Positions 1-37,184 of a stretch of 37,184 bases of DNA are shown one piece after another (the first letter of the stretch is position 1; every line of letters begins with the position of its first letter). The translations under genes were made by a program, and so were the position numbers. Origin of the DNA: Peptococcaceae bacterium BRH_c4a (lineage in GTDB: Bacteria; Bacillota; Desulfotomaculia; Desulfotomaculales; Desulfocucumaceae). The stretch covers positions 1-37,184 of the forward strand of contig LADN01000057.1 of NCBI GenBank assembly GCA_000961585.1, in the 5' to 3' direction. Under the pieces are notes generated by a model, which saw only the letters and a program-made list of their open reading frames with translations, did no database searches and was not told the DNA's origin.

Positions 1-946
1 TCAATTTTTCTACCTCGTCCGCCACCAGCCCGGTGGCCTTGGAAATGGTATCAATATCTACACCAAGGCCAATTAAATTTTTTGCCACTTCCAGCTTGCC
101 TTCCAGCTTGCCCTTAATCATGGCCTGCTGCTCCATTTCATCCAGGGTTATTTCCAGATTCATGATCATTGTTTCCACCTCCCAGGGATTTGTTTCATTG
201 ATAATCCTGCTTACTTCTTCCCGTAATGTTTCAGGCAGTTTTGCCTTCAGCACGTTTGCCAGCCAGATGATAAACTGCCTGAATTCATCCCGGCTTAAGT
301 TTTTCAACCCGTCAGCCAACTTTTGCAGGCGTTTTATCAGTTCCCCGGCATCCATCCTCTGATCCAGCGCGAATACGCTTGCTATAAGGTTGGCCGCCCG
401 GTAGAGTTCTTCTTTATGGTAGCGGTTTACATCAAATAGTATGTACCGAAAATCCAGTACGTGTTTCTCAAACTGTCTGTACCCGGCCAGCATTTCTTTG
501 AAATTCACGGCTGCGGTCCAGTTGTTTGCTCCGTTGTACAGCACCGCCGGGATGATGACCGGCAACAGAAAGTCCTTGCGCTCCCTCTCGTTCTCCGGCG
601 TGTTGTTGTATATCTCCCGCCAGATTTCCACCATGTACATAAGCAGCCGTAAAGGCATCGAAAAGTCTACGGTGGATTGCAGTTCCAGCAGTACGTAGAA
701 TATCACGTCCCGGTCTTTTGACCGCAGGCGATATACTATATCGGCTTCTTTTTCGTTGAAATCCTGCAGTACGTAAGATTTATCCAGCCGGATCAGGCTG
801 TTTTCGTCTATGTTGTCTACCCACTTTTCCCGGACAAAAGTTTTGAGCAATTCTAAAAATGTGCGCTTGTTAGCTAAAAGTTGTTTGTATCCTTTGTCAT
901 GTGGATGATGTTGTTGGTGCGGCTGGTTTTGCTCCGGGCCAGGCAT
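1..946 (-). CDS. Rpn-family recombination-promoting nuclease / putative transposase, 3' end beyond window
   Basis: The frame opens with ATG at 946 and stays open to base 1, about 315 codons, so the stop lies just outside the window. The N-terminus is His/Gln-rich. It is followed by the conserved core: an Asp in LIRLDKSYV (about residue 55), EADIVYRL (67-74) and FYVLLELQSTVDF (83-95), whose E-x-Q fits the PD-(D/E)XK nuclease fold of the Rpn (YhgA-like) family. The distal part is charged and helical with MIKGKLEGKLEVAK, typical of the family C-terminus. Known members promote RecA-independent recombination in E. coli and are common, often multicopy, accessory genes in Firmicutes. GGGGAG sits 7 nt before the ATG. 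It is separated from the polysaccharide operon by about 270 bp and is probably unrelated to it. Confidence 0.85.
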   Translation of the reverse strand, partial: MPGPEQNQPHQQHHPHDKGYKQLLANKRTFLELLKTFVREKWVDNIDENSLIRLDKSYVLQDFNEKEADIVYRLRSKDRDVIFYVLLELQSTVDFSMPLRLLMYMVEIWREIYNNTPENERERKDFLLPVIIPAVLYNGANNWTAAVNFKEMLAGYRQFEKHVLDFRYILFDVNRYHKEELYRAANLIASVFALDQRMDAGELIKRLQKLADGLKNLSRDEFRQFIIWLANVLKAKLPETLREEVSRIINETNPWEVETMIMNLEITLDEMEQQAMIKGKLEGKLEVAKNLIGLGVDIDTISKATGLVADEVEKL

Positions 947-969
947 GCGCTCAACTCCCCAGCTTTGTT

Positions 970-998
970 ATATTATATCATACAGAAGCGGGATACAA
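970..998 (-). promoter_or_regulatory. Candidate sigma-A-type promoter for the Rpn-family gene
   Basis: On the minus strand TTGTAT (993-998) and TAATAT (970-975) are separated by 17 nt; a TATAAT also overlaps at 972-977. The position, about 25-50 bp upstream of the ATG at 946, is right for a promoter. This is a motif match by eye only. Confidence 0.4.
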
Positions 999-999
999 T

Positions 1000-1219
1000 A
1001 CGTCAGGGATGCCGGAATGGCTAATAATGTGCGGCAAGCTCCGGGACGATGCCGCTTAATTGAAGAGGATTTAGAAAAAGTTATCGGCAATGTATTGGGG
1101 AAAAGGAAAAATATGGGGTCAGCCCTTGACTTTGGACATATTCCGTTCTAGCACCGATAATCGATCCCTAATCCTCTTATCTCCTTCCATTTCCTTCTAA
1201 AATCGTTCATTTACTTTTG
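1000..1219. other. Gene-free stretch with a possible transposon-end remnant
   Basis: This gap lies between the end of the E1 beta gene and the Rpn promoter. The only notable string is GGGGTCAGCCCTTGACTTTG at 1115-1134, which resembles from memory the GGGGTCAGG-CTTGA sequences found beside REP-associated (IS200-like, Y1) tyrosine transposases. The plus-strand reading just before it (EEDLEKVIGNVLGKRK, about 1060-1110) could be a decayed C-terminus of such a protein, but it is too short to assign. I see no clear rho-independent terminator for the operon ending at 1220. Confidence 0.25.
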
Positions 1220-2197
1220 CTACTCCGCAAAAAAATGCTTTACTGCCTGAAAAATATCACTTTTGTCAGGAAAGTACGCCTTCTCCAAGGACGTGCCGGC
1301 CGGCACCGGGGCGTCTGGCAGGGTGACAAACTGAACGGGGTTTTTCAGGATATTGAACGTTCTTGAATAAACTGCCGCCGCCACGTGCTCGGAAAAACCG
1401 CAACAGGGCCAGTCCGGATCAGCAACCACCAGCCTGCCGGTTTTCTTTACTGAATTCACAATAAGGTCAATATCCAGCGGTTTAAGTGTCCGCGGGTCGA
1501 TAACCTCAACGCTGATTCTCTCAGATGCCAGTATATCTGCAGCTTTCATAGCCTCCCTGACCAGGTAGGACACCGCCACTACGGTTACATCGGAACCTTC
1601 CCTGCATACCCGCCCCTTGCCCAGGGGCACCTCGTATATCTCATCCGGCACTTCTTCTTCGAGTGTATACAGCCAGCGGTCGTCAATATACAAGACCGGG
1701 TTATCATCACGGACGGCGGCCACCAGCAACCCCTTGGCGTCGTATGGGGAGGCCGGACATACTACCTTCAGGCCCGGAACATGGACGTACATCGCAAAGG
1801 GACTCTGGGAATGCTGGGCGGCCTGCTCATTGCCCCGGTTTATGATTCCCCGGATGGTCACGGGGACATTAACCCGGCCTCCAAACATGTAGTACCAGTG
1901 GGCGCAGTGGTTGATAATCTGGTCCATGGCCAGGTACATAAAGTCCATCCGCGGGTGGAAAACAATGGGACGCATGCCTGCCATGGCGGCGCCGATGGCG
2001 GCGCCGGTCACCCCGGCCTCGGAGATTGGCGTATCAATCACTCTCTCGGAGCCAAACCTGGCCACCAACCCCAGAGTAGTAGTACCAACACACCAGGGGC
2101 TTTCCACCCCCTGGCCGATTACAAAGACCCTCTCATCTGAGGCCAATAACTGCTCGTGGGCCTCATTGACGGCTTTCGCGTAACTCTTAATCGTCAT
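1220..2197 (-). CDS. Thiamine-diphosphate-dependent dehydrogenase/transferase E1 component, beta subunit
   Basis: A transketolase-like pyrimidine-binding domain (about residues 1-170) is followed by a transketolase C-terminal domain (about 190-320), matching pyruvate/acetoin/branched-chain dehydrogenase E1 beta in order and length (about 325 aa). The segments VIDTPISEAGVTGAAIGAA and HSQSPFAMYVHVPGLKVV are the typical E1 beta core. ATG at 2197 is preferred over ATG at 2221 because GGGAGGGG precedes 2197 at good spacing; the gene then overlaps the alpha subunit by 11 nt, implying translational coupling. No E2 acyltransferase or E3 gene is nearby. In a polysaccharide locus the alpha/beta pair may transfer a two-carbon unit to a keto-sugar, as proposed for AviB1/AviB2 in avilamycin; that role is inference. 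Confidence 0.9.
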   Translation of the reverse strand: MTIKSYAKAVNEAHEQLLASDERVFVIGQGVESPWCVGTTTLGLVARFGSERVIDTPISEAGVTGAAIGAAMAGMRPIVFHPRMDFMYLAMDQIINHCAHWYYMFGGRVNVPVTIRGIINRGNEQAAQHSQSPFAMYVHVPGLKVVCPASPYDAKGLLVAAVRDDNPVLYIDDRWLYTLEEEVPDEIYEVPLGKGRVCREGSDVTVVAVSYLVREAMKAADILASERISVEVIDPRTLKPLDIDLIVNSVKKTGRLVVADPDWPCCGFSEHVAAAVYSRTFNILKNPVQFVTLPDAPVPAGTSLEKAYFPDKSDIFQAVKHFFAE

Positions 2198-3218
2198 TAG
2201 ATGCCCCTCCCTTAAAGACATACCTGGTTAAATCCGCCGGATCCGGAAAGGGGCTGGACACTGCAAATGAAACCGCCTCTTCTATTTCAAAGGAAACCCC
2301 TCTCTGCATTTCCTCCACATCATTTTTAGACAAAATTCCAATGGAGACCAGGAAACCGGCAAAATGCTTAATGGGGCAACGAGCCACCCAGGCATCCAGC
2401 TCGTCCTGGTTGCGCAAGCCCAAATCCACATCATAATTGGGACCCACGTGTCCACGCCACCGGTAGGTACGGCACTCAATAAAACTGGGGCCGTATCCCT
2501 CCCGCGCCCTGTTGACGGCGTCCCTGGCAGCATAATAGACATCCGGCACATTATTGCCGTCCACAACAACAGACTCCAACCCGTGCTCTTTTGCAACACG
2601 GTGAAGGTTGTCATGTACCCTTCTCTTGTCCAAAGCCATGTGTGTGCAGTAGAGATTGTTTTCACAGATAAAAATGACCGGGAGCCTCTTCAGCGCAGCG
2701 AGATTGGCGGATTCATGCCATATTCCCTCTTCCGGAACGCCGTCGCCGTGGAACACCGCCGTCACCCGCCCGGTTCCCCGGATGGACTCGGCCAGCGCCG
2801 TGCCGACGGCTATCGGCAGACTGCCAGCCACGATGGAAGATGTTCCCAGGATACCCACCTCCGGCGCCACCAGGTGCATTGAACCTCCCCGCCCTTTGGA
2901 ACATCCCGTTGCCCTCCCAAACATCTCCGCCATGGCAGCCTTCAAATCCCCGCCCTTGGCGATGTAATGACCATGGGAACGGTGTGTTCCGAAGAGATAG
3001 TCATCCTTTCTCAGCGCATGACACACACCGGAGGCTACCGCCTCCTGGCCGGTATAGAGATGACACGGTGTAATAATTTTCTTTTCTATGACCAGTTCGG
3101 CAACCCGCTCTTCAAATTCCCGGATTCGCATCATGGTCAGCAAAAGCCATTTCAATTTACTGTCATCTATCCTATTAATACGGAACTCGGGCGGCGGAGG
3201 GCAAAGACAATTATTCAT
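2187..3218 (-). CDS. Thiamine-diphosphate-dependent dehydrogenase/transferase E1 component, alpha subunit
   Basis: At 343 aa this matches the E1 alpha family (pyruvate, acetoin or 2-oxoisovalerate dehydrogenase). The thiamine-diphosphate motif is complete: GDG at about 158-160 followed by ENN at about 186-188. THRSHGHYIAKGG (78-90) and GRGGSMHL (about 109-116), typical of the active-site channel, are also present. AGGTGG stands 4 nt before the ATG. The gene lies 32 bp downstream of the class I aminotransferase gene and its stop overlaps the beta-subunit start. The acceptor is unknown; the lack of E2/E3 argues against ordinary oxidative decarboxylation. The coding sequence is more GC-rich than the central cluster. 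Confidence 0.9.
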   Translation of the reverse strand: MNNCLCPPPPEFRINRIDDSKLKWLLLTMMRIREFEERVAELVIEKKIITPCHLYTGQEAVASGVCHALRKDDYLFGTHRSHGHYIAKGGDLKAAMAEMFGRATGCSKGRGGSMHLVAPEVGILGTSSIVAGSLPIAVGTALAESIRGTGRVTAVFHGDGVPEEGIWHESANLAALKRLPVIFICENNLYCTHMALDKRRVHDNLHRVAKEHGLESVVVDGNNVPDVYYAARDAVNRAREGYGPSFIECRTYRWRGHVGPNYDVDLGLRNQDELDAWVARCPIKHFAGFLVSIGILSKNDVEEMQRGVSFEIEEAVSFAVSSPFPDPADLTRYVFKGGASNDD

Positions 3219-3250
3219 CAGTCCACCTCAATATTACTAATTTAAACATC

Positions 3251-4420
3251 TTAGGTCAGTTTACTTAACAATGCCTGCTCTACCGCATATAATGTTTCCC
3301 ACTTTTTGCAGAAACAAAATCTGACCTGGGTCCTTCCCTTAACGGGGTCCGAGTAAAAAGACGACCCCGGCACCGTCGCCACGCCGGTCAATTCAATTAA
3401 CTTGCGGCTGAAAGAAAAATCGTCGGCCACACCCAGCCTGTCCATTAAATTTTCCACGTCCGCGATGATATAGTACGCACCCCGGGGCAGGCCGGGCTTA
3501 AATCCGGTTCTTTGCAGCAGACCGGAAAGAAACCCTCTTGCCTTTTCGTAATGGGACTGCAGGCCGGCATAATACTCGTCCGGGAAGGCCAGGGCCGCCG
3601 CCGCCGCGTGCTGTAAGGGAGTGGGCGCCCCCACGGTGAGAAAATCGTGCACCTTTCTAATACGCCGGGTAACGGGCTCGCTTGCTATAGCCCACCCCAC
3701 CCGCCAGCCGGTTACAGAATAGGTCTTGGAAATTGAGTTGATCGTTATGGTCCTGTCTTCCATTCCCGGTATCACGGCAATGGAGACATGCCGCGCACCG
3801 TCATACAGAATGTGTTCATAAATCTCATCGGTAACCGCGTAGCAGTCCCACTTGAGGCACAGGGCAGCGATCTCCTCCAGTTCCTCCCGCGAAAAAACCT
3901 TCCCGGTGGGGTTGTTGGGCGTATTTATAACTATTGCCTTTGTCTTTTCATTGAAGGCGCCGGCCAGTTCTTCAGAGGAATACGACCAGTCCGGAGGGTA
4001 TAAAGTTATGTAGCGCGGAGCGGCCCCTGAAAGAATGCAGTCCGGCCCGTAATTTTCGTAGAACGGCTCAAATATGATAATTTCATCTCCCGGGTTGATG
4101 ATTGCCTTGAGGGTGGCCATCATCGCCTCGGTGGCCCCGCATGTGACAGTAATATCTGTCCCGGGGTCGCACTTGACGCCGTTATAGCTCCAAACCTTTT
4201 TACTTATGGCCTCACGCAGTTCCGGCTCTCCATAAGTAACCGGGTACTGATTCCATTCATCCTGAATTGCTTTAATGGCGGCCTCCTTAATGGCCTTGGG
4301 GCTTTCGAAATCCGGGAAGCCCTGGGAGAGGTTGTGCCCCCCCGCAGCGTCGCATATCCTGGTCATCTCCCGGATAACGGATTCCGTAAAAGTTTCTGTT
4401 ATTCTGGATAATTCTTTCAT
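3251..4420 (-). CDS. Class I/II pyridoxal-phosphate aminotransferase
   Basis: A 389-aa fold-type I aminotransferase. Visible marks are NLSQGFPDF (about 30-38), VTYGEPELREAI, the cofactor-ring contact NTPNNPTGKV (about 165-174), AVTDEIYEH with the PLP-binding Asp, and SISKTYSVTGWRVGW carrying the Schiff-base lysine (about 233-247). A C-terminal Arg (QVRFCF) binds the substrate carboxylate. It resembles the kynurenine/glutamine/methionine aminotransferase (KAT/YbdL) group, so it probably acts on amino acids rather than sugars and could supply or consume a 2-oxo acid, perhaps for the adjacent E1 pair. GGAGG lies 6 nt before the ATG; the gene starts 20 bp after the DegT gene. Substrate unknown. 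Confidence 0.88.
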   Translation of the reverse strand: MKELSRITETFTESVIREMTRICDAAGGHNLSQGFPDFESPKAIKEAAIKAIQDEWNQYPVTYGEPELREAISKKVWSYNGVKCDPGTDITVTCGATEAMMATLKAIINPGDEIIIFEPFYENYGPDCILSGAAPRYITLYPPDWSYSSEELAGAFNEKTKAIVINTPNNPTGKVFSREELEEIAALCLKWDCYAVTDEIYEHILYDGARHVSIAVIPGMEDRTITINSISKTYSVTGWRVGWAIASEPVTRRIRKVHDFLTVGAPTPLQHAAAAALAFPDEYYAGLQSHYEKARGFLSGLLQRTGFKPGLPRGAYYIIADVENLMDRLGVADDFSFSRKLIELTGVATVPGSSFYSDPVKGRTQVRFCFCKKWETLYAVEQALLSKLT

Positions 4421-4440
4421 AACTTACCTCCGGCATACAA

Positions 4441-5547
4441 TCAAAGTCCGTAAAAAGACCTCACGGTCTTAATCACATAGTCTATCTCCTCGTCGGTAAT
4501 CTCAACATTCATGGGCAGTGAGCAGACCTCCCGGCTGATGGCCTCGGTCTCCGGAAAGCCCCGGTCAACCAGCTTCAGCGCCTCGTGTTTGTAATATGGC
4601 TTGCGGAACTGGGTAAGTATCTCCACGCCGTTCTTTTTCAGGTACTCTGAAAAATCGTTTCCCTGTTTCGACCTCACCGTATAGTTTTGGTAAATATGGT
4701 CAAACCCCGGCTTGTCGTAATGGGGCAGCAGCAGACCGGGAATATCGGACAGAGCCGCCCGGTAGCGATCAGCGATCTGTTTCCTCCTGACAATCCAGGC
4801 CGGGAGGTGGCGGAGCTTCACATCCAGAAAAGCGGCCTGGAGGTTGTCCAGCAGGCAGGTGAACCCGTGACCGTGGTATTCCCCGGTTTCACGGTCCTCG
4901 CCGTTATATCTCATGCGTGTTGCAAAAAGCGCCACATCAGGGTCATTGGTGGTTATCGCCCCCCCGTCGCCGTACCCGCCGAGAATCTTAAACGGATAAA
5001 AACTCCAGCATCCCGTCAGCCCCCACGATCCCGCCATCTTGCCGTTAATGCCGGATCCCAGGCTCTGGCAGGCGTCCTCGATGACCACCAGGCTGTACTC
5101 TTCCGCAATCTTCATAACCCGGGGCATGTCGGCCATGTATCCGCTAAGGTGTACCGGAATAATGGCCCTGGTTTTCTCCGAAAGGGCTTCTTCAATCTTG
5201 TCCACGTCTATGTTGAAGTCCTTTGTCACGTCCACCAGCACCGGCGCGGCCCCCACGTTCACCACCGCCGAGCAGGTGGCCACGAAGGTGTGGGCGGGAA
5301 CAATAACCTCATCCCCGGGCCCGATCCCGGCGGCCCTCAGTGACATGTGGAGCGCGTCGTAGCCGCTGTTCAGGCCCACCGCATATTTGGTTCCCACAAA
5401 TTCAGCCAGATTCTCCTCAAAGGATCTGAGCTGGCCGCGGTCAATCAGATCGCCCTTAGACATCACCTCGAAGTAGGCCCGGTCAATCTCATCCTTGATC
5501 ATCTGATAATTTTTAGCCGGATTGACAAAGCGCACCTTGTAACTCAT
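4441..5547 (-). CDS. DegT/DnrJ/EryC1/StrS-family sugar aminotransferase
   Basis: About 368 aa, normal for NDP-ketosugar aminotransferases. GLNSGYDALHMSL, GIGPGDEVIVPAHTFVAT, VIEDACQSLGS and SFYPFKILGGYGDGGAI are the PLP-site motifs; the lysine in YPFK forms the Schiff base, so this should be a transaminase rather than a dehydrase. The GTG at 5553 is directly after the AAGGGGAA ribosome site, whereas ATG at 5547 lies about 8 nt from it; I chose 5547. It is the first gene downstream of the initiating phosphoglycosyltransferase (gap about 20 bp). It may aminate a 3- or 4-keto-6-deoxy sugar from the CDP-sugar or UDP-sugar dehydratases of this cluster. Confidence 0.9.
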   Translation of the reverse strand: MSYKVRFVNPAKNYQMIKDEIDRAYFEVMSKGDLIDRGQLRSFEENLAEFVGTKYAVGLNSGYDALHMSLRAAGIGPGDEVIVPAHTFVATCSAVVNVGAAPVLVDVTKDFNIDVDKIEEALSEKTRAIIPVHLSGYMADMPRVMKIAEEYSLVVIEDACQSLGSGINGKMAGSWGLTGCWSFYPFKILGGYGDGGAITTNDPDVALFATRMRYNGEDRETGEYHGHGFTCLLDNLQAAFLDVKLRHLPAWIVRRKQIADRYRAALSDIPGLLLPHYDKPGFDHIYQNYTVRSKQGNDFSEYLKKNGVEILTQFRKPYYKHEALKLVDRGFPETEAISREVCSLPMNVEITDEEIDYVIKTVRSFYGL

Positions 5548-5570
5548 TGTCACTTCCCCTTTATGATTAA

Positions 5571-6239
5571 TTACATTCCATATTTTTCGTCAGCGCCGAA
5601 TCCCGGTGTCCCGGGAACACCCACCGGCCCCCCGCCCAGGCGGGTGGAAACAATTGTCAGCAGGGTGGCGCAAATGATTTTAACATCAATCCACAAGTTA
5701 TGTTCACGGACATATTTAAGCTGGAGCCGCAACTTCTCGGGCCGGATCAGCCTGGCGTAGGCCTCGTCGGCGTCATCAATCCCGGAGGCCTCAATTATTT
5801 CCCCCTCATTGTGAAACTTTATGGAAGCCCAGTCCGTGATGCCGGGGCGCAGAGTAAGTATTGCCTTTTCCTCCTCGGTGTACATGTCCACGAATTTCTG
5901 CACTTCCGGCCGGGGACCCACAATGCTCATGTCTCCCATAAGCACATTAATTAACTGGGAAAATTCATCCAGCTTAAATTTGCGGATAAAACGCCCGCAC
6001 CTGGTAACGCGCATGTCCGATGCGCCTGTTGACGACGCCCCCAGCCGTTCGGCATCCTGCACCATGCTGCGGAACTTGAAGATTTTAAATGGCTTCCCGT
6101 GTCGGCCCACTCTGACGCCCCGGTAAAAAACCGGGCCCTTGGACTCCAGCTTTATTGCCAGAGCAAGAACCAAAAAAAGAGGACTAAAAATAACCAGACC
6201 CAGAAGAGAAAATACAATATCAAACAAATGTTTCATCAT
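5571..6239 (-). CDS. Initiating bacterial sugar transferase (small phosphoglycosyltransferase, PglC/WbaP-like)
   Basis: A 222-aa monotopic phosphoglycosyltransferase. An N-terminal hydrophobic re-entrant helix (about 5-30) precedes GPVFYRGVRVGRHGKPFKIFKFRSM, the catalytic DE in KLDEFSQLINVLMGDMSIVGPRPE (about 95-120) and RPGITDWA. It moves a sugar-1-phosphate onto undecaprenyl phosphate at the inner face of the membrane, the first step of repeat-unit assembly. The C-terminal tail is Gly/Pro-rich (GGGPVGVPGTPGFG), a low-complexity ending. GGGAGG lies about 15 nt before ATG 6239, farther than ideal, so the exact start (6239 or 6236) is uncertain. The 184 bp upstream (6240-6423) carries no gene I can recognise. 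Confidence 0.93.
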   Translation of the reverse strand: MMKHLFDIVFSLLGLVIFSPLFLVLALAIKLESKGPVFYRGVRVGRHGKPFKIFKFRSMVQDAERLGASSTGASDMRVTRCGRFIRKFKLDEFSQLINVLMGDMSIVGPRPEVQKFVDMYTEEEKAILTLRPGITDWASIKFHNEGEIIEASGIDDADEAYARLIRPEKLRLQLKYVREHNLWIDVKIICATLLTIVSTRLGGGPVGVPGTPGFGADEKYGM

Positions 6240-6423
6240 ATTGTCGCATCCAATCCTCCCAAATGGTTGTCAAACTGGCTAAAAAATGACCTTGTGCCCC
6301 CAGTCTGAAATAATCCCGGATATTCTGCCTTATTGAAATCGCATCACCAGCCAAACGATTATTTTGAACTGACAGAAAAAAAATCAACACCCGACATAAC
6401 CAAGCCTTTATTTTGGCATTTTA

Positions 6424-7911
6424 CTATCTGACAACCTTCTTTAAAAGTAATACACTTCTCCTTCTCTTTACTGCACTAACGATATGTAATAACATGATAA
6501 ATAATGAACCCTGCAGTAATGTCCTGCAAACAACATCCATGAAAAAATCAAAGCCAAAACTTATAAAGTTCCAGTATGCTGCGTATATACATAAAAACAT
6601 TAAAAATATCCTGTATTTGGAATTCCAGTTGGCAAATACATTATACATGGCTGTCACTGTTAGCATAAAAAAGAACATCCCCAGCAGCCCACCAAATGCA
6701 CCAAATAACGCATAATACAGCCCCCACATTGTGAATATGTAGGTTGTGTATACCCCATAATCCAAATAAAGGCTTTCATCCATTGAGCCGTATACAATGA
6801 CATATGATTGGGATGTAAGCGGAACCCTGAATGGTTTCCCCGGCAGCACCAAGTTCATGAAGGATTTAATTTCGTTAGTCAAATTGATATATTTATCAAC
6901 ATTAATACCTTTTTCATTAATTATGTTAATAAGCGGGTCAATACCCTGCAGTCTGTGGAGGGGTGTCAGCACGTCTAGATAAGAAAACCGGTCCTTTTCC
7001 CCCAGGTTTTCATAAATAGATTCAAATGTTATCTCCTGGTCAATGGTATCCATCCAGTTCTGCCGCAGCTGTTTGGCTACATTAAATGACAGGACAGCCA
7101 AAATAAACAGTGGCAGCATTATCATTGTTATTTTTTTTACGTTAACCTTAAAATCCCTTTCCCTGCTGAGTTTATAAAAAAGCCAGAATAACACAGGGTA
7201 ATAAATTCCAGCCTTACTGGAAATAATAACCCTCATTAAAACATAACCTATAATCGCAAACATAGAAAGCATTTTAATTTTGGGACTGAGATGGGACCAC
7301 CGCTCCAAAACAACAACTAAAAAAAACATCAAAAATATATCAGTATCAGTCAGTGTATAAATCACTTTCATCATGGTTGGCATGTTCATGACATCTATTC
7401 CATGCCTTGACAGACCCATTACCATGTAGGTGTATATTACATTAATCTCTGCCAGAAGCAGCACACCGGATATAAATACAAGGGGTTGGCTAAAAAGATA
7501 ATTTCTTTCGGAATCATTATCGATCAGGGTAGTCCTCCTCAGCGGGAATATCCTGTTGCCAACAAACAGCCCAGCAACGGAAAAGATAATCCCCAAGCAC
7601 AGGTATATAAGAGCCATGTTCATATCATCAGCACTGGCGGGGGTAAACTGGTCGTACAATCTTTCGGGCTCCATTATCAGGGCTAAAATCCTTAAATTAA
7701 AATACATAAAGGTTATAATGATAAACAGCAAAAGCATAGGGTGCTTATCGGGATAGATAATAAGGATCAATATAAAAATTATGGATACGATTGTCATCAT
7801 AACGACGGAGGAAAAGTTCACCAGCCAGTTGCCCCCGTTATAGGCAAAAAGGCCCCACAGTACGATAAGATACAGAAATATTGATAATATCAAGAGCCTG
7901 GAAATTCTCAT
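6424..7911 (-). CDS. Wzy-like O-antigen/polysaccharide repeat-unit polymerase (polytopic membrane protein)
   Basis: This 495-aa protein is dominated by hydrophobic segments: at least ten candidate membrane helices, with a large loop about residues 275-370 between two halves. That layout is usual for Wzy polymerases, which share little primary sequence. The C-terminus is Arg/Lys-rich. Assignment rests on topology, size and position next to the initiating transferase, plus the presence of a Wzx flippase at 26850-28340 in the same operon; no diagnostic motif is visible. AGGGGG lies 6 nt before the ATG. A ligase or another membrane transferase is possible. Confidence 0.7.
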   Translation of the reverse strand: MRISRLLILSIFLYLIVLWGLFAYNGGNWLVNFSSVVMMTIVSIIFILILIIYPDKHPMLLLFIIITFMYFNLRILALIMEPERLYDQFTPASADDMNMALIYLCLGIIFSVAGLFVGNRIFPLRRTTLIDNDSERNYLFSQPLVFISGVLLLAEINVIYTYMVMGLSRHGIDVMNMPTMMKVIYTLTDTDIFLMFFLVVVLERWSHLSPKIKMLSMFAIIGYVLMRVIISSKAGIYYPVLFWLFYKLSRERDFKVNVKKITMIMLPLFILAVLSFNVAKQLRQNWMDTIDQEITFESIYENLGEKDRFSYLDVLTPLHRLQGIDPLINIINEKGINVDKYINLTNEIKSFMNLVLPGKPFRVPLTSQSYVIVYGSMDESLYLDYGVYTTYIFTMWGLYYALFGAFGGLLGMFFFMLTVTAMYNVFANWNSKYRIFLMFLCIYAAYWNFISFGFDFFMDVVCRTLLQGSLFIMLLHIVSAVKRRRSVLLLKKVVR

Positions 7912-7963
7912 GGCTTACCCCCTTACCCCCGGTGATGCTTGAACTTATATCGGCACCATGAAT

Positions 7964-9124
7964 TTATGCCAACCCGTCGTCTGTCTTATGTGAATAAGGG
8001 TATTTCCCCATCAGCCCCTTTGTAACACCCACAAACATTCCCAACATCACCACGCAAAAGCTAAAAATCTTTGACACCAGCGGTAGCCTTTTCCCCATCG
8101 ACTCCCCGGCCCATCCCATCAACGCCAAAAGGTAAAAAAGCGCCTGCCCAGCAAGAGACAGTTTATACACAGTACCGGTCCCGGCAATCAGGCAGTTGGT
8201 TACCAAGGTCAGCAATAAAAAGTAAGGCGTCAGGTACCGAAGCAGCCTGTGGGAGGTAACATTCCAGAACAGCACAGGGTTTTTTACCAACCTTAGTCCT
8301 ATACTCCGGGTAATGGATACTATGGTTTTTGAGGTGGCCCTAACCCTACACTTGAATTCACTTTTTGCTGACTTGGGGGGAATGTCGTAGGCTATGGCGT
8401 CTTTTGCAAAAATGATTTTATACCCTTTAAGTGCTAAGTCTAACACTGTATATGTGTCCGTATCATCTGCGGAAGTCATAGAGACAAAAAGGCTTTTTCT
8501 TATGGCCATGCAAGCACCCGTACCGTTTGCCAGTATACCCAACCTGTCTTCCATATCTTTTATCTTATATTCCAGGTTGTTGTAGTAATAAGTTTCGGTT
8601 TCCGATATGTTGGTCTCACTAGACATATATAGCAGATTGCCCACGACACAGCCAACCTCCGGCATTGAAAAAGGCAAGACTACTTTCCGCACAAAATTAT
8701 TTTCAAAAAGGCTGTCAGCGTCGGTAAGCACCACTATATCGTTTTTAGCCAAAATTATCGAATCGTTGTGGGTTTCAGCCTTGCCCCTGTTTTTCTTGAA
8801 ATCAAACACCACAACCCCATGTTTTGTATATTCATTAGCCTTTTCCGCAGTTTTGTCGGTGGACCCATCCGAGGCCACAATAATCTCCATCTTCTCCCGG
8901 GGGTAATCCATCTGAAGCAAGTTTTCAATCCTTCGCCCTATAACGTCCCCCTCATTATAGGCGGCCACAATTATGGACACTTCTGGAACAAAGGACTGGT
9001 CATAACTGGTTTCACCCTTCCGTGTAAACATTGTAAGCACTCTTAAAACCAGGTAATATCCCAGATATGTATACGCAATAAGAAATATAGTTAACCAAAA
9101 AAGATATTTAACCAAAATTTTCAC
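7964..9124 (-). CDS. Membrane-anchored family 2 glycosyltransferase (cellulose-synthase-like)
   Basis: About 386 aa: one N-terminal helix (about 5-32), a GT-A catalytic domain (about 45-270) and three to four C-terminal helices (about 280-370). VSIIVAAYNEGDVI, ASDGSTDKTAE and VVLTDADSLFE (the DxD metal site) are clear, and ANGTGACMAIRKSLF is typical of processive or exported-product GT2 enzymes. Instead of the QxxRW of cellulose synthases there is CRVRATSKT. GTG at 9124 almost touches the GAGAGG site; a TTG three codons later (9115) has better spacing, so the start is uncertain. It sits just downstream of the NodB deacetylase, a pairing seen in poly-N-acetylhexosamine synthesis, but here it may simply add one sugar. 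Confidence 0.88.
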   Translation of the reverse strand: MKILVKYLFWLTIFLIAYTYLGYYLVLRVLTMFTRKGETSYDQSFVPEVSIIVAAYNEGDVIGRRIENLLQMDYPREKMEIIVASDGSTDKTAEKANEYTKHGVVVFDFKKNRGKAETHNDSIILAKNDIVVLTDADSLFENNFVRKVVLPFSMPEVGCVVGNLLYMSSETNISETETYYYNNLEYKIKDMEDRLGILANGTGACMAIRKSLFVSMTSADDTDTYTVLDLALKGYKIIFAKDAIAYDIPPKSAKSEFKCRVRATSKTIVSITRSIGLRLVKNPVLFWNVTSHRLLRYLTPYFLLLTLVTNCLIAGTGTVYKLSLAGQALFYLLALMGWAGESMGKRLPLVSKIFSFCVVMLGMFVGVTKGLMGKYPYSHKTDDGLA

Positions 9125-9132
9125 CCTCTCTG

Positions 9133-9882
9133 CTATCTAAATAGTTTATTCCTCAGCAGCACATAATTCCTCTCACCCAAAACCCCTATCATTGCCCCTT
9201 TGGTGATGTGAAGCATTTCTTTCCCCAGCAAATCCAACCTGCCAGGCATAATTATTTTTGTCAGATCCCGGAGATCGGTGAGGCTGTTAATGGAATTCCT
9301 GCGGATGAGTCCGGGTCGGCCCCTGTTTATTCCGGGCCTGGAGGTACAGATTAGAGAATACCCCGAGTCCCTGACAATTTTGATCGCCTCCCGATTATAA
9401 AACCCGCCCGGAAATGAAAAACCCTTTATTTCCCGGCCCAATTTATCTTCCAGTATGGATTTGGAGGTTCCAACCTCTTCAATTATCTCCTCTTTCTTTA
9501 AATCGGTAACCATGGGATGGTTCATGGTATGAGATCCGATTTCCATCCCCGCTACGGACATTTCTCTTATTTGACCCCAATTCAGATAATTTTTTTTTCC
9601 CACCCAGTTGACGGTGATAAAAAAAGTAGCCTTCATTCCGAGCCGGACAAGTAGCGGAAATACGTATTGGTAATGGCTGTCCCAACCGTCGTCAAAGGTC
9701 AGCGAAATAACTAGGGGAGCTTTTGCAATGATACTATGATCAAAGGATTCTCCAAGGGTAGTGGCCTCACATCCGACCGACTCTACGGATTCAACAATTC
9801 CGGCCATCAAATCCCTGGTTATATCAGAAAACATTTCTATTTTTGTGTCAACGATCCGATGAAGAGTTACAACGTTTACCAA
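9133..9882 (-). CDS. Polysaccharide deacetylase (NodB domain, carbohydrate esterase 4)
   Basis: A 249-aa CE4 enzyme. Motif 1 TFDDGWDSH (about 62-70) supplies the catalytic base and a metal Asp; motif 2 GSHTMNHP (about 117-124) gives the H-x3-H metal ligands; motif 3 FSFPGGFYN (about 156-164) is present. It should remove N- or O-acetyl groups from a saccharide. No signal peptide is visible, so it probably acts on cytoplasmic lipid-linked intermediates. The start is TTG at 9882: AGGAGAG, 7 nt before it, lies inside the end of the FemAB-like gene, whose TAG is only 2 nt upstream, so the two are coupled. An amine freed by it could be the substrate of the neighbouring acyltransferase. Confidence 0.9.
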   Translation of the reverse strand: MVNVVTLHRIVDTKIEMFSDITRDLMAGIVESVESVGCEATTLGESFDHSIIAKAPLVISLTFDDGWDSHYQYVFPLLVRLGMKATFFITVNWVGKKNYLNWGQIREMSVAGMEIGSHTMNHPMVTDLKKEEIIEEVGTSKSILEDKLGREIKGFSFPGGFYNREAIKIVRDSGYSLICTSRPGINRGRPGLIRRNSINSLTDLRDLTKIIMPGRLDLLGKEMLHITKGAMIGVLGERNYVLLRNKLFR

Positions 9883-9884
9883 TA

Positions 9885-10898
9885 CTATACTCTCCTGCTA
9901 ATGTTAGATATTGTCCTCTCAAAAACCGGTCTGATCATGAAAAAAATTTTTTCTGCAGCCGATTCGGTGGGAGTTCTCCAAATAAACTGGTAATATGAGT
10001 ACGGTTTCCCACCAAAACTGGCCTTGAATTTATCTATGGCGGGGATTCCCGTACCACCCAGATCATATATCCTCATCCTCTTTTCCATAGCATACTTTAT
10101 AACATTCCACTGAATGAGGTTGTTGGCCGCATATCTTCCTCCTTCGGCAGTGGATGTCCCGCTTAAAAATTGAATCCTGTTTTCATCGTGGGGGAATATA
10201 CCCATGGCTTCTATTTTGCCGTTGATTTCAGCGGAGAGCACCAGCACCCTGTTTACCGATCCCAAGTTGGAAATGAGGCTTTCATAAAACCTCTTCGGGT
10301 GGGACGGAGTTTTACCGCTTTTGGCGAAGGTTGCCTTCAGCATTTCATAAAACAAATCAATCTCGCCTTCGCCCCCGGCGGAATGTTTTATAGTCACACC
10401 GCTTTTTTCCGCCTTCCTCACCATATTTCTTCCCCGGGACTCCATCTTATTCCACATCAACTGCTCATCGGGTTCAATCTCCAGTATAAATGTCCCCTTC
10501 TCTTCAGCCTCTACACCCAAGGCGTCCGTAAATTTAACCAGGTCGACGACATTACCGCTAAACCGCCACTCGATGTACGACGCTCCGTTGGCCTTTATAA
10601 AATTAAACTGGGAAATCAACATGTCTGTTAATACTCTACTTTCCAACTCCTGTACCCCCATGGGCTGCGTAAAGTCGGTGAAACACCCCCTGAGCGGGCT
10701 CCCCACCAACCTGAAGGGACCCTTTTGGGTCTGGTAAAAAATAGATATTATTTCCAAATTTTGGAACGTGGTAGCCAACCCAAAACAATCATATCCCACA
10801 CCCTCAACTACAGATTTCCACCAGGAAAAATGTTGGTAAAGAACTCCCTGCCGGGTATACTTCATTAATTCGTCCGCATCAAGCAGCCTATGATTCAC
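9885..10898 (-). CDS. FemAB-like GNAT-fold acyl/aminoacyltransferase
   Basis: A 337-aa protein with two tandem GNAT-like halves, as in FemX/FemAB and in polysaccharide-locus relatives. The C-terminal half shows EINGKIEAMGIFPHDENRI followed by RYAANNLIQWNVIKYAMEK and YDLGGTGIP, the classic FemAB-like ending. Family members transfer amino acids from aminoacyl-tRNA, or acyl groups, to an amine; which applies here cannot be read from the sequence. GTG at 10898 has AGGAG 6 nt upstream. It lies between a DegT aminotransferase gene and the deacetylase gene, so a sensible role is acylation of an aminosugar on the repeat unit. Confidence 0.83.
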   Translation of the reverse strand: MNHRLLDADELMKYTRQGVLYQHFSWWKSVVEGVGYDCFGLATTFQNLEIISIFYQTQKGPFRLVGSPLRGCFTDFTQPMGVQELESRVLTDMLISQFNFIKANGASYIEWRFSGNVVDLVKFTDALGVEAEEKGTFILEIEPDEQLMWNKMESRGRNMVRKAEKSGVTIKHSAGGEGEIDLFYEMLKATFAKSGKTPSHPKRFYESLISNLGSVNRVLVLSAEINGKIEAMGIFPHDENRIQFLSGTSTAEGGRYAANNLIQWNVIKYAMEKRMRIYDLGGTGIPAIDKFKASFGGKPYSYYQFIWRTPTESAAEKIFFMIRPVFERTISNISRRV

Positions 10899-10901
10899 GT
10901 G

Positions 10902-11993
10902 TTACTCCTTTCCAGTGTAAGTTAAACGGACCACCCGGGAAGAAATATCCCTTAAGTGTTTTATGCCAAGGCTTTCATTAACTGGGAGAAGAAGGTTCTT
11001 TTCCATCCACATTTTTGCGCCCGGAAATTTATTAAAATCGATACCCCTTACATATTCATCCCCCGGCCAGTGGCTAGCCCCTATTCCATGTAATCTCAGG
11101 GACTTGCAGATAATATCTCTATTATCCTCTATCAAAACGGGATACAACTGGGGCACCGATCCAGGGGTTATGTCCCCGAAAGGCTTAATCGGACCTTTAC
11201 CCTTAAGCAGCTGGCCCAGATCCAAAAAGCTTTTTCTTTTATTGTTTATTGAGCGCCTGATGTCAATATTTGATAATATCCTGGTGGTAACCGGGGATAT
11301 CCCATTATCAACCCTATCCTCCCCTGCCATAAATACTGAGTTAGTAGATCCCACCACTCCCCTGAGCCTGTCCTTATAAGGGTAAATATTAATTCCCGTT
11401 ATAAAGGCAACCTTTTCGGCCGCCTGAATTACCATTTTCTTAATTGGAAAGTGCCCAATGTTACTGTTTTGATTTATAAAGCTGATACCGGGGTTATTTA
11501 TAACCAGCATCCCGCCATCTGGCACCGGCAGCTGTTTTCGAAAACTGAAAAAAGCTATGTCTCCGTAGGTACCGGCTATGGTATCCCCGTAAACATCCGG
11601 AATAATATGAGCACAATCTTCAATCAGGTAAATGCCTTTTTCCCTGCAATATTGTTTTATTTCACGGGCTTCCTGGCACATTCCAAAAAAATGAACCAGC
11701 AACAGCGCATCCTTTTCCCTGGGCAAAATATCAAGAACCGGCCTGAGCCTTTCGTCAACGTCGTAAAACTGCACCTCAATGCCCAGGTTATTGAAAGGTG
11801 CCAGTACAGATTGGCAGATGTAGGCCGGGACCCACACCCTGGAGATGTCCAAACACTTTAGCCCGTATGACAACGCCGCCCTACCGCTGTTAAACACTGC
11901 ACTGCGGGTGAAGACATTAAAAATACCACTTTTTGACCCGTTTTTTTTTATCAAGTGGGTTATTTTTAACACGGGACTTTCCGGAATAAACAT
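10902..11993 (-). CDS. DegT/DnrJ/EryC1-family aminotransferase (divergent subgroup)
   Basis: A 363-aa fold-type I protein. FNSGRAALSYGL replaces the usual SGTAAL, followed by VWVPAYICQSVL, YLIEDCAHIIPD (PLP-ring Asp) and FFSFRKQLPVPDGGMLV with the Schiff-base lysine. Residues 190-260 are less like typical sugar aminotransferases. This subgroup is often next to FemAB-like genes in polysaccharide loci, as here. The ATG overlaps the stop of the GT2 gene (TAATG). The coding strand has an A9 run at 11941-11949 near the start of the gene. The lysine is kept, so it is probably catalytically active; substrate unknown. Confidence 0.83.
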   Translation of the reverse strand: MFIPESPVLKITHLIKKNGSKSGIFNVFTRSAVFNSGRAALSYGLKCLDISRVWVPAYICQSVLAPFNNLGIEVQFYDVDERLRPVLDILPREKDALLLVHFFGMCQEAREIKQYCREKGIYLIEDCAHIIPDVYGDTIAGTYGDIAFFSFRKQLPVPDGGMLVINNPGISFINQNSNIGHFPIKKMVIQAAEKVAFITGINIYPYKDRLRGVVGSTNSVFMAGEDRVDNGISPVTTRILSNIDIRRSINNKRKSFLDLGQLLKGKGPIKPFGDITPGSVPQLYPVLIEDNRDIICKSLRLHGIGASHWPGDEYVRGIDFNKFPGAKMWMEKNLLLPVNESLGIKHLRDISSRVVRLTYTGKE

Positions 11994-12940
11994 TAGACAA
12001 TCCTTCTGATAAAATTTAATAATTTGTTAAATCTTTGGAATGACATGAATGAAAGCAGGTATATAACAGCCAGCCGTGGATCGGTGGTAATCCACGGACC
12101 CACAATGCTCCTAACTCCGGATTTGTTGTCCTTCATCCATTCCCCCTGAGCCTCCCGGTATGCCGCCCTGGCCTCCACCTTCTTTATTTCCCTGGGATAC
12201 AGGATGCTGAAATTTGGATAAAGATCTTTATATTTGGACAGCATCCTGCGGAGTTCCTCCCCGAAGGCGCTTATTTTCTTCCAGGTTAAGTTCTCCCCGT
12301 GTATTCTCCAGACCGACAGGGGCTCAAAAACATAGTCCAACTCCCAGTCGTATCCTATTCTGGTGAAGAGGTCTGTCTCCTCAATGTAATTGAAACTTTC
12401 ATCAAACCACTCGCTGAGGCTTTCAAGACAACGGCGCCTCAGCAAAACCGCATTCATATCCAGAAAATAGTCTGCCAGCAACTGGTTGAAAACCCTTCCT
12501 CTGGGAGGATGTTTTTTGTACAGAACCCTTTTCTCACCTGTATTCTCTTCCAGAAATATAACATTGCAATATACTATGCCTACCTCGGGATTTTGGAAAA
12601 GCTTTACCTGTTTTTCCAACTTGGTGGGATACCAATAATCATCGCAGTCCAGAAACCCAATGACTTCCCCTCTGGCCTTCTGAAGGGCGAAATTCCTGGC
12701 ATGCCCCAACAGAACGGTTTCTTCCCCCCTGAAGTACCTTAATCTTTCATCATAGCTATTGGCAATACTGGCACTTTGGTCAGTTGAAGCATTGTCCCAG
12801 AAAATTATTTCCCAATCTTTGTATGTCTGGGCATAAACGCTGTCTATTGCCTGTTTCAGGTATTTTGAACAATTATAGCAGTTCATTATGACACTTACTT
12901 TTGGCAATTTATCTACCTCTTCATTAAATTTCATTTCCAT
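11993..12940 (-). CDS. Family 2 glycosyltransferase
   Basis: About 315 aa, soluble GT-A. VSVIMNCYNCSKYLKQAI (about 15-32), FWDNASTDQS (about 48-57) and GFLDCDDYWYP (about 95-105; DCDD is the metal-binding DxD) identify a GT2 enzyme. The motif around FNYIEETDLFTRIG (about 184-197) fits the acceptor or catalytic-base region. The C-terminal end (AVIYLLSFMSFQRFNKLLNFIRRIV region) looks amphipathic and may hold it at the membrane. ATG at 12940 overlaps the preceding cupin gene by 10 nt; a second ATG at 12934 is possible and neither has a strong ribosome site. Donor and acceptor unknown. Confidence 0.9.
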   Translation of the reverse strand: MEMKFNEEVDKLPKVSVIMNCYNCSKYLKQAIDSVYAQTYKDWEIIFWDNASTDQSASIANSYDERLRYFRGEETVLLGHARNFALQKARGEVIGFLDCDDYWYPTKLEKQVKLFQNPEVGIVYCNVIFLEENTGEKRVLYKKHPPRGRVFNQLLADYFLDMNAVLLRRRCLESLSEWFDESFNYIEETDLFTRIGYDWELDYVFEPLSVWRIHGENLTWKKISAFGEELRRMLSKYKDLYPNFSILYPREIKKVEARAAYREAQGEWMKDNKSGVRSIVGPWITTDPRLAVIYLLSFMSFQRFNKLLNFIRRIV

Positions 12941-13368
12941 ACATAAGGAATTATGCCGCTATTTATGCTAATGTGTTCCGACTCCCGGGGATCGTGGGGT
13001 AAATCGGTGCAGTTGGCGATCAGGGCGGGTACCGGTGAAACTCCCTTGAAACCATACCACACCCCGGGAGGAATTTTTATGAGGCTATAGTTATCTTCAC
13101 CAATTTCCAGTTCTTCAATATTTCCACAGGTTCCGGAATTTTTTCTATCGTCATATATTACAAGTCTAATACTTCCAACCGGAACTGCAAAATGCTGGGT
13201 CATTTCATTATGTTTTTTCCATGCCTTAATAATATTTGGATTTACAACCGAAAAATATATTTCTCCAAAACCATTAAACATCGGGGAATCGGACCGCAAC
13301 ATATGCATCACCATACCCCGCTCGTCCACTATTTTTTTTAAATCCCGTACCATGAGGTCTTGTATCAT
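12931..13368 (-). CDS. RmlC-like cupin (dTDP-4-dehydrorhamnose 3,5-epimerase family)
   Basis: About 145 aa, a single cupin domain shorter than RmlC (about 180 aa). GEIYFSVVNPNIIKAWKKH followed by MTQHFAVPVGSIRLVIYDDR and IPPGVWYGFKGVS give the jelly-roll pattern with the conserved His and a Tyr near the active site. The family epimerises C3 and/or C5 of 4-keto-6-deoxy nucleotide sugars, or isomerises them. It lies 18 bp after the CDP-glucose 4,6-dehydratase stop, so its substrate is probably CDP-4-keto-6-deoxyglucose or a derivative. ATG at 13368 is favoured over GTG 13380, because GGAG overlaps the latter. Confidence 0.8.
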   Translation of the reverse strand: MIQDLMVRDLKKIVDERGMVMHMLRSDSPMFNGFGEIYFSVVNPNIIKAWKKHNEMTQHFAVPVGSIRLVIYDDRKNSGTCGNIEELEIGEDNYSLIKIPPGVWYGFKGVSPVPALIANCTDLPHDPRESEHISINSGIIPYVWK

Positions 13369-13386
13369 AAAAAAACACACTCCAGT

Positions 13387-14481
13387 TTATCTTGTCCAGG
13401 CTAGCCCCTGCTTTTTAGCAAAGCTAAAATATTCCTCTATTTGTCCTTTGGTGAAGTTGTTCATGTCCTGGTCCCCTTTATAATAAGCTTTATACCACTC
13501 TGCTGTCATTCTGACTGTCTCTTCAAATGACAACACCGCATGCCATTTCAAATAATGTAATGCCTTATCGCAATTAAGCTTAAGCAGTGTGGACTCTTTC
13601 TTTTCGCTGGAAACACCCTGGGGAATAAACCACTCGGCATGGCCCCAGGTTTCTGCAAAAGTCTGGATCAATTCCTCCACGGTTCTAACAACTTCTCCCT
13701 GGGGCCCAAAATTGAAGGGCTCACCGGTTACATCGCATTTTTCTTCCATAAGCCGGGACCCCAGCCACAGGTAACCGCTCAGGGGTTCCAGCACATGCTG
13801 CCAGGGCCTGGTGGAATATGGGCTCCTTATTAGAAGTTTTTCTCCCCTGGATAGTGCCCTGACAAAATCCGGTATAATGCGGTCCACAGCCCAATCACCA
13901 CCGCCAATCACATTCCCCGCCCTGGTGGTAGAAACCCTAGGGGACCTCTCACCGGAAAAAAATGATTTAATATAGGAATTAGATACTATTTCAACACATG
14001 CCTTTGAAGCACTATAGGGGTCTTCCCCTCCCAGGCTGTCTATTTCACGGTAACCCCAGGGCCACTCCACATTATTATAGCATTTGTCACTGGTTATAAT
14101 TACGGCTGCCTGCACACCCGGGGTAGATTTTATGCATTCCATTATGTTGACAGCTCCGCCGATATTGGTATCAAAGGTTATTGCCGGATCTTCATATGAT
14201 TTGCGGACTATAGGCTGGGCGGCCAGATGGAATACTATTTCCGGTTTTGTTTTGTCAAATATTCTTTTCAACCCATCGTAATCCCGGATATCACCGGTTA
14301 GATGGTTTATTTTACTTTCCAGTTTCAAAACCTCAAAGTTGCATGGTTGGGAAGGTATGTATAAAGACAACCCGGTAACTTCAGCACCCAGATGATACAG
14401 CCAGAGGGCCAGCCAAGATCCTTTAAAGCCGGTATGCCCGGTAATAAGAACCCGCCTGTTGTTGTATACATTACTAAACAT
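13387..14481 (-). CDS. rfbG: CDP-glucose 4,6-dehydratase
   Basis: A 364-aa extended SDR. The nucleotide motif is GHTGFKGSWLALWL (about 15-28), diagnostic of the CDP-glucose type; VFHLAAQPIVRKSY, TSDKCYNN, DPYSASKACVE (catalytic Tyr-x3-Lys) and TTRAGNVIGGGDWA follow. It converts CDP-D-glucose to CDP-4-keto-6-deoxy-D-glucose, the branch point for 3,6-dideoxyhexoses, yersiniose-type branched sugars and CDP-linked 6-deoxysugars. The partner cytidylyltransferase rfbF is directly upstream (36 bp). AAGGTG lies 5 nt before the ATG. No RfbH-type 3-dehydrase is present in the window. Confidence 0.96.
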   Translation of the reverse strand: MFSNVYNNRRVLITGHTGFKGSWLALWLYHLGAEVTGLSLYIPSQPCNFEVLKLESKINHLTGDIRDYDGLKRIFDKTKPEIVFHLAAQPIVRKSYEDPAITFDTNIGGAVNIMECIKSTPGVQAAVIITSDKCYNNVEWPWGYREIDSLGGEDPYSASKACVEIVSNSYIKSFFSGERSPRVSTTRAGNVIGGGDWAVDRIIPDFVRALSRGEKLLIRSPYSTRPWQHVLEPLSGYLWLGSRLMEEKCDVTGEPFNFGPQGEVVRTVEELIQTFAETWGHAEWFIPQGVSSEKKESTLLKLNCDKALHYLKWHAVLSFEETVRMTAEWYKAYYKGDQDMNNFTKGQIEEYFSFAKKQGLAWTR

Positions 14482-14517
14482 AATTCACCTTCTTCATGTT
14501 TTGCCATCAAGGAGTTT

Positions 14518-15297
14518 TTAATCTACCCATACTTTCCAGGGAGCTTGTTTATTGACCCACAAACTTTCCAACAACTCCTTGTCCCGCAGGGTATCCATAC
14601 ACTGCCAGAATCCTTCGTGCCTATATACCATCAACTGGCGGTCCTTTACCAGATTCTCAAGAGGTTCCCTTTCCAGGATGGTTGTATCACCGTGCAGGTA
14701 ATCAAAAACCTCTGGTTCAAATACAAAAAATCCCCCATTAATCCAACCTTCACCTGTTTGCGGTTTTTCCTTGAACTCCTCCACGGTGTCCCCGTCAATT
14801 TTCATTCCACCAAACCTTGCCGCTGGCCTCACTGCGGTAACGGTAGCTATCCTACTGTGAGACCTGTGAAATGAAATTAACTTTTTGATATCAACATTGG
14901 CGACACCGTCACCATAGGTGAGCATAAAGGTTTCTTTAAGCCTATGCTGGAGCCTGTGGAGCCTTCCGCCAGTCAGTGAGTTAAGGCCGGTATCAACAAG
15001 ATCAATTTCCCAGTCGCTGATAATGTTATTGGTTACATTGACCTTGCCGGTTTTTAAATTGATGGAAAAATCATTCTGCAAATAATAGTAGTTTAAAAAA
15101 TATTCCTTTATAACCTGTCCTTTATACCCCAGTGCTATTATAAATTGGTTATAGCCGTTAGTAGAGTATATATTCAAAATATGCCAGAGAATCGGTTTCC
15201 CTCCGACTTCTACCATTGGTTTGGGTTTGATTACGGTCTCTTCGCTGAGCCTGGTTCCAAACCCCCCGGCCAAAATTACGGTTTTAATAATTATCAC
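14518..15297 (-). CDS. rfbF: Glucose-1-phosphate cytidylyltransferase
   Basis: A 259-aa nucleotidyltransferase beginning KTVILAGGFGTRLSEET (signature loop), followed by KPKPMVEVGGKPILWHI with the sugar-phosphate-binding lysine. FMLTYGDGVANVD contains the metal-binding Asp, and EGWINGGFFVFEP and GFWQCMDTLRD complete the RfbF pattern. It makes CDP-glucose from CTP and glucose-1-phosphate for rfbG. The annotated start is a GTG at 15297 that overlaps its own GGGG ribosome site; no better in-frame ATG lies near, so the start is uncertain by a few codons. The 78-bp gap upstream holds a 13-bp palindrome. Confidence 0.96.
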   Translation of the reverse strand: MIIIKTVILAGGFGTRLSEETVIKPKPMVEVGGKPILWHILNIYSTNGYNQFIIALGYKGQVIKEYFLNYYYLQNDFSINLKTGKVNVTNNIISDWEIDLVDTGLNSLTGGRLHRLQHRLKETFMLTYGDGVANVDIKKLISFHRSHSRIATVTAVRPAARFGGMKIDGDTVEEFKEKPQTGEGWINGGFFVFEPEVFDYLHGDTTILEREPLENLVKDRQLMVYRHEGFWQCMDTLRDKELLESLWVNKQAPWKVWVD

Positions 15298-15346
15298 CCC
15301 AAAACAGTCTCGAATTAATTTTAACTAACTAATTGATATTGGCCTC

Positions 15347-15359
15347 GACCAAGTTGGTC
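15347..15359. repeat. 13-bp perfect palindrome between rfbF and the upstream aminotransferase gene
   Basis: GACCAA-G-TTGGTC has 6-bp arms around a single base. It lies in one of the few gaps of more than 70 bp inside the operon, 50 bp upstream of the rfbF start. It could be an operator half-site pair or a chance palindrome; no convincing promoter hexamers were found next to it. Confidence 0.35.
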
Positions 15360-15375
15360 TTACCGCAAGGTCCAT

Positions 15376-16494
15376 CTAAGCAAAAAAATCTTTAATCTTT
15401 TCAATGATATAATTTTGCATTTCATCAGATAAACCGGGATGCAGCGGAATAGTCAGGAGTTGTTTGTATATCTCCTCGGTTACTGGCAATTGACCTTTTT
15501 TCCCACCGTAAAATGTAAGCAGATGGTTGGGTAAATAGTGTACACCGCATTCTATCCCGTTTGAATTAAGGTATTCCCTCATATTATCACGTTTATTGTT
15601 TCTTACTCTCAAGGGGAAAATATGGGGAACAACCAAGTCATATTCATCAGGGAAAACTATTATTTCCGGGATGTCCTTAAGAAATTCAGTGTACCTCCTG
15701 GCCAGGTATTGTCTTTTAGGCTTGAATTCAGATTCAAGCCTTTCCAGTTGGGTAATGCCGATGGCGGCAAAGAGGTTGCTCATGTGATATCTGTAGCCCT
15801 GGTGGATGACGTCAAATTCCCAACTCCTCTGACCCTGGTAACGCTTTTCAGTATCCTTACAGACCCCCACCAGCCTGGCGTCCTTGATGAATCGGGCCAC
15901 TTGCGGGTTTGCCGTAACAACGGCTCCCCCTTCCCCGGAGGTGATGTTTTTGATTCCATCGAAACTGAAGCAGATTATATCCCCGAAGGATCCAATCATT
16001 TTGCCTTTATACACTGTGCCGAAAGCATGGGCCGCATCTTCAATCACAGTTAAACCATACCTTCGGGCAAGGCTGTAGATTTCATCCAGGGGCCCCACCC
16101 TACCGGTGTAATGAACCGGCATTATCGCCTTTGTCCTACCAGTTATTTTCCTTTCGGCATCCTTTAAATCTATAGTGCAGGTTCCTGGATCTATTTCGCA
16201 GGGTACAGGTACCGCACCTGCCGCACTAATGGCCTGAAAACTGGCCACGTAGGTAAGGGACTGAATAAGCACTTCATCACCAGGCCCTATCCCCGCCCCC
16301 ATCACCGCCAGGTGTAAGGCCGCCGTACCCGAGTTAACGCACATTACATTTTGGGCATCCAGGTACTGGCCCAGTTTAATCTCAAATTCCCGGACATATT
16401 TTCCCATTCCAAGATATTCGTCCTCAATAACACTCTTTAGGGCTTGAGCTTCCCGTTCACCCACAATAGATTTTGAAACCTTTATTCTCTCCAA
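15376..16494 (-). CDS. DegT/DnrJ/EryC1/StrS-family sugar aminotransferase (upstream of the CDP-glucose genes)
   Basis: About 372 aa from TTG 16494. That codon has AAAGGGG 8 nt upstream (16505-16511) and follows the previous stop at 16523; the longer frame to 16566 would overlap that gene by 44 nt. CVNSGTAALHLAVMGAG, YVASFQAISAAGAVPV, VIEDAAHAFG and CFSFDGIKNITSGEGGAV are clear, with lysine at the Schiff-base position. RfbH/ColD dehydrases carry His there, so this is a transaminase. Position next to rfbF/rfbG suggests it aminates a CDP-4-keto sugar, but UDP-linked substrates from the WbpM-like enzyme are also possible. Confidence 0.9.
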   Translation of the reverse strand: MERIKVSKSIVGEREAQALKSVIEDEYLGMGKYVREFEIKLGQYLDAQNVMCVNSGTAALHLAVMGAGIGPGDEVLIQSLTYVASFQAISAAGAVPVPCEIDPGTCTIDLKDAERKITGRTKAIMPVHYTGRVGPLDEIYSLARRYGLTVIEDAAHAFGTVYKGKMIGSFGDIICFSFDGIKNITSGEGGAVVTANPQVARFIKDARLVGVCKDTEKRYQGQRSWEFDVIHQGYRYHMSNLFAAIGITQLERLESEFKPKRQYLARRYTEFLKDIPEIIVFPDEYDLVVPHIFPLRVRNNKRDNMREYLNSNGIECGVHYLPNHLLTFYGGKKGQLPVTEEIYKQLLTIPLHPGLSDEMQNYIIEKIKDFFA

Positions 16495-16522
16495 TATATT
16501 TATACCCCTTTGCCAAACTTTT

Positions 16523-18403
16523 TCACCTGTCCACGTCCGGAAGCCGGCTGATTTCCGGCTGGACAAACATTTCCAGGAACTCGTCTCTTACGGGGTTAAA
16601 ACAATCCACTATGGCTTCCTTTGCCTTTGCAACCATTTCCCTAATTACCTTGCTGTCTTCGGTCGTTAAATTCTTCAGTGCACTGATTAATTGTTCACCG
16701 GTGTACACCACGGGGATTATGTCCCTCAATTCTTTCTCCAGCCATCCCATGGGATTTATTGTAAGGGTGGTTTCTCTTGCCAATACTATGAGTGGTACAC
16801 CAGCGCCTATGGCATCAAAAAGGGCGGCCCCCGCCGTTCCTATGGCACATGACGACAAGTGAAGGCACTCTTCTATCTCCCCTTCAGCCCATTCAAAATT
16901 GGCGGGTAATTTTCCAATTCCCAGGGAGTCCAGTAATTTTCCCATGGGCATCATGGGATGGGGCTTTAAAAGTACTGTCCAGGGTGTGCCCCCCAGCCAC
17001 CGTAATGTTTTATGAACCAACTCCACCGAGGAAGATACCTCCAAGGTAAGAAGAACCAGTATTTTTTTCTTTGCCGCAGTTCCCTTCCCGGTGAAATTCT
17101 TATTGAAAATATGGGTGTACCTTAACGCCGGTCCGCTGACAACCATTTCCTGCGGAAAACCGTTTTTTATAAGTATATCTCTAAAAAAATGTCCGTTTGA
17201 AACTATTCGGTCGGGAAATATACCCCTCTCAATCTCTTCCCTGGTGGTACTGAATTTTAACATAAAGGGTGAAATGGTGGAATGCTGGTACCCTATTATT
17301 TCGGTCTCGGGATAAAATTCTCTTAAAGCCAGTATCTGGGGCTTTTCTAGGCCCATGTTTTCAAATTTATCTATAAAAAAGTCGCATTTAAGGCCGGCTT
17401 TTTTCCATCTTGTTATCATGTTAAAATACATCAGAAATTTAACCATGCCTCCGGCAGCAGACTGTAAAAACTGCTCTTTTAAAATTAACGACGAAACATC
17501 CAGTCCCCTGAAGTCCACATTCCTGTCCGGTACATTTAATCCTTTCAAAACCGTCAGTATAGCCCTTGGAAAGTCTGCAATGCTTATATAATCCTGGGGG
17601 ATTATATAAGCATTGCTTTTCCTCAATATCCTGTATAGCGGAAGCAGATTTCTGTTTATGTTGTATAACCATGCGAGTCTTATTACATTATATCCTCTTT
17701 CTTCAAGCCATTCGGGCAAAATGGTAAAAAATCTGTCAAAAACCCTATCTCTTTTAAAGCTTTTTTGATCAATACACGAGTGTATAATTACCGTTGGCTG
17801 ATCGGGGTTTAAAGGTAATGGCAAACTCTCCTTCCTGGACAGACCTGCCATAAAATGATATTTAAGCAGACTTATCAGGTGGTAACCCCACCGGCCAGAA
17901 AAAACCAAGACCTCTTTTATCATTGATTTAATGAATATATAATGCCAGCCTGCAAATTTAGAAAAGGGTTTGCCCGATTTTTCAAGCAGTTTGTGAACAG
18001 CAATGTATACATGCCATTCCTCGCAGATTATTATGATATTTTGTTCAGTATCTAAAATATCTTTGCAAATCCCAAGGTAACATAAATTTAAAAAAAGATC
18101 GCTGGACATGGTATTCTTTTCTGAAATGTTGGTAGCCCACCAGACAAGTGAATTTCCGTAATCCTTCCCCAGTCCGGAAATCCATTTAATAAAGGGCTCC
18201 CTCAGTTCCCATGCCTTTTTATTCAATTCCTCGGAAAAATAGAGCCTCTCCAGCCACTTCAGTTTTTTTTCCCATTTAACCAAATTAATGTAGTTAGAGC
18301 CTAAATACAACCACTTATATGTGAGGTCAAATTTCCCGGAATCAGGAAGTGAATTCATATTATTGTGGGCTAAAACGATATTTTTAATATTTCCCCCTGC
18401 CAT
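16523..18403 (-). CDS. Large GT-B-like surface-carbohydrate biosynthesis protein, function unknown
   Basis: A 626-aa soluble-looking protein. The C-terminal half (about 340-610) has GT-B/CDP-glycerophosphotransferase-like marks: IGYQHSTISPFML, VSGPALRYTH, WTVLLKPHPMMPMG, LHLSSCAIGTAGAALFDAIGAGVPLIVL. The last resembles the nucleotide-binding glycine/acid segment of GT-B enzymes. The N-terminal 200 residues are helical and unlike anything I can name. From memory it recalls a surface-carbohydrate family described around Leptospira O-antigen loci (TIGR04326-like), which I cannot confirm. A transferase role in repeat-unit assembly is the simplest reading. AAGGA lies 8 nt before the ATG. Confidence 0.7.
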   Translation of the reverse strand: MAGGNIKNIVLAHNNMNSLPDSGKFDLTYKWLYLGSNYINLVKWEKKLKWLERLYFSEELNKKAWELREPFIKWISGLGKDYGNSLVWWATNISEKNTMSSDLFLNLCYLGICKDILDTEQNIIIICEEWHVYIAVHKLLEKSGKPFSKFAGWHYIFIKSMIKEVLVFSGRWGYHLISLLKYHFMAGLSRKESLPLPLNPDQPTVIIHSCIDQKSFKRDRVFDRFFTILPEWLEERGYNVIRLAWLYNINRNLLPLYRILRKSNAYIIPQDYISIADFPRAILTVLKGLNVPDRNVDFRGLDVSSLILKEQFLQSAAGGMVKFLMYFNMITRWKKAGLKCDFFIDKFENMGLEKPQILALREFYPETEIIGYQHSTISPFMLKFSTTREEIERGIFPDRIVSNGHFFRDILIKNGFPQEMVVSGPALRYTHIFNKNFTGKGTAAKKKILVLLTLEVSSSVELVHKTLRWLGGTPWTVLLKPHPMMPMGKLLDSLGIGKLPANFEWAEGEIEECLHLSSCAIGTAGAALFDAIGAGVPLIVLARETTLTINPMGWLEKELRDIIPVVYTGEQLISALKNLTTEDSKVIREMVAKAKEAIVDCFNPVRDEFLEMFVQPEISRLPDVDR

Positions 18404-18444
18404 GGCATTTTCCTTTTGGTATATTTTTGGTCAATCAGGGCCAC

Positions 18445-19089
18445 TTATCTAATTGGTCTTAATTGCTTCAAAACGAACTCAAGTGAGGTTAAATCCTTAA
18501 TGCTTATAACATTTTCAAAATCTCTGAAGTAATCTCCAACCCCAACAAAACTTAACCCACTTCCCTTTGCAGCTTCATAATCCGTACCTGCGTCGCCAAT
18601 AAAGACCATTTGATCTGTATTAAACTTATGAAGTTCAATTATCCTTTGAATGTTTTCCTTCTTATTTTTAGGTGAGCCGTAAATACCCTTAAAAAAGCGG
18701 GTTATCTCTTTCCTGTCCACAATCCCCAAAAGTTCATCCTCAGGAGTGCCAGAAACTATGAAGAAAAAATACTTATCACAATTCTGACAAAGAAACTCAT
18801 ACGCTCCGGGAATCCAGGGACTTTCCACCACCTTATCAACCACCAGACCGGAAAACTCCGCTGCCTTTTCCAATATAAAGTCTTCAGTTACTTGCTGTTT
18901 TAAAAAATCGCCATAGTATATCCTCAGTTTCTCAAACCGGGAAACCCCTCCGTTGGCAAGATGGTGTTCTGTTACCATTCGGCCTATATTTTCGCCATAG
19001 GGTTTAAACATTTCATAAAATGCCTTTGTTTTAACTGACACTGAATCAAAAAGCACCCCGTCAAAATCAAAAATGATAACCTTAATCAT
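18445..19089 (-). CDS. HAD-superfamily hydrolase (beta-phosphoglucomutase-like phosphatase)
   Basis: A 214-aa HAD enzyme. Motif I IFDFDGVLFDS (nucleophile Asp, about 6-16), motif II FIVSGTPEDE (Ser/Thr), motif III lysine in SPKNKKENI, and motif IV FIGDAGTDYEAA (metal Asp) are all present. A four-helix C1-type cap fits between motifs I and II. It probably dephosphorylates a small sugar or acid phosphate in the pathway encoded here. The ATG overlaps the cyclase-family gene by 8 nt, so the two are coupled. Confidence 0.88.
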   Translation of the reverse strand: MIKVIIFDFDGVLFDSVSVKTKAFYEMFKPYGENIGRMVTEHHLANGGVSRFEKLRIYYGDFLKQQVTEDFILEKAAEFSGLVVDKVVESPWIPGAYEFLCQNCDKYFFFIVSGTPEDELLGIVDRKEITRFFKGIYGSPKNKKENIQRIIELHKFNTDQMVFIGDAGTDYEAAKGSGLSFVGVGDYFRDFENVISIKDLTSLEFVLKQLRPIR

Positions 19090-19765
19090 TTTTCCCCGCC
19101 TTTAATTTTGCTATTATGGTACATGGTGAAGCGTCAGCCCCCGAAATAATCAGTGGAGCAAAAATAACTTCATTGATCACGGAGTCCGATGGAATCTCCG
19201 ACAAATGCATATCCTCAACCAGAAGAATTTGATTTTCGCTAAAACCGGGGTCGAGAAAAGCCCTATGGGCTTGTCTGCCTTTCTCCCTGTCTGCCCAGGA
19301 AGAGACAGATATAATATCCATCCCCAGCAATTTAATATTTTTAAAATTTCTTCTCAAGTAAAAACCAACTTCGGGATCTATGCCGGGATTCTCCTCCCAG
19401 TAACTATAAAGACCTCTATACTTTTCAAATCCTGTCCTTATCAAAAGGCAATCACAGTCATTGGGCACCCAGCCCATTAATTTTTCAGTGGTTATAATTT
19501 CATTTTTATTGGTTTCTATGTTTAAGAGGCACACCCTAATGCAATACCAGTAGTCGGCAGAGTAATAATCTATGGTCCTACCATTGTCGAAAAAATGATT
19601 CGGTGCGTCAATATGAGTCCCAAGGTGATTAGGCAGATTCCAGGTCTGAGAGTTGGAAGATTGCCCGCTGGCAATGGAACTGCCTACTTTTATTTCAAAT
19701 TGATTTTCACCTCCATAACCTGGTGTATGCCTTGATAATTTATGGGATAAATAAATAACACCCAT
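19082..19765 (-). CDS. Cyclase-family metal-dependent hydrolase (kynurenine-formamidase-like fold)
   Basis: A 227-aa protein of the cyclase family (PF04199). The metal motif HxGTHxDxPxH appears as NHLGTHIDAPNHF (about 45-57), and ILLVEDMHLSEIP (about 180-192) is the other conserved segment. Family members hydrolyse formamides, isatin or other small amides and lactones; two occur as polyketide cyclases. The presence in a polysaccharide operon, directly between an epimerase and a HAD phosphatase, is unusual and suggests cleavage or cyclisation of a sugar-derived amide or lactone, which is inference. TGA of the upstream gene is one base before the ATG. Confidence 0.85.
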   Translation of the reverse strand: MGVIYLSHKLSRHTPGYGGENQFEIKVGSSIASGQSSNSQTWNLPNHLGTHIDAPNHFFDNGRTIDYYSADYWYCIRVCLLNIETNKNEIITTEKLMGWVPNDCDCLLIRTGFEKYRGLYSYWEENPGIDPEVGFYLRRNFKNIKLLGMDIISVSSWADREKGRQAHRAFLDPGFSENQILLVEDMHLSEIPSDSVINEVIFAPLIISGADASPCTIIAKLKAGKND

Positions 19766-19766
19766 C

Positions 19767-20660
19767 TCAATAACCTACTTTTGATTCTTCCGCAATCTCT
19801 TTGAGACATTCAACTATACCTTCACTAATATCAATAAAATGACTCATGTTTATCCTTGCGGGAATATCCGGGCTAAAGCAATAAGGAGTAATTTTATAAT
19901 GTCTGTGGTCATTTTGATTTTTATATTTAATAATATCTTTAACTCCTGTTATCTCCTCAATCATCTTGAAAAGATCTCCGGTTTTCATTCTCTGATGGCC
20001 AGCTATGAGGACTGACATATTTACAAAATTGGGGTCTCTGGCTACTCTTACAGTTTCCCGGGATGCGTCTTTTATATTTATATACTCCCTGATTTCATCG
20101 CCATTTCCCCAGAACTCATATTCCTTTTTAGTTAATATACTTCGGCATAATTTTTTTATCATATTCCATTCGTTGGCCCCTCTTCCGTAAAGACTGCCAT
20201 ACCTGCAAATGGTATATTTAAGACCAAACTCTTCATTAAAAGTTTTACAGATTGCCTCACCGGCCTGTTTGCTAACTCCATAAAAGGAACCCATGCGACC
20301 CCCGACATATACGCTGCTGGCATAAATAAACCTGTCTACCCCCGCTTCATGCGCTGTTTTAAGACATTTAGCAGTTCCTGTAATATTAACTTCAACAGTT
20401 TCAACAACATTCTTCCTGCTGCAGCCTATATCCGCTATAGCAGCCAAATGATAAACCTCTTGAACATTTTCCATGCATTGCGCCAGTGCAACTTCGTCCC
20501 TAATGTCTGCAACAACCCCCTGTAAATTTGGGTGGACCTTTTTTATAGACACCGTATCAAGGGCGATTACACGGTCACCCCGGCTTAACAGCTCATCAAC
20601 GATAAAAGATCCCAGAAACCCGCTGGCACCGGTAACCAGCGCATTAAAATTTTCAGCCAT
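19767..20660 (-). CDS. NAD-dependent epimerase/dehydratase (extended SDR)
   Basis: About 297 aa. VTGASGFLGSFIVDELL (NAD loop), VYHLAAIADIG, YASSVYV and SFYGVSKQAGE (catalytic Tyr-x3-Lys), then CRYGSLYGRGA and REYINIKDA as in sugar-nucleotide epimerases and reductases. ATG 20660 has GAAGGGG 9 nt upstream and is preferred to TTG 20678, which is itself within that ribosome site. It overlaps no coding sequence when started at 20660 and follows the hydroxyacid dehydrogenase stop (20665) by 4 nt. Specificity is not readable. Confidence 0.88.
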   Translation of the reverse strand: MAENFNALVTGASGFLGSFIVDELLSRGDRVIALDTVSIKKVHPNLQGVVADIRDEVALAQCMENVQEVYHLAAIADIGCSRKNVVETVEVNITGTAKCLKTAHEAGVDRFIYASSVYVGGRMGSFYGVSKQAGEAICKTFNEEFGLKYTICRYGSLYGRGANEWNMIKKLCRSILTKKEYEFWGNGDEIREYINIKDASRETVRVARDPNFVNMSVLIAGHQRMKTGDLFKMIEEITGVKDIIKYKNQNDHRHYKITPYCFSPDIPARINMSHFIDISEGIVECLKEIAEESKVGY

Positions 20661-20664
20661 TCCA

Positions 20665-21585
20665 TTAAACCCCTTCAATCTTTAATTCTGAAAGCAAGTT
20701 ACTTACAGCCTCAGACTCCATCATTCTTCTGGTCTCGACAGTATTGCTCGAGACGTGAGGAGTTGCTATTACCCTGGGATGATGGGCCAATGGCCCTTTA
20801 TAAGGCTCCTCCTGAAACACGTCCAAACCAGCCCCTAAAAGCTTTCCGTTTTCTAAAAAGTCCAGAAGTGCATCCTCGTCAATCATACTTCCTCTTGCGG
20901 TATTAATAATAATTTGTCCTTGCCTGGCAAAATCAAGAATTCCACGGCTAACCATTTTTTCTGTAGTTTTTGACGCACTGGCATGAATTGTAACTATGTC
21001 AGCTAGCGAAAAAAGATGTTGCAGAGAATTCATCCTCCGGGCATTATTAAACCCCTCAACAGCGGGATCGTAGTAGATAATTTGACATCCCAGACACAAA
21101 CCCATAGCAGCCACTTCTTTTCCAACATTTCCAAAACCGATTATTCCGATAATTTTTCCCTTTAACAAATAGCCAGTTAATGCCTTAAACACACCATTTT
21201 CAAGATTGGCTGTATGTTCTTTCATTCTTCTGCAAAGGGCAAAAATCATGGCAAAAACATGTTCTGCCACCGATCTAACCGGGGCAAGGGGTGTGTTTTT
21301 TATGGTAATTCTGTATTCCCTTGCGGCATCAATATCTATACTGTCTATTCCAACGCCTACCCTCGAAATCACCTTCAACCTGGTAGATGAAGCAAGAACT
21401 TCCCTGTCGAACCTTTCAGTTCCTGCGATTACTCCATCTACGTCGGCTATACATTTTATAATCTCTTCTTTTGCCAAATGCTTACCACTGGAGTTTTCCC
21501 ATATTTCGATGCCAGATTTTTTTAACAGGGACCAAGCCTCTGAGTCTTTATCTCCAAAAGACCTGATTGTTAAGGCAACCTTCAT
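20665..21585 (-). CDS. D-2-hydroxyacid dehydrogenase (phosphoglycerate-dehydrogenase-like)
   Basis: About 306 aa from ATG 21585. The longer frame to 21663 would overlap the aldolase gene by 47 nt and lacks homology there. ISRVGVGIDSIDIDAA, IIGIIGFGNVGKEVA (NAD Rossmann loop), NTARGSMIDEDAL (substrate Arg), DVFQEEP (Glu) and ATPHVSSNTVE (catalytic His) give a complete active site. No ACT regulatory domain follows, so it is unlikely to be the serine-pathway enzyme. Beside an HpcH/HpaI aldolase it may reduce the 2-oxo acid product, or oxidise a 2-hydroxy acid to feed it. Confidence 0.9.
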   Translation of the reverse strand: MKVALTIRSFGDKDSEAWSLLKKSGIEIWENSSGKHLAKEEIIKCIADVDGVIAGTERFDREVLASSTRLKVISRVGVGIDSIDIDAAREYRITIKNTPLAPVRSVAEHVFAMIFALCRRMKEHTANLENGVFKALTGYLLKGKIIGIIGFGNVGKEVAAMGLCLGCQIIYYDPAVEGFNNARRMNSLQHLFSLADIVTIHASASKTTEKMVSRGILDFARQGQIIINTARGSMIDEDALLDFLENGKLLGAGLDVFQEEPYKGPLAHHPRVIATPHVSSNTVETRRMMESEAVSNLLSELKIEGV

Positions 21586-21616
21586 CAAATCACAACCTTT
21601 TAAATTATCACTTTTA

Positions 21617-22486
21617 TTACCAGGGCATAGACCTTTTTGTATATTTTCTTCCAATATCTGCAACCTCTTCGGATGGTGGCTTACAAATCATAACTCCCTC
21701 ATCTATCATAGCTTCTAAATCATCTTTTTCAACCTGATTTAAAAAGTATAGTTTATTTGCAAAGCATAAATTTTTAACCTTTTTCCTAATCCTTATCATT
21801 TCTTCCGGATACGGAGGATCGTGCTGTTCGGGATATCCCAATGCCATACCCATATCACCGGGTCCCCACTCCGCAAAGGCAATTCCAGGCACGGCCAGAG
21901 TCTCTTCCACATTTTCGAAAGCCCTCAGGTTTTCTATTTTTAGTCCCAGCAAGATTTCACCCTTTGGGTTTAGCGGCCATACGTCAGCCCTTTGAAGGTA
22001 TTCACCTTCCGAAATACCCCAAATCTTTGCTGCCGACTCTTGTCCGCCATGCCCTCTTCTACCTTGGCCCAACACATTACCTACCCCTGCCTTTTGAAAA
22101 GAATACCGTGAGGACTCAACCAAAACCTTTACAGCCCCCGGATGTTCCACGTGGCATAGTAAAATACCGTGTACTCCCTGGGCAAAAACTTGTTTTATCA
22201 TCCATGCGTTACATCTCATTACAGTTTCATCGGTACCGTCTGTGGGAATCTCAGCAATAACAGCAGGCGTACGATGTCCACTTTTGGTAGGACCTCCTGC
22301 AACCAATCCTTTCATAAATTCTCCAAGTGCGTTCATATTAAAAGGACCGTGCTCTAAATCCAACCTTATATAGTCAGCCCACGTCTTTGCCATTTTTACA
22401 CCATTTTCGTAGGTTAATTCCCTGGTGCTTGTATAGTAAACAGGTTGTCCACTTTCCAAAAGCTCAATTGCCTTATTTATTCTCAT
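21617..22486 (-). CDS. HpcH/HpaI-family aldolase (2-oxo-3-deoxy acid aldolase type)
   Basis: A 289-aa class II pyruvate-type aldolase. RLDLEHGPFN (metal and base region), LLCHVEHPGAVK, LKIENLRAFENVEE and GIAFAEWGPGDMGMALGYP (metal Glu/Asp region) are as expected. The family joins pyruvate (or acetyl-CoA relatives) and an aldehyde reversibly. The segment RRGHGGQESAAKIWGIS between them is longer than in HpaI. GGGGGAAGTAGGT precedes the ATG. A 76-bp AT-rich gap separates it from the CMP-sugar synthetase gene and may hold a weak internal promoter, though none is obvious. Confidence 0.87.
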   Translation of the reverse strand: MRINKAIELLESGQPVYYTSTRELTYENGVKMAKTWADYIRLDLEHGPFNMNALGEFMKGLVAGGPTKSGHRTPAVIAEIPTDGTDETVMRCNAWMIKQVFAQGVHGILLCHVEHPGAVKVLVESSRYSFQKAGVGNVLGQGRRGHGGQESAAKIWGISEGEYLQRADVWPLNPKGEILLGLKIENLRAFENVEETLAVPGIAFAEWGPGDMGMALGYPEQHDPPYPEEMIRIRKKVKNLCFANKLYFLNQVEKDDLEAMIDEGVMICKPPSEEVADIGRKYTKRSMPW

Positions 22487-22562
22487 ACCTACTTCCCCCT
22501 TTCAATATTTTTCAAAGTCTGCATATTTCTTTTCTATTAAAAAAATAAACCTCAAGTATCAG

Positions 22563-23255
22563 TTACTTCTTACCCGACAAAATTAACTTAATCATTTCCA
22601 TCTGGTAAGGACAGTCTATAATTATTGACCTTTCGGGGGGCATAACGTAAGGAATGGGGCTCCTGCCGATCAAGTTACTTTGCTCTTTTAAACTACCAAC
22701 ACTGTTAAAAATAATCGCTTCATTAAATTTATATACTGCACGATGATCCGTGCTTCTTGTAGATTTACCATAATCCGCCGGAAATACCGGCTCCAACCTG
22801 CCCTCGTTGTTTACGAACTGGGCAAGTTGGATTGGCGTTTCGAAATTTGTGACAGAAACAACTGCTACCTTTCTTTCATGCTGAGTAAATATTCTATATG
22901 CATCTAATATGTCATTAGTAATTCTCAGAGGGCAGGTAGGCAGCATAATTCCAAGGCAAACTTCGTCCGTCAATTGAAATTTTTGAATTAACTCCTTAAT
23001 AACATCAATTATAAAAGTTGTATCATTTCCCAAATCCTGCGAACGCTCATAAGGCACGGCACCATATTTTTCCGAAACTTTTAAAATCTCGCTGCTATCT
23101 GAGTTAACTATTACTTTTGAAAAAATATCGCTTTGTAATGCTGTCTCTATGGCGTATGCTATAAGTGGCTTTCCATTTATAACAGTAAGGTTCTTATTGT
23201 CTACTCTCTTTGAGCCGCCTCTTGCGGGTATCACACAAAATGTCCTGTTAACCAT
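22563..23255 (-). CDS. Acylneuraminate cytidylyltransferase-family CMP-sugar synthetase
   Basis: A 230-aa NeuA/PseF/LegF-type enzyme. VIPARGGSKRVDNKNL (CTP-binding loop, about 8-23), GKPLIAYAIETAL, VIVNSDSSEI, LPTCPLRITNDI and a C-terminal VDCPYQ-like end (IDCPYQME). It should activate a 2-keto-3-deoxy sugar acid as CMP derivative. In this locus the likely source of such an acid is the NeuB-like synthase at 33562-34437. The ATG directly follows TAA of the methyltransferase gene. A truncated paralogue lies 600 bp upstream. Confidence 0.92.
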   Translation of the reverse strand: MVNRTFCVIPARGGSKRVDNKNLTVINGKPLIAYAIETALQSDIFSKVIVNSDSSEILKVSEKYGAVPYERSQDLGNDTTFIIDVIKELIQKFQLTDEVCLGIMLPTCPLRITNDILDAYRIFTQHERKVAVVSVTNFETPIQLAQFVNNEGRLEPVFPADYGKSTRSTDHRAVYKFNEAIIFNSVGSLKEQSNLIGRSPIPYVMPPERSIIIDCPYQMEMIKLILSGKK

Positions 23256-23891
23256 TTAAAGTTTAACACCTCTTTTTACCATTTCAACACCGACAACATA
23301 CGAATCATTATTTATTAAGTTATAAGGAAAAGTAGGTTTGTAAAACTTTACAGTTTCAGTATCACCACCAACAAAGCTATAAATAGCCGACACGTTGAGA
23401 TTAGCCCGTTGGCCTACCGCAATATGCTCTCCTATTGTCCTCTTCCAACCACAATGTATACCCCTTTTAGGTTTTATTAACAACTTTTTTATGATTCCCT
23501 TTATAATACCTATAAATGTAAGATTGGTTACACATACGATGAAAACTATTCCGTTATTACAGAGAATTTTTAATAATCCCCCGAGCAGTTCAAAGTAATC
23601 TTTTCTTGAAAGCACATACTCCAACGCCGAAATAAATATTAAATCATATTTATTGTCTAAGGGAAGATTCCTGACATCGCAAATAAAAATATTTAAATCC
23701 GGGTATAACTCCTTTAACGGCATTAGGGACTCCTCCTGGCATTCCTGGAGATCAACATTATACCCCTTCTCCAGCCACTCCTTTTCAACAATTCCTGTTC
23801 CCGCAGCCAGGGATAGTATATTAAAATTTTCCCCCTTGGTCCCTTTCAAAGTTTTTCGGAATTTACCATTACCATTGTAAACACCCCGCAC
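23256..23891 (-). pseudogene. Class I SAM-dependent methyltransferase, probably lacking its native 5' end
   Basis: The open frame reads from GTG 23891. Recognisable homology begins near residue 20: ILSLAAGTGIVEKEW is motif I, followed by FICDVRNLPLD and YDLIFISALEYVL (motif IV). The C-terminal 70 residues (GWKRTIGEHIAVGQ and following) are intact. Normally 40-60 residues precede motif I, and here that space overlaps, in another frame, the remnant of a CMP-sugar synthetase. The gene therefore looks fused to foreign 5' sequence by a deletion. It could still be translated from TTG about 23849, since the fold core is complete, but no good ribosome site is visible. Called pseudogene with doubt. 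Confidence 0.55.
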
Positions 23892-24019
23892 TTCAGGACA
23901 TTTTCTATCGTATAAGCAATCAACTGTTTACCATTTATGGGCAGAGTATTCTTCCCCTTTATCCTCTTTGAGCCTCCCCTAGCGGAAATAACCACATAGA
24001 CATCACAAATACCCTTCAA
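23846..24019 (-). pseudogene. 5' remnant of a second acylneuraminate cytidylyltransferase gene
   Basis: From TTG 24019 this frame reads VVISARGGSKRIKGKN, then INGKQLIAYTIENVL and ends after VNSEKL at a TGA (23846-23848), 57 codons. It is a clear N-terminus of a NeuA-type synthetase, matching residues 1-50 of the intact enzyme at 22563-23255 but with many substitutions, so it is a distinct paralogue and not a recent copy. The remaining 170 or so residues are missing; the sequence passes out of frame into the methyltransferase. It was too short and too altered to have been listed as a normal gene. Confidence 0.8.
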
Positions 24020-24033
24020 ACTAATTAATCAAG

Positions 24034-24885
24034 TCACCAACAAACATAGCAATCGCTCCAGTTAGAATCTCTTTTTAAAATGGCACCATAAAAACCATCA
24101 AAATCAAAATTTCTCCACAGATACTTTATAGGGCTAAATTTAGGATATTGCAAATAGATATTTTCACTAACAACGGTCCATCCAGAGTGTTTAAAAATTA
24201 ACCGCCAATCCGATGGTGATAACTCAAATATATGAGTATTTTCAGCATTAACCTTTGTTTTATTTGAATTCCTAATATGATGAAGCCCTACTCTGCTGTT
24301 TTTTAAGTACGGCACAGTTACGATAAAATATCTGCAACTTGATTGATCAGAAAGTTTTTTCAGAAAAGAAATTGGATCAGTTAAATGTTCTAACATTTCA
24401 AATGATAGAAATACATCAGCATTAATTTGCTCATAATCTAAATCTTCTGCCCTAGCACAGATGGCTTCAATGCCCTTACTTCGTATTTTCTCTACAGCAA
24501 CAATATCCATATTTATGCTTATTACGATTATATTATCAAACAATTTCTGCAAATACTGCAAATGCGTACCTGAAGAATCGCCAATATCTACTACCACCTT
24601 AGGCGAACCTGTTTCTCTATATAGTTGCTCTAATGCCCTGCTTACCAATGATATTTGAAATGCATGCAATGCACGTGTTTGCACCAAACGATATGATCTA
24701 AGTTCATAATTGGTATATTGATGTTTTATATCTGGAACTATATTTTCCAGGGTTTTATAAAGACAATGTAATTTTTGGAAACGAATTGCCGAATTTAATG
24801 ATCTAATCATTAACCATTCATAAAACATTTTTAATAAAACATACATTTGGGCAGGCAATACTTTTCTTAATGTTTTTATTAACAT
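24034..24885 (-). CDS. Class I SAM-dependent methyltransferase
   Basis: A 283-aa protein. An N-terminal helical region of about 95 residues precedes VVVDIGDSSGTHLQYL (motif I, SAM-binding), IISINMDIVAVEKI, FLSFEMLEHLTDPISFL (motif IV, Asp replaced by the typical EMLEH) and a strand-rich C-terminus with a closing CYVCW. It resembles methyltransferases of polysaccharide clusters that methylate sugar hydroxyls. AGAGGA lies 5 nt before ATG 24885. Its stop lies 14 bp before the truncated synthetase gene. Acceptor unknown. Confidence 0.82.
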   Translation of the reverse strand: MLIKTLRKVLPAQMYVLLKMFYEWLMIRSLNSAIRFQKLHCLYKTLENIVPDIKHQYTNYELRSYRLVQTRALHAFQISLVSRALEQLYRETGSPKVVVDIGDSSGTHLQYLQKLFDNIIVISINMDIVAVEKIRSKGIEAICARAEDLDYEQINADVFLSFEMLEHLTDPISFLKKLSDQSSCRYFIVTVPYLKNSRVGLHHIRNSNKTKVNAENTHIFELSPSDWRLIFKHSGWTVVSENIYLQYPKFSPIKYLWRNFDFDGFYGAILKRDSNWSDCYVCW

Positions 24886-24907
24886 AACAGTCCTCTTTCT
24901 CCCTATT

Positions 24908-24936
24908 CACTTATTTATTAAAATTATATATAAGTG
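24908..24936. repeat. Inverted repeat in an AT-rich intergenic gap
   Basis: CACTTAT (24908-24914) and ATAAGTG (24930-24936) form perfect 7-bp arms around a 15-nt AT-only spacer containing TATATATAAT on the minus strand. The gap (24886-25017, 132 bp) is among the larger ones in the operon, so this may be an internal promoter or operator for the methyltransferase gene and those after it. No good -35 box was found; a weak hairpin is the alternative. Confidence 0.35.
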
Positions 24937-25017
24937 GCCTAAAAAATCCTTCATCTTCTTCCCGAATAGTGAAAGGTGTTTCCGCAAGCTATCTTTTAGA
25001 AGATCAAAATCAGCAAG

Positions 25018-26853
25018 TCATCTGCCTTCTATAGCGTCCATAACCACCCTAAACGCCCTTTCTCCTGATAACTCGTCGTCCAAATGGGTAGCGTAGGATT
25101 TTATAAACTCTCTATCCTCTATGTAAGCAGGATAATCACCAGTTTCCATAAATAAAAGGATACTTTCCAAAAGCATATCTATTGAATAGTGGCACACTGC
25201 TCTTTTAGATAAAAGCCGGTGTTCCTGATCAGAAAACCTCCAATGTTTTAATAAAACGAAAACCGGCAAATATGAGCTGACTGATTCAAGTAAAACAGTA
25301 GAGGGTAAATCCAATATCACCACGTCTGATTTTAATAGTAATTCTTCAAAGCTTGGCTTCACCGTTATGAAGGCTATTCTTTCACTATCTTGGTACGTTT
25401 CGATCCAGGGGGGCTGGTTTCCAGGATGGAGTTTGACCAAAATTTTATTATTAGCCGAAATTCTCCCAAGTATGTCCATAATTTTCATCTGATCGAGGTA
25501 AAAAGTCCTGTCATTAAACCCCGGTATTCCGCAATACCAGTTATTTCCATAGTAACTGGTGGTTGCATAAAGTATTGTCTTTTCCTTTAAAAAAGTTTCT
25601 TTTTTGTCTTTGTTGATCTGCAGTTTATCAATCCGAGAAGAACCCACGGTTATAACCCTGGCTGTAGCCCAGCAATTTTTGTACAATTTTTCTACCTGAT
25701 TGCCAAAAACAAGGGAAATATCGGACGTTATCTGGTCCGTCAACCCAAAGAACTGCGTGGGCTTACCGTTGGAATCACCCACCATACCATGCTGCCACGT
25801 AATCACGGGAATACCGACGTTTCTCACCACCTGGTTAAAAGTGTGCATGGTAGCCCGGGGGGAACCGTAATTGAGTAATGCCTTTACTCTTAATTTTTTT
25901 ATTGTTTTTTCCACCCTCTCAGAAAGAGAGATGAAATTACAAGGAACCTCCCCCAGTAGATATTCAAACCTTTCCCTTAGCAATGGATAGAAATTAATTC
26001 CCTGATAATCGAAATAACTCATAAAGAATTGTCTTATTTCCAATCTCCCCAGCAAACCACTTTTTGCCCCATGCTGCCCCGCATCAGCAAAATCAGCGTC
26101 CAAATAGAAAATCCCATAACCCCTAGCATTCAGCTTTTCCATTATTGATGAAAATTCATTTTGGTCACTGTTTAAAATAATGTTGCCTTTATTACTAAAA
26201 AAATTTAAAGTTGCCAAAAGGCTTCTGTAATTTTTTTTCGAAAAATACCTTAAAAATGTACTTAAAGATATATTCTTCTTGGCGATCTGTTTTAATCTAC
26301 CCAGTGTTTTTACCTTTAGAGAGCCTTCATTTTCAGGAGGTTCCCCGGGAAGAAATACAATATCCCTGTCCCACCCATTAAGGCCCAAAATAAGGCTCCA
26401 CAAATTCTCGTTTTTTGAAAAACAGATACCAAAGGCGCCAAAGGGATAAAAACTGCTTTTATGAATAACCCCCTGCTGGCGGGGGAATTGGCCCAGTACT
26501 TTCTGCAGCATAAATATCCTGCTTTTTATCCCATCAAACAGAATCATCAGGGGGAAAAAATGAAACATAAAAGGTCTTAATTTCTGTTCCTTAAGTTTTA
26601 AATCGCCAGCATGAATAAGATCATCCATTTCCCTGCACAGATTTTCCACCATGGAATGATTTTCGGTGCATAAGGACTCCAGTTCATTGACCTCATAAAA
26701 ATCCTCGGGTATCGAATACTCAACCCCGGATTTTTCCAACTGCCACATGGCTGACGGTCCCAGAGCTATCCAGCAGCCATCACCCATGTTTCTTTTCATT
26801 ATGTCCTCAACCTGCCATCCATGCTCAGCCAAAAAAAGTTTGTCAGCAGTCAA
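25018..26853 (-). CDS. Large GT-B-like surface-carbohydrate transferase, function unknown
   Basis: A 611-aa protein with no membrane helices. The C-terminal half has ALLNYGSPRATMHTFN, VITWQHGMVGDSNGKP, ITVGSSRIDKL, ILVKLHPGNQPPW and VVILDLPSTVLLESVSSYLP. These spacings match GT-B-type CDP-glycerol glycerophosphotransferase/KpsC-S-like enzymes. The first 240 residues are not recognisable. It shares architecture, but little sequence, with the 626-aa protein at 16523-18403. The TTG start overlaps the Wzx stop (TTGA) and has GGAGG 8 nt upstream, so it is coupled to the flippase gene. Predicted role: transfer to the lipid-linked repeat unit. Confidence 0.72.
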   Translation of the reverse strand: MTADKLFLAEHGWQVEDIMKRNMGDGCWIALGPSAMWQLEKSGVEYSIPEDFYEVNELESLCTENHSMVENLCREMDDLIHAGDLKLKEQKLRPFMFHFFPLMILFDGIKSRIFMLQKVLGQFPRQQGVIHKSSFYPFGAFGICFSKNENLWSLILGLNGWDRDIVFLPGEPPENEGSLKVKTLGRLKQIAKKNISLSTFLRYFSKKNYRSLLATLNFFSNKGNIILNSDQNEFSSIMEKLNARGYGIFYLDADFADAGQHGAKSGLLGRLEIRQFFMSYFDYQGINFYPLLRERFEYLLGEVPCNFISLSERVEKTIKKLRVKALLNYGSPRATMHTFNQVVRNVGIPVITWQHGMVGDSNGKPTQFFGLTDQITSDISLVFGNQVEKLYKNCWATARVITVGSSRIDKLQINKDKKETFLKEKTILYATTSYYGNNWYCGIPGFNDRTFYLDQMKIMDILGRISANNKILVKLHPGNQPPWIETYQDSERIAFITVKPSFEELLLKSDVVILDLPSTVLLESVSSYLPVFVLLKHWRFSDQEHRLLSKRAVCHYSIDMLLESILLFMETGDYPAYIEDREFIKSYATHLDDELSGERAFRVVMDAIEGR

Positions 26854-28340
26854 CGCTCTATCCTCCCCTCCCGCAGCCTTTTAGCAAGATATTTTGCTGC
26901 TCCGCTGTTTCTAATACCGAGAATCACCGGCGGAAGGATAAGTATAAGTATCACAACAGATTTTTTTAGGGTGAAAATAATATCCTCGGTCAGGGAACTG
27001 CATAAAAGCTCTTGTTGCCCAAAATATACAAATATGGTTCCCATCCAAAGGGCTATCGGGATACCTTCGGCATAAATGACAAGGGCTCTTTTTCTTCCCA
27101 GCAACTCTTTGCCCAGGGTAAAAACTATATAAGTAAAATTGCAGGCATATGCCGCTACCACAACAAAGGCCACTCCAGCCATTGTTTTTATGCCCATGAT
27201 AAACCACATTACAATAAATAAAACAACCATCATCCCAAGGCTTAAAATGTTAGCCACACCGTAAGAACCCAGCCTCTTTTCGGCCACCCAGATGGTAAAA
27301 AGATTATTGTTTCTCAGGTCGAAGAAATTTGCGGTGAGCAGGATGGCCAGGGGTAGTATACCACCGGCATACAAGGGTATAACCTGCCTGATTAATAAAG
27401 GGGCAGCGGTAATTATACCCCAGTTGATCAGGGGAATAGCGACAAGCAGTTGGAACTGTATGAAATTATAAATGTCCAAGGCTATCTTTTCCCTGTCCTC
27501 TCCTTTGCCGTACTGCTCAAAGGTTCTGGTCATTAAAACGGTTCCAAACCTTATGCTGATATCCGCCCCCTGCACAAAAAAACTGCGGGCCATCATATAA
27601 ATACCAAGGGACTTTATATCCATGAATTTGGTTACCCAGAACATGTCCAGCATCAGGAAGAGACTGATAGGATAGTCTGCTATTTTACAGAAAATACTGT
27701 AGGAAGCCAGCCTTTTAAAGACATTCGCATCCCACATAAATTTTGTCCTTATATCAAAGCGGCGGGCCGAAAAGGTCATCCATGCAGCTTTTATTCCCTC
27801 GGCAAAAATGGCCCCCAGAAAAACCCCCCACAATCCCAGCAGATAGGCACCTATTGGCAACGCTATGGCCAGTATCAGGCTGTTTATGAAAAGCAATCTA
27901 CTTAATGGAATGTAAAGTTGCGCTCCCTGAAAAAAAGTGTTATATGATTCCTGTAATCTTGTAAAATACATCAGTGCCGCAGCCAGAACAATGGCAAAGA
28001 ATTCGGTCTCCGATACATTATTTTTCTTAAAAAGAGCGTAAATTAAGATACCGGCAAATACAACAGTAACCTCTACCAGTGAATATGTCAGGCTTACCGA
28101 CCTGCAGTTCTCCTGGCCCCTGTAATCTCCTTTTCCTTTTAAAATAGGAAGTTCCCTTACCGCCCCCGCCAATATGCCTATGGAAAAGGGAGTGGCGAAA
28201 CTTTTAACCACACCAACCAGATTCCATACTCCCATTATCTCCGGTGGAAGCATCCTTCTTAGAATGAAACCCTGAATGAAGAGTAAAATCTGAGATATTA
28301 AATTGATCCCACTGAAAGCCAGAGCATTTTTTAAGAACAT
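26850..28340 (-). CDS. wzx: Wzx-type lipid-linked oligosaccharide flippase
   Basis: A 496-aa polytopic protein with about 12-14 predicted membrane helices, starting FLKNALAFSGINLISQILLF, the usual opening of the polysaccharide-transport (MOP/MVF) superfamily. GIYMMARSFFVQGADISIRFG and later helix pairs fit Wzx. It would move undecaprenyl-linked repeat units across the cytoplasmic membrane. The TGA overlaps the following GT-B gene. A ribosome site AGGATC lies 7 nt before the ATG. With the Wzy-like gene (6424-7911) and the initiating transferase (5571-6239), it defines a Wzy-dependent pathway. Confidence 0.88.
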   Translation of the reverse strand: MFLKNALAFSGINLISQILLFIQGFILRRMLPPEIMGVWNLVGVVKSFATPFSIGILAGAVRELPILKGKGDYRGQENCRSVSLTYSLVEVTVVFAGILIYALFKKNNVSETEFFAIVLAAALMYFTRLQESYNTFFQGAQLYIPLSRLLFINSLILAIALPIGAYLLGLWGVFLGAIFAEGIKAAWMTFSARRFDIRTKFMWDANVFKRLASYSIFCKIADYPISLFLMLDMFWVTKFMDIKSLGIYMMARSFFVQGADISIRFGTVLMTRTFEQYGKGEDREKIALDIYNFIQFQLLVAIPLINWGIITAAPLLIRQVIPLYAGGILPLAILLTANFFDLRNNNLFTIWVAEKRLGSYGVANILSLGMMVVLFIVMWFIMGIKTMAGVAFVVVAAYACNFTYIVFTLGKELLGRKRALVIYAEGIPIALWMGTIFVYFGQQELLCSSLTEDIIFTLKKSVVILILILPPVILGIRNSGAAKYLAKRLREGRIER

Positions 28341-28355
28341 TTTTAAGATCCTAAC

Positions 28356-29069
28356 TTAAATATTAGTTTGCATATAAACCTCATCATACCATTTGATTAT
28401 TTCGGTGATATGAAACTCATTGTTCCGGGGATAGCAATACTGATATATTGCATTTATAAATTCATATTCCTCAGAAGTGTTGACATCAAGTTTAAGCTCT
28501 GGACGACTGAACTCCAGAGGACATTTTATCGTTCCAACCTTGAACTTGTCCCAGTTTTCATAAATATAACTGTGGGGGTGCTCCCTGTTAGCAGGATCAA
28601 CGGTTACTTTCCACAGTTTTTCCACCGTACCCATGCTGTACACCTCAGCCCCCAGCCCGTCTGGATAACCATTGTCATCAATGTTATGTGTATTTGAGGA
28701 AAAGTCATTACCGGTCTTAAGATGATAATCAATAATCCTGTCTATCTCTGCAGGTTCAATTACCGGGTTATCAGCACATAACCTGACAACAATATCAGCC
28801 TTGAATTTCCTGGCTACCTGGTAGTACCTGTCAACCAAATCATTTTCCGAACCCCTGAATACTTTAATATCCAGTTCGCCGGCAACTTTTAACAATACAT
28901 CATCCTCAGATTTAGTTGTGGTTGCCAGTACAATCTCATCAAGCCTAAGAGACCGTTTTACCCTTTCTACAAATCTGAAAATAAGCGGTTTTCCGGCAAG
29001 GTCGGCCATAGATTTACCGGGTAGTCTTGTTGATCCCATTCTGGCCTGTATAATACCTGCAACTTTCAC
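28356..29069 (-). CDS. SpsF-like cytidylyltransferase / glycosyltransferase-family protein
   Basis: About 237 aa. GIIQARMGSTRLPGKSMADLAG (nucleotide loop), FRGSENDLVDRYYQVA and VVRLCADNPVIEP (metal Asp), then EHPHSYIYEN are the SpsF family marks. The family is related to CMP-sugar synthetases and usually sits next to NeuB-like genes in spore-coat or flagellin glycan loci. GTG 29069 (GTGA overlap with the previous stop, GGGAGG 8 nt away) is preferred to ATG 29075. Together with the preceding genes it likely completes or activates the sugar made by the NeuB-like enzyme. Confidence 0.88.
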   Translation of the reverse strand: MKVAGIIQARMGSTRLPGKSMADLAGKPLIFRFVERVKRSLRLDEIVLATTTKSEDDVLLKVAGELDIKVFRGSENDLVDRYYQVARKFKADIVVRLCADNPVIEPAEIDRIIDYHLKTGNDFSSNTHNIDDNGYPDGLGAEVYSMGTVEKLWKVTVDPANREHPHSYIYENWDKFKVGTIKCPLEFSRPELKLDVNTSEEYEFINAIYQYCYPRNNEFHITEIIKWYDEVYMQTNI

Positions 29070-29899
29070 CAGCATGTCCTCCCACCATCAATAATCAGGG
29101 TAGAGCCAGTCATATATGAAGAAGCTTCAGAAACCAGGAAAAGAACAGCTGACTTGTATTCATCTTTTTCCGCCATTCTTCCGACAGGGATAAGATTTGT
29201 CAGCCTGGAAACGAACTCTTCAGGCTGGCCGGTATAAACACCACCCGGGGCAAGGGTATTGACCCGTATATTTTTATGGGCCCAGTAAGTAGCCAAGTAT
29301 TTTGTAAGACCAATAAGTCCATGTTTGACTACTGAATAAGTTACAGGCTTTACGGGCTGCTCCTCTTCCTTTAAACCGGGTTGTTTGTATAAACGCTGGT
29401 CTGGAGCAATGATGCCCAAGTCTGATGCTATATTTAATATTACGCCTCCACCATGGACAGCCATATAAGTACCAACAATCTGGCTGCATAAAAAAGCTCC
29501 TTTTAGGCCGACGGAAACGTCACTATTCCACTGTTCCAGGCTAAAATTTTCAAATCTGCTCATTATTTGATCATTACTGCCTTTTACTTTCGGATCATTT
29601 GCGGCATTATTAATTAAAATGTCTATACCATTAAATACTGCTGTAACTCTTTCCAAAGCATTTTTTATATCTCCGGGATCGGTTATATCTGTTTGCATTC
29701 CCAGGCAGGGAACCATATATTCATTTTTAATCCGTAAGGACTCCTTTTGGGCAAGCTCCCCGTTAATATCCCAGAGAACCGGTATTCCCCCGGCTTCGGC
29801 TATTGCCTCAGCGTGCTTAATACCTAGCAGGCCAGCGCCGCCGGTAATTATTGCCACCTTTTTATCCAGCCTGAATTTTTCTAAAGAACCTTTAGACAT
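29066..29899 (-). CDS. Short-chain dehydrogenase/reductase (first of two adjacent)
   Basis: A 277-aa classical SDR. AIITGGAGLLGIKHA (NAD(P) loop with an unusual GGAGLLG), LINNAAND, NIASDLGI and the catalytic TYSVVKHGLIGLTK (Tyr-x3-Lys) followed by RVNTLAPGGV. In related loci (for example PtmA of legionaminic-acid clusters) SDRs of this kind act on 3-keto or amino sugars. Its ATG is 2 nt downstream of the previous SDR stop, with AGAGGG inside that gene. Substrate unknown; the neighbouring isomerase suggests a phosphorylated ketose. Confidence 0.9.
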   Translation of the reverse strand: MSKGSLEKFRLDKKVAIITGGAGLLGIKHAEAIAEAGGIPVLWDINGELAQKESLRIKNEYMVPCLGMQTDITDPGDIKNALERVTAVFNGIDILINNAANDPKVKGSNDQIMSRFENFSLEQWNSDVSVGLKGAFLCSQIVGTYMAVHGGGVILNIASDLGIIAPDQRLYKQPGLKEEEQPVKPVTYSVVKHGLIGLTKYLATYWAHKNIRVNTLAPGGVYTGQPEEFVSRLTNLIPVGRMAEKDEYKSAVLFLVSEASSYMTGSTLIIDGGRTCW

Positions 29900-29901
29900 T
29901 A

Positions 29902-30675
29902 TTAAAACCCTCTCGTTTGTCCTCCGTCCACCACAAGGCAGGCGCCGGTTATGAATGATGCCCTAGGCGATGCCAGGAACAGAACCGAATCGGTCACTTC
30001 TTCCGGTATGCCAAGGCGCTTCAGTGGAACATTTGAATTAATATAATCGGTGGTTGATTTAAGGTTATCTTTAAGTTTCAAATCCCACGTGCTTCCTAAG
30101 AATAATATATTGCCCGGAGCAACGGTGTTAACCCTGATGTTATATTGGGCAAGCTTGTACGACAGATTTTTGGCTGAAGCTATTATTGCTGCCTTGGATG
30201 CCTCATATGCTATAGGGGCGCCAAGGGTTTCAATGCCCGCAATGGAGGAAATAAAAATAACCGATCCGCCATTACTCTTAAGAAACGGAACAGCTTCCCT
30301 GGCGATTTTTACACCTGATAAGAGGTTAATATCTATAAATCTATTCCACTCTAAGTCTGGCAGGTCATACTCCGGTTTACCCCGGCCGGATCCTATATTG
30401 GCAACTACTACATCCATTCTCCCAAAGCAGGCAACGGCCCTGGAAAGCGATTCCTTAATTTCATCAGTTTTGCTGAGGTCGACACAAATTCCGATAACAT
30501 TTCCTTCGCCAAATTCCTTCTTAAATTCCTCCACAGTGGTTTCAACTGATATTTTTTCCCTTCCAGTGACAATCACCTTTGAGCCCTCTTTGGCAAATCC
30601 ATACGAAATAGCCTTCCCAATTCCCCTGCTTGAGCCGGCAATAAAAACAACTTTGTCTTTTAAACCAAGATCCAA
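29902..30675 (-). CDS. Short-chain dehydrogenase/reductase (second of two adjacent)
   Basis: A 257-aa classical SDR of the FabG/3-ketoacyl reductase-like type. VFIAGSSRGIGKAIS, VVVANIGSGRG (in place of NNAG), FISSIAGIE and the catalytic IAYEASKAAIIASAK, then RVNTVAPGN. It is clearly different from the neighbouring SDR and not a recent duplicate. TTG 30675 has GGGGAT 7 nt upstream and lies 3 nt after the isomerase stop. Probably reduces or oxidises a hydroxyl of the sugar intermediate in the same pathway. Confidence 0.9.
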   Translation of the reverse strand: MDLGLKDKVVFIAGSSRGIGKAISYGFAKEGSKVIVTGREKISVETTVEEFKKEFGEGNVIGICVDLSKTDEIKESLSRAVACFGRMDVVVANIGSGRGKPEYDLPDLEWNRFIDINLLSGVKIAREAVPFLKSNGGSVIFISSIAGIETLGAPIAYEASKAAIIASAKNLSYKLAQYNIRVNTVAPGNILFLGSTWDLKLKDNLKSTTDYINSNVPLKRLGIPEEVTDSVLFLASPRASFITGACLVVDGGQTRGF

Positions 30676-30678
30676 CTG

Positions 30679-31506
30679 CTATCCCCACCTTTGAAGCTGT
30701 TCTACCACAAAGGCCTTATTTTTTGTACTCCATAATAACTCATCCGATCCCCGGGCTACCTGAAGGATGTATGGCCCGGTATAACCGCTTTTAGCTAACA
30801 TAGAGAAGCATTTGTCAAAATCAGTGCTTCCGCCTCCGACAGGTACTGTCCCCCCCCCCAATAACCTGTCCTTGACATGAACAGTGGCTATATATTTACC
30901 ATAACAGCTTAATTCTTTCTCCGGCTCGTACCCAAGGGAAGCGCTGTTACCCATATCGTAGTTGGCCCGGGCTGAGGGATGATCTAATTTTTGAAGGAAA
31001 TACAGAAAGGTTTCAGGTGGCAGCGAAGTTTCAAAGGCCAATGTTATTCCGGACCTGTGGATCTTATCAAGCAAAGGCTTGAATATCTCCACCAGACCAT
31101 CTATTTCATCCTGATCTTTAATTTCAGAATTATCAACAAAGGGTATTTCAAGATACTGTATCCCTGCCTCTTTGAGCCTGCCGATCAGCAGTTCCAAAAC
31201 ATTAAGGCGCTCGGAAAGTTCCACTGGTGAACAGCGTATAATTGGGCAATCCATAAAATAATCAGCACATACCGAAGCTATATTAACCCCTGTTTTTTTC
31301 ACCAGATCATTAATTTTCCGAAGTCCTTTTTCAGTAATTAAGGGATTCTCATTAAAACGGTATTCTTCTACAATCCAATCAATAAAGTCAAAGCCACATC
31401 TCTGTGCCGTAAAAAACTCCTGTTCCCAGTTTTCCCAGGGAAATGCCTGTATTTTCCCGTTTACAGGCGGCGACAACCTGCCCTGCATTATACCTATTTT
31501 ATTCAT
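30679..31506 (-). CDS. Sugar phosphate isomerase/epimerase (xylose-isomerase-like TIM barrel) with a G10 tract
   Basis: About 275 aa. IGIMQGRLSPP at the start is typical of the AP-endonuclease-2/xylose isomerase family in sialic-like loci; IDWIVEEYRFN, YLEIPFVDNSE, LAFETSLPPE, ANYDMGNSASLG and HVKDRLLGGGTVPVGGG give the metal-binding Glu/Asp/His residues. It presumably epimerises or isomerises a keto sugar. The coding strand has ten consecutive G at 30850-30859 inside the RLLGGGT segment. ATG 31506 is preferred, with GAGAG close by; a GTG at 31518 forms a GTGA overlap with the previous gene and is an alternative. Confidence 0.87.
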   Translation of the reverse strand: MNKIGIMQGRLSPPVNGKIQAFPWENWEQEFFTAQRCGFDFIDWIVEEYRFNENPLITEKGLRKINDLVKKTGVNIASVCADYFMDCPIIRCSPVELSERLNVLELLIGRLKEAGIQYLEIPFVDNSEIKDQDEIDGLVEIFKPLLDKIHRSGITLAFETSLPPETFLYFLQKLDHPSARANYDMGNSASLGYEPEKELSCYGKYIATVHVKDRLLGGGTVPVGGGSTDFDKCFSMLAKSGYTGPYILQVARGSDELLWSTKNKAFVVEQLQRWG

Positions 31507-31514
31507 TTTCTCTC

Positions 31515-32489
31515 TCACTTGTTTTTAAAAGAATAGGGTGATGGACCAGATGCCCCTTTACCAGTTTTACTCCATTTCATTATTTGTTCCTCAATATTAA
31601 CACCGACATTATTACTCCAGGTATCCAGCAATTTTTTGGTAATGGCTCCCATTGTACCGTTTCCTATTTTTACAGTGTTTAAAGACATCACCGGCAAAAG
31701 ACAAAACGGTGTGCCGGTCATAAACGCCTCATCCGCATTGTAGACATCATAAGGTTCAATATTCTTTTCAATACATTTAAGCCCTGTTTGTTGAGATAGT
31801 TCAAAAATATAATCCCTGCTTATACCCCGCAGTATATTACGGGGTTCGGGAGTAATGACTACACTATCCTTAACAATGAAAAAATTATCTCCGGTTCCCT
31901 CGGCAATAAATCCGTCGGGATCAACAAGTAAGGCCCAGTTATTTTTCCCTTCATATTGGGAAACCTCTATATTGGCCATTTGGTAGTGCAGTCTGCTCCT
32001 GTTTTTCACCTTGGGCTCCAATAGTTGGGCCGGAATGGCCCTCTGTGAAGGTATAACCGCATTTATACCTTCATCAAAAAGGCATCCCATTGATGAAACT
32101 GTCCATCTTAATGGGAAATCAGCAATAATTACATTGGTGCCTTTATGGGAACACACAACGTCCTGGTAAATTGACAGCAATCCCCTTGAAACATCTATCA
32201 TGACCCGGTGTTCGTCGTCTTCCTCAAAAAGAGGATCATTGATTTTTATAGTTTCGTAAACAGCCTGTTCCATCTCATCCATGGAAATGGGTATATCTAT
32301 ATGAACATATTTTGCCGAGGCATAAAGTCTTTCAATATGCTCCCTCAGCTTAAACTGCACCTTATTAAAGGAGCGGGTCATTTCAAAAACCATGTCCCCG
32401 AACATAAGGGCTGAATCGTAAATAGATATCTTTGCCTCTGATTCAGGAACAAATTCGCCGTTAAAATAAACCATTCTTCCAGGTTTCAT
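31515..32489 (-). CDS. Class IV aminotransferase (D-amino-acid / branched-chain type)
   Basis: A 324-aa fold-type IV enzyme. VYFNGEFVPESEAKISIYD, FGDMVFEMTRSF, the Schiff-base lysine in EPKVKNRSRLHYQMAN (about 160), LLVDPDGFIAEGTGDNFFIV (PLP phosphate site) and TGTPFCLLPV are the standard blocks. Class IV enzymes use branched-chain amino acids or D-alanine as donors. Its place between a KdsC-GmhA fusion and a sugar isomerase suggests amination of an open-chain keto sugar, not a nucleotide sugar, because class IV enzymes act on small oxo-acids or oxo-compounds. GAGGCG lies 7 nt before the ATG. Confidence 0.9.
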   Translation of the reverse strand: MKPGRMVYFNGEFVPESEAKISIYDSALMFGDMVFEMTRSFNKVQFKLREHIERLYASAKYVHIDIPISMDEMEQAVYETIKINDPLFEEDDEHRVMIDVSRGLLSIYQDVVCSHKGTNVIIADFPLRWTVSSMGCLFDEGINAVIPSQRAIPAQLLEPKVKNRSRLHYQMANIEVSQYEGKNNWALLVDPDGFIAEGTGDNFFIVKDSVVITPEPRNILRGISRDYIFELSQQTGLKCIEKNIEPYDVYNADEAFMTGTPFCLLPVMSLNTVKIGNGTMGAITKKLLDTWSNNVGVNIEEQIMKWSKTGKGASGPSPYSFKNK

Positions 32490-32502
32490 CTAATCGCCTC
32501 TT

Positions 32503-33561
32503 TTAATTTTCCTTAAAAAGACTTCTCTCAACGTATTCACAGATCAAATGCCCGATTAAAATATGGGCTTCCTGAATCCTTGGGGTGGATTCCGAAGGAA
32601 CAGCCACACAATAGTCAGTCATTTTATAGATTGTGCTTTCTTTATTGTTTCCGGTCAGCCCTATTGTCGTCATTCCTCTGCTTTTTGCAACTCTAATTGC
32701 CTCCACAATGTTTTTTGAATTTCCACTGGTGGAAATAGCAATTAAAACATCTCCCTCCCTCCCCTTGGCCTCAATTTGCCTTGAAAATACAACATCAAAG
32801 CTGTAATCATTCCCCACCGCAGTAAGAGTGGAGGTGTTTACGGTCAAAGCTTCAGCATCCAGGGCCTTTCTCTCCAAGAAGAACCTGCTTACCAGTTCAG
32901 TGGCGATGTGTTGAGAATCTGCGGCGCTCCCTCCATTGCCGCATATCAGAAGTTTGCCTCCGGCTTTATAGCAGTCCACCAGCACCCCTGCAATCCTGAC
33001 AATTTTTTGATAAAAACCTTCCTGCTTTTCCATGAGGGAAATAACCTTTATGTGATCGCCTATCCTATCTCTCCAAAAAGAAAAGGAATCAGTATCACTG
33101 TTTCTCGTGTTCAGTATAAACCTGGACACCTCTTTTATAACCCCATTACCTTTTACCGCATCTGTAACATGCCTGACTGAATTCTTAACTTCAGTGTCAG
33201 CGTCCGAGGGGGCAAAACTATGATCTAAGTAAGAGAGTAATTCAATATCTTTTTTTGAATCCCCCACAAAACATACATCTGATTCTTTCAGCCCTTCCCG
33301 GGCTGCAATATCCTTAAAATATGCCAGTTTATCTTTACATCCGCTGATGAAAAAATCAGGTGCAAACCTTTTGTTTACATACTTTGAGAAGTTGCTGTTC
33401 TCTCCGGTAATAAATCCTACCCTTATCCCGGACCTTTTCAACTCGAATATTGCATCAATATCATCAAATGTAATCCTTTTTTGCTCTGTGCCTTCGGGAC
33501 CAATATAAACGGATCCATCTGTCAAAACCCCGTCGATGTCAAAAAAAACAACATCTATCAT
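32503..33561 (-). CDS. KdsC-GmhA fusion: HAD sugar-phosphate phosphatase joined to a SIS-type isomerase
   Basis: One frame of 352 aa with two catalytic domains. Residues about 1-150 form a KdsC-like HAD: VFFDIDGVLTDGSVYI (motif I), FITGENSNFS (motif II) and CFVGDSKKDIELL (motif IV). Residues about 165-350 form a GmhA/DiaA-type SIS domain: LLICGNGGSAADSQHIATEL, LIAISTSGNSKNIVEAI and RIQEAHILIGHLICE. KdsC dephosphorylates Kdo-8-phosphate and GmhA isomerises sedoheptulose-7-phosphate, so a combined enzyme would isomerise and then dephosphorylate a sugar phosphate, or work on both sides of the NeuB-like condensation. TAAATG joins it to the previous stop. Confidence 0.88.
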   Translation of the reverse strand: MIDVVFFDIDGVLTDGSVYIGPEGTEQKRITFDDIDAIFELKRSGIRVGFITGENSNFSKYVNKRFAPDFFISGCKDKLAYFKDIAAREGLKESDVCFVGDSKKDIELLSYLDHSFAPSDADTEVKNSVRHVTDAVKGNGVIKEVSRFILNTRNSDTDSFSFWRDRIGDHIKVISLMEKQEGFYQKIVRIAGVLVDCYKAGGKLLICGNGGSAADSQHIATELVSRFFLERKALDAEALTVNTSTLTAVGNDYSFDVVFSRQIEAKGREGDVLIAISTSGNSKNIVEAIRVAKSRGMTTIGLTGNNKESTIYKMTDYCVAVPSESTPRIQEAHILIGHLICEYVERSLFKEN

Positions 33562-34437
33562 TTAGACCCGCCTCAGTTTCTTTATAATGGGCTCCTCACT
33601 TTCATAAATCCTGATAACCCCATCCCCCATGGCCTTTTCCAGCTCACGGATGTCTCTTACCAATCTCTTAACTCCCTGCGGCTCTACTGATGCAGACTGG
33701 TCACTTCCCCACATAGCCCTATCCAGGGTGATATGCCTTTCGATTACGCATGCACCTAAAACCGCCGCTGCAAAGGTGGTGGCAAGTCCTACCTCGTGTC
33801 CGGAATAACCTATCGGAACATTGGGGAACATTTCCTGTAGTGTTTTTATTCCTTTAAGATTCAGTTCTTCCGGCATGCAAGGATAGGTTGAGGTGCAATG
33901 AAGTATAATAAGGCCTTCTGTGCCAATCACTTCTATAGCATTCTTAATTATTTCTATATTACTCATCCCTGTCGAAACAATGATAGGCTTTCCGTATTTC
34001 TTGTGGTGCCTCAAAAGGTTGTCGTCGGTAATTGAAGCTGACGCTATCTTATAGCACGGCGGATTAAACTGCTCAATAAAATCAACCGAACCCTCATCCC
34101 AGCAAGAAGCAAACCAATCAATTCCTTTTTCTTTACAGTACCTGTCTATTTCCAAATACTCATTATAACCGAATTCCAGCCCCCGTTTTAAATCTCCGTT
34201 TGTGGAACCGAAAGGATTTTCTCTCGGCTTTGCCAGTTCCTCGGAAGAGTAAACCACTTCAACAGTACGCTTCTGAAATTTTACTGCATCACAACCACTT
34301 TCTACGGCAGCATCTATCAGCTTTTTTGCTATTTCTATGGAGCCGTTATGATTGATACCGATTTCAGCTATAATATAGATTGGATTGCCTTCACCCACAA
34401 ATTTACCACCGATTTTAACACCTTTTTGTGATTGCAT
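33562..34437 (-). CDS. NeuB-family synthase (sialic-acid/ulosonic-acid condensing enzyme) without SAF domain
   Basis: A 291-aa protein with the complete NeuB TIM barrel: IIAEIGINHNG (about 22-32), VKFQKRTVE, IDWFASCWDE, IASASITDDNL, VSTGMSN, ILHCTSTYPC, PIGYSGHE and ERHITLDRAMWGSDQSASVEP. These give the PEP and metal residues. NeuB proteins are usually about 340-350 aa with a C-terminal antifreeze-like SAF domain; here the frame ends just after the barrel at VIRIYESEEPIIKKLRRV. The next gene starts at once, so the domain has not been lost by frameshift. GGGGGAT precedes the ATG by about 6 nt. It should condense phosphoenolpyruvate with an aldose. Confidence 0.92.
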   Translation of the reverse strand: MQSQKGVKIGGKFVGEGNPIYIIAEIGINHNGSIEIAKKLIDAAVESGCDAVKFQKRTVEVVYSSEELAKPRENPFGSTNGDLKRGLEFGYNEYLEIDRYCKEKGIDWFASCWDEGSVDFIEQFNPPCYKIASASITDDNLLRHHKKYGKPIIVSTGMSNIEIIKNAIEVIGTEGLIILHCTSTYPCMPEELNLKGIKTLQEMFPNVPIGYSGHEVGLATTFAAAVLGACVIERHITLDRAMWGSDQSASVEPQGVKRLVRDIRELEKAMGDGVIRIYESEEPIIKKLRRV

Positions 34438-34488
34438 ATTTAATCCCCCATATAAAATAATTTTTATTTCTTAAACGGAAAAAGCAAT

Positions 34489-35640
34489 TTATTTATTCCA
34501 TTTAACACCCCTTAATATGGAATTTTTATTAATACAACCCTTATTCCTCTCAACAAGGCATAACAGTTCCTCAACAACTTCATCAGTAAGGTAGTTTGGA
34601 TGCAAACCCATCTCCATCAACCCGGTATATTTAGGATTATAATAGTGATCCTCTGTCTCCACCCTAGGGTTATCATAGTGTTTGATCTCAACACTATAGC
34701 CTGCCTTCTTGCCAACCGCATAAACTTTTTCTGCCAGTTCATTTACCGAGAAAGTTTCGGTGATCTGGTTAAATATCCTTAATTTGCCATGTTCTGGCGG
34801 ATGCATAGCAGAAAGGTAAACACATGCTAGAGAATCCTTAATATTTATATAACCCCTAATCTGTGTACCGGAACCGTATATGGTCAAAGGATGTCCAACT
34901 ACCGCCTGCACAACAAACCTATTTAGGACGGTACCAAATATTTCATCGTAATGGAAATTGGTCATAAGACGGGAATCCTGTTTTCCCTCATCGGTGAATA
35001 TACCATAAACCGGGCCTTGCATAAGATCGGTAACCCTCAGTCCCCATGTTCTCACATAATACCAAAGCATATCGGTGTCCTGAATTTTTGTAGTATGGTA
35101 GAGTGAGCTTGCCTGGCGGGGAAATAGAAACTTTTCAGTTCGGCCTTTATGCTCTATATCAAACCAGCCTTCCTCTATGTCTATATTAGGGGTCCCGTAT
35201 TCTCCCATAGTACCAAGCTTTATGATATGGCACTGAGTATTTACTTCCTTTACCGCATATGCAATATTTAACGTACTTATTAAATTGTTTTGGAGAGTAA
35301 AGGCAGCTTTTTCACGATTGAGCATTGAGTATGGTGCGGATGGCTGTTCAGCATAATGAATTACCACATCTGGCTTATGGTCAATAAATATGCTTTTTAG
35401 AAAATGATAATCCGTTACATCACCTATATATATACCAATTTTATTTCCTGTTAAGCCCTCCCATATCCTAGTGCGTTCCACAAGATTAGGATTTAAAACA
35501 ATGGGTTCACAGTCCAACTCCAAGGCTGTGTACCGCTTGAAATAATTATCAATACCAATAACCTCGTGTCCTTTACTGGAGAAATGCATACATGTGGGCC
35601 AACCCATATAGCCGTCACAGCCCATAACTAATATCCTCAC
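34489..35640 (-). CDS. UDP-sulfoquinovose-synthase-like enzyme (SQD1/Agl3 family)
   Basis: A 383-aa extended SDR closely resembling SQD1 along its length. GCDGYMGW (NAD loop; SQD1 has GGDGYCGW), KLGTMGEYGTPNIDIEEG, QASSLYHTTKIQDT with Tyr-x3-Lys, GHPLTIYGSGTQIRGYINIKD, and NPRVETEDHYYNPKYTGLME. These segments match the chloroplast and archaeal enzymes that join sulfite to UDP-glucose. In Sulfolobus Agl3 serves the S-layer glycan, which makes a surface-glycan role plausible here. GTG 35640 has GGAGG 6 nt upstream and overlaps the preceding stop (GTGA). Sulfite would be available in a sulfate-reducing host, if that guess is right. Confidence 0.83.
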   Translation of the reverse strand: MRILVMGCDGYMGWPTCMHFSSKGHEVIGIDNYFKRYTALELDCEPIVLNPNLVERTRIWEGLTGNKIGIYIGDVTDYHFLKSIFIDHKPDVVIHYAEQPSAPYSMLNREKAAFTLQNNLISTLNIAYAVKEVNTQCHIIKLGTMGEYGTPNIDIEEGWFDIEHKGRTEKFLFPRQASSLYHTTKIQDTDMLWYYVRTWGLRVTDLMQGPVYGIFTDEGKQDSRLMTNFHYDEIFGTVLNRFVVQAVVGHPLTIYGSGTQIRGYINIKDSLACVYLSAMHPPEHGKLRIFNQITETFSVNELAEKVYAVGKKAGYSVEIKHYDNPRVETEDHYYNPKYTGLMEMGLHPNYLTDEVVEELLCLVERNKGCINKNSILRGVKWNK

Positions 35641-36710
35641 ACAGTACCTCCGTAATAGTTTTCTTCAACTCTTTCAATGACTTTGTTTTCAATCAAGTAC
35701 TTCTTCAGTGCTTGTTTGTCCAAGGGAATTTCACTAGCGGAGATATATGATTTTTTTACCTTACCATATACCATGTTTGAATAATCATAATTAATAGATT
35801 CGTAAATTGATTTGAATGCAGGGGTGAGTGCAAACATATCTTCTAATTCAATTGCGCGTTGAACCTCATCCTCTGTCATAAGTTCTTCATATAATTTTTC
35901 CCCGGCCTTAGCACCTGTTTCAATTATTTCAATTTCTTGGGTTTTATAGCCATACCTCGGTGCCAGAATGTCTATCATTGCTTCAGCAAGGTCAGGGATT
36001 TTTACAACGGGCATTTTAGTTATAAAAACCTCTCCTCCTTGCGAAATCACAACTGCTTGCAACACAAGCCTAGATGCCTCTTCAACTGTCATGACAAACC
36101 TAGTCATTCTCTTGTCAGTTAAAGTAACCGGTCCTCCATTTTTGATCTGTCTCATAAAAAGTGGAACAACAGAACCTCTAGACCCCATTACATTACCAAA
36201 CCTTGTACTGCTAAAAACAGTACAACCACCGTTTTTAACCGCATTGGCGGCAGTTATAAGCTTTTCCCCCATAAGTTTTGAGGTTCCCATAACATTTGTA
36301 GGGTTAACAGCCTTATCGCTGCTGGTAAACATAACGCACTTGACCTCACAGGTAGAAGCAGCCTTTATAATATTTTCCACACCTATTATGTTTGTCTGAA
36401 CCACGTCAAAAGGATTATATTCGGAAAGTATAACGTGTTTGAAAGCTGCGCAATGTATGATAACGTCTATCCCGGCAGAGAGCTTTTCGACCTTGCCCTG
36501 GTCTCTTACATCACCAAGAAAACAGCAGATATTTTTGTTTTTATAATACTCCATTAAGAAGAACATTTCCGTTTCATTATTATCCATTAGCCTTAATTCT
36601 TCCGGTTCTAATGTGTTAAGCTGTTTAACTATCTCTTTGCCAACGGTTCCTGCTGCACCAGTTATAAAAATCTTTTTACCAGCAAAATATTTTTTCCAAT
36701 TAACATCCAC
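35637..36710 (-). CDS. Soluble NDP-sugar 4,6-dehydratase of the WbpM/PglF type
   Basis: A 357-aa extended SDR of the FlaA1/CapD family without the N-terminal membrane region seen in full-length WbpM/PglF. IFITGAAGTVGKEIV, VIIHCAAFKHV, SSDKAVNPTNVMGTSKLMGEKL, STRFGNVMGSRGSVVPLF and GGPVTLTDKRMTRF match. The catalytic tyrosine of FlaA1 (nine residues after the motif Asp) is replaced here by Met, as in WbpM/PglF, so C5 configuration should be retained (UDP-2-acetamido-2,6-dideoxy-4-hexulose). GTG 36710 has GGAGG 9 nt upstream. It is the first gene of the operon visible here, directly beside the IS110 end. Confidence 0.9.
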   Translation of the reverse strand: MDVNWKKYFAGKKIFITGAAGTVGKEIVKQLNTLEPEELRLMDNNETEMFFLMEYYKNKNICCFLGDVRDQGKVEKLSAGIDVIIHCAAFKHVILSEYNPFDVVQTNIIGVENIIKAASTCEVKCVMFTSSDKAVNPTNVMGTSKLMGEKLITAANAVKNGGCTVFSSTRFGNVMGSRGSVVPLFMRQIKNGGPVTLTDKRMTRFVMTVEEASRLVLQAVVISQGGEVFITKMPVVKIPDLAEAMIDILAPRYGYKTQEIEIIETGAKAGEKLYEELMTEDEVQRAIELEDMFALTPAFKSIYESINYDYSNMVYGKVKKSYISASEIPLDKQALKKYLIENKVIERVEENYYGGTV

Positions 36711-36724
36711 ACATAATAACCTCC

Positions 36725-37017
36725 ATTTCGCCGCCTACTGCTGGCGACACAAATAGTAATGAAAACGGGATGCGCAGCAAACACCCCTGCGTTACAATGT
36801 ATCTGAGGGAAAAGCACACTACAAAGCACGATGAGGTGAGTTGCAGACTGCCTCTTGGCTTAAATCAGTATAATAACCAGTGTAAGGATCGCCTTTCAAG
36901 CACAAATAAGTGGTGCCACGAGGCCGCACGCTAATCATTGTTTTAGCTCTTCGTTAAATGTGTGGCAATCCAGTCGCTGCCTTCTCCCTCACGATTTATT
37001 TGTGAGGAGGGAAAAAA
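36725..37017 (+). ncRNA. Candidate IS110-family bridge RNA / left-end non-coding region
   Basis: About 290 nt of non-coding sequence precede the IS110 transposase, the position where IS110-group elements encode the bridge (seek) RNA. I can see stems: CGCAG/CTGCG (36773-36777 with 36787-36791), and a long stem GCCTCTTGGC/GCCACGAGGC (36850-36859 with 36915-36924, one mismatch), extended outward by TGC/GCA (36842-36844 with 36926-36928), with a 55-nt internal region that could hold a guide loop. The exact left boundary of the element is not defined here. Start and end given are the whole region, not a mapped transcript. Confidence 0.55.
36986..37011 (+). promoter_or_regulatory. Hairpin overlapping the IS110 transposase ribosome-binding site
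   Basis: CCTCAC (36987-36992) pairs with GTGAGG (37002-37007), a 6-bp stem with a 9-nt loop. The 3' arm is part of the Shine-Dalgarno AGGAGGG (37005-37011), which lies 6 nt before the TTG start. Folding would lower transposase translation, so the element appears to limit its own expression. Confidence 0.5.
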
Positions 37018-37184
37018 TTGAAAGTTGTTTACCCTATTTGTTGTGGCGTCGATGTACACAAGACATTTCTCGTCGCTACGATCATCGCAACCCAGGGCAT
37101 AGTTCCGAGTTACAAGAAGAAGCGCTTTTCCACCTTCAACAATTCCATTCTGGCGTTCAAGCAGTGGTTGTTGGATAACAATTG
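37018..37184 (+). CDS. IS110-family transposase, N-terminal part only
   Basis: From TTG 37018 the frame is open to the window edge, 55 codons. CGVDVHKTFLVATI (about 9-22) is the first Asp motif of the DEDD/RuvC-like catalytic domain of IS110 transposases. YKKKRFSTFNNSILAFKQWL then follows, as in the family. AGGAGGG is 6 nt upstream. The element faces away from the polysaccharide operon; its left end lies within about 70 bp of the first operon gene. Confidence 0.85.
   Translation, partial: MKVVYPICCGVDVHKTFLVATIIATQGIVPSYKKKRFSTFNNSILAFKQWLLDNN

Follow-up and report, generated by a model that had tools for sequence, protein, structure and literature searches.

In a surface-glycan locus on a stretch of DNA of 37,184 nucleotides (the whole stretch analyzed, here called the window), a gene of the SQD1 family of extended SDRs encodes proline at the position of Arg101 in SQD1, it stands on the opposite side of the family tree from SQD1 itself, in a branch known mainly from virus contigs, and it forms a conserved pair with the gene of a CapD-like dehydratase. 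The enzyme probably makes a modified sugar different from sulfoquinovose. Tentatively, and short of real confidence, we propose that it is a non-canonical enzyme with the SQD1 fold, of the Pro-type (proline at position 101), that belongs to a UDP-HexNAc-type pathway and works together with the CapD/Pen-like dehydratase, rather than a UDP-glucose:sulfite synthase. The name UDP-sulfoquinovose synthase is not warranted for the gene before the enzyme has been assayed.

The gene and the locus around it

The sequence-only reading had placed a gene at 34489-35640; the gene is real and the coordinates are right, but the strand is minus. A 383-aa open frame with a GTG start and its stop at 34489 fills the interval on this strand, and 14 stops interrupt the plus strand. 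A clear Shine-Dalgarno sequence (GGAGG) precedes the GTG start, and the gene overlaps the CapD-like gene upstream of it by 4 bp (GTGA). The earlier proposal that the gene lies within a Wzy-type surface-glycan locus is borne out by the initiating phosphoglycosyl transferase, the Wzx-like and Wzy-like proteins, the dehydratases and the aminotransferases of the window. The window is one entire contig, so the locus is truncated on either side. Its main features are:

35637-36710, minus strand: CapD/PseB/Pen-like UDP-GlcNAc 4,6- or 5,6-dehydratase, Met-type TSSDKAVNPTNVMGTSK (Polysacc_synt_2, 322 bits; PseB, 273 bits, under cut-off; best PDB match 6bwc)
34489-35640, minus strand: SQD1-like extended SDR, 383 aa, Pro-type (phmmer to 1qrr/1i24; residue table; AlphaFold model with TM 0.97 to 1qrr)
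33562-34437, minus strand: short form of a NeuB/SpsE-like PEP-condensing synthase with 291 aa (Pfam NeuB, 268 bits; best PDB match SpsE, 1vli)
32503-33561, minus strand: KdsC-like HAD phosphatase and GmhA-like SIS (phosphoheptose) isomerase, fused in one protein
28356-29075, minus strand: KdsB/PseF-type cytidylyltransferase (CTP_transf_3, 115 bits)
26850-28340, minus strand: Wzx-like flippase (Polysacc_synt; 10 TM-like segments)
22563-23255, minus strand: second cytidylyltransferase, PseF-like (TIGR03584, 154 bits, under cut-off; homologs adjoin viral Pro-type genes)
6424-7911, minus strand: protein with 11 TM-like segments and no hit in Pfam or NCBIfam, probably a Wzy-like polymerase
5571-6239, minus strand: initiating phosphoglycosyl transferase, WcaJ/EPS type (Bac_transf, 206 bits; TIGR03025, 231 bits, under cut-off)

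The locus also holds further dehydratases, aminotransferases, GT2 transferases and a CDP-glucose branch (TIGR02623 and TIGR02622, both above their cut-offs), while NeuB, the fused KdsC-GmhA protein and the two cytidylyltransferases make up a set of ulosonic-acid type. An alpha/beta pair resembling pyruvate dehydrogenase E1 (1220-3218) lies near the CDP-glucose 4,6-dehydratase set (13387-15297), an arrangement that by analogy recalls the synthesis of two-carbon branched sugars, and a YhgA-like transposase (Transposase_31, 2-946) occupies the left contig edge.

As had been stated from the letters alone, no sulfolipid synthase (SQD2/SqdX) is nearby: the 37,184 nucleotides encode no SqdX-like protein. 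Outside the window the host genome has two unlinked GT4 genes (36-38%). No transferase specific for sulfoquinovose could be identified. The host also has dsrA (582 bits, above cut-off), which makes dissimilatory sulfite metabolism likely, so that sulfite should be available as an intermediate.

Proline at the position of Arg101

The window protein belongs to the SQD1 family of extended SDRs by full-length likeness in sequence and in fold. It matches SQD1 with 425 bits (phmmer, E 3e-126) over residues 2-383, i.e., its full length, with about 50% identity from end to end, and among solved proteins nothing else scores near it. Its AlphaFold model (pLDDT 88, pTM 0.90) superposes on 1qrr with a TM of 0.97 and an rmsd of 1.5 A. 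This confirms the strong match along the whole protein that the sequence-only reading had reported, including the conserved segment before Tyr-x3-Lys (FPRQASSLYHTTK in the window protein as against YPKQASSFYHLSK). The signature [ST]MG...Yx3K, which marks the active site of UDP-sulfoquinovose synthase (PMC8987622), is found as T144-M145-G146, Y181 and K185, with TMGEYG at 144-149 and His182 also present. With the NCBIfam model for UDP-sulfoquinovose synthase, NF041015, the protein scores 454 bits (E 3e-136) at a cut-off of 575 bits; since relatives linked to sqdX miss the cut-off too (467-496 bits), its miss says little, and the cut-off was dropped as a test.

At the position where SQD1 and Agl3 have Arg101, the window protein has Pro100 (AEQPSAP as against EQRSAP). 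The change, which had been overlooked in the sequence-only reading, falls inside the otherwise conserved motif EQRSAPYSM, and it removes a residue that is present in SQD1 and in every member of our set linked to a SqdX-like gene. Two further replacements are Met207 for SQD1 Asn208 and Pro210 for Val211, where Met207 matches, by alignment only, the position of the Asn that contacts O6 in GalE. Met207 is common to most Pro-type enzymes but not to most of the NeuB-adjacent ones, so the enzyme of the window may differ from the viral ones linked to NeuB.

The significance of Arg101 can be judged from Agl3, for which the mutagenesis primers read A-E-Q-[R101]-S-A-P. The mutants R101A, H95A, M145A, Y182A and K186A are all inactive, and the assay was a sulfite-free 5,6-dehydration, so that R101A is inactive even when no sulfite is to be added (PMC4388408). 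Catalysis on UDP-Glc thus requires Arg101, whose role is not confined to sulfite. The positions found essential in Agl3 other than Arg101 are kept in the window protein: the equivalents of Agl3 His95, Met145, Glu147, Tyr148, Ser180, Tyr182 and Lys186 are conserved or conservatively kept, with the tested Thr185, to which Thr184 of the window protein corresponds, excepted from this set. When these residues remain, the SQD1 reaction could survive, either on a different substrate or even on UDP-Glc.

In our alignment the position of SQD1 Arg101 is that of GalE Lys84/85 and WbpP Gly102 (His+5 in the HxAxxX motif). Lys85 of bifidobacterial GalE contacts O2 and O3 of the sugar and is reported to be among three residues on which the choice between Glc and GlcNAc depends; in WbpP-type UDP-GlcNAc enzymes the position is occupied by Gly or Ala (PMC6668579, PMC12820599). 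The replacement of Arg101 by Pro, at a position that in these homologs belongs to the C2/C3 part of the sugar pocket, fits a substrate changed at C2, without proving it.

Arg and Pro branches and their gene neighbors

Homologs were collected from the class of the window (113 genomes), from its phylum (398 sampled genomes), from plasmids and from viral contigs; beyond the phylum, the only source besides plasmids and virus contigs is a single Deltaproteobacterial contig. The viral contigs, which come from IMG/VR and may include non-viral pieces, were scanned with the patterns KLGTMGE and YGTPNID, and residue 101 is part of neither. Their homologs, counted with some near-copies among the loci, have Pro in 78 cases out of 80 and Arg in two (L058 and L061). 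In the window's phylum, most cellular homologs have Arg. A single contig scan with the lone SQD1-like protein as query gave two loci only. There was no close match among 50,697 isolate phage records, nor does BFVD contain a close structural homolog, so that the viral members are known here only from metagenomic contigs.

In a careful tree of 49 members one branch parts all Arg from all Pro members (support 100/95, present in 200 of 200 bootstrap trees), and a quick tree of 83 members agrees. The Arg side holds SQD1 and all genes that adjoin a SqdX-like GT4, and the window protein falls on the Pro side, in a subclade of nine members (100/99). The Agl3 sequence was left out of the tree, and its root was not established, so that neither state is claimed to be the older. 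To our knowledge, no member of the Pro-type branch has been assayed or otherwise characterized.

Some members of the family are unusual in other respects. A haloarchaeal homolog from Haladaptatus (L040, 6001-7167) and a divergent one (L027, 3364-4581) combine Pro at 101 with TTTG where other members have TMGEYG, and going by these residues the annotation of halophile proteins as UDP-sulfoquinovose synthase looks doubtful as well. On three viral contigs (L032, L033 and L034, 7137-9278) two intein-like insertions split the SQD1-like gene; as read on L032, the first lies just before TMGEYG and the other after the YDVDE segment.

Consider now the neighbors of the two types. A GT4 gene adjoins each of the Arg-type genes L010, L011, L022 and L023. 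Among themselves these GT4s share 48-61% identity, and their closest NCBIfam models, in a comparison that did not include SqdX itself, are lipid glycosyltransferases, all under cut-off; such neighbors appear to match a sulfolipid pathway. The genome G036 holds both types, with its Arg copy beside a GT4 of glycolipid type and its Pro copy, 63% identical to the window protein, directly downstream of a CapD-like gene, as in the window. The CapD-like proteins of the window and G036 are 57% identical. A close CapD-like gene (E <= 1e-90) occurs in 2 of the 113 genomes of the class, a close Pro-type gene occurs in the same two only, and the genes are adjacent in both carriers, a coincidence with a chance probability of about 1.6e-4 for two genomes and for thresholds that were chosen afterwards. 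At the 49 viral loci that hold a relative of the CapD-like gene, no neighbor is SQD1-like. The two enzymes of the pair may also work on different sugars.

On viral contigs, a NeuB-like gene lies near 11-12 of the Pro-type loci, often overlapping or a few bases apart, a cytidylyltransferase near six, and a UDP-GlcNAc 2-epimerase near several. In one of them (L042) the genes of the SQD1-like protein, NeuB and NeuC form an overlapping three-gene operon, where NeuC scores above the curated cut-off of the sialic-acid-pathway model (266 bits as against 235.9), and the presence of NeuC and NeuB makes UDP-GlcNAc the likely starting sugar. In the window, too, NeuB follows the SQD1-like gene, but outside the window its nine-member subclade is not NeuB-linked, and in nine of the 113 class genomes NeuB occurs without following a Pro-type gene, which weakens NeuB as a fixed partner of the window enzyme. 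The NeuB of the window goes with a KdsC/KdsB-like set, which possibly needs no UDP-sugar, and it is for these reasons not claimed that the window enzyme feeds NeuB.

Genes of phage replication (dCMP deaminase, ribonucleotide reductase, nucleases) surround many of the deeper viral Pro-type members; at L074-L118, many adjoin dCMP deaminase and other genes of phage DNA metabolism. Another recurrent viral cassette (L028, L044, L047-L053, L055, L057, L062 and L064) consists of a methyltransferase, two proteins mostly without Pfam match, one of them weakly GT2-like, and the Pro-type SQD1-like gene.

Proposed function, alternatives and known systems

In the cycle of the SQD1 family, NAD oxidizes C4, a 5,6-elimination and the addition of sulfite follow, and C4 is reduced; when there is no sulfite, the 5,6-ene is released (PMC4388408, PMC8987622). 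The Pro-type enzyme, presumably NAD-dependent, keeps the machinery of C4 oxidation (TMG, Tyr-x3-Lys), probably in a rebuilt sugar pocket, and, with the translationally coupled CapD/Pen-like dehydratase, would act on a sugar derived from UDP-GlcNAc, its own substrate being either the substrate or the product of the dehydratase. C4 would be oxidized, C5/C6 would be altered via an enol or 5,6-ene intermediate and C4 would be reduced again, and the product would be a rare UDP-amino-sugar for the surface polysaccharide. We infer the UDP-HexNAc substrate, this order of steps and the independence of sulfite. A reading without sulfite is ranked first because the basic residue essential in Agl3 is missing and no sulfite-supply gene recurs, while dsrA in the host keeps a sulfonate reading open; a sulfonated product is possible, in which case an amino sugar is more likely than sulfoquinovose.

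A specific form of the proposed function, rather unlikely when taken in this narrow sense, is that of a Pal- or CapF-like second enzyme, which oxidizes, reduces or epimerizes the product of the CapD-like enzyme (a 4-keto-6-deoxy or 5,6-ene UDP-HexNAc) and makes no C-S bond. The 4-bp overlap and the conserved pairing with the CapD-like gene are consistent with this, and so is the best PDB match of the CapD-like protein (6bwc, 281 bits), which is Pen (PMC8987622); the enzyme that works with Pen, Pal, is an SDR with the 5,6-ene as its substrate (PMC5109656). Met at the O6-contact position would suit a 6-deoxy substrate. However, the Tyr that Pen has in YxxxK is Met in the dehydratase of the window, and Pal itself (6bwl) is so distant from the window protein (phmmer E 0.1; fold TM 0.67 at 20% identity) that orthology was rejected and the enzyme would have to be a non-orthologous replacement.

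Similarly unlikely is the function named in the sequence-only reading, i.e., that of a genuine UDP-sulfoquinovose synthase, like SQD1 or Agl3, which supplies sulfoquinovose to the surface polysaccharide. The family part of this claim stands, with about 50% full-length identity to SQD1 and with TMGEYG and YxxxK intact, dsrA suggests that sulfite should be a metabolic intermediate in the host, and Agl3 is a precedent for a role in glycans (PMC4388408). The functional part is opposed by Pro at the position where R101A kills Agl3, by a place in the tree outside the Arg clade of SQD1 and the SqdX-linked genes, by partner genes that point to UDP-GlcNAc, and by the lack of an identifiable sulfoquinovose-specific transferase.

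Less probable still is the addition of sulfite to a UDP-GlcNAc-type sugar to give 6-deoxy-6-sulfo-GlcNAc, from which the viral NeuB/NeuC cassettes could make a 9-sulfonated analogue of sialic acid. The SQD1 chemistry ends with C4 reduced, so that NeuC and NeuB could use its product without further conversion; the L042 operon consists of exactly the required three genes and has no aminotransferase, unlike the legionaminic and pseudaminic routes; and the host of the window has dsrA. Against this, Arg101, a possible anion ligand, is gone, and no sulfite-generating gene recurs beside the viral Pro-type genes: a motif search found no PAPS-reductase-like PP-loop motifs near them, and a Pfam scan of 96 neighbors found one PAPS_reduct domain. 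We know of no sugar of the 6-deoxy-6-sulfo-GlcNAc type in a surface glycan, and the only loose parallel found in the literature on sulfonated bacterial capsules is the sulfonated flagellin glycan of C. difficile. Least probable is the general form, in which Pro-type relatives of SQD1, common on virus contigs and found here in a bacterium with dsrA, would add a sulfonate to UDP-GlcNAc-type sugars. The products would be sulfonated amino sugars and, with NeuB and NeuC, C9-sulfonated sialic acids.

SQD1 homologs in bacteria and viral metagenomes are named UDP-sulfoquinovose synthase by similarity, and one residue, backed by mutagenesis and by the tree, parts the known and sulfolipid-linked branch from a large Pro branch. 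The auxiliary genes on viral contigs described as UDP-sulfoquinovose synthase (for example in PMC7785012) may or may not be of the Pro type. If Pro-type enzymes make no sulfoquinovose, many annotations and the role in sulfonate cycling inferred for viruses will have to be revised; if other sugars are what they sulfonate, a class of sulfonated surface glycans has yet to be described.

Among known systems, Arabidopsis SQD1 (1qrr, 1i24, 1i2b) shares with the window protein the fold, about half of the residues, TMGEYG, Tyr-x3-Lys, Ser180 and His183, but Arg101, Asn208 and Val211 of SQD1 are Pro, Met and Pro in the window protein, which belongs to a separate clade and has no sulfolipid context. Agl3, which serves the S-layer N-glycan of Sulfolobus acidocaldarius, resembles it as a SQD1-family enzyme in a surface-glycan setting, but has and needs the Arg101 for which the window protein has Pro (PMC4388408). 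The sqdB/sqdX-type genes at L010, L011, L022 and L023 are of the same SDR family, at 45-51% identity, and they have both Arg101 and an adjoining glycolipid-type GT4, whereas the window gene lacks both. With Pen and Pal of pseudaminic acid synthesis in Bacillus thuringiensis, finally, the window shares the adjacency of a CapD-like dehydratase and an extended SDR, but its second enzyme is SQD1-like rather than a homolog of Pal, and its dehydratase has Met instead of Tyr in the dyad.
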